Origin: Bacteroidaceae bacterium
GTDB lineage: Bacteria > Bacteroidota > Bacteroidia > Bacteroidales > Bacteroidaceae
Assembly: GCA_017536695.1 (NCBI GenBank)
Contig: JAFXGX010000014.1
Location: forward strand, 1-61,496
Direction: 5' to 3'
Length of the DNA: 61,496 nucleotides
The number at the start of each line of letters is the position of its first letter. The first letter of the stretch is position 1. Made by a program: the position numbers and the translations under genes. This document shows, piece by piece, positions 1 to 61,496 of this stretch. Under the pieces are notes generated by a model that saw only the letters and a list, made by a program, of their open reading frames with translations, was not told where the DNA came from and made no database searches.

Positions 1-619
1 CGTGAATAGCGAGTTACCCCATTCCCTTATTTGCTGCGTTAAGACAACAACGGCAAGAATAAAACGACCGAGGGATGTTGCTTGCAACTCGTGAGCAAAG
101 TTTTATTCGACTTGTAAACTTTGTGCCGGGACCTTTTGCATGCTTTTCAGTCATGAAAAGTATGTGACAGAACGACAACAAAAAGAATATACAACAACAG
201 GTCAAGGGTAAGTCGTATTGAAGAACACAAGACTGATGTCTATCCCCATTTCTATGTCATCATAAGAAGCATCCCTCAACTTTTTACGTTGAGCCGTAAA
301 AAGAGAGCGTGGAGCCCACAAAACCCATTCCACGAACCAGGCACTAGCAAAGCCCCGCAAACAGGATGAGTAATGCGGAGCCCCACGCAGATATTATCAA
401 CATTCCAAGTGGGTTTTTTGCCTGCTTGCGGAATGAGAATATCTATCTAGTGCATCTACGCTACTTTGTTTTTGCTTTTTGGAAATTTGCTAGATTTCTG
501 TTAAAAAACAAAGCGTGTAAACGCCAAAAAATAAAATCAGCCTTATGTCTGTGCCACAAGACTATGTAAATATAGTTCAATAAGGAGCCTTTGTCAAGAG
601 GAAACTATGGATTTTTTTA
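1..619 (-). other. Noncoding left-end region, possible structured RNA
   Basis: No convincing protein-coding gene is seen here; the short ORFs have no recognisable product. Between about 265 and 400 several complementary segments lie close together: CTTTTTACG with CGTAAAAAG, CGTGGA with TCCACG, and CCGCA with TGCGG. This is what a multi-stem RNA would look like. A Bacteroidetes-like promoter at 567-598 points leftward into this region. It does not match the conserved cores of tmRNA or RNase P RNA as I know them. The RNA reading is inference; the region could also be the end of an element lying outside the window. Confidence 0.3.
567..598 (-). promoter_or_regulatory. Candidate promoter reading toward the left edge
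   Basis: On the minus strand CTTG (595-598) is followed after 20 bases by TATATTTA (567-574). This is one mismatch per box from the Bacteroidetes consensus TTTG-N19-21-TAnnTTTG. It would start a transcript near position 559 running into the region with several stem-loops. No ORF follows closely, which fits an RNA gene. Confidence 0.35.
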
Positions 620-656
620 TGAAAATAGTGGTTGCAGTCAAAAGACCGCAACCACT
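620..656 (-). terminator. Terminator after the beta-barrel gene
   Basis: AGTGGTTGC at 627-635 pairs with GCAACCACT at 648-656, with further pairing of GTC and GAC around an AAAA loop. Reading leftward the hairpin is followed by a mixed T/A tract. It lies just past the stop of the gene ending at 675 and closes the sigma-factor operon. Confidence 0.7.
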
Positions 657-674
657 CCTGAATACTTAATAATC

Positions 675-1820
675 TTATAGTCCTATTATTATACCTGCCG
701 ACATTGACTTGAACTCAGGGCCATAGTCCGTGTCCAGTGTATTCGTGGGGGAGTATTTGAAATAGAATTCTATCGGGTTAATGATTAGTCCTGCCTTGAA
801 ATCTACTGTCACTGGCTTCTGGTGTATGTTGCTGCTTGTCTCCTTGAATCCCTCTTTCTCCTTGCCGCTGCCGATAGTGTACCTTGTCTTTATCGATGCA
901 TGGGTGTTGAAATTGACTATCGGGCCGGCCTCTATTGCAACATGTCTGTTCAAGCCCTGACGGAGCATAAGTTCAAGCGTCATCGAGAATACCTTGACGC
1001 GCGAAAAGTTGATGTCTGCACCATCGGGGTAGGGGGCAACGGTCAGTTTGTTATCTTCCTTCATGAACCTGCGGTCTCCCTTCATGCGGTAGTTGCGCCA
1101 GTCGACGCCGAATCCCAAGGATAGGAATGTCCTGTTGAACGGTCTGTATTCCCAATTGAAGATTTTGTTCAGGATGAATTCCCATCCGGCATTGCCGAAC
1201 TCCACATCCATGCCCGGTGCCTGTGAGTGTGCCGAAACGAGTCCCATACCGAACTCAAGGTCACTCAGCAGGTTGAACGAGAAACGTGCATTCCGTCGGA
1301 GCGGTGTAGATTTGGTGTTGCGGCTGTTCTTGAAGGGTATATTGAAATCCCAACTTGAATCGGTACCCCTGTAGGCGGTCCATGTCGCATTGTCGCTTCC
1401 CTTCTGCCTTATTGAGAGAGTATAACCGTCATTCCCTCCCTTGGTTACAAGTATGCTGTTCTGCAGTGGGGCTTTTGCAAGTACAACTTTGTCTGCGTTC
1501 ACAAATAGTACACCCTTCTCAAAATCATTATCCTTGATTCCTGCCAGTGATATGCTTGACTCGGAGCTACCTTTTATAATGTGGGTTATCTTTATGTCGT
1601 AATCCTTTCCGCCATGTTCTTCCTTGCCTTTTACCTCAATAGTGAAACCGTAGTCGCATTCGGTTATCAAAACTTTTTCCGGCGAAGGAATCTCGAGGGT
1701 TGCCTTCCCGTTGCTCTTGGCATACAACTTCGCAAGAGTGTTGATGTCGCTTTTCCCTGTCTGTGCCTGGATGTTAAGTGCTCCGGCAAGCATCATCATT
1801 GTCAATAGAAATTTTTTCAT
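675..1820 (-). CDS. Outer-membrane beta-barrel protein of an ECF-sigma operon
   Basis: The protein has 381 residues. The start at 1820 is chosen because it opens a clean signal peptide (MKKFLLTMMMLAGALNIQAQ); a longer reading from 1868 would bury it. After a polar region of about 170 residues the protein has alternating hydrophobic/aromatic strands (for example FLSLGFGVDW and FSMTLELMLR) and ends in a hydrophobic strand, as expected of an outer-membrane barrel. It is the last gene downstream of an ECF sigma factor, an anti-sigma-like protein and a small secreted protein, so it is probably the envelope effector or sensor of that regulon. No enzymatic motif is seen. The barrel call is inference from pattern; the precise role is unknown. 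Confidence 0.65.
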   Translation of the reverse strand: MKKFLLTMMMLAGALNIQAQTGKSDINTLAKLYAKSNGKATLEIPSPEKVLITECDYGFTIEVKGKEEHGGKDYDIKITHIIKGSSESSISLAGIKDNDFEKGVLFVNADKVVLAKAPLQNSILVTKGGNDGYTLSIRQKGSDNATWTAYRGTDSSWDFNIPFKNSRNTKSTPLRRNARFSFNLLSDLEFGMGLVSAHSQAPGMDVEFGNAGWEFILNKIFNWEYRPFNRTFLSLGFGVDWRNYRMKGDRRFMKEDNKLTVAPYPDGADINFSRVKVFSMTLELMLRQGLNRHVAIEAGPIVNFNTHASIKTRYTIGSGKEKEGFKETSSNIHQKPVTVDFKAGLIINPIEFYFKYSPTNTLDTDYGPEFKSMSAGIIIGL

Positions 1821-1872
1821 GGTATATTCTGTTTTTGTTTGTTTCTGTAGTGTGATATCGCAAATCATCCTT

Positions 1873-2307
1873 TCATTTCTGGAACATCTTCTTAAGTTCG
1901 GTAAGGGTAGGGTATCCTTCCATGTAGACTATGGTGATTTCGCATGGCTCATCTTCGCGAAGTGAGCTGTTGCGGTAGAATATGTAGCGGTATTTCCCAT
2001 CCTTGTCAGGTTTGAACTGATAGAATCCGTAGTAGAGCTTTCCGTTGATGTAGCCGCACTCCTTGTCTATGGCTTTATCCTCGTTGCTCTCGATGACCTC
2101 TTCAATATATTTGAAATGTCTGCGGTCGCTTGTCGTAGCTGTGCTGAACAGCGTCAGCTTGTATGGTTTCAGACTGTTGCCCTCGGTGCACGAGGATTCC
2201 TGGTGTCTCATGCTCTTGCCGTTGAATATATGCGACGCTTCAACTCTCTGCGCTTGTGCTGCAAATGCGAATATGCATACCATTATTGCTGTTATAATCC
2301 GTTTCAT
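1873..2307 (-). CDS. Small secreted protein (DUF6108-like)
   Basis: This is a 144-residue protein with a clear signal peptide (MKRIITAIMVCIFAFAAQAQ), followed by about 120 mixed alpha/beta residues. Its ordering (HIFNGK near the start, NGKLYYGFY in the middle, YIFYRNSSLR and YMEGYPTLTELKKM near the end) resembles the Bacteroidales family I know as DUF6108. No catalytic motif is visible. It sits 11 bases after the anti-sigma-like gene and about 50 bases before the beta-barrel gene, so all four genes are probably one transcript. A periplasmic role in sensing or regulating envelope state is inferred from context only. Confidence 0.6.
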   Translation of the reverse strand: MKRIITAIMVCIFAFAAQAQRVEASHIFNGKSMRHQESSCTEGNSLKPYKLTLFSTATTSDRRHFKYIEEVIESNEDKAIDKECGYINGKLYYGFYQFKPDKDGKYRYIFYRNSSLREDEPCEITIVYMEGYPTLTELKKMFQK

Positions 2308-2318
2308 GTCGTTTGCGC

Positions 2319-2786
2319 TTAATTGTTTGCCAAATTGAACATTGCTTCCAGTTGCTCATCAATGGAGTTGCCTCTTGTAGTGTTTCCTATCATTGCCATT
2401 GTCTGTTGCATTTGTGCAAGGACAAACTCCTTGTCGGTGTATATCCTGCCGTTTATGTTTGCTATATACACATCCTTATCGGTGGGGGCTCCTGCATTGA
2501 ACATGAAGCCAGTGAATGCGACTATTGCTATGGCGGCAGCTGCTGCCGTCCAGCGTACGGCAAATCTTCTTGAAGCCGGTGTTTTTTCCCTTGCATGCTC
2601 CTTTTCGATGGCACGTGCTGTGGCAAGGTAGCCCATAACGGCCTTTACCTCATTGAACTCGGGGATGTCACTCTCCTCGGTGGCGAGGAATGCTGCGAGG
2701 GCTTTCTCCTCTTCGGCTGTAGCTGTAGCCTCGAAGTACTTTTCGGCAATTGCCAGCCATTGTTTTATATCTTTCTCCTTATTCAT
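2319..2786 (-). CDS. Single-pass membrane protein, putative anti-sigma factor
   Basis: The protein has 155 residues. A charged helical N-terminal half (residues 1-75) precedes one transmembrane segment at about 78-97 (WTAAAAAIAIVAFTGFMF), followed by a roughly 55-residue periplasmic tail. That is the layout of anti-sigma factors, although it lacks a zinc-binding HxxxCxxC motif. The start codon overlaps the sigma-factor stop by 8 bases, indicating translational coupling, as is usual for ECF sigma/anti-sigma pairs in Bacteroidales. Function is inferred from topology and position. Confidence 0.65.
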   Translation of the reverse strand: MNKEKDIKQWLAIAEKYFEATATAEEEKALAAFLATEESDIPEFNEVKAVMGYLATARAIEKEHAREKTPASRRFAVRWTAAAAAIAIVAFTGFMFNAGAPTDKDVYIANINGRIYTDKEFVLAQMQQTMAMIGNTTRGNSIDEQLEAMFNLANN

Positions 2787-3276
2787 CCTTTGCCTCCTTT
2801 CTGTAACACTCCCTTATCTTTTTTCTTGCTCTTGACAGGTTCATCCTTACTGCGCTCTCTGTCGATGACAGCCGTCCTGCAATCTCTTCAACAGTACGTC
2901 CCTCAATCTCTTTCAGATGTAGTATCTCTTTCTGTTGTGGTGTAAGTTCCTTATCTATTATCTTCTTTACTTCGTTGTATCTCTCCTCGTGTCCGTTGTC
3001 TCCGCCCTCTTCGTAACTGTCATGCTCTTCATCTATCGGCACTGTCTCGATCTTCCGCTTGCGTATGTTGTCTATGCATATATTACGCAGGGTGGTGGTG
3101 GCGAGCGCTTCGGCCTCGGCTTCGCTCTCAATCTTTTCCCGCCTCGGCCATAGCCTGCAGAAGGCATCCTGTAGGGCGTCGGCTGCGTCATCCTCGCTGG
3201 GTAGGATGTGCATAGCCATGCGCAGGAGTCTCTTGCGCAGAGCGGTAAATGTCGAAATCAGTACCTTGTCGCTCAT
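2779..3276 (-). CDS. RNA polymerase ECF-type sigma factor
   Basis: The protein has 165 residues, normal for sigma-70 ECF factors. Region 2 is visible at residues 10-75 (AADALQDAFCRLWPRR and ATTTLRNICIDNIRKRK), and region 4 at about 105-155 (LTPQQKEILHLKEIEGRTVEEIAGRL followed by a helix-turn-helix ending SAVRMNLSRARKKI). It would direct core RNA polymerase to a small envelope regulon, probably including its own four-gene operon. Upstream are a TATCTTTA box and a perfect 14-base palindrome. Its partner is the membrane protein encoded immediately downstream. Confidence 0.92.
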   Translation of the reverse strand: MSDKVLISTFTALRKRLLRMAMHILPSEDDAADALQDAFCRLWPRREKIESEAEAEALATTTLRNICIDNIRKRKIETVPIDEEHDSYEEGGDNGHEERYNEVKKIIDKELTPQQKEILHLKEIEGRTVEEIAGRLSSTESAVRMNLSRARKKIRECYRKEAKDE

Positions 3277-3304
3277 TTTTGTGTTCCGTTCTACTATGTA
3301 AACG

Positions 3305-3334
3305 TAAAGATATACAATTTGTAACAGCTGTTAC
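3305..3334 (-). promoter_or_regulatory. Sigma-operon promoter region with a 14-bp palindrome
   Basis: On the minus strand TATCTTTA at 3305-3312 resembles the Bacteroidetes -7 box. The perfect palindrome GTAACAGCTGTTAC at 3321-3334 lies where the -33 element would be, and no TTTG is present there. The palindrome may be an operator or part of an ECF-specific promoter used for autoregulation. Confidence 0.45.
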
Positions 3335-3390
3335 TTAATTTTTTTTGATGTTTCTTCTTTTTAAAATAGGTATTGACGGGTAAGCACATA

Positions 3391-3426
3391 AAAAAATAGG
3401 CAACCCGTTTGGGTTGCCTATTTTTT
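3391..3426. terminator. Strong bidirectional terminator
   Basis: AAAAAATAGGCAACCC and GGGTTGCCTATTTTTT form a 16-bp perfect stem around a GTTT loop, with A and T tracts on both sides. It lies 21 bases past the stop of the foldase gene (3447) and probably terminates it. Confidence 0.9.
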
Positions 3427-3446
3427 GTGGTTCTTTTGTGATGTGA

Positions 3447-5660
3447 TTAGAAGTGTACGTACACTCTGTTCTCCATCGGATAAATCTTGCCGAGAGCTTT
3501 CTCAACAGCTGTAACAATGTAGTTCCTGTTGTAGAGTGACTCAATCTGCTGCTTCTCGGCTGTTGCGTCGAATGTTCCGTTCTTTGCATCCTTTGATGCA
3601 ACCTCGATTACATATACGCCGTTAACGCCTTCGAATGGAGCGCTGGTCTCACCTGCGTTCATCTTTGAAGCGACAGCTGCGATGGCAACCTCATCCTGCA
3701 TTGTTGAAGATACGTTTGTAGGCTTCTTGAACTCTACCTTGTCAATGGTGTATGTAGAAATCTTTGAATTGTTCTTCAAGTCGTTGTAGCTCTTGTCCTT
3801 CATCTCTGCCATAGCCTGCTCCTTAGCCTTCTCGCTCTGAGCCATTCTCTTCGCGAAATCGCTTACGGTGCGGCCTGGAGACAACTCGCTTGTAAGAGGC
3901 TTGTAACCCTTCTCGTTGATGTTCTCAAGTGCTACAGCCATGAATACATCGTCGTTGCCGCACTTCTTGATGCTTGAAATCTGGCCGGGCTTTGTATCCT
4001 CATTGAAAATCCAGTCAATGAAATCGCTGGTCTTGCTTATGTTGGCAATGATGGCAGAACCTGTTGTCACGCCCTGCTGTGGAAGTATCCAATAAGCCTG
4101 TGACTCATCGTTTGCAACCTTCTCCTCGAGCTCGGCGAGTGTCTGGCAGCTACCTACGAACTTGCAGAACTTGTCATACTCCTCGTTGTATGTCTCGTTG
4201 CTGAATACCTTCTCGCGGCGGATTACGAATGTGTTGTATGCATCGACGCTGCCGTTCTTCTCGATAACCTGGAACAGGAGCTTGCCGTTGAAACCCTGAA
4301 CGTTGATGTCCGATGTAAGATACTGGCCTACAGGCGCATTGTAGATATCCTTCTGTGTATCGATGTCATCAACAAGACCGAACACCTCGTTCGCGTTGTC
4401 TGTGTTGATTGTCAAAGAGTCGAACTGTGCTCTGTAGTTGCTTGCAACAGCCTTGAAGTCAGCACCGTTGTTGAGCAGGTTAAGGAGACTGTCTGCAGCA
4501 ACGTTCAGGTCAACTGTTGTACCGTCTGCTGCAACCTCGCTTATTGTGATAGCGCGAATCATGAATGACTCGGGTACTGTAGCCTTCTCGACGTTCATGT
4601 ATACATCGTATGTGTTTATGAACTGGTCTCTGCTCACGGCAATTGTCTGGTCAACCGGACCGAGAACCTCGTTAACCTCCAGAGTATCGATAGCAGCGGC
4701 CACTGTCGGGTCAAGGAGTGCCTTTGGCAACAGGAAGTTGTTGTAGGGAACCATGCTGCGTGAGATGCGTGCAAGCTTCTGATACTTGTCATAACCGTTC
4801 CTGAGTGAATCGGCATACTTTGTCATGTCTGCCTTCAGGTTGGCAAGGTCCTTCTCGCTTGGAACAACCTGCTTTACGATATACTTGATGTCACGTGTCT
4901 CCACTTCGTTTGACAGATAGGGGTTGTTTGCCTTGTTCTCCTCGTAGCTCTTTGCAATCTCCTCCTCTGTAACCTCGATGTTGTCAATGTCCATTCTGTT
5001 GAATGGGTAGAGGGCAACGTTAAGGGTATAAGTGTTGTTGTTGAGGTCGAAGTTCTTCTGTGCTACTGCGGGGTTGGCGATTGTTGCCTCTGATGCAAGT
5101 GTGTTCACTTTCTTGCGGAGCATCTCAAGAACAACCTCTCTCTCAATGTACTTCCAGCTGTTGTAGAGTGCGTCTACGTTAGAGTCAATCATGCCGTTGA
5201 GCTTCTGCTCCTCATATACTTGGATGAGCTCTGCAAGGAACTGCATGTTGAAGTTACCGCCAGCGCGGAATGCGCTCTGTGGCTGTACTGATGTTCTTAC
5301 AAAGTCGCTCTTGCCGTTTGTGAGCACGAGGTTTACCTCCTCGGGAGTGATTGTTATGCCAAGCTCCTTTGCGTAGTTGTTGTAAAGTGCACTGTTTGAC
5401 AAAAGGTTCCAAACCATTACCTGACGGCTCTCCTCGGGAATCTCATAACCTGAAACCTTGCAGAAACAGTCAAGTTCGTTGTAAACCTGCTGATACTCCA
5501 TTGCATCAATCTCGCTGTCGCCGACTGTGCCGACTGAAGTGTCGATAGAGTGTGAGTCAAACAGCTTTACGGCATCGCCTGCAATGAAAGCAAACAATGC
5601 AAGACCCACAAAGATAACCAAGAGTGGGCCCATGTTGCGTAGTTTTTGTAATGTTGCCAT
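3447..5660 (-). CDS. ppiD: Membrane-anchored peptidyl-prolyl isomerase/foldase (PpiD/SurA type)
   Basis: The protein has 737 residues starting at MATLQKLRNM (5660); a longer frame upstream carries only low-complexity sequence and overlaps the promoter. One N-terminal transmembrane helix (about 11-30, GPLLVIFVGLALFAFIAGDA) anchors a large periplasmic part. A SurA-like N-terminal chaperone region covers roughly 35-280 and parvulin-like segments follow at about 340-470 and after. It would assist folding of secreted and outer-membrane proteins. It is the last gene of the envelope cluster but has its own -7 box and a terminator in front of it, so it is probably transcribed separately. The symbol is by analogy with enterobacterial PpiD. 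Confidence 0.8.
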   Translation of the reverse strand: MATLQKLRNMGPLLVIFVGLALFAFIAGDAVKLFDSHSIDTSVGTVGDSEIDAMEYQQVYNELDCFCKVSGYEIPEESRQVMVWNLLSNSALYNNYAKELGITITPEEVNLVLTNGKSDFVRTSVQPQSAFRAGGNFNMQFLAELIQVYEEQKLNGMIDSNVDALYNSWKYIEREVVLEMLRKKVNTLASEATIANPAVAQKNFDLNNNTYTLNVALYPFNRMDIDNIEVTEEEIAKSYEENKANNPYLSNEVETRDIKYIVKQVVPSEKDLANLKADMTKYADSLRNGYDKYQKLARISRSMVPYNNFLLPKALLDPTVAAAIDTLEVNEVLGPVDQTIAVSRDQFINTYDVYMNVEKATVPESFMIRAITISEVAADGTTVDLNVAADSLLNLLNNGADFKAVASNYRAQFDSLTINTDNANEVFGLVDDIDTQKDIYNAPVGQYLTSDINVQGFNGKLLFQVIEKNGSVDAYNTFVIRREKVFSNETYNEEYDKFCKFVGSCQTLAELEEKVANDESQAYWILPQQGVTTGSAIIANISKTSDFIDWIFNEDTKPGQISSIKKCGNDDVFMAVALENINEKGYKPLTSELSPGRTVSDFAKRMAQSEKAKEQAMAEMKDKSYNDLKNNSKISTYTIDKVEFKKPTNVSSTMQDEVAIAAVASKMNAGETSAPFEGVNGVYVIEVASKDAKNGTFDATAEKQQIESLYNRNYIVTAVEKALGKIYPMENRVYVHF

Positions 5661-5702
5661 AAATATTATTTTTTTTGTTTTGTTTTTTTGCATTAAACTT
5701 TG

Positions 5703-5710
5703 CAAAGTTA
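5703..5710 (-). promoter_or_regulatory. -7 box for the foldase gene
   Basis: On the minus strand TAACTTTG fits TAnnTTTG exactly and lies 42 bases before the chosen start at 5660. No good TTTG is found at the -33 distance. Confidence 0.5.
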
Positions 5711-5752
5711 GTAAAATGCTTTGGAATTATTGTAATAAATAATCAAAAAGTT

Positions 5753-5808
5753 GCAATAAATAATGGACAAAAAAGGCAGCGCAAAGGCCCTTTTTTGTCC
5801 ATTATTGC
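5753..5808 (-). terminator. Terminator after the CBS/CorC gene
   Basis: AATGGACAAAAAAGG pairs with CCTTTTTTGTCCATT across a loop of about a dozen bases, and the outer GCAATA/TATTGC bases extend the pairing. It lies between the stop of the CBS protein gene (5862) and the start of the foldase gene. Confidence 0.8.
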
Positions 5809-5861
5809 ATTATTTTCACAAATTGTTCTGTTTTTGTCCAGATACAGCTTCCGGCTACAGG

Positions 5862-7133
5862 TTATTTGGGTTCTCCTTTTACCGAGAGCTTGACCAGTTC
5901 AATCTTGGTGTTCCTCAGTTTTGTCGCCTGTATGCTGAATTTACCTATTTTTATCTTCTCGTTCAGCTGCGGGAAACGTTGCAGGTGTACAAGAATGAAA
6001 CCGCTGAGTGTCTGGTAGTCATCCGATTCGGGAATCTCAAGGTCGAACATCTCGTTAATGTGCTCTATCTCAAGTCTTCCCGACAGCAGATACTCGTTCT
6101 CCCCAAGCTCTTTCGCTATGAGATTCTGGTTGTCGTGCTCATCCTCAATCTCGCCGATAATCTCCTCGAGCAAGTCCTCGAGCGAGACTATTCCCGACGT
6201 GCCGCCGAATTCATCAACGACTACGGCGAGTGACTTCTTCTGTTGCATGAGCCTGCGCATCAGTTTCTCGGCCGACAGGGTCTCGGGTACATATGGCATC
6301 TTGCATATCTTCTGCTGCCAGTTCTTTCCCAGACGGAACAGTTCCGAGGAGTGTATGTAGCCGATGATGTTGTCAATGTTGTCCTTGAAGACCACCACTT
6401 TTGAGTGTCCCGATTCGGTAAATATCGATTTCAGTTCCTCGAGTGGCGTGTTTACCTCCACCGCATCAATCTCGGTACGTGGCACCAGGCAGTCTCTGAC
6501 CTTGATGCTCGAGAAATCCAGTGCATTCTGGAAAATCCTCACGTCATTGTCGATATCCTCTTTCTCATCGGCATTGTCAAGCGTTGACTGTATAAGGTTA
6601 TTCAGTTCAGTCTTCGTGAATGTGGTGTCGCGGACCTCATCCTTGATTCTGACATTGAAGATGCGCAGTAGAAGACACGAACAGAATGTCGTGAACTTTG
6701 AGAGCGGATAGAGTATGATGTATATGGGATAGATTATGAGGGCAAACCTCTTGAGCGAACTGTTCGGGTCAATCCTGAACAGCGCCTTAGGGACAAATTC
6801 GCCTGTAAAGATTATTACAATAGTGGAAATAACGGTCTCGAGCAACAGCCTTACCGATTCATTGCCTTGAAGTCCTGCCAGAATGGTGCTGTTCAGTATC
6901 CTTGCCATGAGAATACCATATATGACAAGCACGATATTGTTGCCGACAAGCAGTGTCGAGATGAAATTGTTGCTGTTCGAGTAGAACTTGTTTATGGCTG
7001 CTGATGTCAGCGAGGGCTCGCTGCGGTCAATGCCGTGAAGGAGCTTGTTCGATGACACGAATGCTATCTCCATACCCGAAAAGAGCGCAGAGAAAAGTAT
7101 TACGATTATGAGCAGTATTATGTTGGTTGTCAT
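5862..7133 (-). CDS. CNNM/CorC-type membrane protein with CBS domains (hemolysin family)
   Basis: The protein has 423 residues. Residues 1-190 form the DUF21/CNNM membrane domain with hydrophobic segments at about 3-22, 60-80, 90-115 and 130-155. A CBS pair follows (PRTEIDAVEV and later VVDEFGGTSGIVSLEDLLEE, the usual signature of this family), then a CorC/HlyC domain at about 340-415. Relatives are linked to magnesium/cobalt efflux, and in Bacteroidetes (GldE-like) to envelope functions. The start is 4 bases after the LptC stop, so the two are co-transcribed. Substrate is not predictable from sequence. Confidence 0.85.
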   Translation of the reverse strand: MTTNIILLIIVILFSALFSGMEIAFVSSNKLLHGIDRSEPSLTSAAINKFYSNSNNFISTLLVGNNIVLVIYGILMARILNSTILAGLQGNESVRLLLETVISTIVIIFTGEFVPKALFRIDPNSSLKRFALIIYPIYIILYPLSKFTTFCSCLLLRIFNVRIKDEVRDTTFTKTELNNLIQSTLDNADEKEDIDNDVRIFQNALDFSSIKVRDCLVPRTEIDAVEVNTPLEELKSIFTESGHSKVVVFKDNIDNIIGYIHSSELFRLGKNWQQKICKMPYVPETLSAEKLMRRLMQQKKSLAVVVDEFGGTSGIVSLEDLLEEIIGEIEDEHDNQNLIAKELGENEYLLSGRLEIEHINEMFDLEIPESDDYQTLSGFILVHLQRFPQLNEKIKIGKFSIQATKLRNTKIELVKLSVKGEPK

Positions 7134-7137
7134 CTTG

Positions 7138-7722
7138 TCACTCTTCTTTGATTGTATAAATACCCTTGGTGTTCTTTATTTCCCACTGTGTCATGTTCTG
7201 GTTCGATGAGAAGCCGATACCTTCGGTTGTCTGCTCCTCCTGTTCAATCTTTATGTACGCGTCGGAGTATATCTTCTCTTCCTCCTGGTTCCAGTACATG
7301 AGGTCGGTGTAGAAACGCTCGTTCTTGGGGTTCCTGATATCTACGTTGCCTATAAGTTTCCACAGCTTCTGCTCGCTGTAGTAGTAGGCTGTGTCGCACT
7401 TTATTGTCGCTTCCACGTTCATTTCGTAGTCATACTTCTCAAGGTACACGCCCTTCTCGAAGGCCCAGTAGGGTGGTTGCCTACGGTCGAATACGAGCCA
7501 CTCCTCGGCGTCAATCCTGTAGCTGATGCGGCCCGAGTCGCTTATTATAGTGCTTACACCATACGTGCTCATGACAGCCATAGAGTCGCGGTTCTCTATT
7601 ATCACGCTCTCCTCCTGTGCACTGTTGCATGAGGTCACGAAAATTGGTACAACAACCGCAAGTGCTACGGCTGTTGTACCAATAAACCTGATTATTCTAT
7701 TAACGGATCTTTGTGCTCTCAT
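7138..7722 (-). CDS. lptC: LPS export periplasmic protein LptC
   Basis: The protein has 194 residues. I prefer the ATG at 7722 over a GTG at 7734; both overlap the end of the TPR gene (stop at 7700). A hydrophobic N-terminal segment (about 12-30) ends in a lipobox-like TSC. The rest is beta-rich with the typical LptC order (GRISYRIDAEEWLVFD, then YWAFEKGVYLEKYD, IKCDTAYYYSEQKLWKLIGNVDI). In the Lpt bridge LptC receives lipopolysaccharide from LptB2FG and hands it to LptA. In Bacteroidales it commonly sits between a TPR gene and a CBS/CorC gene, as here. Confidence 0.85.
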   Translation of the reverse strand: MRAQRSVNRIIRFIGTTAVALAVVVPIFVTSCNSAQEESVIIENRDSMAVMSTYGVSTIISDSGRISYRIDAEEWLVFDRRQPPYWAFEKGVYLEKYDYEMNVEATIKCDTAYYYSEQKLWKLIGNVDIRNPKNERFYTDLMYWNQEEEKIYSDAYIKIEQEEQTTEGIGFSSNQNMTQWEIKNTKGIYTIKEE

Positions 7723-9121
7723 TAATCCAACCACCGATGTTGATGACCTTGCCAGCCTCGTATCCTCTCATGAAGAGGTCCTCGATTTTGGGTGTGTGCT
7801 TGCTGTAGATAGCGAAGAGCTTGTCGGCCTCTCTCTTTACAGAGGGGTCTACAGCCTTAGCGCGGTCAAGACGGTCAAGGCAGAGGAAGTATGTACAGCC
7901 GTTCATGATGTCATCCTCGCTCCACTTGTTCGCAGCACCGTAGCACTGTGCGATGAGGATATGTGGCTGGCCGTACTTGCTGTTGAAGCTGAGTGCCTTG
8001 TTCGCATAAGCGCGAGCCTTGGCGTAGTTGTTGAGGCTGTACTGAATCAAACCTACCTTGTAGCAGAGCTCGGCCTTTGTGGTGATAGATGCCTCAAGCT
8101 CGATAGCCTGGTCGAAGAACTCGATAGCCTTGTCAATCTCGCCCTTCTTGTAGTAGCGGTAACCGCAACCCATGGCTGCCTTTGCTGTAGGCTCGATTGC
8201 GAGTGCATACTCGGCTGCAGTGAGGTATGTGTCCTCATTTGTACACTTGAGCATACTCATTACAGATAGAACCTTGTTCAAGTATTCGATATTCTCCTTG
8301 TTTGCCTCGAGTGTAGGAGCGTAAATCTTGCTCAAATCCTCGCAAGAAGCAGCACCACTGTTGATGAAATATGCGTCGATGTTGCTCTTTGAGATACGTG
8401 AAGCGTCAATCATCTTGCCATATGCGATAGCGTTCAGACTGTCTCTCGGGTTACCCTCCTCCTGATACTTCTTCTCGCTGCGCTCGATATTGTCATGGTA
8501 CTTGTCAAGAACCTCTACAATGTAGATTGATGCGTTCAAATAGTCATCGATAATCTGCTCGCTGTGGCTCTTGTCCTGCTTGTACTTGAGTGCAGAGTAC
8601 TTCATGAAGCGCTCTGTGACAGCGTACTCTGACATGCCCTTCTCCATCTCAACAGATTTCGCGAGCATGTTGTACATTGTGTCAACCGGAGCATCCTTGT
8701 AGTATTGCATGTATGCCAAGGCCTTCTTGCCGAGCAACTGGCCGGCTGAGAGCTTTGTCTTTGTGATGGCCTGCAACTTGTCGATATACTTTATCTCCTG
8801 GTCGTAGACACTGAGAAGTTCCTGTATGTAAGCCTCCTTCTTTGCGGGGTCACTCTCCTTCTTAATGAGCTCGGTAAGGAGCTTTACACCATTGGTGTAT
8901 GTGTCTACACGCGCAACGGGGAACTCGTTGAATATAGTCTTCCAAGACTCATATGCAGTCGCGTAGTCCTTGTTGTTGAGGTTTACATTTACAATAGTAA
9001 TAGTCTCGATACATCTCACGCTGTCCTCACCCTGTCCGAAACGGAATTCGTTGGTGATACCATTCTGTGCGCTTGCACTTGTTGCTACAAGTACAAGGAG
9101 TGCAAAAATCAATTTCTTCAT
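7700..9121 (-). CDS. Secreted tetratricopeptide-repeat protein
   Basis: The protein has 473 residues with a signal peptide (MKKLIFALLVLVATSASAQ). The remainder is almost entirely helical with TPR-like repeats, clearest at about 310-400 (GYRYYKKGEIDKAIEFFDQAIEL, then CYKVGLIQYSLNNYAKARAYANKAL). No catalytic residues are evident. It probably acts as a periplasmic or outer-membrane-associated scaffold. Its end overlaps the lptC start and it follows the beta-barrel gene by 34 bases, so it belongs to the envelope operon. The link to LPS transport is contextual. Confidence 0.75.
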   Translation of the reverse strand: MKKLIFALLVLVATSASAQNGITNEFRFGQGEDSVRCIETITIVNVNLNNKDYATAYESWKTIFNEFPVARVDTYTNGVKLLTELIKKESDPAKKEAYIQELLSVYDQEIKYIDKLQAITKTKLSAGQLLGKKALAYMQYYKDAPVDTMYNMLAKSVEMEKGMSEYAVTERFMKYSALKYKQDKSHSEQIIDDYLNASIYIVEVLDKYHDNIERSEKKYQEEGNPRDSLNAIAYGKMIDASRISKSNIDAYFINSGAASCEDLSKIYAPTLEANKENIEYLNKVLSVMSMLKCTNEDTYLTAAEYALAIEPTAKAAMGCGYRYYKKGEIDKAIEFFDQAIELEASITTKAELCYKVGLIQYSLNNYAKARAYANKALSFNSKYGQPHILIAQCYGAANKWSEDDIMNGCTYFLCLDRLDRAKAVDPSVKREADKLFAIYSKHTPKIEDLFMRGYEAGKVINIGGWINESTKIR

Positions 9122-9155
9122 TATTATTCTCTTTACTTATATTTTTATTCTGTAT

Positions 9156-10394
9156 TTATCTCACTTTCAGTTTCATGAACCAGCTCTCGTTGAATGTTAT
9201 GCCAAGGTTGATTCTGAAATAGTTCTCGGCAATCATACCTGCCGATTTAGGTTCCATGTGTATGAACTGCCCCGAGAGATGCAGTGTTGCATGGCTGTTC
9301 CTGTTGTTGCCGTTGATGAACGGTAGCGATATACCTGCGCTGACACCGTACTCCTCGCATCCTTTTCTTCCCTCTATTTCTGTGTATGGCTGTGCATAGT
9401 AGGCTCCGGCTCTGTAGGTAATCATCTTGAATATGTTGTTCGACAATGTGGCCGGTGCATATTCGGCACCGATTGATACCTTGCTCCTGTCAATGCCCTT
9501 GTCAATGCCGAAGAACGATGATGTGCTCCACTGCTGCAGGGTGTAGTCGGCTCCTATCTTCAACCTATTGTTGTATGTATATGTAAAGCCGATACCATAT
9601 GTATGTGGCAGGCTGAAACCGCCCTTTATTCTCTCAGTGGTGGTAGAATCCGTTGTTATCTCGGTAATTTTGCCTTTGGCGTTCATGTCGTGCCCGAGCG
9701 AATATGTCGCACCTATTACAATATCGTTCTTCTTGCCCAGTTTGGTCGCATACTGCAATCCGAAATCGACCTTGTAGCTTTTCATTGTCACGTTGTATGT
9801 GCGGGTGCGGTCGGTGCTGTTCGCAAAGTCAATACCCACTTCATGGGTAATGTCACCGTAGACGTACGACCCCATGACACCTACTGAAAGGGATTTTATC
9901 GGCTGCCAACCGAGACCGATGTATGGCTGGTAGATGCCGCCTGTACCGCTATATCTGTTCTTACTGGCATGGTTGGTGCCATTGTTCGATGTGTTGCTGA
10001 ACGAGTAGCCTACATTAGAGTATGGCAGAAAACCTGCCGACATGCCAAGGTTCTTGCGGATTCTGAACTGTACCGCTACATAATCGAAACTGGCATTCTT
10101 GGCATTTATCTTCTTGTTCCCCTCCTTGAAATTCACATTCTGTAACGAGAAACCTGCCTCAAAAAGCATTGTCAGGGTGTCGGCCTGTGCAAAAGATGCC
10201 GGGTTCAGTATATTTATGTATCCGTTGCTGCGGAGTCCGTAGCCCAGACCGCCCATCTGTCTGTTTACGCCCAGGCTCTGGTCCGACAGCAGTCCGACGC
10301 CGTAACGTGAATACGGCGAATTGCTGCCATTGTCCGCATATGAGCATGTCATGGCAAACAGCATTGCAATGAGTGTGAATATCTTTTTATTCAT
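9156..10394 (-). CDS. Outer-membrane beta-barrel protein (FadL/PorV-like)
   Basis: The protein has 412 residues with a signal peptide (MNKKIFTLIAMLFAMTCSYA). The mature start NSPYSRYGVGLL and the following MGGLGYGLRSNGYINILNPAS are typical of a Bacteroidetes barrel family related in style to PorV/OmpP1/FadL. The rest alternates amphipathic strands and ends FNESWFMKLKVR. It may be a hydrophobic-substrate channel or an envelope assembly protein. Its ATG overlaps the coaX stop by 8 bases, showing translational coupling. The specific family assignment is uncertain. Confidence 0.65.
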   Translation of the reverse strand: MNKKIFTLIAMLFAMTCSYADNGSNSPYSRYGVGLLSDQSLGVNRQMGGLGYGLRSNGYINILNPASFAQADTLTMLFEAGFSLQNVNFKEGNKKINAKNASFDYVAVQFRIRKNLGMSAGFLPYSNVGYSFSNTSNNGTNHASKNRYSGTGGIYQPYIGLGWQPIKSLSVGVMGSYVYGDITHEVGIDFANSTDRTRTYNVTMKSYKVDFGLQYATKLGKKNDIVIGATYSLGHDMNAKGKITEITTDSTTTERIKGGFSLPHTYGIGFTYTYNNRLKIGADYTLQQWSTSSFFGIDKGIDRSKVSIGAEYAPATLSNNIFKMITYRAGAYYAQPYTEIEGRKGCEEYGVSAGISLPFINGNNRNSHATLHLSGQFIHMEPKSAGMIAENYFRINLGITFNESWFMKLKVR

Positions 10395-11115
10395 TATAGT
10401 AGTCCTGTAAAATACAATTCAATCCTTTGGCAACTAAATATTTGTCTGCAAAGATGCTACTTTTTATGCTATTTTTCAACGATTTTTCATCTCCGCCCGT
10501 TAAAAAAACCAAAACGTCGCCATATTTTTCTCTGTATTCAGTGATGTAACCTTCAATCTCATGGCAAATCCCTCTTATTACTCCGCTCCGGATAGCCGTT
10601 TCGGTGTCATGCCCCATAACCGGTGTCTCGCCCTCCTTCTCTATGAGCGGCAGGCGGCTCGTGTAGTCATGAAGTGCCATCAGACGCATCTTTATTCCCG
10701 GTGAAATGTTGCCGCCGCGGTAGTGTCCGCATCTGTCTACAAAATCAATGGTAATGGCGCTCCCGCAGTCAATGACAAGCATGTCATGTCCCGGAGCCTC
10801 GTTCCAGGCACCTGTCGCTGCCGCAAGCCTGTCGCTGCCCAGAGTGTGTGGCGTGCTGTAGTCTATGCTCAGTGGAGTGGGTGTCCCGCTATTGAACCAT
10901 AGCACCGGGCATCCAAGTATCCCGAACTCCTTTCTTGCGGCATCATCAAGGTCTATGACCGATGATACTATTACCTTCTCAATCTCGAATTCCTTGTTCC
11001 ACTCACTCAGGATTCCGGATGTTCCGTTGTTCCTCCGTGAATGTAGGACAAGCTGCTTTCCATTGAATAGATAGTACTTCGAACTGTTGTTTCCTATGTC
11101 TACAATAAGGTTCAA
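10387..11115 (-). CDS. coaX: Type III pantothenate kinase
   Basis: CoaX phosphorylates pantothenate, the first step of coenzyme A synthesis. I choose a TTG at 11115, giving 242 residues beginning MNLIVDIGNNSSKYYLF. This matches the usual family N-terminus with the DIGN phosphate-binding motif. The longer frame from 11142 would start with a TTG inside the -7 promoter box. Further motifs are LGSDRLAAATGA, MLVIDCGSAITIDFVD (catalytic Asp/Gly-rich) and GGNISPGIKMR with the acidic/polar triad expected of type III enzymes. It is the first gene of the envelope operon, a common arrangement in Bacteroidales. Confidence 0.92.
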   Translation of the reverse strand: MNLIVDIGNNSSKYYLFNGKQLVLHSRRNNGTSGILSEWNKEFEIEKVIVSSVIDLDDAARKEFGILGCPVLWFNSGTPTPLSIDYSTPHTLGSDRLAAATGAWNEAPGHDMLVIDCGSAITIDFVDRCGHYRGGNISPGIKMRLMALHDYTSRLPLIEKEGETPVMGHDTETAIRSGVIRGICHEIEGYITEYREKYGDVLVFLTGGDEKSLKNSIKSSIFADKYLVAKGLNCILQDYYNE

Positions 11116-11139
11116 AATCGGGTGCTTGAAAATTTTTTG

Positions 11140-11147
11140 CAAAGATA
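11140..11147 (-). promoter_or_regulatory. -7 box for the coaX operon
   Basis: On the minus strand TATCTTTG matches TAnnTTTG exactly. A transcript would begin near 11133, about 18 bases before the TTG start at 11115. This position is the main reason to reject the longer coaX reading. Confidence 0.6.
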
Positions 11148-11155
11148 CAGCAAAC

Positions 11156-11271
11156 GAGCGAGAAATATGAAGTTTACTTCATTTTTTTCAAGGCGAGTGC
11201 AGAAAATCTTCGAGGTTTACCTCAAAGACAGTAACTCTGAGCGAGAAATATGAAGTTACTTCATTTTTTTT
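11156..11271. repeat. Duplicated 33-bp intergenic unit with small palindromes
   Basis: The 341-base gap between coaX and the DUF4105 gene contains two near-identical units, 11156-11188 and 11239-11271, each beginning GAGCGAGAAATATGAAG. Each holds a short palindrome (ATGAAGTTTACTTCAT at 11167-11182; ATGAAGTTACTTCAT at 11250-11264) followed by a T run. A third hairpin-like motif (GAGGTTTACCTC) lies between them. They could be paired terminators or an intergenic repeat. The rest of the gap holds only the promoter at 11394-11424. Confidence 0.6.
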
Positions 11272-11393
11272 GATTTTTTTTGCTCAGTGCTAATTTCGTT
11301 TTGTGCCGGGGCATTGCATGCTTTCCGCATGCCGTGCAGACAATGCAAGTTGAACAGAGTACTCCAATCTTTCCAATGAAACGGTTTCTTCTT

Positions 11394-11424
11394 TTTGTTG
11401 CTTACGGCGGAAATTGTATCTTTG
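11394..11424 (+). promoter_or_regulatory. Promoter for the DUF4105 / pseudophosphatase pair
   Basis: TTTG at 11394-11397, a 19-base spacer, and TATCTTTG at 11417-11424 match the Bacteroidetes promoter consensus exactly. Transcription would start near 11431, ahead of the GTG start at 11457. Confidence 0.8.
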
Positions 11425-11456
11425 CATCGCTCTAATTATTTAAAATTAATATTTTA

Positions 11457-12638
11457 GTGAAAAGAATATTCTTCCTGTTGATGGCGTGTATGCTTGTCAC
11501 AGCTCCGATGAGGGCGGATGAGGCACGTTTCAGTCTTATTACATGCTCTCCCGGCGATGAGGCCTATTCCCTTTTCGGGCATACGGCATTGAGGTATGTC
11601 GATGAGGAGAGTGGGGTGGACAAGGTCTACAATTACGGCTATTTCAGTTTCGATACTCCCAATTTCGTGTGGCGTTTCATTCTTGGCCAGACCGATTATC
11701 TTGTGGCTTCGGTACCTTTTGAATATTTCATTCCCGAGTATGTGGAGCGTGGCTCTATGGTCGTGGAGCAGGTACTCAACCTCACTCCGTCTCAGGTAAG
11801 GAGTCTATACAGTCTTCTCGAAGAGAACTGCCGTCTCCGGAACAGGGTCTACCGCTATAACTATTTCTATGCCAACTGTACCACGAAGGCTCGTGACAAG
11901 TTCCTGGAATCGCTCGGCAACGGGTGCAGTATCGTGTACATGCAGCCTGAGGTTCCTCTGCCCACATTCAGGGAGGCGCTCCGTTCAATGACTGCTTCCC
12001 ATCCATGGTACTCGTTCGGCATTGACCTGCTCATGGGCTCCGACGTTGATAGCCCTGCCACATCCGAACAGTTGCAGTTCATACCCGCAAATCTCATGAA
12101 AGACTTCGGTAATGCATGTATTACCGATGCCGTGCGTGGTAGCGTGCCGGCTGTCAAGGCAACCAATATCATCGCCCGGGAGAACAAGCCTGTTGCCACA
12201 CGCAATAATCTTACCCCGTTCAATGCTTCGCTGCTGCTGTTGCTGTTCACTTTCATTGTCATGCTGTGTGAGCTTCGCAGTAAAAGGACATTCTGGGGCT
12301 ATGACCTTGTACTTATGACAGTGCAGGGGCTTGGAGGATGTCTGTTGCTGTTCATGGCGCTCTGCTCCGAGCATCCGGCTGTCGATGCCAACTTCGTGAT
12401 GCTCCTCATAAACCCGCTTGTACTCATCCTGATGCCGTTTCTCATATACCGCATAATCAAGCATAAGCCACTTCGGATAGCATGGGTGCAGGTAACCTTT
12501 GTGCTGCTCTTTTTCCTTTCGGCACTCTTAGGCCTGCAGTGTTATCCCGCACCGCTCTACTTCTGCGCGGCCGCAATACTTTCACGCTCATTGTTCCACA
12601 TATATAAAGAGAGAATATGCGAATTAAATATTGTCTGA
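11457..12638 (+). CDS. DUF4105 (Lnb-type) protein with C-terminal membrane segments
   Basis: The protein has 393 residues and starts at a GTG that opens a signal peptide (residues 1-20, ending PMRADEA). Residues 21-240 form the periplasmic DUF4105/Lnb N-terminal domain, with FSLITCSPGDEAYSLFGH, a WRFILGQTDYLVA segment, and YFYANCTTKARD. The His and Cys of these motifs are those expected of a papain-like fold. About four transmembrane helices follow (roughly 230-385). The family is widespread in Bacteroidetes and in Pseudomonas; a protease or amidase-like role has been suggested but I know of no settled reaction. It overlaps the next gene by 22 bases, so the two are translationally coupled. 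Confidence 0.75.
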   Translation: MKRIFFLLMACMLVTAPMRADEARFSLITCSPGDEAYSLFGHTALRYVDEESGVDKVYNYGYFSFDTPNFVWRFILGQTDYLVASVPFEYFIPEYVERGSMVVEQVLNLTPSQVRSLYSLLEENCRLRNRVYRYNYFYANCTTKARDKFLESLGNGCSIVYMQPEVPLPTFREALRSMTASHPWYSFGIDLLMGSDVDSPATSEQLQFIPANLMKDFGNACITDAVRGSVPAVKATNIIARENKPVATRNNLTPFNASLLLLLFTFIVMLCELRSKRTFWGYDLVLMTVQGLGGCLLLFMALCSEHPAVDANFVMLLINPLVLILMPFLIYRIIKHKPLRIAWVQVTFVLLFFLSALLGLQCYPAPLYFCAAAILSRSLFHIYKERICELNIV

Positions 12639-14158
12639 CACTTCTTCTGCTGTGCGTGTTCCATGTATCTGCGCAGCAAAAAATGAATACTCCGAAACTC
12701 TATCTCAACATCACTGTCGACCAGTTGCGCAGTGACTTCCTCTATGAGTTCAGCGACCTCTATTGCGACGGTGGTTTCAAGCGTCTGCTGTCGGGGGGCA
12801 AGGTGTTCCCCAATGCCTATTATCCTTTTGAGAACATTGACCGCGCATCGGCTGCGGCCGCGCTTGCGTCAGGTACAATGCCCTATGTCAACGGTATTGT
12901 AGGCGAGCGTTGGCTCGACCGTTCATCCCTCCGCATAGTGAACTGTGTAGAGGACCACAAACATCAGGGTGTCTACACCAATTCGCCAATGTCGCCTGCG
13001 AGGCTCAAGGCCATTACGGTGACCGATGAGATGAAGCGTGCCACGCGCGGCAACTCAATCATATGTTCAATAGCTCCCGACGAGGATGCGGCGGTGCTGG
13101 CAGGCGGGCATGCTGCCGACCATGTGCTATGGAAAAACAACTCCACAGGTTACTGGTGCAGCTCAAGCTACTATGGTCTCTATCCGCAGTGGGCTGCCGA
13201 CAAGAACAAGGAGATTCGCGGGCGTTCAAGCAAATGGGTGCCTTTGTTCCCAACCGAACAGTACAATAACTTCGGCGAGGAGGCTCCCGATGCTTTTTCC
13301 TACTCATTCAACGGCCTCAAGGAGATACGCACATACAAGACCACAGCCTGCATCAACGATGAGGTCAACGAGATGGCGAAGGCTTTCCTTGAGGGGACGC
13401 TTGCCGGCAGGGATGATATTGCCGACTGTCTGTCGCTTACATACTATGTGGGTAACTACAACGGCAACTCGATGGAGGAGCGCCCCATCGAAATTCAGGA
13501 TATGTATGCGCGTCTTGACAGGAATATCGCCGAGCTGCTCGATTATGTCGACAAGCTGATAGGGCTCGACAATGTCGTGGTTTCCGTTGCCTCAACGGGC
13601 TATGTGATAGAGAACAGCGAGGACGGTGCGAAGTACCGTCTCCCCTCGGGCAAAATATATATGGACAGGATAGAAGGCCTGCTTAATGTCTATCTGACGG
13701 CACAATTCGGTAAGGGCGATTTTGTAGAGGGAGTGTATGGCAGTCAGCTATACCTCAACCGTAAGACAATCGAGAACCTGAAATTGGATAAACTGGATGT
13801 CGTTTCGCATACTGTCGAGTTCCTGAAGTCCATCGAGGGCGTTGAAGATGTGTTTACCATTTACCGTTTGGGCGGTATGCTCAGTCCTGAAATGCAGTAT
13901 GTGAAGAACGGGTACAACCCTTCAAGTTCGGGCGATGTGTGGCTGCGCCTGATGCCTGGTTGGAAGGTCATTACCGATGTGGCTTCGGAGTCAAATACCA
14001 TATTCCGCACGCCAGTAATGTTCCCCATAATAATCTATGGTTGCGGCACACAGCCAAGAGTGGTCGATGACATGACTCCGGCAAGCATCCTTGCTGCCGA
14101 AGTGGCGCGTATGCTTCACATACGCCGTCCCAATGACAACAGTCTCAGGGTGTTCTGA
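12617..14158 (+). CDS. Secreted PafA-type alkaline phosphatase homologue, probable pseudoenzyme
   Basis: The protein has 513 residues with a signal peptide (MRIKYCLTLLLLCVFHVSAQ). Overall it lines up with PafA-type phosphatases: VDQLRSD at 34-40, GGFKRLL at 52-58, GIVGERWLD near 93-101, and the late PIIIYG strand. The active-site residues known for PafA are mostly gone. The nucleophile Thr position is Arg76, the metal ligands of the STDYVGH motif are Tyr276 and Asn280, the TADHG Asp-His pair is Ser326-Thr327, and the late His is not His. Only Asp35 remains. The fold is therefore likely kept for binding rather than hydrolysis. It overlaps the DUF4105 gene, suggesting the two products work together at the envelope. 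Confidence 0.8.
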   Translation: MRIKYCLTLLLLCVFHVSAQQKMNTPKLYLNITVDQLRSDFLYEFSDLYCDGGFKRLLSGGKVFPNAYYPFENIDRASAAAALASGTMPYVNGIVGERWLDRSSLRIVNCVEDHKHQGVYTNSPMSPARLKAITVTDEMKRATRGNSIICSIAPDEDAAVLAGGHAADHVLWKNNSTGYWCSSSYYGLYPQWAADKNKEIRGRSSKWVPLFPTEQYNNFGEEAPDAFSYSFNGLKEIRTYKTTACINDEVNEMAKAFLEGTLAGRDDIADCLSLTYYVGNYNGNSMEERPIEIQDMYARLDRNIAELLDYVDKLIGLDNVVVSVASTGYVIENSEDGAKYRLPSGKIYMDRIEGLLNVYLTAQFGKGDFVEGVYGSQLYLNRKTIENLKLDKLDVVSHTVEFLKSIEGVEDVFTIYRLGGMLSPEMQYVKNGYNPSSSGDVWLRLMPGWKVITDVASESNTIFRTPVMFPIIIYGCGTQPRVVDDMTPASILAAEVARMLHIRRPNDNSLRVF

Positions 14159-14173
14159 GGCCTTCAGCTGTTT

Positions 14174-14227
14174 CATTATAAACAATAAATCCTTGTGCTG
14201 CGGCACAAGGATTTATTGTTTATAATG
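14174..14227. terminator. Perfect 25-bp bidirectional terminator hairpin
   Basis: Positions 14174-14198 are the exact reverse complement of 14203-14227, around the loop TGCG. It sits between convergent genes ending at 14158 (plus) and 14240 (minus) and can serve both. Confidence 0.9.
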
Positions 14228-14239
14228 ACCTGTAACAGG

Positions 14240-14533
14240 TTAGTATGATTTCTCGATGCTCCATACAAAGGCTCTGAGTCCGAGCTGCGGCGAATCCTCA
14301 TCAAGTGCCTTTATATCCTTAAGGATATTGTCTACATGCTTGTCCTCGACAACGGTAATGATTGAACCGCACATTGATGGCCACGCGTGTGTGCCGTAGT
14401 GGGGCTCTCCGCTGACGCTACCGCGTCCCTGCATATGGTCGAAGAAAGAGAAACCGCGGCAGTTGTTGTGTGTCAGGATGTCGATAACAGCCTCCTTATG
14501 TGAAATGTCAAAAGTAATGAATACGCTTTTCAT
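14240..14533 (-). CDS. PII-like small protein linked to an RND pump
   Basis: The protein has 97 residues, beta-alpha-beta in pattern (MKSVFITFDISHKEAVIDIL, then GSIITVVEDKHVDNILKDIKAL, ending RAFVWSIEKSY), as in ferredoxin-like PII and DUF3240 proteins. The central HMQGRG segment sits where PII proteins have a flexible loop. It is the last gene of the efflux operon, 54 bases after the RND pump, and a hairpin lies between them. Similar small PII-like proteins accompany some metal RND pumps. A role as a soluble regulator of the pump is inferred. Confidence 0.6.
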   Translation of the reverse strand: MKSVFITFDISHKEAVIDILTHNNCRGFSFFDHMQGRGSVSGEPHYGTHAWPSMCGSIITVVEDKHVDNILKDIKALDEDSPQLGLRAFVWSIEKSY

Positions 14534-14550
14534 ATTTACTGATTTTGTAT

Positions 14551-14578
14551 TCTCTGCGGGGCACGCCCCGCAGAGAAT
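14551..14578 (-). terminator. Intra-operon hairpin between RND pump and PII-like gene
   Basis: TTCTCTGCGGGG pairs perfectly with CCCCGCAGAGAA around CACG (CGTG on the minus strand). No T run follows on the minus strand, so it may act as an mRNA stabiliser or partial attenuator that lowers expression of the small distal gene rather than as a full terminator. Confidence 0.6.
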
Positions 14579-14587
14579 ATATTGTTA

Positions 14588-17500
14588 TTACTTATCCTTA
14601 TGCTTTAGCTGCTCCTCCTGCTTGTGCTCCTTCCAGTATTCGTTGAGCTCGCGCTGTTTCCTTATTCTCCTGCGCTTGTTCTTAACACCGTTGGCAGCGA
14701 ATATACTGTACATCGCAGGCACGTAAATCATGGTCATGATAGTAGATATTGTAAGACCACCGATTACGGCAATACCGAGCGGACGCCACATCTCGGCACC
14801 TACACCCTGGCTCACGGCCATAGGCACCATACCGAGGATGGTTGTACATGTTGTCATGAGTACCGGACGCAGACGGCTCTTGGCTGCACCCACGCAGGCT
14901 GCAATGATACCCAGGCCACGTTCACGCAACAGCATGATGTAGTCGATGAGCACGATACCGTTCTTGACAACCATACCGATAAGCATGATACCGCCGAGCA
15001 TTGACATGATGTTCAGGTTCGAACCGGTAATGAAGAGTCCGAGCAATACACCGCTCAATGCAAACACTACTGAGAACATTAGGATGAACGGATAGGTCAG
15101 TGACTCGAACTGTGATGCCATCACGATGAACACAAGTACAAGGATGATGATGGCAAGCTGTCCAAGGTCGCGGTTCGACTCCTGCTGGTCCTCATAAGAA
15201 CCGGCAACCTGAATGGCGATACCTGTAGGAATCTCCATCTGCTCTATGATGCTCTGACCATATGTCACACCATCACTGAGCGCGGCACCTGCAGCCATAA
15301 CGGCATCAACGGTAACGATACGCTCACGGTCCTTACGCTCGATGGTAGGAGGCATGTCATTCATAACGACCTTACCTACCTCTCTGAGGCTAATCGGGCC
15401 GTTCTTGCCTATGAGTTTTATATTCTCGATGTCATCGATGCTCTGGCGTGCCTCGGGGTTGTAGCGCACCTTTACGTCATACTCCTCACCATCCTCGCGG
15501 TAGTATGTCGCAAGGGCGCCGTTGTAACGGTTGCGGATGTATGTGGCAGCAGTGCTCAGGTTCAGTCCGTGCATTGCCAGTTTCTCGCGGTCGAATTCTA
15601 CACGGTACTGTGGCTGGTAATCGCTTCGGCTGATGTTGACCTGAGTGATGAGGTCGCTCTTCTTCATCTCATTTGCAAACTCTTTTGCAAGGCGGTCTGT
15701 CTCTTTGAAGTCGTATCCGTAGATTTCGAATGTAGCCATACTCTGACCACCCATGCCTCCGCCCTGTCCGGTAGAGATGTTCGACTTGGCAATCTCGGGG
15801 AACTCCTTCACGTCGGCGCGCATCTGGTCGCAAATCTCATCGATAGACAGTTCACGCTGGTCGGACGGCACGAACGACATATTGAAGCTGATGATGTGTG
15901 AACCGTTGTCGCTGAGTGAGGCGAAAGTATTGTTCTCATCGGCCTGACCCACAGTGAAGTTACATGCCTTTAAGTCTTTACCGTAACGCTCTCTCCAGAT
16001 GTTTGTCAGCTTCAGAGCTATATCTCTTGATGTATCGATGCGTGTACCTACAGGCAACTCAATCTTCGCACTTGCGCGGGCGCTGTCATTTGCAGGGAAG
16101 AACTCGCTCTTGATACCCTTTGCGCATAGAAGGCTGACTGCGAACAGGCCGAAGCAGCCTGCAAGTACTGTCCAGCGGTGGCGTACGGCCCAGTTGATGA
16201 TTGCTGCGTAGCCGTTGTCGATAGCGTCAAGTACCTTCTGGATAGGCCTGTATATAAGGAGGAAAATCTTGCTCTGCTTCTTCTGCAACTTGAGCATCTT
16301 GGCACACATCATAGGTGTCAGCGTCAACGAAGCAACAAGAGAGATGAGCATGATGATACACATCATCCAACCGAGCTGCTTGAAGAGTACACCGGCCATA
16401 CCGGTAACCATTGTCAGCGGGAAGAACACGGCGAACATGGTCAATGTAGATGCCATAACCGATACACCCACCTCGTTTGTTCCGTGGATGGCGGCGTTCT
16501 GCGGGCTTGAACCACGCTCGATGTGTGTTGTCACGTTCTCAAGCACCACGATGGCGTCATCCACAACCGAACCGATAGCGATACTCAAACAGGAGAGTGA
16601 AATCATGTTGATTGAACCGCCTGTAGCATACAGGTAGATGAATGATGCGATGAGCGAGAACGGAATTGTGATGGCGATGATGATAGTCGCCCTCCAGCGT
16701 CCGAGGAAGATGAACACCACGAGCACCACGAACACAAGCGCGTCCATGATTGTTCCCGAAAGTGTGTCCACTGTCATGAGGATGTTCTCGGATGTATCCA
16801 CGATGATGTCAATCTTCACATCCGAAGGCAAACGCTTCTGAAGCTCGGGAAGAGCATCGCGTATGGATTGTGAGATAGCGACGGAGTTACCTCCTGACTG
16901 CTTCTGTACGATAATCATCGCACCCTGCTGGCCGTCGGTGTATGTCTCCTGTGCGCGCTCCTGCACGTTGTCGTGTATTGTAGCGACATCCTTGAGGAAC
17001 ACGTTCACACCGTTGAAGTTGCCCACAACGATGTCATACATCTCTTTGGGGTCGCTGAACTCGCCCTCGACACGCAGTGCGTATGTGTTGTTACCGATGT
17101 CGAATGTACCGCCGGGAATATTGCGGTTCTCGGCGCCGATAGCAGCACTTACCGACTCTACCGGTATGTTGTATGCCTCCATCTTGGCAGGGTCCATGTA
17201 GACGTTGATTTCGCGCTCAGGTGCACCCGAGATTGATACGGTTCCCACACCGTCGATACGTGCAAGCGGGTTTACCACGTTGTCGTCAAGAATCTTGTAC
17301 AGCGCTGCCTGGCTCTCCTCAGCCTTTACCGAAAGCATCATGATAGGAATCATATCGGTAGAGAACTTGAAGATGATAGGGTTGTTGGCATCATCGGGGA
17401 GTGCCGACGCAACCATGTCGAGCTTGTCGCGTACATCATTCGTGAGGTCATCGATGTCATATCCGAACTCGAACTCGAGTGTGATTACCGATACGTTCTC

Positions 17501-17755
17501 GCGCGAGTTGCTGGTAATATGCTTGAGATGCTCAACAGAGTTGAGTGTGTTCTCCAACGGACGCGATACGTTGTTCTCGATATCCTCGGCACTCGCACCG
17601 TTGTAATATGTAAACACCATAATGGTGTTTGTCTCAATGTCCGGCATCAGGTCGATGGGGAGCTTTGAGAATGAAAAGACACCAAAAAGAGCAATCGCCA
17701 AAAAGCAGAGCGATGTCATAATCGGTTTCTTTACCGCACTTTCATATATACTCAT
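14588..17755 (-). CDS. RND efflux pump, inner-membrane permease (AcrB/MdtB type)
   Basis: The protein has 1055 residues, full length for an RND permease. The N-terminal transmembrane helix (about 12-30) is followed by a porter domain, the block of helices at about 335-500, a second large periplasmic loop, and a last helix block at about 860-1025. The proton-relay acidic pair is visible in GSVVDDAIVVLENV. The second-half hallmark GGIMLIGMVVKNGIVLID is also intact. It exports drugs or other amphiphiles with the MFP and TolC proteins encoded just upstream. Substrates cannot be read from sequence, though the overall style (PIDLMPDIETNTI) is of the HAE/MdtB-like branch rather than heavy-metal CusA. 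Confidence 0.93.
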   Translation of the reverse strand: MSIYESAVKKPIMTSLCFLAIALFGVFSFSKLPIDLMPDIETNTIMVFTYYNGASAEDIENNVSRPLENTLNSVEHLKHITSNSRENVSVITLEFEFGYDIDDLTNDVRDKLDMVASALPDDANNPIIFKFSTDMIPIMMLSVKAEESQAALYKILDDNVVNPLARIDGVGTVSISGAPEREINVYMDPAKMEAYNIPVESVSAAIGAENRNIPGGTFDIGNNTYALRVEGEFSDPKEMYDIVVGNFNGVNVFLKDVATIHDNVQERAQETYTDGQQGAMIIVQKQSGGNSVAISQSIRDALPELQKRLPSDVKIDIIVDTSENILMTVDTLSGTIMDALVFVVLVVFIFLGRWRATIIIAITIPFSLIASFIYLYATGGSINMISLSCLSIAIGSVVDDAIVVLENVTTHIERGSSPQNAAIHGTNEVGVSVMASTLTMFAVFFPLTMVTGMAGVLFKQLGWMMCIIMLISLVASLTLTPMMCAKMLKLQKKQSKIFLLIYRPIQKVLDAIDNGYAAIINWAVRHRWTVLAGCFGLFAVSLLCAKGIKSEFFPANDSARASAKIELPVGTRIDTSRDIALKLTNIWRERYGKDLKACNFTVGQADENNTFASLSDNGSHIISFNMSFVPSDQRELSIDEICDQMRADVKEFPEIAKSNISTGQGGGMGGQSMATFEIYGYDFKETDRLAKEFANEMKKSDLITQVNISRSDYQPQYRVEFDREKLAMHGLNLSTAATYIRNRYNGALATYYREDGEEYDVKVRYNPEARQSIDDIENIKLIGKNGPISLREVGKVVMNDMPPTIERKDRERIVTVDAVMAAGAALSDGVTYGQSIIEQMEIPTGIAIQVAGSYEDQQESNRDLGQLAIIILVLVFIVMASQFESLTYPFILMFSVVFALSGVLLGLFITGSNLNIMSMLGGIMLIGMVVKNGIVLIDYIMLLRERGLGIIAACVGAAKSRLRPVLMTTCTTILGMVPMAVSQGVGAEMWRPLGIAVIGGLTISTIMTMIYVPAMYSIFAANGVKNKRRRIRKQRELNEYWKEHKQEEQLKHKDK

Positions 17756-17787
17756 ATCACTAAATTTTTCTGTTGTTATTCAATGAA

Positions 17788-18816
17788 TTATTCAATAACC
17801 TCAACCTCGGCACCATCGGAAAGATAGGTCTGGCCTGCAATAACCACCTGGCTGCCGTTCTCGACGCCCGAGATGAGCTCGTAACGGTCGCCGAGACGCT
17901 GTCCCAACTCTACCTTGTTGTTCTTTACCTGGCCGTTCTCATATGTGTACACATAGTAGTCTCCGCTGCCTGCCTGTTTGATTACAGCCACGTCGGGTAC
18001 TACGACACGGCTCTTTGTACCGAAGTTGATTGTCGCTCTGCCGTACATGCCCGGGCGTACGCTTGCATCCTTGTTGTCGAGTTTTATTTCAACGGGGAAT
18101 GTGTGTGTAGCAGCGTTGATTGTGGGGTATACAATGCTTACCTTGCCGTTGAACTCCTTGTCGCCGTATGCTTCGAAGTTGAGCTTCACGTCAAGGTTCT
18201 TGTTTGTGACAGCGTAGAGTGACTCGCTTACGTTGACCTTCATCTTCACCGGTGAAATCTGCTCTACGACAAGGATTGGCTGACCGCCGTACATGTCGCC
18301 GTTGTCGTAGTTGCGCTTTGTGATGACACCGTCAATGGGGCTTACGAGAACAGTATTCTCAAGACGGTTGGCAAGGCTCTTTCTGTTTACCTCGAGCTGT
18401 GTCTTGGCGTTGTCATACTCGGCCTTTGATGCGCCACCTACCTTGTACAGTTCCTCGACGCGCTTGAAGTCGATAGTCTGGTTCTCTACCTGAAGCTTCA
18501 ACTGGTCGAGGCTGCTTGCGTCAAGGTTGACCAGCTGCTGCCCTTTCTTTACGTAGTCGCCCACCTCAACGAGAATCTTCTCGATGCGGAGCGGTGAGTT
18601 TGGGATGATGTTGTTTTTTACTTCAGCCTCAACTGTAGTAGTGTATACCTCGCTCTGCATAACCTCCTCGGCTTTTACGGTAGCAATCTTTACCTTTGGC
18701 TTTGCCTGTTCTACGGCACTTGCCTGCTGAGCACCTTCTTTCTCTGTCTCTGAGCTGCCGCATGAACTCAAGAGAGCCACAGCGAGCATTGCGATGAATG
18801 TCAGATTCTTTTTCAT
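17788..18816 (-). CDS. RND efflux periplasmic adaptor (membrane fusion protein), lipoprotein
   Basis: The protein has 342 residues, a lipoprotein signal ending in LLSSC (Cys about residue 19), then the usual order of an adaptor. A barrel-sandwich hybrid half-motif (LVEVGDYVKKGQQLVNLDAS) precedes a helical hairpin (about 110-160), the second half-motif (VLVSPIDGVITKRNYDNGDM), a beta-barrel, and a membrane-proximal domain ending SDGAEVEVIE. It bridges the RND pump and the TolC channel. It lies 32 bases upstream of the pump gene and 15 bases after the TolC gene. Confidence 0.9.
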   Translation of the reverse strand: MKKNLTFIAMLAVALLSSCGSSETEKEGAQQASAVEQAKPKVKIATVKAEEVMQSEVYTTTVEAEVKNNIIPNSPLRIEKILVEVGDYVKKGQQLVNLDASSLDQLKLQVENQTIDFKRVEELYKVGGASKAEYDNAKTQLEVNRKSLANRLENTVLVSPIDGVITKRNYDNGDMYGGQPILVVEQISPVKMKVNVSESLYAVTNKNLDVKLNFEAYGDKEFNGKVSIVYPTINAATHTFPVEIKLDNKDASVRPGMYGRATINFGTKSRVVVPDVAVIKQAGSGDYYVYTYENGQVKNNKVELGQRLGDRYELISGVENGSQVVIAGQTYLSDGAEVEVIE

Positions 18817-18831
18817 AGATATATTTTGTTT

Positions 18832-20151
18832 TTATTCTTTACCCAATACTTTGTTTAACTCTGATTTAGCTACAAGGTAGTCATAGATTGTGTTGTTGTA
18901 TGAGAGCTTTACGTTGGTGAGTGACACCTGCGAGTTTGTAAGCTCAAGGATTGTTCCGCGGCCCACGTCGTAACGCTTCTGGCTGATTTCGAGCCCCTTC
19001 TGTGCAAGTTCCACAGCATTCTTGTTGCTCTGGAGCTGCTCGGCGCTCTTTGTCATGTTGTCTATGTAGCTCTGTGCCTGCATGCCAAGCATGCGCTCAG
19101 TGTTTATTCTTGTCTCGGCAAGCTGGTACTGCTGTATCTTGTTGCTCTTCAGCTGAGTCTGGTTGCTTGCCTTGAAGATTGGAATATTAAGCGAGAGCGT
19201 CAATGATGAGGCGTTGCTCCAGTTGAACTTGTTTACCTCCCAGTTGGTGTTAGACATTGACTGGTACTGGTAGCTGCCTACCAGAGCCAATGTAGGGAGG
19301 TATGATGTCTTCATGAGCTTACGCTGTCTGCCCAGAAGCTCACCCTGCATGTCAATCTGGCGGAGTGAAGAGTTGTTGCTCAGGTCAATTTCGTTGTTTG
19401 CAGCCATTGTCATCTCGGCCTCGTGGTTCTTGAGGTTGTCATCGATTACAAGGTCAACATCTGCGGTAATGCCCATGAGCACTTTCAGTTGCAGCTTGGC
19501 AATCTCCACTGCGTTCTTGCCGCTTACGACCGATGGCCATGCGCTGTTCTTCTGTACCTCGGCGCTGATTTTGTCATATTCGCTCACTCTTCCCTGCTCA
19601 TACATTGCATTCACAATGTTGAAGTTTGTCTCGGCCAGCTTGTAGTTCTCGTTCAGCACGTTGTATGAGTCCTGTGCAAGCATCAGCTGGTAGTATGCCT
19701 TTGTAACCTGGTTCACAAGGTCAATTTTGGAACCGCGGCTCTTCTCCACAGCCAACTGCAGGTCGCTCTTGGTTAGGCTCATTGTCTGGTATACTGCAGG
19801 AGCATAGAGCGGCAATGATACCTGAAGCGCTCCGTTCCATGTGTTGGAGTCATCCATACCCATCTTGAAGCTACCCATGCTGGTCTTTATTTCCGCAACC
19901 TTGATGTTGTAGGTCACGCTTCCTGTCAGCGATACTGTAGGGAGCAGGTTCTGCCATGCCTCAGTCTTCGATACCTCTTTCAATTCAATCTCTTTCTCTG
20001 CAACCTTCATCGTCGGGTTCTCGCTTAGTGCAAGTTCAATTGCCTTGTCGAGAGTGAGGTGCATTGTTGGTGCGGCCTCCTGAGCGTTTGCCGTAAAGGC
20101 AAACAGTGTCAGCAGCGCCATCACTGTTCTTAATCTCATTTTCAGGTTCAT
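18832..20151 (-). CDS. TolC-family outer-membrane efflux channel
   Basis: The protein has 439 residues with a signal peptide (about 1-23, ending FTANAQ). Two tandem outer-membrane-efflux-protein repeats are seen, each beginning with a helical stretch such as LDKAIELALSENPTMKVAEKEIEL. The second contains LSLNIPIFKASNQTQLKSN and a long coiled coil to the end. It forms the trimeric exit duct for the RND pump. In the operon it follows the regulator by 12 bases. Confidence 0.9.
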   Translation of the reverse strand: MNLKMRLRTVMALLTLFAFTANAQEAAPTMHLTLDKAIELALSENPTMKVAEKEIELKEVSKTEAWQNLLPTVSLTGSVTYNIKVAEIKTSMGSFKMGMDDSNTWNGALQVSLPLYAPAVYQTMSLTKSDLQLAVEKSRGSKIDLVNQVTKAYYQLMLAQDSYNVLNENYKLAETNFNIVNAMYEQGRVSEYDKISAEVQKNSAWPSVVSGKNAVEIAKLQLKVLMGITADVDLVIDDNLKNHEAEMTMAANNEIDLSNNSSLRQIDMQGELLGRQRKLMKTSYLPTLALVGSYQYQSMSNTNWEVNKFNWSNASSLTLSLNIPIFKASNQTQLKSNKIQQYQLAETRINTERMLGMQAQSYIDNMTKSAEQLQSNKNAVELAQKGLEISQKRYDVGRGTILELTNSQVSLTNVKLSYNNTIYDYLVAKSELNKVLGKE

Positions 20152-20163
20152 AATAGATGTTTA

Positions 20164-20823
20164 TTATTTTGTTATTTCGTTCTTGTTAAGGTACTCTTCA
20201 ATAATCTCCTGCCCTTTGATGGTTGATATCCCACGCAGGTAGAAAAGGATGAGTGTACGTCCCAGTTCATCGGGTGTATATCGGCTCAGTTCGTTCTTCT
20301 CATCCTTCATGTTGGCCGTGAATATTGTCTGCAGGTCGCGACGCAGGATGAAAAGAAGGATTTCAAAGTTAGCATCTTCGCGGAACAGTCCTTGTGTACG
20401 TCCCACTTCCATCCAGGCTATGAACTTCTGGTCGTTCTTGTGGTTCTTTTCATTATGCATCTTCAGTATGTCGGGGTAACGTTCAAGGTCCTTGAAGAAT
20501 CTTATATTCATATTCTTGAGGCCTTGGAAATAGAGGGTGTATAGTCCCAGAATTATGTCAAGCACGTGTTTCGCCCCACGAATCTTTATCTTTGCCTTGT
20601 CCCTCGTCCGCCTGTTATGCAACTTGAGGGTCTCGAGCAGCAACTGCTCTTTATCGGCGAAGAGTTCGTAGATAGTGCGTTTGGAAATGGATAGCGCTTG
20701 CGCTATGTCATCCATCTTGACATCCTTGATTCCTCTTTTAGCAAACATCTCCAATGCCTTCTCGACAATGATTCTGTATACCTCTTCTTTAGTATGTTCT
20801 TCTTTGGTTTTAGTGTGTTCCAT
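20164..20823 (-). CDS. TetR/AcrR-family transcriptional regulator of the efflux operon
   Basis: The protein has 219 residues from the ATG at 20823 (MEHTKTKEEH); a longer frame from 20856 reads through the promoter and is rejected. The N-terminal helix-turn-helix is clear (ALEMFAKRGIKDVKMDDIAQALSISKRTIYELFADKEQLL). The C-terminal half is a variable all-helical ligand domain. It is the first gene of the efflux operon and probably represses it, binding the imperfect palindrome that overlaps its own -33 box. Its start lies only about 2-3 bases from the predicted transcription start, so the message may be leaderless. Confidence 0.88.
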   Translation of the reverse strand: MEHTKTKEEHTKEEVYRIIVEKALEMFAKRGIKDVKMDDIAQALSISKRTIYELFADKEQLLLETLKLHNRRTRDKAKIKIRGAKHVLDIILGLYTLYFQGLKNMNIRFFKDLERYPDILKMHNEKNHKNDQKFIAWMEVGRTQGLFREDANFEILLFILRRDLQTIFTANMKDEKNELSRYTPDELGRTLILFYLRGISTIKGQEIIEEYLNKNEITK

Positions 20824-20831
20824 ATCGTTTG

Positions 20832-20873
20832 CAAAGATACTGCGAAAACTTTTCACGGCAAAAAAGTTTTTGC
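20832..20873 (-). promoter_or_regulatory. Efflux-operon promoter with overlapping TetR operator
   Basis: On the minus strand TTTG (20859-20862), a 19-base spacer and TATCTTTG (20832-20839) match the consensus exactly. An inverted repeat with 12-base arms and one mismatched pair, GCGAAAACTTTT (20842-20853) and AAAAGTTTTTGC (20862-20873), covers the -33 region and spacer. That is the expected place for a repressor site. Confidence 0.75.
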
Positions 20874-21004
20874 GATATATTGCGGAAAAATTTCAATATT
20901 AATTTTTTTTAGTGTTTGTAAATAAATCAGAACCGCGATTATGGAAAATGAAGTTTTGAAAATAAAATTCCATAGTTCATGAGCCTTTGGCATTGTGACA
21001 AAAG

Positions 21005-21036
21005 AAGCAGCGATGCACGTCAGTACATCGCTGCTT
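21005..21036 (-). terminator. Terminator after the secA-linked small gene
   Basis: AAGCAGCGATGCA and TACATCGCTGCTT form a 13-bp stem with one mismatch and a six-base loop. On the minus strand it is followed by CTTTTGTC. It lies 16 bases past the stop at 21053. Confidence 0.8.
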
Positions 21037-21052
21037 TCTATCAAGGAATGTG

Positions 21053-21487
21053 TCACTCTTCGAGCAGTTTCTTAAGAAACTCATTCATCTCCTCATCGAA
21101 ACCTTCTAGAAGCCCTTCGCTGAGTATGAGCGTGTCATCATCCACAATCAGCAGGTCTACGATATCCACACCTTCATCATCGGCAAGTACAAAGGAGTAT
21201 GGCTTCACGATGTTCAGGCTATCGAACTTGCCATTATCCTGCATCTTGACCAACAGGGTACGTAGCTCTTTCTCGAAGACTTCCTCATCATGTACTCCCT
21301 CCCACTCAATAATATGTACGCGCGCGAGGGTGTTGTCGTCATCGTCGTTGATGAGCAGCTCGCCGTTCTCGCCGTTCACATGCATGTGGAAGTCCGTTAC
21401 TCTTGTCTCTTCTGCAGTGACAAAATTCATGGTCATCCTCCCGATGGCCTCCTGTAGTCTGCTCTGTGTTTCTCTGCTAAGTGACAT
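21053..21487 (-). CDS. Conserved acidic protein of unknown function next to secA
   Basis: The protein has 144 residues, soluble, without signal peptide or membrane segment, and strongly acidic with runs such as NDDDDN and a C-terminus rich in Glu. Predicted alternation of strands and helices suggests a compact alpha/beta fold. I do not recognise a named family. It begins 33 bases after the secA stop on the same strand, with no terminator between, so it is likely co-transcribed with secA. A chaperone-like or regulatory role in export would be speculation. Confidence 0.65.
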   Translation of the reverse strand: MSLSRETQSRLQEAIGRMTMNFVTAEETRVTDFHMHVNGENGELLINDDDDNTLARVHIIEWEGVHDEEVFEKELRTLLVKMQDNGKFDSLNIVKPYSFVLADDEGVDIVDLLIVDDDTLILSEGLLEGFDEEMNEFLKKLLEE

Positions 21488-21520
21488 ATCGCTTATGTTT
21501 TATTGTTGCTTAAACTGCTT

Positions 21521-24500
21521 TTAGATATTCTTGCCGCAGCAGTTCTTGAACTTCTTGCCGCTGCCGCAAGGACATGGGTCATTGCGACCTACTGTCTTGG
21601 CCGCACGTATCGGCTCGCGCTTTGCGTTCTCGCGTGTGTCCTGGCGTGCAGCAGCCTGCTGATGCGGGTCGTTCAGGTCGACCTTTGTCTCATTGTACTG
21701 CTGCTTTGGTTTGTTGGCACCCTGTTCTGGTGCAACCGAGACATTAGCCGGCTGCTGCTCCTGTACATCAAGCTGGCAGCGTGTCAGTATCATCACGCTC
21801 TGGTCGTTGATTTTGCTTATCATCTTGTCGAACAGTGTAACCGACTCGAGTTTGAAGATGAGCAACGGGTCTTTCTGTTCGTAGCTTGCATTCTGTACCG
21901 AGTGCTTCAGCTCATCGAGGTCGCGCAAGTTCTCCTTCCATGCGTTGTCTATTGTATGGAGCAGTATGGCCTTCTCGAAACACTTGATGATTTCCTTGCC
22001 CTTGGACTCATATGCGAGTTTCACATTTACAGGAATATTGTACTTGTGGCGGCCGTCGCTTATGGGCACATACACGCTCTTGTCGTGTGTCTCGGGGCGG
22101 GTAGTGTAGAGGTACTCGAAGAACGGCAATGCCTGTGCTGCCATGCGTTCGGTGCGCTGCTTGAAGTTCGCCATTACAGCCTCGAAGCATACCTCGGCCT
22201 TCTCCTCGTTGTCCTTCTTGTTGAACTCCTGCTCGCTCAGCGGCATCTCGGTAGCCATCAGGCGGAGCATCTCCATCTTGGCATCCTCATAGAGGAAGTT
22301 CTCTACGATGTTGTAGCAACGGTCCCAGATAGTGTTTACAATGTCCATTCCTATGCGCTCTCCCATGAGTGCGTGGCGACGCTTGGTGTATACCACGGTA
22401 CGCTGCTTGTTCATCACGTCATCATACTCAAGCAGGCGTTTGCGGATGCCGAAGTTGTTTTCCTCGACCTTCTTTTGGGCACGCTCTATTGATTTTGATA
22501 TCATCGAGTGCTCAATCATGTCACCCTCCTTGAATCCCAGACGGTCAAGTGTCTTTGCAATGCGGTCAGAACCGAAGAGGCGCATGAGGTTGTCCTCGAG
22601 CGACACGAAGAATACCGATGAACCAGGGTCGCCCTGACGGCCGGCACGTCCGCGCAACTGGCGGTCGACGCGGCGCGATTCGTGGCGCTCGGTACCGATG
22701 ATGGCAAGACCGCCCGCATCGCGTACCTCCTTGCTCAGCTTGATATCGGTACCACGACCCGCCATGTTGGTGGCTATGGTAACGGTGCCCGAGAGACCCG
22801 CCTTGGCAACGATGTCCGCCTCCTTCTGGTGGAGCTTGGCGTTGAGGACGTTGTGCGGTATCTTGCGTATGGTAAGCAAACGGCTGAGGAGCTCTGAAAT
22901 CTCGACAGAAGTCGTACCCACAAGCACGGGGCGTCCCTCCTTGACAAGCTTCTCAATCTCCTCGATGACGGCATTGTACTTCTCTCGCTTTGTCCTGTAT
23001 ATGCGGTCGTTCATGTCGATGCGCGCAATCGGGCGGTTTGTCGGAATGACAACCACATCGAGCTTGTAGATGTCCCAGAACTCTCCTGCCTCCGTCTCGG
23101 CAGTACCGGTCATACCGGCAAGCTTGTGGTACATACGGAAATAGTTCTGCAACGTGATGGTTGCGAATGTCTGCGAAGCAGCCTCTACCTTCACACGCTC
23201 TTTGGCCTCGATAGCCTGGTGCAAGCCGTCAGAGTAACGGCGGCCCTCCATGATACGGCCTGTCTGCTCATCCACAATCTTTACCTGTCCGTCCTCTGTA
23301 ACTACATACTCCACGTCGCGGTCGAACATGGTGTATGCCTTGAGCAGCTGGTTTATGGTGTGTACACGCTCCGACTTGATTGCATAGTCAGTGAGCATCT
23401 GCTCCTTCTTCTCGTTCTTCTCCTCGGGAGTGAGCGTGGTGTCGCTCTCGAGCTCCGACATCTGTGTGGCGATGTCAGGGAGTACGAAGAAGTTGGGGTC
23501 TGAAGTGTTGCCCGATATCAGCTCGATACCTTTGTCTGTGAGGTCTACGCTGTTCATCTTCTCCTCGATGACAAAGTAGAGCGGCTCAATGGCCTCGGGC
23601 ATGCGGCGGTTGTTCTGCTCTATGTAGTACTCCTCGGTCTTGAGCATACCCATCTTCACGCCTTGCTCGCTGAGCAGCTTAATGAGTGGCTTGTTCTTGG
23701 GCAATGCCTTGTGGCTGCGGAAAAGGGCAAGGTAACCCTCGGCAACCTCATCCTTGTTGTCTGAATAAATCTTTGTACGTGCCTCGGCAAGCAGCTGTGT
23801 GGCCAGTCTCTTCTGCGCCTCGACAAGACGTTCCACCAACGGACGGTACTCCTCGAACATCTGGTCCTCGTTTCGTGGAACGGGACCCGAGATGATGAGC
23901 GGTGTACGTGCATCGTCAATGAGCACCGAGTCGACCTCATCGACAATGGCGTAGTTATGCTGACGCTGTACCATGTCGCTTGGCTGTACGGCCATGTTGT
24001 CACGCAGGTAGTCGAAACCGAACTCGTTGTTGGTACCGAATGTGATGTCGGCAAGGTATGCACGGCGACGTGCATCCGAGTTGGGCTGATGCTTGTCGAT
24101 GCAGTCCACGCTGAGTCCATGGAACATGTAGAGCGGTCCCATCCACTCCGAGTCGCGCTTTGCAAGGTAGTCATTCACGGTTACCACGTGTACACCGTTT
24201 CCGGTAAGTGCATTAAGGAATACCGGCAGGGTCGCAACGAGTGTCTTACCCTCTCCTGTAGCCATCTCGGCAATCTTGCCTTTATGGAGTACTGTACCGC
24301 CGAACAGCTGTACATCGTAGTGAATCATGTTCCATACGGTGTCGTTACCGCCGGCCTGCCAGTGGTTGCGGTATATCGCCTTGTCGCCGTCGATGCTTAC
24401 AAAGTCGAACTTTGCGGCAAGCTCACGGTCAAAGTCGTTGGCCGTGACAATGACGGTCTCGCTCTCGGTAAAGCGGCGTGCGCTGTCCTTCACGATTGCA

Positions 24501-24832
24501 AAAGCCTCGGGCAACGCCTCATCAAGTGCCTTGTCGAGTACCTCGAGCACCTCCTTCTCCAGCTTGTCAATCTGGTTGAAGATTGATTCTCTCTTCTCAA
24601 GTTCCGTATCCTCGATTTTTGCCTTCAGTTCTGCTATTCTTGCACGCAGTTCAGTAGCGCTGCCTTGAATCTTCTCCTTGAGCGCTGCCGATGCGGCACG
24701 CAGCTCATCGTTGCTAAGTTCTGAGATTCTGGGGTACACAGCCTTCACCTTGTTAACCCAAGGCTGAATCTCGCGCATGTCACGGCTTGCCTTGTTGCCG
24801 AAAAGTTTGCTTATAAATTCGTTAAAACCCAT
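21521..24832 (-). CDS. secA: Preprotein translocase ATPase SecA
   Basis: The protein has 1103 residues starting at [14 protein letters not shown] (24832); the longer frame from 24868 overlaps the -7 box. Motifs include [14 protein letters not shown] (Walker A), [17 protein letters not shown] (Walker B, near residue 310), the preprotein cross-linking domain between them, [12 protein letters not shown] and [13 protein letters not shown] in the second helicase lobe. The C-terminal zinc finger [17 protein letters not shown] has the Cys residues intact. The longer length than E. coli SecA reflects an insertion typical of Bacteroidetes enzymes. It drives protein export through SecYEG. Confidence 0.97.
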
Positions 24833-24865
24833 ATATAGTAATTCTTTTATTTTCGCATTGAAATG

Positions 24866-24873
24866 CAAAGTTA
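24866..24873 (-). promoter_or_regulatory. -7 box for secA
   Basis: On the minus strand TAACTTTG matches TAnnTTTG and lies 33 bases before the secA start. The -33 position has no clear TTTG. Confidence 0.5.
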
Positions 24874-25027
24874 GTGATAAAATACTGAAATCCTTATATA
24901 AAAAAAGGAAAAAACTCCCCTTATATTGAGGTAAATTGCAAAAACGGTGCCAAAAAAAACAGTACTGCCATTATGGCAGAGGCTATAAAACTGAAAGGTG
25001 AATACGCTTGCGGTTGAACTTTGTGTC

Positions 25028-25060
25028 AAAAGACCGAAACGCGTACGTTCCGGTCTTTTT
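25028..25060 (-). terminator. Terminator after the NPCBM-repeat gene
   Basis: AAAAGACCGAAACG and CGTTCCGGTCTTTT pair around CGTA with one mismatch, flanked by A and T runs. It lies 24 bases past the stop at 25085. Confidence 0.8.
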
Positions 25061-25084
25061 GTGTCTGTCTGGTTTTTGATGTGC

Positions 25085-27322
25085 CTATTCAGTGGTGACA
25101 AGCGATGGCATGCGTGCCGCCTCGGGGATGTTGAGCGGGAGTTTGTCCTTTGTTACGACAATGTCGTAAATGACATACTGTGCCGATGTCCCGCCTGTAT
25201 TGGCGAGCCAGAATATCAACTGTTCGCACTTGTCAATTGGAACAGTTATTTCTTGCGGTTCCATGGTCTCGTACAGTGCAATGTCTGCCATTACATTATG
25301 GTCAGCGCCAATCATCAGGTGCTCAGGCTCTTCCGATTTAGCGCGTGCCAAAGGAAGACAGCCTACCTTGAATGTCACGGAGTTGTACTCCCCGTAGGTG
25401 TTGAAGGCTGCGAGGGAGTTCTCTACAGCTTCTCCTCCTGCTGCAAGCATAAGGAAAGCACCAAGTGGAGCTACTGTTGCTCCTACCGTTGCGCCGCCAA
25501 CAGCCACTCCCGATGCGACAAAAGAGGCTCCGACTGCAGTTGCTCCCACTATGCTTGCAGCAGCTGCATCTGTGCCATTATCTCCAAGAACACCGAAATC
25601 GAGTGAGAAATGTGTGCTTGTCTGCAGTACGAAACCTTTGTATATCCGTTCGCCATTCAGGTCAAAATATGACTTCTTGGTGCTACCGTCATGTAACATC
25701 TCATCTTGGTTGTCCGACATCATTGATACATAGTGTATGTATGGACGGCCAAGGTCAATCAGGTCAATCTCATGTGGACAATCGGGCTTTGGATGTACAA
25801 ACAGGCTGTTCTCGGTAGGCTCGCCCCTGTATACCGCAATGTCGGCAATACCGAATGCTGCAACGTCAAGCCTGCCGCATCCCCTGTTGGCAAAACGGAT
25901 GGTCCTGCACTTGTTTATGGGTACTACATAGTGCTGGTTGGGGTATGTTGCAATCAGCGGGGCTGAGAAAATGAGCTCGTCATCGGCAAAGAGCATGAGC
26001 TGGTCGTCGTTCATGTTCCAGCTTTTGCTGACATAACCGGTTGTGAAACTTATGTAGTCGAACTCGTTTCCAAGGTCAAATGTGGCGCATGCCGATAGGT
26101 TGTCATCGAAGAATGATGCGGTCTGGTACAGTATTATGCCTTCGGAAAATCTGGTACCACCCATGGAGAAGGTAATGTAGTCCGATGCACCGTCATATAT
26201 CTGCTTTTCTACCCTTCCTACAACCTGGTATGGCGGAATGCTGGAGATCAGTTTGCAAGCGTCTGGAAGTTCTTTCAGACGGGGGTCGGGTGGTGCTATG
26301 CCGCTTTTAATATCTTCTGCAATGTCATCTTTTTCGGGATATACCATTATCTGGGTTATTTCTGCATATGATTCTCCTTCGATTTGTTCTGTATGGAAAG
26401 AAAGGTATTCGCAGTTGTCGATATCAAGAACAACCTGCTTGGCAACATCGCCCTCTTTTATCTCTATTTCCTCTATAATCTTTCCGTCTGCCTTGACTGT
26501 AACCCAACCTGAGCCTCCTCCTCCCTTGACGTCATCGCGGCATCCGACAATAAAGCTGAGTTTGGAATAGTGTCTGTGGAGGTTGAAATAGGCCTTTCCG
26601 TCGTAAGTTCCAATGAGAGCCATGGTCATATCGCCTCTCAATCCGTAATTATAGACTTGTCTGTTGAGCCTGATGGGAGCATCTGACTCAGTCGTGATGA
26701 TGTCCATATGATCGCTTATGTAATATGGCATCAGTTCTCTGATAAGTTCTGTTGGCCCGGATGCCTCCATTACTGTTTCGCGAACGTCTACGGGATTCTC
26801 TCCTTCTTCCCAAAGTATGGCGTCGGATACTACGGCAAGAATATCTCCACCTTCTATCTTGAAAGTGATTTCTTTGACTCCTGATACGTCAAGGCTGTAT
26901 TTGCGTGGCGGTTCATAACCCCTGACCTTCTCGTCGAATATCTTCTTGCCGTCGGCGCGTACGGTTACAATGCCCACTTCATCGGAGCACTCATAGCTAT
27001 GCCCAAGATAGAAAGTAAGGGTCTCATATTCTCCTCCGATGCTGAATGTCGCGAATGCTCCTTCCTCCTTGATTATAAATCCTTTATTGCCGCTTTCTCC
27101 TCCGGCCATCCTTATCTCTTTTGCTTTGTATCGGTATACGTTGTATTCCTCCGATGCGGTCGGTGTGAAATTATCTACAAGGTATGTGTACTTTTCGTGC
27201 TGTTTGTCCCGTTTGTCTGAATCGCCGTCGCAGTCCAGGTTTGAGAGAAGTACCAAACCTATTACAATTGCAAAAAAAACAAGCCGTCTCTTGAAGTAGA
27301 TATTGTTCGTGTCCTCTTCCAT
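25085..27322 (-). CDS. Membrane-anchored protein with four NPCBM-like repeats
   Basis: The protein has 745 residues. A single N-terminal membrane segment (about 13-27) precedes four repeated beta-sandwich modules at roughly 55-170, 205-330, 365-505 and 545-740. Each has the NPCBM pattern: a line like YETLTFYLGHSY / YSKLSFIVGCRD / FDYISFTTGYVS / YNSVTFKVGCLP, a middle strand with G/ADGK, and a closing strand VSGVKEITFKIEG / IDNCEYLSFHTE / INKCRTIRFANR / IDKCEQLIFWLA. No glycosidase domain is present. The fourth module is interrupted at about 590-640 by an Ala/Gly/Val-rich hydrophobic stretch. It may bind cell-surface or environmental glycans; the function is unknown. Confidence 0.6.
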   Translation of the reverse strand: MEEDTNNIYFKRRLVFFAIVIGLVLLSNLDCDGDSDKRDKQHEKYTYLVDNFTPTASEEYNVYRYKAKEIRMAGGESGNKGFIIKEEGAFATFSIGGEYETLTFYLGHSYECSDEVGIVTVRADGKKIFDEKVRGYEPPRKYSLDVSGVKEITFKIEGGDILAVVSDAILWEEGENPVDVRETVMEASGPTELIRELMPYYISDHMDIITTESDAPIRLNRQVYNYGLRGDMTMALIGTYDGKAYFNLHRHYSKLSFIVGCRDDVKGGGGSGWVTVKADGKIIEEIEIKEGDVAKQVVLDIDNCEYLSFHTEQIEGESYAEITQIMVYPEKDDIAEDIKSGIAPPDPRLKELPDACKLISSIPPYQVVGRVEKQIYDGASDYITFSMGGTRFSEGIILYQTASFFDDNLSACATFDLGNEFDYISFTTGYVSKSWNMNDDQLMLFADDELIFSAPLIATYPNQHYVVPINKCRTIRFANRGCGRLDVAAFGIADIAVYRGEPTENSLFVHPKPDCPHEIDLIDLGRPYIHYVSMMSDNQDEMLHDGSTKKSYFDLNGERIYKGFVLQTSTHFSLDFGVLGDNGTDAAAASIVGATAVGASFVASGVAVGGATVGATVAPLGAFLMLAAGGEAVENSLAAFNTYGEYNSVTFKVGCLPLARAKSEEPEHLMIGADHNVMADIALYETMEPQEITVPIDKCEQLIFWLANTGGTSAQYVIYDIVVTKDKLPLNIPEAARMPSLVTTE

Positions 27323-27602
27323 AAATTTTGTATTATAATAAACCGTTCAGGAACTGTCCAATTCCTAAAATGCTTTCTGACAAAAAACGTACTGTTTTGT
27401 TTCTCCATTTTTTTACATTAGAATATGGTAAAATGAATTCAAACAGATTCTAAAGCACAATGTTAAAAAGAAAAATGCTTATATCCAAATATAAATGATA
27501 TTCTGTGTATGATTTTTTACGGGGTGTGTGGGTAATTGATGGACCGAGGCTGTTTGTCCGCTGTTCTTGATTGTCTCTTTTGCATATCGGTGATAGTCTC
27601 CT

Positions 27603-28181
27603 TTACCATACATAACCGATGCGGATGCTGAAGCTCAGGGCAATATTGTCGTTCCTGCATCCGAGCCACTTCCATAGCTGGAACCCGTGGTGGTAGCCCG
27701 TCTCGGCAGGTGTGCCGAAAGCATATCCGCCGCCTACCCATGCATCGGCTATGAAACGTCCTATGCAGTACTGGTAACCGAATGTCCCAAACAGTGCTCC
27801 CATCTGTGCCAACGTGCGTTCTCCACAGACTGAATGGGTGTAACGGTAATGCGAATATATTGCTTCGGGGCGCAGGTAGAAACCTGTCAGCGGCTTCTCG
27901 GGTCTGTAGCCGTTGAAGAAAAACTTGTGCCCGTAGCGTATGGTAAATCCTGAGGGGTCATTATGGTATTTGTCATATCCTGCACCAATCACACTCGCGC
28001 ACAGCTCGCTACTTTGCCTTATTCCCGGGAATGCACGTTCATAGGAAATCTTTGTGCTTCCGCTCGCCCATGATAGGAATGTCAGTTTCAGCGCATTCTT
28101 ATATGGTTGTTTCGCAGCAGCATTATCGGGGTATGACAGCAACAGGAGAAATATGGCGATTGTCGGGAATAGTCGTCTCAT
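27603..28181 (-). CDS. Small secreted outer-membrane-like protein
   Basis: The protein has 192 residues with a signal peptide (about 1-23). It is rich in Tyr, Gly and Phe with alternating strands (KLTFLSWASGSTKISYERAF, then GFYLRPEAIYSHYRY, ending ALSFSIRIGYVW), typical of an eight-stranded barrel of the DUF3575 style. No partner gene is obvious. The 280 bases between this gene and the NPCBM-repeat gene upstream hold no recognisable element. A barrel is inferred from pattern only. Confidence 0.55.
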   Translation of the reverse strand: MRRLFPTIAIFLLLLSYPDNAAAKQPYKNALKLTFLSWASGSTKISYERAFPGIRQSSELCASVIGAGYDKYHNDPSGFTIRYGHKFFFNGYRPEKPLTGFYLRPEAIYSHYRYTHSVCGERTLAQMGALFGTFGYQYCIGRFIADAWVGGGYAFGTPAETGYHHGFQLWKWLGCRNDNIALSFSIRIGYVW

Positions 28182-28248
28182 GCGTAAAGAATGTTTTTCA
28201 TAGCTGTCGTGAAGATAGTTATAAATACTTAATGTTCATATCTTTCCT

Positions 28249-28279
28249 TTTGTGGAATATTTATTTTTTTTTATTTTCG
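28249..28279 (+). promoter_or_regulatory. Promoter for the GH110 gene
   Basis: TTTG at 28249-28252, a 19-base spacer, and TATTTTCG at 28272-28279 (one mismatch from TAnnTTTG). The start codon follows at 28297. Confidence 0.6.
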
Positions 28280-28296
28280 CAAAAAATAACTCTACC

Positions 28297-30135
28297 ATGA
28301 AAAGAATATACTGTTTCCTTGGCACATTGTTGCTGCTCTTTATTGTATCGTGCTGTCCAAATGAGAAAATCTATCATGCAAGTGACTTCGGCATAGTGCC
28401 CGGAACGGGCGAGGATATGACTGCCAAGGTGGCTGCTGCCATTGAGACAATCAAGGCCGAGTGCAACGGTGAACCGGCAGTGCTGCTTTTCGAGGGTGGT
28501 GAGTACGATTTCTACCCCGACAGTGCCAATGTGCGCGAGTATTATATCAGTAATCACGACCAGGACAACCCCAAGAAGGTGGCAATCGTTCTCGAGGGGA
28601 TGAAGAACTTCACTCTTAAGGGTAGTGACAGAGGAATGGATGCACTCCGTGCCGATTTCATGATGAACGGTCGTATGCTTCCCATTGCTATGGTCGATTG
28701 CGAGAACTGCACGCTTGACTTTATCGGCATTGATACGCGCTCGCCGCAGATTACTCAGGTAGAGGTGCTTGAGAACGATACCGAGAACGGTTATATAACA
28801 TACCGCATCGCTCCTTATGCGAATTACAGGATTGTTGACGGCAATCTGGTTACATATGGCAGCAACTGGGAACTTGTTCCGCAGGCAGGCATTGCTTTTG
28901 ACGGCGAGACAAGACATCTTGTCTATTGCACAAGCGACATATGGGTGGGTGTAAGAGGCGTTGAGGAGATTGAACCACGTGTTATCCGCGCTCCATGGCG
29001 TGATGCCCGTCTTGTGCCTGGTACGGTAGTAGCAATGCGCTCCTATGCGCGCCCCACACCGGGAATCTTCGTGTCGGGTTGCAAGGATATCTCAATAAAT
29101 AGTTCTTCTGTGTATTATGCCGAGGGCATGGGCCTTCTTGCTCAGGTTACCGAGAATATGACACTTGAACGCTTTATGGTCGGCAGACGCAGCAATGAAC
29201 GCTATTTCTCCACGCAGGCCGATGCTACGCACTTTTCGGGCTGCAAGGGAAAGATTGTCTCAACCGGCGGTATCTACGAGGGTATGATGGATGATGCAAT
29301 CAATGTGCACGGTACATATCTGCGCGTTACTGAAAGATTGGATGACCATACTCTGGTGGGCCGTTACATGCATGGTCAGGCCTATGGCTTCTATTGGGGC
29401 GGTGCAGGTGACAGTGTGCAGTTTGTGCGTTCCGATGTAATGGAGATTACCGAGGGTAACCGCATTGTGGAGATTGCTCCCTATGACAAGGAGCAGCTTG
29501 CCGGTTGCAAGGAGTTCAGGATAAAGTTCGAGAAGGTTTTGCCTGCCGACATTGCCGACGGTAAATATGGCATCGAGAATCTCGAGTGGACTCCCGAGGT
29601 GGTGTTCAGCGACAATGTGATCCGTAACAACCGTGCGCGCGGTACGCTGTTCAGCACTCCCAAGAGCACGCTGGTGGAGCGAAACTTCTTTGACCATACG
29701 TCGGGAACGGCAATCCTTCTCTGCGGCGATTGCAACGGCTGGTTCGAGACGGGTGCCTGCCGCGATGTGGTGATACGTGACAACCGTTTTGTGAATTCAC
29801 TCACAAACATGTTCCAGTTTACAAACGCCATAATATCAATATACCCCGAGATACCCGACCTTGCAGGTCAGCAGAAATACTTCCATGGCGGCAATGGCAA
29901 AGGGGTTGTCATTGAGAACAATACATTCGAGACCTTTGATGCACCCATTGTATATGCAAAGTCGCTTGACGGCCTTGTGTTCAAGGGGAACAGAATCGTT
30001 CAGAATAACGATTACGAGCCGTTTCACTGGAACAAGCACTGCTTCCTTTTTGAGCGTGTAAGGAATGCCGTAATCGAGAACAATGAGTTTGACGGTGGCT
30101 TCGACCCCGAGAAGGATGTCAAATACAATGATTGA
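28297..30135 (+). CDS. GH110 alpha-1,3-galactosidase, lipoprotein
   Basis: The protein has 612 residues from the ATG at 28297. The lipoprotein signal ends in LFIVSCC, placing it on the outer face of the inner or outer membrane. The rest is a right-handed parallel beta-helix with the family's hallmark segments: TLKGSDRGMDALRADFMMNG, DFIGIDTRSPQ, STQADATHFSGCKGKIVSTGG and MMDDAINVHGTYL, the last two carrying the acidic residues usual in this family. GH110 enzymes remove alpha-1,3-linked galactose from blood group B or linear alpha-Gal structures by inversion. Whether this one needs the fucose branch cannot be read. It overlaps the following pseudouridine synthase gene by one base. Confidence 0.88.
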   Translation: MKRIYCFLGTLLLLFIVSCCPNEKIYHASDFGIVPGTGEDMTAKVAAAIETIKAECNGEPAVLLFEGGEYDFYPDSANVREYYISNHDQDNPKKVAIVLEGMKNFTLKGSDRGMDALRADFMMNGRMLPIAMVDCENCTLDFIGIDTRSPQITQVEVLENDTENGYITYRIAPYANYRIVDGNLVTYGSNWELVPQAGIAFDGETRHLVYCTSDIWVGVRGVEEIEPRVIRAPWRDARLVPGTVVAMRSYARPTPGIFVSGCKDISINSSSVYYAEGMGLLAQVTENMTLERFMVGRRSNERYFSTQADATHFSGCKGKIVSTGGIYEGMMDDAINVHGTYLRVTERLDDHTLVGRYMHGQAYGFYWGGAGDSVQFVRSDVMEITEGNRIVEIAPYDKEQLAGCKEFRIKFEKVLPADIADGKYGIENLEWTPEVVFSDNVIRNNRARGTLFSTPKSTLVERNFFDHTSGTAILLCGDCNGWFETGACRDVVIRDNRFVNSLTNMFQFTNAIISIYPEIPDLAGQQKYFHGGNGKGVVIENNTFETFDAPIVYAKSLDGLVFKGNRIVQNNDYEPFHWNKHCFLFERVRNAVIENNEFDGGFDPEKDVKYND

Positions 30136-31769
30136 TGCAGTTGTTGCACAGATTCCATTGTGATGTCTCGGGTATTGAGCCTCCTGAAAGGTTCAACAAT
30201 CCGTTTTACTATTCACCTCATCGGTTGTGCATGATTGCTGCCGATGAGGTGCGTGCCTTTTTACTTTGTGATAAGGCTGTAGCTGCCGATGCTGTCAAGG
30301 GCAAGATGATGGGGATACTTGTGGTACGTGATTCAGCGGGCGAGCTCGGATATCTTGCGGCGTTCTCGGGGCTGCTAGCAGGATGTAACAGAGTAGACGG
30401 CTTTGTGCCACCTGTGTTTGATTTCCTTTCTCCCTTAGGCCATTTCAAGCAGGAGGAGGAGAATATATCGGCTATCAACGCTAGAATCAACGATATAAGG
30501 AAAAGCGAGGCCTACCGTAATGCTCTTTTTGAGGTAGAGCGAGTGAAGGAGTGTGCAGCCGAGGCAGTTGATGCTCTTGCTGCCAAATATGCGGCAAACA
30601 AGGAGCAAAGGCGCAAGAGGCGTGCTGAGAACGGAGTGACGGCCGAGGAAGAGTATGCCATGACAAGGCAGAGCCAGTTCGAAAAAGCAGAACTGAGGCG
30701 TTGTCGCAAGTCCTGGATGTCGACAATATCCGAGAAAGAGGCTCTCCTTGCTGTCTTTGACGAGAATATATCTTCGCTTTCCGATGAGCGCAAACGCCGT
30801 TCTTTTGCCTTGCAACATTGGCTGTTCAAGCAGTTTAAAGTGCTGAATGCCCGTGGTGAAGAACGCTGCCTGTTGGATATTTTTACCGAAAAGACAGGCT
30901 GCATGCCTCCCGCCGGGGCAGGGGAGTGCGCTGCTCCCAAACTGCTGCAATATGCCTTTTCCAATAGCCTTGAGCCGCTCTGCATGGCCGAGTTCTGGCT
31001 CGGTGCCTCTCCGACAGGTGAGGTGCGCCGAGACGGCTGTTTCTATGGCTCGTGCAAGAGCAAGTGTGAACCCATATTGTCTCATATGCTCCAGGGTCTT
31101 GATGTTGAAGAGAATGCACTTGAGAAGGGCGGGGATATAACTTCGTTGGAAGTGCTGTTCGAGGATAATGCGCTTATTGCTGTCAACAAGCCCTCGGGTG
31201 TACTTTCTGTACCGGGTATTGTCGGCGGAACATCGGTACAGCAGTGGCTGCGCGATGCCAGGCACTGCAATGACATATATGTGGTACACCGTCTGGATAT
31301 GGCAACGTCGGGGGTGCTTGTGGCTGCAAAATCAATGGAAATTTACAAGGAAATGCAACGTCTGTTCGCCTCGCGCGATGTTTGCAAGGAGTATATTGCT
31401 CTGCTTGACGGCATTCCTTCCAAAGGCGAGGGCGTCATTGAACTGCCTCTATTGTCCGATTACGAGAACCGTCCGCGTCAGAAGGTCGACCCTGTTGCGG
31501 GCAAGGAGGCTGTTACCCGATACCGAGTATTTGAAACCCGCCTTTTCAATGGCAGGGAGTGTGCTTTGGTTCTCTTTGAACCACTTACCGGCCGCACTCA
31601 TCAGTTGCGCGTTCATGCTGCATGCAAAGAGGGACTCGATTGTCCCATTGTGGGCGACGCGCTTTATGGCAATGCGGGCGACAGGCTCATGCTGCATGCT
31701 GCAACGCTTGCCTTCCGTCATCCTGCAAGCGGTGAAGAGGTTAAAATAGAGTGCGTGGCACCTTTTTAG
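30135..31769 (+). CDS. RluA-family RNA pseudouridine synthase with long N-terminal extension
   Basis: The protein has 544 residues. The C-terminal ~210 residues form the catalytic domain (LIAVNKPSGVLSVPG, then HRLDMATSGVLVAAK with the catalytic Asp, and LTGRTHQLRVH). The N-terminal ~330 residues hold a mixed region, then a coiled coil rich in Arg/Lys/Glu (about 110-230), then a Cys-containing segment. This long form is known in Bacteroidetes. It isomerises uridine in rRNA or tRNA; the site is not predictable. The ATG at 30135 overlaps the GH110 stop (TGATG), so it is translationally coupled to an unrelated enzyme. Confidence 0.85.
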   Translation: MQLLHRFHCDVSGIEPPERFNNPFYYSPHRLCMIAADEVRAFLLCDKAVAADAVKGKMMGILVVRDSAGELGYLAAFSGLLAGCNRVDGFVPPVFDFLSPLGHFKQEEENISAINARINDIRKSEAYRNALFEVERVKECAAEAVDALAAKYAANKEQRRKRRAENGVTAEEEYAMTRQSQFEKAELRRCRKSWMSTISEKEALLAVFDENISSLSDERKRRSFALQHWLFKQFKVLNARGEERCLLDIFTEKTGCMPPAGAGECAAPKLLQYAFSNSLEPLCMAEFWLGASPTGEVRRDGCFYGSCKSKCEPILSHMLQGLDVEENALEKGGDITSLEVLFEDNALIAVNKPSGVLSVPGIVGGTSVQQWLRDARHCNDIYVVHRLDMATSGVLVAAKSMEIYKEMQRLFASRDVCKEYIALLDGIPSKGEGVIELPLLSDYENRPRQKVDPVAGKEAVTRYRVFETRLFNGRECALVLFEPLTGRTHQLRVHAACKEGLDCPIVGDALYGNAGDRLMLHAATLAFRHPASGEEVKIECVAPF

Positions 31770-31786
31770 GAGAGGGTCTGGAGTTC

Positions 31787-32440
31787 CTATGATAATAATG
31801 ATATCTTTTCGCGGGTAATATTGCTTACTTTCTTGAAAAAAGACTCCATCTGCTCTATGCTAAGCCTTATTTGTGGTATAAGCAATGACGCGTATTGCTC
31901 CTTGAATAGTCTTTTGTATAGTTCTCTAATCAGTTCGCAGGCCTCCAGGAATTGGTGGTGTTCAAGTGCCTTGCTGTAAAGATTAGAACAAACCTGCACC
32001 AGTGCGGGCATTATTTCTTGTGTTAAGGAGAAAGAGTGCTCGTTGTTAAGGTTGGATAGTGTGCAGCAAATACCTATCATGTCCCTTACTTTAAGGATAA
32101 GCAACTGTATAGACTTTTCTTTTTCAGGATTGCTTCCAAGAGGTCCTACGGTGTTTTCAAGAATTTCAGAACAGCAACCCAGGGCTTCAATAGCATATCT
32201 CCAGTCCCCCGTTTCCTCTGAAATCTTGGCCATTTCCTCGTTGTTGGTCATTGATACTGTACATGCAATGAGATAGGCATTGAATGTGTTGGGATATTCT
32301 TTTATTAGTTGTATGAGCTCATTATTCAGCAGTTTGCTCTCTGTAAGGAATCTTGAGTACTCTTTCTTGGCCAGATACAGCGAAATTAATTTGCTTTTCT
32401 GCATATATTTTACGGATTCTTCGTGTAAGCTGTTGTCCAT
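31787..32440 (-). CDS. Helical protein of unknown function, partner of the DUF4062 NTPase
   Basis: The protein has 217 residues, predicted almost wholly alpha-helical, with no signal peptide. TPR/HEAT-like alternation of helices is suggested (FLTESKLLNNELIQLIKEY, DWRYAIEALGCCSEILEN, FLEACELIRELYKRLF) but no repeat is clean enough to name. It lies 34 bases downstream of the NTPase gene and shares its A/T-rich composition, so they probably form an operon. It may be an adaptor or effector of the NTPase; this is inferred only. Confidence 0.55.
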   Translation of the reverse strand: MDNSLHEESVKYMQKSKLISLYLAKKEYSRFLTESKLLNNELIQLIKEYPNTFNAYLIACTVSMTNNEEMAKISEETGDWRYAIEALGCCSEILENTVGPLGSNPEKEKSIQLLILKVRDMIGICCTLSNLNNEHSFSLTQEIMPALVQVCSNLYSKALEHHQFLEACELIRELYKRLFKEQYASLLIPQIRLSIEQMESFFKKVSNITREKISLLS

Positions 32441-32474
32441 GTCTTGTGTGGTTTACAGATTAAGATTTGTTATA

Positions 32475-34874
32475 TTATATTTTGTCTATTGATAATAACA
32501 GTTCCATCGCTTCGTCGATGTGTCCTTTTTCCGACAGCGCTGTTGCCTTTTTTATGATGGCCATCTTGTATGTATTCTTAATGTCAGCATAAGAACTGTC
32601 TGTCTCGTAGCATTTTTTGTATGTAAGGTATGCGCTGTCAATGAGTTCCCAGCGGAGTCCTTCGTTTTCTTTAATACTTATCGCTGTGTAGTATATGAAT
32701 GTTGCTAGGCTATAGAGATCTTCGGCCCTTGTGATAAAGGCGTGCAGACCGCTTAGGCGTGGCCCGAATTCCAAGTACCATTCATCCCTCAAAAGGATGG
32801 ACATGAATTTTGTGATAGCGTCGAGCAATCTTACTTGTGATACTGGTTGTAACTTTTCAAGAAGTGCCGATACTAGGCCAATGTGGTTTGGGCGTTCCAG
32901 CAGCAGTTGTACACCTTCATCGGACATGAACTTGAAATAATCTTCTGAATCATATATGCTGTCAGCACATAAGTATTTTTCCATTATATCAGTATCGCAT
33001 GAGAGGATTGCGTAATATAAAAGATTTGATAGTTTCAGTGAGTCATCATCTGGGTAACCGGCCAATGCAGTACAAAGTTGTATGACGTAAGTATTTTCAA
33101 TGAGTCCGTCTCGTATTGTAGAGTTGTTCAATGTCCACAGTTTTGTTATGCTATCTTCGGAGAAAAAACAGTCAAAGATGTTCATGAACAGTGTGAACTT
33201 GAGTTCGTCCCAATATTCCCCAACAAGTGATGACAAGTCTTTTGTCCTTAGTCCACTGCCGGAATTTGCCAGGTAGCAGACGGCGTTTCTAAGCCATTTT
33301 GCCGACATCCTTTCCGAGATAAAATCTAAGGCGAACGAGAATGCCGCAGCAGGGTCCTTGGGCACTTTATGGTAAAGGCCGGTTATGTATCTGTTTGACT
33401 TTTCTATCTCGCTCTTTGCATCGGTGGTGTCAATTGCTGCAAAGTCCTGCGAGTTCAAGTATGAAGTGATGGTCATGAACAACCTTACAAACATTGGTGA
33501 GACTTTGTCGTTCTCCATCATCAGGTCAACATCGCTTGGCAGATTTATGTTGTATCTTTTCTCGTTGCTGATGACCACTTTCTTGATATTTGGTCTTCTT
33601 TCGTCAAGGCATATCTCTATTTCTGTATTTGCTTTTATCTTATTATAAATGTAAGTGCCGGAGGTACATGTGCATATAATTTTTAGTCCATTAATTGCCC
33701 ATTGGAGGCTTGCTGCGGTATTCTCCCTGGTGCATAATGATTCTAGCCCGTCAACAAGCACAACTACGCTACGGCCAATTTCCTGGAATTTATCCTTCAG
33801 GCTATAGAAACGGTTATTAAGGATTCTGTATGCGTCAGGCTTTTCAAGGATTTGTTCATCTGTCTCTTCGTCTAGCCGCAACTCTTGTTCCATCTCGCGA
33901 ATCCATATGAAAAGCAGGTTGTTCATCTGGCCAAGATAGGGTGTGGCAGTGATGATGGATATTAGCGGCATGTACTTTTCGTCTTCTTTCAAAGCATAGT
34001 ACAATTGAGACAGAAGTATGCTTTTGCCTGTTCCCATGCTGCCCGAAAGCAGCACTCTGTTATGCTTCCCAATCTTTTTAAGGAATGATGGTATGCCATA
34101 CAGGTCTACGGCATTTCTTAGGTTTCTGGCCAGTTGGGAGATGTTGGCGTTTCTTGCATATTCGTGCCATTTTATTTCTTGAGGCGAAGCGGGGAGTTCA
34201 CTGCTTATCTGGTTGCAAAGATAGTCGAATACTTTATTAGAGAAATCCTCTAGTCCGCCAAGAAATTTTCCGTTCCATTTAGACGAATAAGGAATGTAAA
34301 GGTTTTCCCTGCTCTTTTCCGACAGCAGTGTATATACTCGTTCCTTTAATAGCTCTAGCTTTTTCTGCTTGAATGTCTCCTTTTCAACGTATGATTCTAC
34401 TTTGTCTATTGGGATTTCTTTATATGATTCTGGACTACGTACGAAAAAGGCGCTGTGATCGATGTTTTCGCCATTGCTTCCAATTGCTCCGTACAGAATT
34501 TCTAGTTCTGTAACGCTGCAATTCTTTCCTTCAATTATAAGGTGGCGTTTTTCTGTTGACAATCTTGACAGTACTGACTCAATTCTGGTTTCATCAGGAA
34601 TCCAGCCATATCTGGCTCCGAGTAATGCTATAAAGAACGGACGGGATGACTCAATCATAGACATGCATACCTCAAGAACTGCATTTTCACTCTCTTCTTC
34701 GGTCATATCCTCTGTGTTAATGCCATATCTTAAGTCTATAGCCTGAATCTCTATTCCGTATTCGCGGAAGTGGTGGTTGAGCCTTGGTATTACATTGTAC
34801 TTAATCTCGTCACGTTCAGCATTCATGTCCTTGAACGTGGAACTTATGAAGATACTATATCGTCTTTTGACCAT
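32475..34874 (-). CDS. DUF4062 domain plus P-loop (STAND/NACHT-like) NTPase
   Basis: The protein has 799 residues. The DUF4062 domain occupies about 1-150 with its hallmarks IFISSTFKDMNAERDEI, IDLRYGI and RPFFIALLGARYGWIP (80-93). A P-loop NTPase follows at about 270-480, with Walker A GSMGTGKS (278-285) and Walker B VVVLVDGLESL (370-380). The rest to residue 799 is helical and repeat-like. The same order, a DUF4062 head on a NACHT ATPase, is found in eukaryotic NWD1/TEP1/NPHP3 proteins and in bacterial STAND proteins, many of which are antiphage sensors. Base composition is visibly richer in A/T than its neighbours, suggesting transfer. No nuclease or protease domain is obvious, so the output is unknown. 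Confidence 0.75.
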   Translation of the reverse strand: MVKRRYSIFISSTFKDMNAERDEIKYNVIPRLNHHFREYGIEIQAIDLRYGINTEDMTEEESENAVLEVCMSMIESSRPFFIALLGARYGWIPDETRIESVLSRLSTEKRHLIIEGKNCSVTELEILYGAIGSNGENIDHSAFFVRSPESYKEIPIDKVESYVEKETFKQKKLELLKERVYTLLSEKSRENLYIPYSSKWNGKFLGGLEDFSNKVFDYLCNQISSELPASPQEIKWHEYARNANISQLARNLRNAVDLYGIPSFLKKIGKHNRVLLSGSMGTGKSILLSQLYYALKEDEKYMPLISIITATPYLGQMNNLLFIWIREMEQELRLDEETDEQILEKPDAYRILNNRFYSLKDKFQEIGRSVVVLVDGLESLCTRENTAASLQWAINGLKIICTCTSGTYIYNKIKANTEIEICLDERRPNIKKVVISNEKRYNINLPSDVDLMMENDKVSPMFVRLFMTITSYLNSQDFAAIDTTDAKSEIEKSNRYITGLYHKVPKDPAAAFSFALDFISERMSAKWLRNAVCYLANSGSGLRTKDLSSLVGEYWDELKFTLFMNIFDCFFSEDSITKLWTLNNSTIRDGLIENTYVIQLCTALAGYPDDDSLKLSNLLYYAILSCDTDIMEKYLCADSIYDSEDYFKFMSDEGVQLLLERPNHIGLVSALLEKLQPVSQVRLLDAITKFMSILLRDEWYLEFGPRLSGLHAFITRAEDLYSLATFIYYTAISIKENEGLRWELIDSAYLTYKKCYETDSSYADIKNTYKMAIIKKATALSEKGHIDEAMELLLSIDKI

Positions 34875-35038
34875 AGTGCGAGAATATCATATGTGCGAAT
34901 ATAGTCATATTCTCGAACAAAGGAAGTAAATTGGAATAAAAAGTTGCAGTATCCTAAATTTTTAGTGTCTGCTTTTTGAGGTTGCCGCATGGCTTATTGC
35001 TATTAATGCGAATCAGTAGTTGGCAACTGATTCAAATT
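34875..35038. other. Intergenic upstream of the NTPase, A/T-rich
   Basis: AGAATAT near 34881 and ATATTCT near 34908 form a small inverted repeat just ahead of the NTPase start, and CAAAGGAA at 34918-34925 is a weak -7-like sequence on the minus strand. No convincing full promoter is seen. Confidence 0.3.
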
Positions 35039-35335
35039 TTATAAATTTGCAAATACAAGTAGAGCAATCGCCAACTTTCCAAAGATATGTACCAGCACTC
35101 CTTTGGTAGCTCTTGCTTTAGATGCTCTTTGAATTTCTGTTTTTTTAGGAGATAAAATATACAGCATGCATTCTCTTTTAAAAGCAGTAAGGTCATTCTC
35201 CGCAGCATCGGTCAATGTTATTATTTCAGGGAAAGGCAAGGCCCTTTTCCTCTTTTGGCCCACCAGATGAAGTTTTATTCCATAGTAGTACATGTTTTTC
35301 GTCGAGCAGTATCCTTCTACTATCGTTTGTTGCAA
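35039..35335 (-). pseudogene. Internally deleted IS982-family transposase remnant
   Basis: The 98-codon open frame begins inside the transposase (STKNMYYYGIKLHLVG, the conserved IS982 core) and ends with the family's C-terminal signature (KKTEIQRASKARATKGVLVHIFGK). The block that should join these two parts is missing, as is the N-terminus. No terminal inverted repeats are seen. It cannot be active and marks past mobile-element activity beside the NTPase operon. Confidence 0.75.
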
Positions 35336-35338
35336 TCA

Positions 35339-35455
35339 CAGAACAAGTCGGTGGTAAAAACCGAAATGGAACAAATTACAGCTCCGTACCAACAAGATAA
35401 ATTAGAGTTCATCAAGAATCCTGTTGTAGCAGAGTTCTTGGGATTATCGACGTTG
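35339..35455 (+). pseudogene. Fragment of a YhcG/DUF1016-type nuclease gene
   Basis: One frame encodes about 39 residues containing ITAPYQQDKLEF and IKNPVVAEFLGLS, which resemble the conserved segment of YhcG (DUF1016, PDDEXK nuclease) proteins just before their nuclease domain. Both ends are lost: the IS remnant lies on the left and a palindromic repeat on the right. It is a short relic; the assignment rests on motif memory. Confidence 0.5.
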
Positions 35456-35458
35456 TTT

Positions 35459-35554
35459 TGTCATTGCGAGCAAAGCGAAGAATCTCTAAAAAACTTCCCG
35501 ACTATACCGGAGAGAAAATCTATTCAGAGATGTTTCGTTACACTCAACATGACA
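35459..35554. repeat. REP-like palindromic intergenic element
   Basis: The ends are imperfect inverted repeats: TGTCAT..GAG..A.CGAA..ATCT at 35459-35485 is mirrored by 35528-35554. A single-arm relative with 24 of 27 identical bases lies at 54171-54197. The class looks like a nonautonomous palindromic (REP/MITE-type) repeat. It interrupts or abuts the YhcG fragment. Confidence 0.65.
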
Positions 35555-35615
35555 AGCGGGTTGTCCTCCGCAACGTAGTTGCTTGCCTGACGGCTTGTGA
35601 AAAACCATCAAATCC

Positions 35616-35646
35616 TTTGAAATTTAACATATACTGCATATATTTG
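35616..35646 (+). promoter_or_regulatory. Promoter for the sialidase fusion gene
   Basis: TTTG (35616-35619), a 19-base spacer, and TATATTTG (35639-35646) match the Bacteroidetes consensus exactly. Transcription would begin near 35653; the ATG is at 35688. Confidence 0.8.
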
Positions 35647-35687
35647 CCTAATAATAACTGAATAAAATAACTAATCACAAGATATTT

Positions 35688-38600
35688 ATGAGACTTAAAT
35701 CACTCTTTATTTCGGCATTATCGGCACTGTTTATTACTGCCGGTGCCAATGCCCAAAGCGACTATTATGTAGTCCATGGTGCCAATGAGAACGTGACCCA
35801 CGGGACACACTACCCCATAGCAGTGGGTATCGTGGGAACACATAGTCAGCAGCAGCTGGTAAACAACATCGCTTCGGCGCCGCGTTGTGCCGCTTACTTC
35901 GACAAGACAAGTACTGTATTTGAGGTAATGAGAGGCGAGACTGTAACCCCGCTTATAACAATCAATGGCGGGTGGATGCACGGCTATGTGTTTGTTGATT
36001 GGGATAACAGCAAACAGTTCGAGGTGAACCTTCAGGGCGACGGCCCTTATACAAAAGGCGAGGGCAACGAACTCATGTGCTGGTCACTCTATGGCAAGAA
36101 TACCAGCGGCGATACAGGTTGGAACAGTGCCGGCATATACCAGGCAAGCGGTGATGTGCTTGCTCCGGGCTCTTTCAATGTGCCAACAGATGTTGAGGAT
36201 GGCGCAGTGTTCCGCATGCGCTACATGATTGCATGGAACTGCATTGACCCATCGGGCAACTACGCAAACTTCATCAGTGACGGCGGCTCAATCATTGACG
36301 TTATGCTCAAGGTTAGCGGCGAGGCTGATGATGTAGAGGTTAGCTATCCCATTGACGATTATACCGAGCCACGCGTGGGTACAACTCCCGATGAGGCTGC
36401 ATGGAATGCCATAGCCGATGGTCTTAACGCTACATGGGCTTCACGCGATGTTCATTATAAACTGCATGAGGTACCTGAGGTGGCGCAGAAGAATTCTGCA
36501 GAAATTCATGCATGGAAGGGCGAGCGTGCCAATATCCAGGCTGTTCTCTACAGCAAGAGCGACCAGGGTATGTTGAAGGTGCGCATGACCGAGTGGCAGA
36601 AGGCCGGTGCTGCAACAGGTATCAACGGCGGCGATGCACGCTTCGTGAACTATGTAATCACTGATGATTATGTGGCTTGCGGCAACCACCCGATGACACT
36701 GCCGCAGTGGCTTGTTGCCGATGTAATTGACCAGGACAAGCCTCATGCAGTTCCTGCAATGGAGACACGCCCCGTATGGTGTACAATAGAGGTTCCACGC
36801 AACATCGAGGCTGGCGAGTATACAACTGCTCTTGAGGTGGTTAACGAGAATGATGAGGTAGTGAAGAGCCTTGCTCTCACAATCAATGTCAACAGCCACT
36901 CTCTGCCTACGGTAGCAGAGCAGAAATTCCACCTCGACTTCTGGCAGCAGCCTTATGCCATAAGCCGCTACTATCAGGTTGAGCGTTGGAGCGAGGAACA
37001 TCTTGAGGCTTTGCGTCCTTATCTTGCTGCCCTTGGCCGTGCCGGTCAGCGCGTGGTAACGGCTATTCTCTTCTACGAGCCTTGGGGCGAGCAGACACAC
37101 GACCTCTTCGACCCTATGATTGAGACAATAAAACTCCCCGACGGTACATGGGAGTATGACTATGCCGTGTTCGACGCATATGTTGAACTTTGTGCCGAGT
37201 ATGGTATTGACAAGCAGATTAACTGCTTCAGCATGTTGCCTTGGGATATGAGTTTCCGCTATTTCGACGAGGCTTCAGGTGATTACAAGACTCTTTCTAC
37301 AGACTACTCATCTACAGACTACAAGAATCTGTGGACAAACTTCCTGACAGCATTCAAGGCTCACTTGCTAGAGAAAGGCTGGTTCGACAAGACCTGCATT
37401 GCCGTTGATGAGCGTGGCGAGGCTGCAATGCTCAAGGCATATGAGATAGCGAATGGTCTGGGCTTCAAGATGGCTCTTGCCGGTAACTATCACAGTACTC
37501 TTTGCGGTATTTTGCACGACAAGTGTGTGCAGCTTGGCCAGGAGCATATGTTTACTGCTGCTCAGCTTGCCGACCGCAAGGCAAAGGGCCGCATAACCAC
37601 ATTCTACACAAGCTGCGCAAACAGCGAGCCTAACATCTACAGTAACTCTTATCCAGCAGAGGCTGCTTATCTGCCAATCTACGCTGCACAGATGAACCTC
37701 GACGGTTACCTGCACTGGGCATGGTGTAACTGGGATGAGCATCCGCTCACCGACAGCCGCTTCCGCAAGTTCGGTTCAGGCGATACATACTGCTACTATC
37801 CCGGCAACCGTTCAAGCGTGCGTTTCGAGCGCCTTATCGAAGGTATCCATCAGTATGAGAAAATACAGATTCTGCGCGAGGAGTATGCAAATGACAGCGA
37901 GAAACTTGCGACACTCAATGCTCTTCTTGGTCGCTTCTCTGGCCAGATTGGCGGTGAGGAGTGTGCAGCAATTGTAAACGACCTTGAGGATTTCCTCAAC
38001 GGCAAAGAGGTTGAGGTACCTGTGGCTAAGGATGTGACTACAGGTTATTATCACTTGGTAAGCAAGGCAACTGCACGCACAGAGCACCTTTATAACGATG
38101 CATTCCTCAATGGTAACAGCCTAAAGTTTACTCTCCAGTCAAATAACATAGTGAATACCAACAATGGTATATGGCACATCGAAGTAAGGGATAACAACAA
38201 ACTGGGCATCGTGAACGGTGACGGTAATCCCATTGTTGCTGGTGCAAGCTATGGCGGTTCAATACTCGGTTCTTATACCGAACTTACTGTGGGCTCAACT
38301 AAGGATGTAGGCGAGTACCGTTACTACTATTTTACCGAGGCACTCAACTGCAGTAACGGCGGCAATTATTTCAAGGTCAGCGGTGTCGATTACCTCACAA
38401 CATGGACCGACGGAGGTGCCGCAGCCGATGACAACCAGTGGCGCTTTGAGCCTGTCGACATGGACGGTATGAACGTGTATGATGTTGTTATCGATGATAA
38501 TGCCAATGTATATGTTACATACAGCACAACAGGCGAGAAGGCATTCAACGGCGGTTTCTTCATCACGCCAAATACAATAACAGGCGAAAACCTCTCTGTT

Positions 38601-40688
38601 GCTATGCTTGGCAATACGCTCGAGGGTGCAGATGTAACCATAGATGGACAAACAATCAAGGTTACAAATATCAAGGCGGCAAAGGTACCCGAGAAGCAGG
38701 ACCTCTACAACACCAGTAAGGGCGACGGTGTGATTCCTCCTTACCGCATTCCCGGCATCACAACCGCGAGCAACGGTCGTCTGATAACAGCCGCTGCACG
38801 TCTTGTTTGCGGAACCGACCCTGGTTACGGTCAGGTAGATGTCGTTTGCCGAACAAGCGATGACCATGGTGAGACATGGAGCGATATGATTGATGTTGCA
38901 GTGGGTACAGGCCGTACATCCTCAACAGAGAACTATTTCGATACAGCATTCGGCGACCCTGCAATAGTTGCCGACCGCACAAGTAACGAGGTACTTATAA
39001 TTGCTGTAGCCGGTTGTACTGTATATGGAAACGGCAATACCACACGTCAGAACCCAAATCTCATTGCCACAATCCACAGCAAGGACAACGGCGAGACATG
39101 GGAGGCTCCGGTAAATGTTACCGAGCAGGTGTACAGCCTCTTCGACGCAGGCAACCCCATTCAGGCAGCCTTTGTGGGTGGCGGTAAAATATTCCAGAGC
39201 CGCATAGTAAAGAAGGACAAGTACTATCGTTTGTATGCTGCAATGTGTGCTCGTCCTAACGGTAACCGTGTAATATATTCCGATGACTTCGGTCGCACAT
39301 GGCAGGCACTGGGCGGTGCATCGGCTCTCCCCGCTCCCGGTGGCGATGAGCCCAAGTGCGAGGAGATGCCCGACGGTCGTGTAATACTCTCGAGCCGTGT
39401 CGGTGGCGGTCGCATTTACAACATATACACCTACAGCAACACGATGACTGGCGAGGGTGACTGGAGCACATCTGTTAAGAGTACATTCGCAGGCTCAGGC
39501 CTTACTCCCGGCGGCAACTCTACAAACGGCGAAATCCTTGTTGTTCCCGTACAGCGCAACAGCGACAAGAAGGAGATGTACCTCGCGTTGCAGTCACTGC
39601 CTACAGGCAGCGGCCGTACAAATGTAGGTATCTTCTACAAGGAAATTACCGACCTGAGCGACCTTAACACTGTTGCCAACTTCGCTACAGACTGGAACGG
39701 ATTCTATCAGGTGAGCAATACCGCTTCGGCATACAGCTCTATGGACTTGCAGGCCGATGACAGAATCGGTTTCATCTACGAAGAGACACTGACAGGCTTC
39801 GGCAAGCGCAATAACCCAGTATCAACCAGTTTCCCCACAGGTGCCGGCCAGCACAACTTCGACGGCTTCGACAACCTCTATGTCGCATATGACCTTGAGT
39901 ACATCACAGGTGGCGCATACAGCATCAAGCGCGATGTCAACCGTGGTGCATTCGTAAAGGAGTACTTTAAAGCGCTGGCGGCCGATACCGAAATCGAAAA
40001 TGCAGATCTCGATGCTGCTATCGATGCACTTGGCGAGAACCCCACAACTGCCGAGATTGATGCAATCTATGCTCTGCTTGCAGGTACAGCTCCTGCTGAC
40101 AAATGGGACGGCAAGACACTTACATTTACCAACGTTCAGCAGAACGGTACAGAGTATGTTCTTTATGTCGATGACAGCAATGTGCTCAGCATTGCTACAG
40201 AATCGGCCGATGCAGTAGGCGAGGCTGCACAGTTTACTTGCAAGAAGGAGGCGAGCGGCAAGTACAGTTTTTTTAATGAGAAGGCACAGCGATACATGAT
40301 ATGGCGTGCCGGCAAAAATTACGGTTACAACAACAATGCCGGAACTCTCGATACCTACAACGCGACATACTGCGACTGGAGCATCAACTCTGGCAGCAAT
40401 ATTGAGGATGCCTATTATATTGTCTGCAAACGCAGTGACGGTACAACAGACGGTGCTATAATCATTATGGCTGCCGGCACATTCGACGCTTGGGGCAACA
40501 GCGAGGGTTATAGCGGTAACTACAGCAACCTCTTTCGCATTGATGTTGTCGACAGCGAGACGGGAATCGGCGAGATAAAAGGTGAAAACGGAAAGGTTAA
40601 CGCTATTTACGACCTTCAAGGTCGCAAGGTAGATTCCCCAACCAAAGGTATATACATTATCAATGGTAAAAAGGCCCTGATAAAATAA
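35688..40688 (+). CDS. Secreted GH123-like and GH33 sialidase fusion enzyme
   Basis: The protein has 1666 residues with a signal peptide (about 1-23). A GEVED-like domain (to about 210) precedes a DUF4091/GH123-like domain (about 225-765) whose catalytic Asp-Glu pair is D574-E575 (CIAVDERGEA). A beta/ricin-like linker (about 780-1000) follows, then a GH33 sialidase (about 1005-1440): YRIP with R1020, Asp-boxes at 1057, 1131 and 1198, nucleophile candidate Y1349 and supporting E1365 sixteen residues on, as in known sialidases. A second lectin-like region (about 1490-1620) leads to a C-terminal tail (IYDLQGRKV, KGIYIINGKK) of type IX-secretion style. It could remove sialic acid and GalNAc from the same glycan. 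Confidence 0.85.
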   Translation: MRLKSLFISALSALFITAGANAQSDYYVVHGANENVTHGTHYPIAVGIVGTHSQQQLVNNIASAPRCAAYFDKTSTVFEVMRGETVTPLITINGGWMHGYVFVDWDNSKQFEVNLQGDGPYTKGEGNELMCWSLYGKNTSGDTGWNSAGIYQASGDVLAPGSFNVPTDVEDGAVFRMRYMIAWNCIDPSGNYANFISDGGSIIDVMLKVSGEADDVEVSYPIDDYTEPRVGTTPDEAAWNAIADGLNATWASRDVHYKLHEVPEVAQKNSAEIHAWKGERANIQAVLYSKSDQGMLKVRMTEWQKAGAATGINGGDARFVNYVITDDYVACGNHPMTLPQWLVADVIDQDKPHAVPAMETRPVWCTIEVPRNIEAGEYTTALEVVNENDEVVKSLALTINVNSHSLPTVAEQKFHLDFWQQPYAISRYYQVERWSEEHLEALRPYLAALGRAGQRVVTAILFYEPWGEQTHDLFDPMIETIKLPDGTWEYDYAVFDAYVELCAEYGIDKQINCFSMLPWDMSFRYFDEASGDYKTLSTDYSSTDYKNLWTNFLTAFKAHLLEKGWFDKTCIAVDERGEAAMLKAYEIANGLGFKMALAGNYHSTLCGILHDKCVQLGQEHMFTAAQLADRKAKGRITTFYTSCANSEPNIYSNSYPAEAAYLPIYAAQMNLDGYLHWAWCNWDEHPLTDSRFRKFGSGDTYCYYPGNRSSVRFERLIEGIHQYEKIQILREEYANDSEKLATLNALLGRFSGQIGGEECAAIVNDLEDFLNGKEVEVPVAKDVTTGYYHLVSKATARTEHLYNDAFLNGNSLKFTLQSNNIVNTNNGIWHIEVRDNNKLGIVNGDGNPIVAGASYGGSILGSYTELTVGSTKDVGEYRYYYFTEALNCSNGGNYFKVSGVDYLTTWTDGGAAADDNQWRFEPVDMDGMNVYDVVIDDNANVYVTYSTTGEKAFNGGFFITPNTITGENLSVAMLGNTLEGADVTIDGQTIKVTNIKAAKVPEKQDLYNTSKGDGVIPPYRIPGITTASNGRLITAAARLVCGTDPGYGQVDVVCRTSDDHGETWSDMIDVAVGTGRTSSTENYFDTAFGDPAIVADRTSNEVLIIAVAGCTVYGNGNTTRQNPNLIATIHSKDNGETWEAPVNVTEQVYSLFDAGNPIQAAFVGGGKIFQSRIVKKDKYYRLYAAMCARPNGNRVIYSDDFGRTWQALGGASALPAPGGDEPKCEEMPDGRVILSSRVGGGRIYNIYTYSNTMTGEGDWSTSVKSTFAGSGLTPGGNSTNGEILVVPVQRNSDKKEMYLALQSLPTGSGRTNVGIFYKEITDLSDLNTVANFATDWNGFYQVSNTASAYSSMDLQADDRIGFIYEETLTGFGKRNNPVSTSFPTGAGQHNFDGFDNLYVAYDLEYITGGAYSIKRDVNRGAFVKEYFKALAADTEIENADLDAAIDALGENPTTAEIDAIYALLAGTAPADKWDGKTLTFTNVQQNGTEYVLYVDDSNVLSIATESADAVGEAAQFTCKKEASGKYSFFNEKAQRYMIWRAGKNYGYNNNAGTLDTYNATYCDWSINSGSNIEDAYYIVCKRSDGTTDGAIIIMAAGTFDAWGNSEGYSGNYSNLFRIDVVDSETGIGEIKGENGKVNAIYDLQGRKVDSPTKGIYIINGKKALIK

Positions 40689-40699
40689 TACCCATACTT

Positions 40700-40736
40700 A
40701 AAAAACACCCGCTTACATGTAAAGCGGGTGTTTTTT
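40700..40736. terminator. Terminator between the sialidase and thiamine genes
   Basis: AAAAAACACCCGCTT and AAGCGGGTGTTTTTT form a 15-bp perfect stem. It serves the sialidase gene on the plus strand and the thiamine pyrophosphokinase gene on the minus strand. Confidence 0.9.
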
Positions 40737-40757
40737 ATTTGTTTCTTGTAATAATGT

Positions 40758-41384
40758 TTAAAAATTGACAAACAGCAGGTACTCTCCTTCTGCGTATATG
40801 GTAAACTCTTCGCCGGTGCACTCGTTGAGGGTGCCTTGCCACCAGTTGGTGAAGTCATAGATGGGGTAGAGCAGGCCTTCGGCGCTCAGTTTTTTTGCGG
40901 TTATGGAGAAGATTGATACCTGCTGTCCTTTGCGGCATTTGAGCGTGGTATCTCCGTTGCAGGGGATGAATACTCCATGGTCGGTAAAGGAGCGCACCTG
41001 CGCTCCGGCGCGGGCGTACTCTATGAGCAGGCTTATGTTGCCGATGGTGTGGTCCTCGCGACGGCCGGTAGCGCCTACGATGGCTATGTGGCGCATACCT
41101 TTGCCGAGCAAAAAGTTTACCGCTTTCGTCTGGTCGTTGGTTTCCTGTTCCGCCACAATGTGCAGACGCGACGCGTATTTGGTGCGGTTGTATGCGCTTA
41201 TCGAGTCGCCGTCGCCTACAATGGCATCGGGTACATGGCCTGTGGCTATGTAGCGGTCGGCGGCACCGTCGCAGCATACAACATAAGGCGCGTTGTGGAG
41301 CACCCGTAAGGCCTGCTCCGACGTGGGATAGTCGCCTCCGGCAACAACCACTGCTTCAAAAGGATATTCCATGTTATTGCTCAT
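40758..41384 (-). CDS. Thiamine pyrophosphokinase
   Basis: The protein has 208 residues; a start at the second Met (MEYPFEA) is also possible. Motifs of the family are clear: CDGAADRY, the Mg-binding VGDGDSIS, NDQTKAVNF and GATGRREDHTIGNISLL. It transfers pyrophosphate from ATP to imported thiamine to give TPP. It overlaps the PnuT-type transporter gene by 11 bases and is the last gene of the riboswitch-controlled thiamine operon. This order (TonB receptor, PnuT, kinase) is known in Bacteroides thetaiotaomicron. Confidence 0.93.
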   Translation of the reverse strand: MSNNMEYPFEAVVVAGGDYPTSEQALRVLHNAPYVVCCDGAADRYIATGHVPDAIVGDGDSISAYNRTKYASRLHIVAEQETNDQTKAVNFLLGKGMRHIAIVGATGRREDHTIGNISLLIEYARAGAQVRSFTDHGVFIPCNGDTTLKCRKGQQVSIFSITAKKLSAEGLLYPIYDFTNWWQGTLNECTGEEFTIYAEGEYLLFVNF

Positions 41385-41952
41385 TGTGCATCATCTTTTT
41401 CCATTTGTAATAGCCAAAGATAGAGATTATGGCGTAAACGGCATAGAGTGCAGCGGTAAAATATAACTCTTTGTACACGTAGAGTGCACTGCTGGCTACA
41501 TCGACGATGCACCACACCCACCACTGCTCGATGTACTTGCGCGCGAGCATCCACATTCCTACAATGCTCAACGCTGTGGTAAACGAGTCAGCCCAGGGTA
41601 CGGTGCTGTCGGTGTAGTTTATCAGCAGCCATGTGATGAACAGTTGGGTCGCGACATATACAACGGCTATCTTTGTCCAATTGCTCCCGGACATATGGCT
41701 GATGGGCAGCTCACGCTCTGTGGTTTCTCTCTTTCCCGTGAGTGTGAAGCCTGTCTTCCACACGAACCAGCCGTAAAGCGCAATGACAAGATAGTAGATG
41801 TTTATCCCGAAGTCAGCATATAGCCCTGCCCGGTAATACACGAATATATATATAGCGGGCATTATTATGCCGGTTATCCACATATATATGCTTGCGCGGT
41901 ACTCCAGCCATAGGTATATTATGCCGACAATTACTCCCAAAATTTCAAGCAT
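41374..41952 (-). CDS. pnuT: PnuC-family thiamine transporter (PnuT)
   Basis: The protein has 192 residues, with about seven transmembrane helices and the family segments WLEYRASIYMWITG and the late WWVWCIVDVASSALYVYK. PnuC relatives carry nicotinamide riboside, but those in TPP-riboswitch operons carry thiamine. Since it lies between a riboswitch-led receptor and thiamine pyrophosphokinase, thiamine is the likely substrate. It would move thiamine across the inner membrane by facilitated diffusion, trapped by the kinase. Confidence 0.88.
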   Translation of the reverse strand: MLEILGVIVGIIYLWLEYRASIYMWITGIIMPAIYIFVYYRAGLYADFGINIYYLVIALYGWFVWKTGFTLTGKRETTERELPISHMSGSNWTKIAVVYVATQLFITWLLINYTDSTVPWADSFTTALSIVGMWMLARKYIEQWWVWCIVDVASSALYVYKELYFTAALYAVYAIISIFGYYKWKKMMHNEQ

Positions 41953-41965
41953 AAGGTTTTTGTTT

Positions 41966-42010
41966 TAAAGGGTTCTAAAGGCTCTAAGGGCAAAAAGGGC
42001 ACTAAGGGGC
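41966..42010. repeat. Short degenerate CTAAGGG-type repeat
   Basis: The gap after the TonB receptor gene contains several copies of CTAAAGG/CTAAGGG in a row. Such arrays are common between Bacteroidetes genes. No function is apparent. Confidence 0.45.
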
Positions 42011-42012
42011 CG

Positions 42013-44244
42013 TTATAATTCAATACTCACGTGTCCCAAGACGTTTATCCCTGCCTGGGCTGCGTATCCTGCGTAGTTATAACGCTGACGGTTACCGTCG
42101 CTGTCGGTATAGTAGCCGCTGCCGGCATAGCCGTTGCTCTCATACTCCTCATCGAATATGTTGTATACAGTCGCACCGACGGTTATGTTCTTGATGCCCT
42201 TGAGCCTGAACGTATATGCCAGGCGCAGGTTGCTCACGAAGTATGCATCGAGACGGTGTTCCTCCTGATCGCAGTTGCTCATGTACTGCTTACCGACGTA
42301 CTGCGACTGCAATGACGCCTCAAGCCCGTGCCACCTGTAGGCGAATGTGTTGTTTACAATGACTTCGGGCGAGAAGGAGAGGCGTGTTTCGCCATGGTTG
42401 ATTTCCCAGCGCTCGTATGTGTCATCATCGTAGAGTACCTCGGTAAACTCCTTTATGCGGTTGCGGCTGAAGGTGGCGTTGGCATCCCAACGGAATCCGC
42501 AGGGCAGTGTTATGCCGGCCATCAGCTCTATTCCTGCGCGATAGCTGTCGGGAATGTTGGCTGCAAGGGGTTCGCCAATCTCGTTTAGCTCTCCTGTGAG
42601 TACAAGCTGGTCCTTGTAGTCCATATAATACAAGTTAGCGCCGGCCTTGAAAAGGCGGTTGCCGAACGTGTATCCCAGCTCATAGTCTATGAGGCGTTCA
42701 GCTGTGGGGTGCTCATGAATCTTGCCGTCGGTGTAGTTGTTGCGTGTGGGTTCCTTATGAGCCATGCTCACCGACGCGAACAGACGGTTGCTCCTGTCTA
42801 TCTGCCACGATAGGCCTGCCTTGGGGTTGAAGAAATCGAACCTTTCATCAATGGCAAGGCTCTGCAGTGCTCCTGTGGCGTCGTTCCATTTGTCGTTGCA
42901 GCCGTCAATCTTGTACCCTATGTGGCGGTACTGCATGTCGGCATAGATGTTTACCCCTTTTGCCAGGCGGTAGTCGGCCTTCAGGTAGATGTTCGCGTCG
43001 TTCTTGGCGCCGTTGTTGCGGTAGTATTCGTGGTTCGGGGCAAGCTCGCCAATGTAGTTCTTAACCCATAGTACATGCCCGAAGTGTCTGCCGAAATAGC
43101 GGTTGGCACCACCACCCATAGAGGCGCTCAGGCGCTCGTTCCTGTAGTTGAACGAGAATACGGCACCGCCGAAATGGTTGTCCATGGCCTTTTTGCGCAC
43201 AAGGTCGCTGCGCTTTGTCTCGTTACCGTCAATAGTGAATGGCTGCAATGCATACTCAATAAGTTTGCGCCCGCTTTTGTACTCCTGATAGTAACCGTCA
43301 CCCTTCGTGTAGTGCAGGCCGATGTTCATCTTCCAGCGGTTATTGAACTCATGGTCTACAAGCAACTGCAGATTGTGCTGTGCATAGTTGTCAGTCTGGT
43401 CGTCGTAGTAATGCGCCTTTCCGTCGGCATCGGTGTACATATATCCGCAGCTGTTGTAGCGTCGGCCGTACTGCTGCATCTCCTCCTTGCTCGCGTAGTT
43501 CCATGCGTGGTATGTCTCCTCTTCTCCGGCAAAGGCGATGAGCCTCACTGTGGTGCGGTTGCCGTAGTATGCTCCCTGAAGATAGTATGAACTGAGGTCG
43601 GTGCTTGCACGGTCGATGTATCCGTCACTGCCTATGTCCGACAGTCTGAGGTCAAGAGCCCAATGCCCGTCAATGATTCCCGTTCCGGCGCGAAGGGTTT
43701 CCTTGTGCGTGCCGAACGAACCGAACGAGCCGCTGAAGCCCGCATAAGGCTGTGTGTTGAACTCGCTCGTGAGCATGTTGATGCTCGCACCGAACGCTCC
43801 TGCGCCGTTGGTGGATGTTCCCACACCACGCTGAATCTGTATGTCCTTCACTGATGATGCAAGGTCGGGGATGTTGACCCAGAATACCGTGTGGCTCTCG
43901 GCGTCGTTTACGGGGATACCGTTGGTTGTGACGTTGATTCTGCTGCCGTCGGTACCGCGTATGCGCAGGCTAGTATATCCTATACCCGCACCTGCGTCGC
44001 TTGTAGCGACGGCGCTGGGAGTCATTGTCACAAGGTAAGGGAAGTCTACACCTGTGTTCTGTCTCCTGATTTCCTCTCTGCCGATGTTCGTGTAGGCCAC
44101 GGGGGTGGTCTCTGTCGCACGTATCGACATTATCTCCACTTCCTGCAATGCTGTGTGCAGGCTGTCACTCACTGCCTCCTGTGCGTTGAGCAAGGAGGGT
44201 AGGGCTGCCGCAACGAGGCAGCCGAGCAATGTTCTTTTCTTCAT
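42013..44244 (-). CDS. TonB-dependent outer-membrane receptor, probable thiamine uptake
   Basis: The protein has 743 residues from the second Met (MKKRTLLG, 44244), which opens the signal peptide. The plug domain occupies about 45-165 (RIRGTDGSRINVTTNGIPVNDAESHTVFWVNIPDLASSVKDIQIQRGVGTSTNGAGAFGA) and the barrel the rest, closing with the usual TonB-receptor end (YTFRLKGIKNITVGATVYNIFDEEYESNGYAGSGYY). A TPP riboswitch lies just upstream and a thiamine transporter and kinase lie downstream. It therefore most likely imports thiamine or related compounds through TonB energy, as shown for homologous Bacteroides loci. Confidence 0.9.
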   Translation of the reverse strand: MKKRTLLGCLVAAALPSLLNAQEAVSDSLHTALQEVEIMSIRATETTPVAYTNIGREEIRRQNTGVDFPYLVTMTPSAVATSDAGAGIGYTSLRIRGTDGSRINVTTNGIPVNDAESHTVFWVNIPDLASSVKDIQIQRGVGTSTNGAGAFGASINMLTSEFNTQPYAGFSGSFGSFGTHKETLRAGTGIIDGHWALDLRLSDIGSDGYIDRASTDLSSYYLQGAYYGNRTTVRLIAFAGEEETYHAWNYASKEEMQQYGRRYNSCGYMYTDADGKAHYYDDQTDNYAQHNLQLLVDHEFNNRWKMNIGLHYTKGDGYYQEYKSGRKLIEYALQPFTIDGNETKRSDLVRKKAMDNHFGGAVFSFNYRNERLSASMGGGANRYFGRHFGHVLWVKNYIGELAPNHEYYRNNGAKNDANIYLKADYRLAKGVNIYADMQYRHIGYKIDGCNDKWNDATGALQSLAIDERFDFFNPKAGLSWQIDRSNRLFASVSMAHKEPTRNNYTDGKIHEHPTAERLIDYELGYTFGNRLFKAGANLYYMDYKDQLVLTGELNEIGEPLAANIPDSYRAGIELMAGITLPCGFRWDANATFSRNRIKEFTEVLYDDDTYERWEINHGETRLSFSPEVIVNNTFAYRWHGLEASLQSQYVGKQYMSNCDQEEHRLDAYFVSNLRLAYTFRLKGIKNITVGATVYNIFDEEYESNGYAGSGYYTDSDGNRQRYNYAGYAAQAGINVLGHVSIEL

Positions 44245-44358
44245 TGCAATTCCAATCATTTGTGGAGCAAGGGGTAAAAAAAGAAATCCTCCATGCTCCG
44301 TCGTTAAACAGAAAATGGGGATTTTCCTGTGCTTATACTATTGGAATGTGATATAAGC

Positions 44359-44484
44359 TATTCCCTACGCCAGCATTACCTGGATCAGGTTATGGGTATG
44401 ATCTCAGCCTCTGTCCTGCGGTGTCGCCACGGAATGATGAAACATCCGTACGCTCCTCCAGACAAGTTTAGGCACCCCGTTGTT
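44359..44484 (-). promoter_or_regulatory. TPP (THI-box) riboswitch
   Basis: Read on the minus strand the region contains, in order, the THI-box blocks GGGGTGCC (around 44471-44478), GGCTGAGAT (around 44402-44410), ACC...AACCTGATC (around 44385), and GGTAATGCTGGCGTAGGGAA (about 44362-44381). The insertion between the first two blocks is a variable P3 stem. It would turn the thiamine operon off when TPP binds. Confidence 0.95.
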
Positions 44485-44495
44485 GAAATCTGGTG

Positions 44496-44527
44496 CGAAG
44501 GTAGTGCAAACTATTTTTTCTCGCAAG
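44496..44527 (-). promoter_or_regulatory. Promoter ahead of the TPP riboswitch
   Basis: CTTG at 44524-44527, a 20-base spacer and TACCTTCG at 44496-44503 are each one base from consensus. Transcription would start around 44489, just before the riboswitch. Confidence 0.5.
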
Positions 44528-44564
44528 AAAAGAGACAGTTTTTTGAAGGGATGTGCCTCGTGTG

Positions 44565-45863
44565 TTATTCCGGGAAATGACTCAGCGGTATGTCGAACAC
44601 GCTCTTGTCCTCGCATTTGCCTTCGTTGATGTACTGCCACAACTCGCCCTCCTTGCCTATCATGTGCGCGTCCGATGTCATCTGCATGGTGTGTCCGTTG
44701 TCGCCGTATGTGTCAAGCTCATCGAGTATCGTGATGAGTCTGCACTTGGCGAACTGCTCGTGGAAATAGAATACATCATCGGTGTAGTCATCCTCATATA
44801 TGATACCCTTGTGGCACATCTCATCGATGCAGCCTACCGTAATGTGTGCAGGCAGGTTGTACTTGTCGTTCATTACATTGATGAGGTCCTGCTGGGTAAA
44901 CCGCCCGAATATCCTGAACAGCTTGTTGGCATGTGCCATCATGAGCACCATTATGAACTTGCGGTAGTTGTGGCTCACTCTCTTGAACTTGTTCTCCATG
45001 TCAATTCTCTTGCCCTCCTGCAGCAGATAGTTCCAGCGTGAACCGGCAAGGCATATTGTCCATGAGAGGTTAATCCATATGAGGAACAGCAGCACGCTGG
45101 CAAGGCCTCCGTATACGTTCTGCAGGTTGGTAAAGGTCTCAAGGACCATAAGCCCGAAATATAGCACCAGGCTCAGAACAAAGCCGCATGCGCCGGCAGA
45201 GATTGCCGCGTATCTGATTTCGACCTTCGTGCCGGGGATGAACTTGTATGCCAGGAACAGTGCGAAGACAATGGTTGCAATGGTAATGAGCAGGGCATTG
45301 GCGGCCTTGAGTATACCGTCGCCGAAATATGACGAGACACTGAGTCCGACCACAAGCATGACAATGAGCAACACAGGCAACATCAGGATGAAAACAAACA
45401 CCTTAAGCTGCTGCTTTAGGCTGTGTGCCTTGAGGTTCCATAGTGAGTTGAACGAGGTATCAATGGTCTGGAATATCGAGAATACAGAGTATAACAGCAC
45501 CGAGAGGCTGACTGCGGCTCCCAGCCAATGGCTGGTGTTTGTGTTGCTCAAATAGCTGTCGGTAAATGACAGCAGTCCGCTTGAGATTGCACTGTTGCTT
45601 ATGAAGAACTCCTGAACCTGCTGTTTGAACATTTCGCCATAGCCCATCTTGTTTGCCACTGCTACCATGAGTGCCATGACCGGTACCGCCGCGAACAGCG
45701 TGTGATATGTCAGCGCAGCAGCGGCCTGTTTCAGACGGTAGAGGCTCGAGTACATCTTTATGAACGACCACAGAATGAGGTTGTTGCCGATTTCCCTGTC
45801 ATCGCTCAGGATGTTGAACATTCTTATAATCTTGTTCGCACGTTCAAGGATACGTTTCTTCAT
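44565..45863 (-). CDS. YihY/BrkB-family membrane protein
   Basis: The protein has 432 residues from the Met at 45863 (MKKRILERANK). Five to six transmembrane helices cover about 40-300, with the family signatures AALTYHTLFAAVPVMALMVA and PGTKVEIRYAAISAGACGFVLSLV followed by YGGLASVLLFLIWINLSWTICLAG. A soluble C-terminal region of about 110 residues with winged-helix-like character follows. Earlier annotations as ribonuclease BN are incorrect for this family; its function is not established. A long palindrome separates it from the beta-galactosidase gene. Confidence 0.85.
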   Translation of the reverse strand: MKKRILERANKIIRMFNILSDDREIGNNLILWSFIKMYSSLYRLKQAAAALTYHTLFAAVPVMALMVAVANKMGYGEMFKQQVQEFFISNSAISSGLLSFTDSYLSNTNTSHWLGAAVSLSVLLYSVFSIFQTIDTSFNSLWNLKAHSLKQQLKVFVFILMLPVLLIVMLVVGLSVSSYFGDGILKAANALLITIATIVFALFLAYKFIPGTKVEIRYAAISAGACGFVLSLVLYFGLMVLETFTNLQNVYGGLASVLLFLIWINLSWTICLAGSRWNYLLQEGKRIDMENKFKRVSHNYRKFIMVLMMAHANKLFRIFGRFTQQDLINVMNDKYNLPAHITVGCIDEMCHKGIIYEDDYTDDVFYFHEQFAKCRLITILDELDTYGDNGHTMQMTSDAHMIGKEGELWQYINEGKCEDKSVFDIPLSHFPE

Positions 45864-45883
45864 GGTTCTGCAATGCATTATTT

Positions 45884-45919
45884 AATTAACAGCTGCGTGC
45901 ATGCACGCAGCTGTTAATT
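45884..45919. terminator. Perfect 36-bp palindrome, terminator of the beta-galactosidase gene
   Basis: AATTAACAGCTGCGTGCA and its exact reverse complement adjoin without a spacer. Folded as RNA it would give a long hairpin. It lies 13 bases past the GH2 stop (45932) and ahead of the YihY start. Confidence 0.7.
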
Positions 45920-45931
45920 GATTATGGTGTC

Positions 45932-49984
<4,053 letters not shown>

Positions 49985-50038
49985 TTATAAATAAAATCAA
50001 TTACGTGGCGTGCGCGCATGTATGTACGCACTATTTTA

Positions 50039-50046
50039 CAAATATA
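50039..50046 (-). promoter_or_regulatory. -7 box for the GH2 gene
   Basis: On the minus strand TATATTTG matches the -7 consensus exactly, 78 bases before the start codon. The leader contains a hairpin-forming GTGCGT/GCGCAC stretch (about 50005-50032). The -33 box is not clear. Confidence 0.45.
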
Positions 50047-50131
50047 CACAATATTTTTGAATGTTGCCCAACAAGAGTGGAAAATGATAGGATGACAAGG
50101 TAAAGATTCGTGATAAAAGCCTGTGGCTGCG

Positions 50132-51391
50132 TCATACCTTTACCACCAGGATATCCTCCCAGCGGGTGGTGTACTGCGGTGACAGGTGCTCGCGGTTGGT
50201 GTGGTCGGTTATTGTGCCCTGCGAAACGAGCTTGACGCTCTCGCGTCCCATCCCGGCATTTATGCGGTCGATGGTCTCCATGAGTGCCTTGTGCTTGGGA
50301 CGGTCTACTGTGTCGAACAGCGAGCCTTGCACTGCTGTGGCAGGAGTGATGCGGCTCAGGCGTACACCGCTCTTCTTGTAGCCGTATCCTTTGCGGTATA
50401 TTCGCCGGAGTGCGGCGGTAGCAGCCTTGACAATCTCCAACGTGCTGTCTGTGGCCGTGGGGAACAGTATCTGCTCGCATTCATAGTGTTGCGGGTGGTC
50501 TTCGCGGTGGCGGTTGGTGAGTATGAATACCTGCATCTCCTGTGCCACGCATCTCTGCTTACGGAGCTTCTCGGCGGCAAGACTGGCGAATGTTGTCACG
50601 GTCTCATGGAGCTCCTCAATGTCGTGAAGCTCTTTTGAGAACGAGCGTGACACCATTATTGACTGCTTGTCGGCTGTCTCATGGCTGAACTCGATGCAGG
50701 GAGTGCCTTTCAACTCCAGCCATGTGTGCTTTCCTGTTATGTTCAGGCGGTTGTCAATCCACTCCTCGGGCAGGTCGCAGAACTGTGCCGCCGTAGTGAT
50801 GCGGCATTCGTGGAACATTCTGCTCTGTCGCCGTCCGATGCCCCACACATCTTCAATGGGGAATTTCTCAAGTACCTTGCGTATGTCCTCGGGGCGATAC
50901 ATCAGACATGCGCTGTTGAGCTTGGGGTATTTCTTGCACAGCTTGCTGGCGATTTTGGCAAGGGTTTTCGTGTGCGACATGCCGATGCTTACTGGTATGC
51001 CTGTGTTGCGCCTGACAATGCGCGCTACATCCTCGCCCAGTTGCTTGAGCCTGTCGGTGGGGTAGCCGTCGAGCAAAAGGAACGCCTCATCAATGGAGTA
51101 TATCTCAATGGCCGGGATATGTTGTTTGAGCGTGGTCATTACGCGCCTTGACATGTCGCCGTAAAGGTGGTAGTTGCTCGAGCGCACCACGACGTTGTTC
51201 CTCTTGATGAAGTCGCGTATCTGATAAAGTGGTTGTCCCATCTTTATTCCCAGTGCCTTTGCCTCGTTGCTCCGCGACACGACACAACCGTCGTTGTTGC
51301 TGAGTACAACGACAGGACGTCCCTCAAGCGAGGGGTCGAATGCCCTTTCGCATGATACGAAGAAATTATTGCAGTCGCAAAGGCCGAACAT
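50132..51391 (-). CDS. umuC: Y-family DNA polymerase UmuC
   Basis: The protein has 419 residues from the ATG at 51391 ([16 protein letters not shown]). Catalytic acidic residues lie in the opening CDCNNFF segment and in [15 protein letters not shown]; the palm, finger and thumb motifs ([38 protein letters not shown] and [12 protein letters not shown]) are intact. The little-finger domain makes up the last ~170 residues. With activated UmuD it carries out translesion synthesis after DNA damage. The umuD gene lies about 100 bases upstream, with a short tandem repeat between. Confidence 0.93.
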
Positions 51392-51399
51392 ATACAAAC

Positions 51400-51462
51400 G
51401 GAAAGTGGAAAACTGAAAGTGGAAAGCGGAAAACTGAAAATGGAATGTTGAAAGCTCTCACT
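51400..51462 (-). repeat. Three 21-bp tandem units between umuD and umuC
   Basis: Units at 51400-51420, 51421-51441 and 51442-51462 begin GGAAAGTGGAAAACTG, GGAAAGCGGAAAACTG and a degenerate GGAATGTTGAAAG. The first two differ at only two positions. On the mRNA strand they form a C/T-rich stretch just ahead of the umuC start. Confidence 0.65.
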
Positions 51463-51490
51463 CTTCACTTTTCATCTTTCATCTCCCCCA

Positions 51491-51916
51491 TTATACTTTC
51501 TTTATCAGATAGGTCACGACTCCCCAGATGCAGAAATCATTTTCTGCGCTCACTCTTATCGGCTTGAACTCTTTGTTTGCAGGAATGAGCAGCCCATGGT
51601 CCTTGTGCTTCTCGAAACGCTTGAGCGTGAACTCTCCGTCTATGTAACATACTGCCAGACAACCGTCATACGGGTCAATGCTCTTGTCTATGACAAGAAG
51701 GTCGCCGTCGTTTATGCCTTCATCAATCATGGAGAGCCCGCTCACACGCGCATAGAAGGTCGACGCGGGGTTCTTTATCAGTTCCCTGTTGAGGTCAAGA
51801 CTCAATGATGTGTGGTCCTCTGCAGGCGACGGGAAACCGGCCGCTACGCGCTCATCCGACAGTGGCAGTTCGATGCCGCTCTCATCGTTCGGAGTAAAAA
51901 GGTCAATACTGTTCAT
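51491..51916 (-). CDS. umuD: UmuD-like S24 peptidase/polymerase V subunit
   Basis: The protein has 141 residues. The self-cleavage site is likely A26-G27 (ERVAAGFPSPAEDH). The Ser-Lys dyad is S62 (VSGLSMIDEGI) and K99 (EFTLKRF), agreeing in spacing with E. coli UmuD. After RecA-stimulated cleavage it joins UmuC as polymerase V. An inverted repeat, AATACT/AGTATT at 51905-51928, covers the start codon and could be an SOS or autoregulatory site, although I cannot confirm the local LexA box. Confidence 0.93.
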   Translation of the reverse strand: MNSIDLFTPNDESGIELPLSDERVAAGFPSPAEDHTSLSLDLNRELIKNPASTFYARVSGLSMIDEGINDGDLLVIDKSIDPYDGCLAVCYIDGEFTLKRFEKHKDHGLLIPANKEFKPIRVSAENDFCIWGVVTYLIKKV

Positions 51917-51958
51917 GAAGGAAGTATTATGGTTGCAGGGTCTGTAAAAGTGGTTTTC

Positions 51959-52903
51959 TCACTTGGTCAAGAGAAAACGCGCAATGTGCTCTATAAGTTC
52001 TTCTTTTATCGGCAGGTCTGGGTTTTGATAGGTATCCAGCTGTCCAATAATCTCGCTGCTCTCGCAGTGCTTGAGCACATGGTTCATGTTCCTGATGATG
52101 TGGTACGATGAGAACATGCGTGCTGCATATAGCCTCTCTGCTTCATCTACGCCCACCTGAATGTCCTTGTCGCCCTGAAGAATGAGCACAGGAATCCTCA
52201 GCTTGGCAATCTCCTTGGCTGGGTCGTAGCGATACCACGAAATAAGATAGGGCTGAACGCTCTTGCGGTAGAGGGCGGCAAGATAGCTGGGCACCATTTC
52301 AACCGTACGCCCCTCGCGCAGCTCCCTGTTGATTGCCGCTGCCTCGCGCTGTACCTGCTCGGGCTGTGGTTTCAGCTGTTCCTCAATGACTTCGTAGGCG
52401 GGCCTTCCGCACCCGGCAATTGAGATATATGCCTTTAATGCCTTGCTCTTCTGTGCTGCCACCATGCCTATAAGTGACCCTTCGCTGTGTCCGGCAATGG
52501 CAATGGTGCTGAATCTATTGTCATCGGCGAACATGTCGGCCCACGCCGCGGCATCATCAATATAATGCTCAAAGCGTAGCTCCTCCTCGTTCATCACCGC
52601 AGCTTGGCTTTTGCCGATGCCCCGCTTGTCGTAGCGCAGGCTGGCTATGCCCTCTGTTGCAAGCCCTTCGGCAAGCATCTTCAGCGAGTTGTTCCTGTTG
52701 TTGCTGCCTAAGGTGTTGCCGTCCATGTCGGTAGGTCCGCTACCGGCGATTATTATCACAAGCGGGCAGGGTTGCTCCACGTCGGGCATGAGCAGTACGC
52801 CGTGGATGTCCCCTGTTGCGGTAGGGAGTATAATATTTTTCTCAACTGCGCAGGCGGTTGAGAAAAATATAAGGGTAAGTATGGTAAAGAGTACTTTTTT
52901 CAT
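51959..52903 (-). CDS. Secreted alpha/beta hydrolase
   Basis: The protein has 314 residues from the ATG at 52903 (MKKVLFTILTLIFFSTACA, a signal peptide ending near a lipobox-like TAC). A longer frame is only low-complexity sequence from the neighbouring repeat. The catalytic Ser lies in IAGHSEGSLIG, the oxyanion region is IAGSGPTDMDGNT, and the downstream acid and His are plausible in LQGDKDIQV and RNMNHVLKH. It resembles serine-aminopeptidase-like (S33) esterases. It lies 13 bases after the D-Ala-D-Ala ligase gene, so it may belong to that cluster. Confidence 0.8.
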   Translation of the reverse strand: MKKVLFTILTLIFFSTACAVEKNIILPTATGDIHGVLLMPDVEQPCPLVIIIAGSGPTDMDGNTLGSNNRNNSLKMLAEGLATEGIASLRYDKRGIGKSQAAVMNEEELRFEHYIDDAAAWADMFADDNRFSTIAIAGHSEGSLIGMVAAQKSKALKAYISIAGCGRPAYEVIEEQLKPQPEQVQREAAAINRELREGRTVEMVPSYLAALYRKSVQPYLISWYRYDPAKEIAKLRIPVLILQGDKDIQVGVDEAERLYAARMFSSYHIIRNMNHVLKHCESSEIIGQLDTYQNPDLPIKEELIEHIARFLLTK

Positions 52904-52916
52904 TATGATATATGCT

Positions 52917-54140
52917 TTATCCCATCTTTCCGCCCATCTTTCCGCCCATCTTGCTGCCGAACTTGCCGCCGGTCTTTGCACCGCCGCTGCTCTGGGCTGC
53001 AAAAATGTTCTCGCCGTAGTTCACAGCCTTGAAACCTGCGTCCTGCTTGCGACGGAAGGCTATTTCAATGAGTCTGTCGATGAGCGCAGTGAAATTTATG
53101 CCGCTGTACTCCCAAAGGTAGAACGAGAGCGAGCCAGGGATTGTGTTGATTTCATTGACGAAAATCTCACCTGTTGCCTCATCGATGATGAAGTCGATGC
53201 GTGCAACACCGTCGCACGACAGCGCGCGGAATGTGTCGCAAGCTGCCTTCTGAATGAATGCGGTGCTCTCCTCGGGCAGGTTCGCGGGGATTTCACGCAC
53301 TGTGGACTGCATACCCTGTGACTGCTTACCGCCGCCGTTCATGTACTTGTCCTGATAAGAGAGAATCTCGCCGCTGCGTACGGGAACCTCGCATACCGAT
53401 GCCTCGCACTCGTAGTAGTTACCCAATACGGCGCAGTTTACCTCCTTGAGTTTCTGCACGTACTTCTCAATAATCACACGGCTGGTGAAAGAGATTGCGT
53501 AGTCAACGGCGTCAAGGAACTCCTCACGGTTGTGCGCAGCGCGTATGCCCACACTCGAGCCGCTGTTGGCGGGTTTCACGATTACCGGATAGCCGAGCTT
53601 CTTTTCAACGGCAGCAACGGTCTCCTCCTGCCTGTCAGCCCACTCCTTGTCGCTGAACCAGCAGTAGTCAATGACGGGTATTCCGCACTCCTTGAGAATC
53701 ATCTTCATGGTTATCTTGTCCATTCCGTTGGCCGATGCCAGTGTGTTGCATCCAGTGTAGGGGATACCGCTGAATTCCATTACTCCCTGGAAAGTGCCGT
53801 CCTCGCAGTTGGTGCCGTGCAGCGCGGGCATAATGACATCGAGTCTTGTTACAACGTCCTTCTGGAACAGTCCCTTTTTGGTGCGGTAAAGGTTGGTGTC
53901 GCCGTAGATCTGCTTCATGTAGACCTCCTCGCACAGGCTCGCAAGCTTCTTCATATCACGATAGTTCGCCACGTTGAGAAGTGCCTCGCCTGTGTACCAT
54001 TTGCCCTCTTTTGTAATATATATGGGGGTAATCTCATACTTCTCTCTGTCCATTGCTGCCATCGCCTGGTTTGCGGTGATGACTGAAATCTCGTTCTCGA
54101 CGGAACGTCCGCCAAAAACAACACCTACGTTTGTCTTCAT
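52917..54140 (-). CDS. D-alanine--D-alanine ligase-like ATP-grasp enzyme
   Basis: The protein has 407 residues from MKTNVGVVFGGRSVENEIS (54140). An alternative start at 54176 lies inside a dispersed repeat and is rejected. The ATP-grasp motifs are clear: VIVKPANSGSSVGI, a loop with DKYMNGGG (the Lys-Tyr pair seen in D-Ala-D-Ala ligases) and VNEINTIPGSLSFYLWE. This variant (loop and EINTIPGSLSFYLW ending) looks like that of clostridia rather than the usual Bacteroidetes Ddl. The C-terminus carries a low-complexity tail, KMGGKMGGKMG, encoded by a 12-base repeat at 52920-52955. With the membrane MurF-like ligase upstream it may supply an accessory dipeptide. Confidence 0.85.
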   Translation of the reverse strand: MKTNVGVVFGGRSVENEISVITANQAMAAMDREKYEITPIYITKEGKWYTGEALLNVANYRDMKKLASLCEEVYMKQIYGDTNLYRTKKGLFQKDVVTRLDVIMPALHGTNCEDGTFQGVMEFSGIPYTGCNTLASANGMDKITMKMILKECGIPVIDYCWFSDKEWADRQEETVAAVEKKLGYPVIVKPANSGSSVGIRAAHNREEFLDAVDYAISFTSRVIIEKYVQKLKEVNCAVLGNYYECEASVCEVPVRSGEILSYQDKYMNGGGKQSQGMQSTVREIPANLPEESTAFIQKAACDTFRALSCDGVARIDFIIDEATGEIFVNEINTIPGSLSFYLWEYSGINFTALIDRLIEIAFRRKQDAGFKAVNYGENIFAAQSSGGAKTGGKFGSKMGGKMGGKMG

Positions 54141-54170
54141 TGTTGTATATTTGTTTTTTATTTCATTATT

Positions 54171-54197
54171 TGTCATTCAGAGCATAGCGAAGAATCT
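54171..54197. repeat. Single-arm copy of the REP-like element
   Basis: It agrees at 24 of 27 bases with the left arm of the palindromic element at 35459-35485. The second arm is absent. It lies immediately upstream of the D-Ala-D-Ala ligase start. Confidence 0.65.
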
Positions 54198-54226
54198 ATA
54201 CTTTCTGTAAAGAGTTCGTTGACGGA

Positions 54227-54375
54227 CTACCTGAAATTATCGGGTAGGTTGTCGGCTCGCCTATAATTGCCTTTCCAATTTATTTAAAATTGTCAGGCAA
54301 ATCATTGGCTCGCCTTTTTTTAGCGACCCACGCGGGATGAATTTCATCCATCCTTCGCGTGACCAATCGCTAAAA
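54227..54375. repeat. Duplicated gene-tail sequences and a hairpin element
   Basis: Past the stop of the Mur ligase gene (54390) the minus strand encodes two further copies of its last codons with stops: ANDLPDNFK* at 54280-54309 and ADNLPDNFR* at 54227-54256, neither in frame with the other. Between the gene and these copies lies a 58-bp palindromic element, 54318-54375, with TTTTAGCGA/TCGCTAAAA ends and a GGATGAATTTCATCC core. Confidence 0.7.
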
Positions 54376-54389
54376 GGCTCACCGATAAC

Positions 54390-55934
54390 CTACCTGAAGT
54401 TATCAGGCAAATCATTTTCATAAAGTACCACATCACCGGCGCGCAGAATCTGCGCGAGCTGTGCGTGTGCATGGTTCAGCGAGTCGGCAAGGAAATATTT
54501 TTCCGTGGGGAGTCCGCCCTCCTCAAGACCGCTCTTTATTGCCTCGCGGTTTACTGCGTTGACAATGATTGCATAGTCGCAACTTTTGGCAATGGTGCGC
54601 CCGAGTTCCTGGTTCGCAGCGGCCTGACGTGCGCCCATCTCCACAAAGCCCGGAGTGATGACAATACGTTTGTTGCCTTCGCCCACGGCAAAGTTCTTCA
54701 GTACCTCGAGGCCCATCTTCGCACCCTGCGGGTTGGAGTTGTAGGCGTCATCGAGCACTGTTATGCCGTTTGCGACTTTCATCGACAGGCGGTGCTCCAC
54801 AGGTTGCAGACGCGCAATGGCATTCTTCTGCTTGTTGACGGGTACACCCAGATGGTCGGCTACGGCAATGGATGCAAGTATGTTGAGCAGGTTGCCCGCG
54901 CCTAAAAGACGGCTGTTGTACTGCTCGTTGCCAAGGGTAAACGATACGCCGCCGGCACCGTAAACCACATCCGTTGCCTTGTAATCGCCATTGCCGTCAA
55001 CTGCATACTTTATAATCCTGCAACGGCTTGTTATACCGTTGTAGCTCTTTATGTATTCCGAATCGTTGTTTATCACTCCCAGTCCGTCGGCCGGCAATGA
55101 ATTTATAAGTTCAAATTTGGTGTCCTGTATATTCTCTACACTCTTGAATGTCTCGAGGTGCATTTCGCCCACCGCTGTAACAATGCCTATTGTGGGGTGC
55201 ACCAGGTCGCATATCTCCTTTATGTCATTCCTCTGTTTTGCGCCCATTTCCACAATGAACACCTGATGATAGGGGCGCAAATGCTCGCGTATTGTACGTA
55301 TGACACCAAGCAGGGTGTTGAAATTGCCTGGGGTTACAAGTACGTTGTATTTCTCGGCAAGTATGCTTGCAAGGTAGTTCTTGGTGCTTGTCTTGCCGAA
55401 ACTCCCTGTCACGCCAATTATAATGAGTCCTTTGTGGCTCTCGATTATGCGCTTGGCGTCGTTGTAGTAGTGGCGGTTTATGGCCTTTTCAATGGGAGTG
55501 TTCACAATGTTGGCAAGCAACATTATAAAGTTGGACAGCAGCAACTCTGCTCCAATGATTGCCAATGCCCATTCTCCGGCAAACAGCAGTGCCAGCATGG
55601 TTATCGCTGCAAAAAGTATAATGTTTGTTGCGAAGAGTCTCTTCACGCGCATTGTGTAAACCAATGGCGTCTTGAATTTCTCGCGTAGAGCATCAACCCA
55701 TGCCCATAATGTTATACTTGTAGCAAATCCTAAGCCCCAACTCATGGGCAGGAATGCCGATACAAATACCAAAAGAGCATAAAATCTCTTCTCTGAGATG
55801 ATGTTTCCCGGAACCAACCAACGGAAGTAACGGCTGTAGCGGTAGGAACTCAACTGGAACATGTGTATGTCGTACCTCGCAATCATCAGGAAGAATGCAA
55901 AGGCAACGGTGGTGTAAATTATAATGGTTCCCAT
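54390..55934 (-). CDS. Membrane-anchored MurF-like ligase
   Basis: The protein has 514 residues. Residues 1-145 contain about five hydrophobic helices (roughly 3-20, 50-65, 66-82, 101-120, 122-143) in place of the substrate-binding N-terminal domain of classic MurF. The ligase core begins at 172, with the ATP-binding loop GVTGSFGKTSTK (174-185), the MurF-like LVTPGNFNTLLGV, an EMGA motif, and the C-terminal domain with DDAYNSNPQGAK and ITPGFVEMGARQ. MurF adds D-Ala-D-Ala to the UDP-MurNAc-tripeptide. Because the normal substrate domain is missing and the protein is membrane-bound, it may act on a different, perhaps lipid-linked, acceptor. It is followed in the operon direction by the D-Ala-D-Ala ligase. 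Confidence 0.8.
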   Translation of the reverse strand: MGTIIIYTTVAFAFFLMIARYDIHMFQLSSYRYSRYFRWLVPGNIISEKRFYALLVFVSAFLPMSWGLGFATSITLWAWVDALREKFKTPLVYTMRVKRLFATNIILFAAITMLALLFAGEWALAIIGAELLLSNFIMLLANIVNTPIEKAINRHYYNDAKRIIESHKGLIIIGVTGSFGKTSTKNYLASILAEKYNVLVTPGNFNTLLGVIRTIREHLRPYHQVFIVEMGAKQRNDIKEICDLVHPTIGIVTAVGEMHLETFKSVENIQDTKFELINSLPADGLGVINNDSEYIKSYNGITSRCRIIKYAVDGNGDYKATDVVYGAGGVSFTLGNEQYNSRLLGAGNLLNILASIAVADHLGVPVNKQKNAIARLQPVEHRLSMKVANGITVLDDAYNSNPQGAKMGLEVLKNFAVGEGNKRIVITPGFVEMGARQAAANQELGRTIAKSCDYAIIVNAVNREAIKSGLEEGGLPTEKYFLADSLNHAHAQLAQILRAGDVVLYENDLPDNFR

Positions 55935-55940
55935 GGTCGG

Positions 55941-56699
55941 TTATTTGATGTTAAAGAAGTTCTTTATTACCGCAGTGAACAGCCCGGGGTTTTCAAGGAA
56001 TGAGAAGTGCCCTGTGCCGTGTGCCACAACAAGCCCTGCGTCGGGGATTAGTCTCTCCATTGTCTTTGCATCACTCAATGGGGTAGCAGTGTCCATGTTG
56101 CCCCAGAAAAGCAGGGTAGGAGCCTTGATGCTCGGCATCAGGTGCTTGAGGTCCTCGTTCACTACCTTCGAGAGTATCGCACGCATCATGGGCGAGGCGT
56201 TGTTGTAGTCGCTTGAACCGGCGCCCTTGCGTCGCTTATCGATTATGGCCTGAGCCTTCTCCTTTGGCAGGAATGTGTTGCAAAGCCATTTCATTGCCTT
56301 GAACGTGTACACTTTCCAATAATATTTCAACGGACGCTTGGGCTTTATTCCCGCTGCATCGACGAGCACCACGCGGCTTACATCGTTGCGCGAGGCAAAG
56401 ACAATGCTTACCCTGCCGCCGAAAGAGTGCCCCATGAGTGCAGGCCTTTCAATCCCGTTCTCCTTAACGAATGCCTCCACCATGCGGGTGTACTCCTCAA
56501 CGCCCCACACTTCAGTGGGCTCGTCCGATGCCCCGAACCCCGGGAAATCGAAACTGTATGTCTTGTAGGCGGTTGAGAGCACACTTTGGATGTTTTTGAA
56601 TATCTCTCCTGTGCAGCCCCAACCATGCAGCAGAAGTATGGGCTCGCCCTCACCGGCAACGTTTATGTTAACATTTATATTATTGTATAGGAAAGTCAT
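55941..56699 (-). CDS. Alpha/beta hydrolase upstream of the MurF-like ligase
   Basis: The protein has 252 residues, cytoplasmic. Motifs: ILLLHGWGCTG (oxyanion), LMGHSFGGRVS (catalytic Ser), LFWGNMDTATPL (acid) and VAHGTGHFSFLE (His). It belongs to the broad esterase/lyase class. The start lies 6 bases after nothing but a weak -7 box (TATCTTCG at 56724-56731, minus strand), and the stop lies 6 bases before the ligase start, so the two are translationally close. A hydrolytic role in the same cell-wall pathway is plausible but not shown. Confidence 0.8.
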   Translation of the reverse strand: MTFLYNNINVNINVAGEGEPILLLHGWGCTGEIFKNIQSVLSTAYKTYSFDFPGFGASDEPTEVWGVEEYTRMVEAFVKENGIERPALMGHSFGGRVSIVFASRNDVSRVVLVDAAGIKPKRPLKYYWKVYTFKAMKWLCNTFLPKEKAQAIIDKRRKGAGSSDYNNASPMMRAILSKVVNEDLKHLMPSIKAPTLLFWGNMDTATPLSDAKTMERLIPDAGLVVAHGTGHFSFLENPGLFTAVIKNFFNIK

Positions 56700-56788
56700 T
56701 TATATTGAAAATATAATTTCTTGCGAAGATAATAATTTCTATTATAAAATCCCTGATTCAAAGAGTAGAATATTTGTAGTGAATACAA

Positions 56789-56825
56789 AAAAGACGCTCC
56801 CGCCGATGATGTCGGGAACGTCTTT
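56789..56825 (-). terminator. Terminator after the SGNH hydrolase gene
   Basis: AAAGACGCTCCCG and CGGGAACGTCTTT form a 13-bp stem with one mismatch around a short loop, with A tract on the left. It lies 20 bases past the stop at 56846. Confidence 0.8.
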
Positions 56826-56845
56826 GACCCTTGTATTTCTCTTTG

Positions 56846-57580
56846 TTATTGCAATGCGACTCTGCGCTCTTGCAGGAACTCCATAATGGCTTTTTCAATG
56901 AGCCCGTGGCCTCTCTCATTGGGATGAATGCCGTCCTCGCAGATGTATTCACTGTAATTCTTTTTCTCAAGGAACACCGATGTGATATCAATTACCGGCA
57001 CCTTCTTCATGGCTCCAAGTCTGAATACCGCCATGTTGTACATCGCGTGCCAGCGCTCTATGGAGAGTATCGTCCCGCCGAGCCATTTCAATACGTTCGC
57101 CTTGTCCAATCCGCGTGTTACGAAGTTGAAGAAACGCTCTGGGTCAAGTACCGGTAACGAGAGAAGCACAGGCGTCGAGCCCAATGACTTTACCCTGTCA
57201 ATCATCGATGAGTATGTCTCTATGAACTGCTGCATTGGTGTCTTGGGCTTGTGCTCCCTAGCGGGGTCCTCGGCTATGGCGGCCCAGTCGTGGTCGCAGT
57301 CGTTCCCGCCGAACTCAAAGAGCGTGATATCGCTCTTCTTTATTCTCTCCTCATATCGGCCTACGAGCTTTGTTCCTTGTGATACCACTCCGCCGAAACG
57401 TGCGAAGTTTTCCACCTCTATGTTGAGGCTTCTGCGGCAACGCTCGGCAAATCCCATTTCACTTATCCTGTATTTCAATCCTATTCCGCTGTTCTTGTCC
57501 TTGTCGGCGACAATTCCTTTCATTACCGAATCGCCGAACGCGCATACGTTGTTCACTCTTATTTCCATCTCTTTTTTCAT
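56846..57580 (-). CDS. SGNH/GDSL-type hydrolase
   Basis: The protein has 244 residues without signal peptide. The SGNH blocks are visible: block I CAFGDSVMKGIV (catalytic Ser), block II in FARFGGVVSQGT, block III FGGNDCDHDW (Asn), and block V DGIHPNERGHGLI (Asp and His). It is probably an esterase acting on acylated sugars or lipids. It is divergent from mutS2 across a 271-base gap holding the promoters of both genes. Confidence 0.85.
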   Translation of the reverse strand: MKKEMEIRVNNVCAFGDSVMKGIVADKDKNSGIGLKYRISEMGFAERCRRSLNIEVENFARFGGVVSQGTKLVGRYEERIKKSDITLFEFGGNDCDHDWAAIAEDPAREHKPKTPMQQFIETYSSMIDRVKSLGSTPVLLSLPVLDPERFFNFVTRGLDKANVLKWLGGTILSIERWHAMYNMAVFRLGAMKKVPVIDITSVFLEKKNYSEYICEDGIHPNERGHGLIEKAIMEFLQERRVALQ

Positions 57581-57601
57581 CAGTTTTCAAATTTCCGGCG
57601 G

Positions 57602-57634
57602 CAAAGGTATCATGCCCGCAACAAAATGAACAAA
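57602..57634 (-). promoter_or_regulatory. Promoter for the SGNH hydrolase gene
   Basis: On the minus strand TTTG (57631-57634), a 21-base spacer and TACCTTTG (57602-57609) fit the Bacteroidetes promoter with long spacing. The -7 box lies 21 bases before the start. Confidence 0.55.
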
Positions 57635-57735
57635 CAATGGGCTTTGTGTGGCTGTTTCTTGGCCGAAAGGGCTGTTTTGGGGTGAAATTCCGCCATTTGG
57701 TGGCGAAATGAGAATGGCTTTTACTTCAATTGCAC

Positions 57736-57825
57736 TATCTTTGCGGATAAATCCGCGAAAATAGGCTGCGCTCGTTGCGTAACGCTCAAACAGGTTTGGC
57801 GTTCCACTCGCTTGCACTATCTTTG
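57736..57825 (+). promoter_or_regulatory. mutS2 promoter with an upstream duplicated -7 segment
   Basis: TTTG (57795-57798), 19 bases, and TATCTTTG (57818-57825) match consensus exactly ahead of mutS2. The 13-base string GCACTATCTTTGC around this -7 box is repeated exactly 82 bases upstream (-7 copy at 57736-57743), but that copy lacks a TTTG at -33. Confidence 0.75.
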
Positions 57826-57851
57826 CACTATAAAACAGAGGTCGAGAAAAG

Positions 57852-60371
57852 ATGATATACCCTCAGAATTTTGAAACAAGGATAGAGTTTGACGCAGTGC
57901 GACGTATGCTCAAGGAGGAGTGCCTGTGTCAGTTGGGCAGGGAGCGTGTCGATGATATGCAGTTCCTTACCGACTTTACGGCAGTCGACACTCGCCTGAA
58001 CGAGGTAGTCGAGTTTGTGCGCATCATGCAGGTTGAAGAGGGTTTCCCGAGTGACTTCTTCTTTGATGTGCGTGAGCCGCTGCAACGTGTCCGCATTGAG
58101 GGCATGTACATGGGCGCCGAGGAACTTTTTGCCCTTCGCCGTTCGCTTGATACCATTGGGCGCATTCTCTCATTGCTCCGCAAACAGGGCGGCGATTCGG
58201 CCGACGGAGATGATAATCCGCTCTATCCCTCGCTACGTGCCCTTGCAGGGGATGTCGAGGCTTTCCCGCGCATAATACGTGACATTGATTCCATAATAGA
58301 CAAGTTCGGTACCGTCAAGGACAGCGCATCGCCCACACTGGCGCGCATACGCAGTGAATTGTCGCGTACATCGGGTAGCATATCGCGTACCTTGAACTCT
58401 ATTCTGCGCCGTGCGCAAGCCGAGGGGCTTGTCGAGAAGGACGCCTCGCCCACCATGCGCGACGGCCGTCTGGTAATTCCCGTAGCCCCTGCGCTCAAGC
58501 GCAAAATGGGTGGTATCGTGCACGATGAGTCGGCCAGTGGAAAGACTGTCTTCATAGAGCCGGCCGAGGTGGTCGAGGCCAACAACCGCATACGCGAGCT
58601 CGAGGCCGAGGAGAAACGCGAGATAATAGCCATCCTGTCGGCATTTTCGGCCGAACTGCGTCCGCAGGTTCCGGCACTTCTTCAGGCCTATGATTTCCTC
58701 GGAGAGATGGATTTCATACGTGCGAAGGCCGAGGTTGCCGTTCGCATGAACGCCATAAAACCGTCTCTTGTAAACAGGCCTTTGATAGACTGGGGTGCAG
58801 CATATCATCCGTTACTCGAGTTCTCGTTGCGCAAGCATGGCCGCAGGATGTCGCCGCTTGATATCGAACTTGACGGCGAACGGCGCATACTGCTTATCTC
58901 GGGCCCTAACGCAGGTGGTAAGTCGGTATGTCTCAAGACTGCAGGTCTCCTGCAATATATGTTGCAGTGCGGTATGCTCATCCCGGTCCATGAACGCAGC
59001 CGTGCAGGCCTCTTCAGGAGCCTCTTCATAGATATCGGTGACCAGCAGAGCATCGAGGATGACCTGAGTACCTATTCGAGTCACTTGCTCAATATGAAAC
59101 ACACTCTCCGCAACTGCGACAAGCGGTCGCTCATTCTCATCGATGAGTTCGGCGGGGGAACAGAGCCGCTCATCGGTGCAGCAATTGCCGAGGCGTTGCT
59201 CAAACGTTTCAATGAGCGCGGTGCTTATGGAATAATCACCACGCATTATCAGAACCTGAAACATTTCGCCGACTCAACCCCGGGCATTGTCAACGGCGCG
59301 ATGCTCTATGACCGTGGCGAGATGCGCCCACTCTTCCAACTTCAGATAGGAAACCCCGGCTCATCGTTCGCGGTGGAGATTGCACGCAAGATAGGTCTTC
59401 CCGAGGAGGTCATTGCCGATGCATCGCAGATTGTGGGCAGTGACTACATACAGTCCGACAAGTACCTGCAGGATATCGTGCGCGACAAACGCTATTGGGA
59501 GGGCAAGCGCAAGAGTGTACACCAGAAGGAGAAGGAACTTGATGAGATGCTCGCCAAACTGCAGGAGCAGAGCGATGAACTCAAGAAGAGCCGCAAACAG
59601 ATACTCAAGGAGGCACGTGAAGAGGCCGAACGTCTGTTGCGCGAAGCGAATGCGAAGATTGAGAATACAATACGTGCCATTGTAGAGGCCAAGGCCGAGA
59701 AGGAGCGCACACGCCAGGCGCGTCAGGAACTAAGCGACTTCAGCAAGCAGCTCGAGGAACTTGCAAGGCAGAAACAGCAGATGCAGACCGACCGCGAGAT
59801 GGCGAAGATTCTTGCCCGTCAGGAGCGCAAGAAGAACGGCAAAAAGGACAAAAAGAGTCCAACGCAGCAGGGGAGTGGCCCAGGGCAGCATGCCGAACCC
59901 AGTTTGCCCAAGATAGAGCCAGGCATGCATGTGCGCATAGTGGGGCAGCAGGCTGTCGGCGAGGTCATGTCGGTAGGCAAGGCGGGTGCTGTGGTCCGTT
60001 TCGGGGCAATAAAGTCGACAGTGTCAGTCGAGAGGCTGCAACCATGCGAGGCACCCAAAACCGAGGTTCGTAAAGTGTCGTTCCTCACAAGCGAGACACA
60101 GGAACAGCTGCACCGCAAGCGCCTTGAATTCAAGTCCGACATCGACATCCGCGGTATGCGCGGCGAGGAGGCAGTACAGGCCATAAGCTATTTCCTCGAT
60201 GATGCAGTGGTGTGCAACGTACATAGCCTCCGTGTCCTGCATGGCACAGGCAATGGCATACTCCGCACCCTTATAAGGCAGTACCTGAGCACTGTACCAT
60301 TTGTCAAGAGCTTTCGCGATGAACATGTGCAGTTCGGCGGTGCAGGAATAACAATTATAGAACTGGAGTAA
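57852..60371 (+). CDS. mutS2: MutS2-family endonuclease/ATPase
   Basis: The protein has 839 residues. The MutS core domains occupy about 1-310, and the ABC-type ATPase about 315-520 with ISGPNAGGKSVCLKTAG (Walker A), LILIDEFGGGTEP (Walker B) and ITTHYQNLK. A long coiled coil follows at about 540-660. The C-terminal Smr nuclease domain (about 755-839) contains DIRGMRGEEA and RVLHGTGNGILR. MutS2 lacks the mismatch-reading domain; it acts on recombination intermediates or collided ribosomes in other bacteria. It has its own strong promoter, and the cyclophilin gene follows after 59 bases. Confidence 0.95.
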   Translation: MIYPQNFETRIEFDAVRRMLKEECLCQLGRERVDDMQFLTDFTAVDTRLNEVVEFVRIMQVEEGFPSDFFFDVREPLQRVRIEGMYMGAEELFALRRSLDTIGRILSLLRKQGGDSADGDDNPLYPSLRALAGDVEAFPRIIRDIDSIIDKFGTVKDSASPTLARIRSELSRTSGSISRTLNSILRRAQAEGLVEKDASPTMRDGRLVIPVAPALKRKMGGIVHDESASGKTVFIEPAEVVEANNRIRELEAEEKREIIAILSAFSAELRPQVPALLQAYDFLGEMDFIRAKAEVAVRMNAIKPSLVNRPLIDWGAAYHPLLEFSLRKHGRRMSPLDIELDGERRILLISGPNAGGKSVCLKTAGLLQYMLQCGMLIPVHERSRAGLFRSLFIDIGDQQSIEDDLSTYSSHLLNMKHTLRNCDKRSLILIDEFGGGTEPLIGAAIAEALLKRFNERGAYGIITTHYQNLKHFADSTPGIVNGAMLYDRGEMRPLFQLQIGNPGSSFAVEIARKIGLPEEVIADASQIVGSDYIQSDKYLQDIVRDKRYWEGKRKSVHQKEKELDEMLAKLQEQSDELKKSRKQILKEAREEAERLLREANAKIENTIRAIVEAKAEKERTRQARQELSDFSKQLEELARQKQQMQTDREMAKILARQERKKNGKKDKKSPTQQGSGPGQHAEPSLPKIEPGMHVRIVGQQAVGEVMSVGKAGAVVRFGAIKSTVSVERLQPCEAPKTEVRKVSFLTSETQEQLHRKRLEFKSDIDIRGMRGEEAVQAISYFLDDAVVCNVHSLRVLHGTGNGILRTLIRQYLSTVPFVKSFRDEHVQFGGAGITIIELE

Positions 60372-60430
60372 CCGAATGGTTGTTTCAGCCCGGAATAGTA
60401 GTGAACAAATCAAATAACTTCTATTATATA

Positions 60431-61174
60431 ATGGCAAAAGTTAAAATTACAACTACAATGGGCGACATTACGGTGCGCCTTTATGATGAGACACCCCTTC
60501 ACCGCGATAATTTCCTTAAACTCGCATCAGAGGGCTTTTTCAACGGAACCTTGTTCCACCGAGTGATAAAGGACTTTATGATTCAGGGTGGTGACCCCGA
60601 GAGTAAGGGAGCTCCTGCGGGAAAGAATTTGGGCAGTGGAGGCCCGGGCTACAACGTGCCCGCGGAGATTCAGCCTGCGACACTCTTCCACAAGCGTGGT
60701 GCCTTGAGTGCTGCACGTCTTGGCGATGAGGTAAATCCTGAAAAGGAGAGTAGTGGTAGCCAATTCTATATCGTTTGGGGAAAGATTTATAAGGCTGCCG
60801 AGCTTAAACAGCTTGAACGACAGATGAAGATGCAGCAGGAGCAGAACATCTTCAATGCACTTGCAATGGAACGTCGTGAAGAGATTATGAATCTTCGCCG
60901 CAACCGCGACCGTGACGGCCTTATGGAACTTCAGGAGAAATTGGGTAAAATGGCGATAGAGAAAAGTAAAGAACTGGGAAATCCTGCCTTTACTCCTGAA
61001 CAGGTTGAGGCTTATACCACCCATGGCGGCACTCCATTCCTCGATGGCGGATATACAGTGTTCGGTGAGGTTGAAGAGGGCTTGGATGTTGTTGAGGCAA
61101 TACAGAATGTAGAGACCTCAATGGGTGACCGTCCCAAAACAGATGTGGTAATGACTGTGACGGTTTTGGAGTAG
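60431..61174 (+). CDS. Cyclophilin-type peptidyl-prolyl isomerase
   Basis: The protein has 247 residues from the ATG at 60431 (MAKVKITTTMGDI); a longer frame from 60380 runs through the intergenic region. Cyclophilin hallmarks: LFHRVIKDFMIQGGDP, GSQFYIVWGK and FLDGGYTVFGEV. A helical insert of about 75 residues (around 130-205, rich in Glu, Met and Arg) separates the two halves of the fold, as in other Bacteroidetes members. It lacks a signal peptide and so acts in the cytoplasm, helping proline isomerisation in protein folding. Confidence 0.9.
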   Translation: MAKVKITTTMGDITVRLYDETPLHRDNFLKLASEGFFNGTLFHRVIKDFMIQGGDPESKGAPAGKNLGSGGPGYNVPAEIQPATLFHKRGALSAARLGDEVNPEKESSGSQFYIVWGKIYKAAELKQLERQMKMQQEQNIFNALAMERREEIMNLRRNRDRDGLMELQEKLGKMAIEKSKELGNPAFTPEQVEAYTTHGGTPFLDGGYTVFGEVEEGLDVVEAIQNVETSMGDRPKTDVVMTVTVLE

Positions 61175-61496
61175 CAATAGAACTCCTTAAACTGTGCGTC
61201 TGAGTGCATACGGCCCCGAATTGTAACAAGGCGGTCATGTCTACCATGTTGCTAAAAAGCTGGTGAGGTGGTTCTTTTTATTCTGACACGAAGTGATGGT
61301 TTATGTGTTTTATGGCAAAATAAGCTCATGTAAACTTGCCGTGAAATAAATTTTTCTATATTTGATGTAGTTTGATTAAGATTCTTTGAGTATCAAACCA
61401 TTAAGAAGAACTTGCATGAGAATGGGCAATGGATAAGAAATTGCTAACTTGTTTTGTTACACTATATTCCTCATGCTTTTCAAATAACTCTTTACA
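61175..61496 (+). other. Right-end region with a promoter for a gene beyond the window
   Basis: No gene is seen. ACTTG near 61334-61338 and TATATTTG at 61357-61364 (spacer about 18) resemble a Bacteroidetes promoter on the plus strand, pointing out of the window. The remainder shows no other recognisable feature. Confidence 0.4.

Follow-up and report, generated by a model that had tools for sequence, protein, structure and literature searches.

Known systems related to the gene pair

Bacterial STAND defence proteins such as Avs and bNACHT have an N-terminal effector and a C-terminal sensor joined by an NTPase that serves as a switch, and Thoeris combines a TIR protein that makes a signal with an effector. 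DUF4062 is described in a May 2026 preprint as a family of TIR-like NADases, of which the Klebsiella member KpSwz (Swarozyc) protects E. coli from phage via NAD+ depletion (PMC13174449). KpSwz acts by abortive infection, is triggered by phage portal and requires E97; the DUF4062 domain of human TEP1 is also an active NADase and requires E1008, and the products of Swarozyc and TEP1 are ADP-ribose and nicotinamide only (PMC13174449). Human NWD1, NWD2 and NPHP3, in which DUF4062 lies beside NACHT, were without detected NADase activity (PMC13174449), so DUF4062 alone is no proof of this activity. Control of the NADase by the NTPase in the human DUF4062-NTPase proteins has been speculated on only (PMC13174449).

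The window, a stretch of 61,496 nucleotides that forms contig C104 of the genome (G000) of a gut-type bacterium, contains two adjacent genes, P0001 and P0002, with likenesses to all of these systems. Like Swarozyc, P0001 has a DUF4062 TIR-like head with a conserved glutamate, a patchy spread, and some relatives beside defence genes. The characterised Swarozyc is a single protein whose auxiliary HTH/winged domain binds phage portal, whereas P0001 continues from its head into a STAND-type NTPase and a long tail, and a second gene supplies another protein; where KpSwz has its HTH/winged domain, Pfam places the P-loop region of P0001. In TEP1, NWD1, NWD2 and NPHP3, as in P0001, DUF4062 is followed immediately by a P-loop NTPase and then by another long region, but the window system is bacterial, accessory and divided over two genes, and no WD40, TROVE or vWA domain is found in P0001 by Pfam. 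The order of an NTPase switch between effector and sensor is common to P0001 and Avs/bNACHT; P0001 differs in its DUF4062 effector, in that part of its arm may be a separate gene, and in its comparison with PADLOC-DB (2023), in which no system protein model matched and mad8 appeared at E 0.013 only. The pair resembles Thoeris in having two genes and, by prediction, TIR-type NAD+ chemistry, but the partner shows none of the known Thoeris effector domains, since P0002 matches no Pfam family above cut-off.

DUF4062 NADase defence has thus been known since 2026, and the STAND-fused two-gene form is probably an unusual two-piece version of it. This form was not found in the open-licence literature searched, whose coverage is incomplete, includes PMC13174449 by its main text, and may miss papers through differences in spelling.

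Organization of P0001 and P0002

P0001 (32475-34874, minus strand) encodes 799 aa and is organized as a DUF4062 head, a STAND-type P-loop NTPase and a long tail. Pfam PF13271 (DUF4062) matches aa 8-96 with an E-value of 3.6e-12 and 46.7 bits against a gathering cut-off of 24.7, and from the alignment with TEP1 chain 11gz_A the predicted TIR-like domain extends over aa 6-223 (34206-34859, minus strand). The P-loop region (aa 265-389; 33708-34082, minus strand) contains a Walker A motif, GSMGTGKS (aa 278-285; 34020-34043, minus strand), and a Walker B-like motif, VVVLVDGLESL (aa 370-380; 33735-33767, minus strand), in a core placed between the predicted effector and sensor regions. AAA_16 matches aa 270-379 at E 3.1e-5, below its cut-off, and the nSTAND3, NPHP3_N and NACHT models match the same P-loop more weakly. 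No STAND or NACHT model in Pfam reaches its curated cut-off for P0001, so the STAND label is given from the order of the parts and from the motifs. The tail (aa 400-799; 32478-33677, minus strand) is presumed to be helical and its end is possibly TPR-like, from weak TPR signals in a profile and in a relative; the profile match is to the SPINDLY TPRs at E 0.03, and stray ABC-transporter matches in the same list are at least as good. The helical character proposed for both the tail and P0002 has indirect support from these signals and from TPRs in the partner of a relative, L031.

Transcribed in the same direction and separated from P0001 by 34 bases (32441-32474), P0002 (31787-32440, minus strand) encodes 217 aa. 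It falls in no family above cut-off in Pfam or NCBIfam and matches nothing in PADLOC, the best stray match having an E-value of 0.0036; its homologues in two other loci are described below. The original prediction had quoted the DUF4062 head and both Walker motifs and had placed a 217-residue protein 34 bases downstream of the DUF4062-STAND gene; every quoted motif is present in the P0001 translation, and the coordinates and ORF positions agree.

The DUF4062 head and its conserved glutamate

The head is probably an NADase domain of the kind found in the human vault protein TEP1, judged from sequence comparison. A phmmer search of PDB chains with P0001 gave one significant match, the TIR-like domain of TEP1 (11gz_A; E 1.3e-15, aa 6-223), and a five-sequence profile matches the same chain at E 5.6e-32; the P0001 head is thus closer to active TEP1 than to any other entry in the PDB set. 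The P0001 sequence SVTELE (aa 120-125; 34500-34517, minus strand) aligns with SVTEME of TEP1, and its final residue, Glu125, is the candidate catalytic residue. Glu125 is preferred over Glu123 because it is conserved in 47/47 aligned DUF4062 rows (P0001 numbering), whereas Glu123 is Glu in 34/47. Among the loci from genome contigs this invariance is biased, because they were chosen by the peptides IFISSTFK and DM..ERD, although Glu125 itself lies outside that pattern. The 47 rows omit L023, L025, L026, L030, L034, L045, L047 and L053, which are near-copies, cut, or without a 700-aa ORF; L003 and L024 are apparently one contig (66,151 bases each), and several loci with a single gene are near-copies. 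TEP1 E1008 would correspond to Glu125 only if chain 11gz_A starts at residue 894. A Walker A motif is found in 31 of the 47 rows and absent from 16, and the NADase glutamate is retained where the ATP site is lost; P0001 has both. The lack of a known effector had been taken to imply a new mode of action, and we reject the notion of a missing effector, since DUF4062, a TIR-like NADase, is itself an effector domain (PMC13174449).

Probable insertion of the pair in the host genome

Comparison with related genomes shows that the pair lies in an accessory block. A 3.9-kb interval (31770-35687) runs from a pseudouridine-synthase-like gene to a GH123 gene; in the nearest sister genome (G214) the same neighbours are present, with 87-99% protein identity, and the site is empty, at about 200 bp. 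Within the block is a likely insertion-sequence remnant (35003-35316, minus strand) composed of two segments, 35003-35143 and 35165-35316, that are 91% and 96% identical, respectively, to a stretch of another contig of the same genome, C67. The 96% segment lies within a 288-aa ORF of that contig and the 91% segment mostly just beyond the end of this ORF. The 288-aa ORF resembles what we take to be an IS982-type transposase, and the remnant is presumably IS982-like; the 98-aa remnant ORF in the window has no Pfam match at E 0.01. Among 22 genes of the window for which GC content was measured, P0001 (0.415) and P0002 (0.396) rank lowest, and the remaining 20 lie at 0.466-0.550. Both an A/T-rich operon relative to its neighbours and adjoining mobile-element debris had been anticipated; the first is borne out by these values, and the second is likely from the two blocks shared with C67.

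Matches to P0001 are rare. At E 0.001 they occur in 3/301 genomes of the family, G000 included, and in none of the 20 other same-genus genomes listed; at E 1e-10 they number 8/395 in a phylum sample and 10/393 in an order sample, mostly to heads only. We compared 20 same-genus neighbourhoods, drawn from 40 genomes with a match, and neither P0001 nor P0002 is present in any of the 20 at E 1e-10. The pseudouridine-synthase-like gene adjoins GH123 without the pair in nine of these stretches and adjoins a thiamin pyrophosphokinase gene in four; in the remainder other genes lie between (2/20), the contig ends (3/20) or the arrangement is different (2/20). Since the neighbouring genes are directly adjacent in 13 of the 20, gain of the pair by insertion, taken to be recent, is the simpler reading. 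A core and vertically inherited region, the outcome named beforehand as fatal to a transferable module, was looked for in the 20 stretches and in the sister genome and was not found, and we reject it given the absence from all 20 and the empty site.

The gene pair in other genomes

A scan of genome contigs yielded 51 loci. The nearest relative, L019, comes from a Bacteroidales MAG from buffalo colon and is 46% identical across the whole of P0001; 20 bases after its DUF4062-STAND gene is a gene for a 227-aa partner that matches P0002 at E 2.4e-29. When a profile of P0002 and this partner was run over the 1,111 ORFs of the fetched loci it found, besides its own members and copies, a single ORF, that of L033 (E 6.4e-7), which encodes 426 aa and starts 11 bases after a DUF4062-STAND gene. 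The same layout is seen in L081, where 4 bases separate genes for 828 and 223 aa, and in L031, where 11 bases separate genes for 816 and 400 aa; the partners in these two loci are linked to P0002 weakly and indirectly, with no significant direct match (blastp E > 1, six-sequence set). The L031 partner has clear TPRs, and a sub-threshold TPR_8 match lies at the end of the L031 DUF4062 protein. A second order sample gave no further pair loci, and within the family of G794 one of 56 genomes was found, G794 itself. A phage-borne or plasmid copy was sought and rejected: relatives of the pair are absent from the phages and viral contigs scanned, and plasmids gave two distant DUF4062 heads with no partner.

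The expectation that the two genes would be linked elsewhere therefore holds in L019 and L033, where homologous partners lie directly downstream. As to association with defence islands, also proposed, the loci differ. In L081 the genes for Cas6, Cas7 and Cas3 lie 224 bases on from the pair, on the same strand and with two unlabelled ORFs among them, but the genes tested around the window pair give no sign of such an island: of 10 neighbouring proteins, PADLOC matched none of nine and gave short C-terminal matches only for the tenth. With linkage in other genomes, the empty site in the sister genome and the L081 layout beside Cas genes, the description of an accessory, transferable two-gene module stands, and the pair is probably a transferable module of phage defence.

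A more complex relationship is seen with loci that have one longer gene. In a tree of the DUF4062 domain the window, L019, L081, L033 and nine single-gene loci form one clade (support 99/96), within which the single-gene loci form one group (100/100) and the window and L019 are sisters (99/91). L031 falls outside this clade, and therefore the loci with two genes do not all group together. The single-gene proteins of the clade are 1001-1047 aa long, and eight of them extend 189-211 residues past the end of P0001, about the size of P0002. Against a profile of these eight tails, hhalign gives a probability of 62% with a profile of five partners and 72% with the L081 partner, which is one of the five, and less than 1% with the two-partner profile, the three-partner profile and the L031 partner. 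Tested singly the eight tails mostly fail: the five-partner profile brought one of them to 22.5%, and the L081 partner brought two others to 27.4% and 17.6%. The 27 unrelated DUF4062 tails, likewise tested as single sequences, gave 2.0% at most. An hmmsearch of the eight tails gave no E-value better than 0.0066, and P0002 had no BLASTP match in the single-gene protein. On these comparisons, an origin of the partner as a detached tail of such a longer protein is a suggestion only.

Function of the pair and alternatives

A plausible scenario, which on balance we favour and hold to be somewhat probable, is that the pair is an abortive-infection module, protecting the population by suicide, in which a STAND-switched NADase has P0002 as a split sensor arm. 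At rest the NADase heads would be kept apart. A phage-made signal would meet the sensing arm formed by the tail and P0002, the STAND NTPase would act as the switch and assemble several copies, and the assembled heads would cause NAD+ loss that stops the infected cell. P0002 would be a separate subunit docked on the tail that either recognises the phage-made trigger or holds the arm closed until the trigger arrives. Direct support comes from the domain order, the TEP1 match, the invariant glutamate, the Walker motifs, the recurrence of the pair and the accessory block; from these we infer an active P0001, a phage trigger, contact between the two proteins and the arm role of P0002. The NADase chemistry would be that of the relatives, by analogy with their activity and their phage defence. 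For P0002, which the original prediction had cast as an adaptor or effector, the evidence leans weakly towards a detached part of the sensor arm; the grounds are that the partner gene always comes immediately after the tail, that the L031 partner contains TPRs, and that the single-gene clade exists.

An alternative for P0002, which we regard as unlikely, is that it is an antitoxin-like inhibitor that binds and silences P0001 until infection removes or displaces it. A small gene, co-directional and directly downstream of a would-be toxic enzyme, fits such a role, as does its faster evolution, judged from 31% identity between P0002 and the L019 partner vs 46% between P0001 and its L019 homologue. 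However, the single-gene clade carries the enzyme with no separate small gene directly after it, and the L031 and L033 partners, at 400 and 426 aa, are large for an antitoxin.

Rather doubtful too is a signalling module, in which ADP-ribose or a cyclic derivative, produced by the NADase, would target an RCK-like channel together with RyR proteins, as opposed to killing by NAD+ loss. A gene for an RCK-like membrane protein is present at E<1e-30 in 16/56 loci scanned; seven of the 16 had contributed to the profile, and several resemble each other closely enough to count as near-copies. In 9/9 single-gene tree members the DUF4062 gene overlaps at its end with the longest ORF of this RCK-like gene. 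In L019 the RCK-like gene follows the partner, and two RyR genes and genes for TIR, PrsW and ADP-ribosylglycohydrolase proteins are nearby. The host genome has RCK-like homologues on three other contigs and five RyR matches elsewhere, and phage RyR proteins cleave or bind cyclic ADP-ribose signals (PMC13232231). Against this, no RCK-like gene adjoins the pair in the window, in L033 or in L081, the single-gene loci are near-copies of one another, the channel reading comes from sub-threshold Pfam matches, and Swarozyc and TEP1 yielded no product other than ADP-ribose and nicotinamide (PMC13174449).

That DUF4062 is here a pseudoenzyme, a scaffold or assembly domain as may hold for the human proteins without NADase activity (NWD1, NWD2 and NPHP3; PMC13174449), with the module doing something else, is quite improbable: Glu125 is kept in every aligned row while Walker A is lost in 16, and among the PDB set the head is nearest to active TEP1. 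A decaying, non-functional passenger left by the insertion sequence would account for an AT-rich block with an IS remnant that is absent from the sister genome, but is highly improbable for a pair in which both frames are open, every tested motif is intact, and the layout is common to a relative as divergent as L019 (46% identity).

The ATP site and the RCK-like neighbours

Returning to the favoured NADase module, L033, L081 and 9/9 single-gene members of the clade have lost their Walker A motif, and therefore ATP-driven assembly cannot be general. The layouts of this one clade, with two genes, with one longer gene, or with Walker A lost and the glutamate kept, are natural experiments on the need for ATP, and a compact bacterial system in which a second gene encodes part of the arm would allow tests of the NTPase switch.

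In L038 and L058 the RCK-like gene also adjoins DUF4062 genes, here more distantly related ones. It is a more novel thread than the pair itself, and its recurrence raises the question of whether certain NADase defences act by signalling to a channel and not simply by starving the cell. A broader proposal, to which we give little credence, is that the clade is a new form of immunity based on NAD, with a DUF4062 NADase that is switched by STAND, consists of one chain or is split, and is coupled to an RCK-type channel; ADP-ribose or NAD+ loss would gate the channel, the membrane would collapse, and RyR and ADP-ribosylglycohydrolase would tune the signal. The window pair would then be a mobile sensor-plus-NADase half that uses the channel and RyR genes of its host. 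Some of the host RyR matches cluster with SIR2-TIR and nSTAND1 proteins.

Other DUF4062 loci

The genome from which the window derives (G000) encodes a second DUF4062 protein of 807 aa (L005, G000:C19:5154-7577). No co-directional gene lies directly downstream of its gene at this locus, and the adjoining gene is one that we take to be malic-enzyme-like. The P-loop of the 807-aa protein reads GIEGLGKS. A same-family genome contains a DUF4062 start that is cut off by a contig end (G017:C52:6-215; L004, L007); it shows 51% identity over 70 aa and is possibly a near relative of the 799-aa window protein. Another pair layout may be present in L043 (9989-13713), where the gene for a 750-aa DUF4062 protein is followed after 5 bases by a gene encoding 489 aa.

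Gene neighborhoods

Among the relatives that lack a separate partner gene, the operon in L032 groups the DUF4062 gene with genes for a PQKTA-rich protein kinase, a multi-AAA protein of 1100 aa and a phosphatase of the PP2C type. The scan of these gene families covered L032 only; L021-L024, L026 and L035 seem to have the same make-up, judging from the look of their ORF starts. In L009 (G517:C65), two small genes (185-1326) precede a DUF4062-STAND gene. The first matches the CAP12/Pycsar TIR family above the family cut-off; the match of the second, to a nucleoside deoxyribosyltransferase family, is sub-threshold.

Elsewhere in the window's genome, L157 (G000:C108:31000-50999) contains what looks like an NAD/ADPR-themed conflict cluster. 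It encodes a 733-aa protein ending in RyR, a 454-aa SIR2-TIR protein, an nSTAND1-MORN protein of 1530 aa, a further RyR protein of small size, and DUF697 and VWA proteins, after which comes a 713-aa homologue of the RCK-like membrane protein whose gene recurs near DUF4062 genes.

The window itself carries short repeats, about 30-45 bases long, at 35450-35487 and 35525-35554; they are dispersed, with copies across many G000 contigs.
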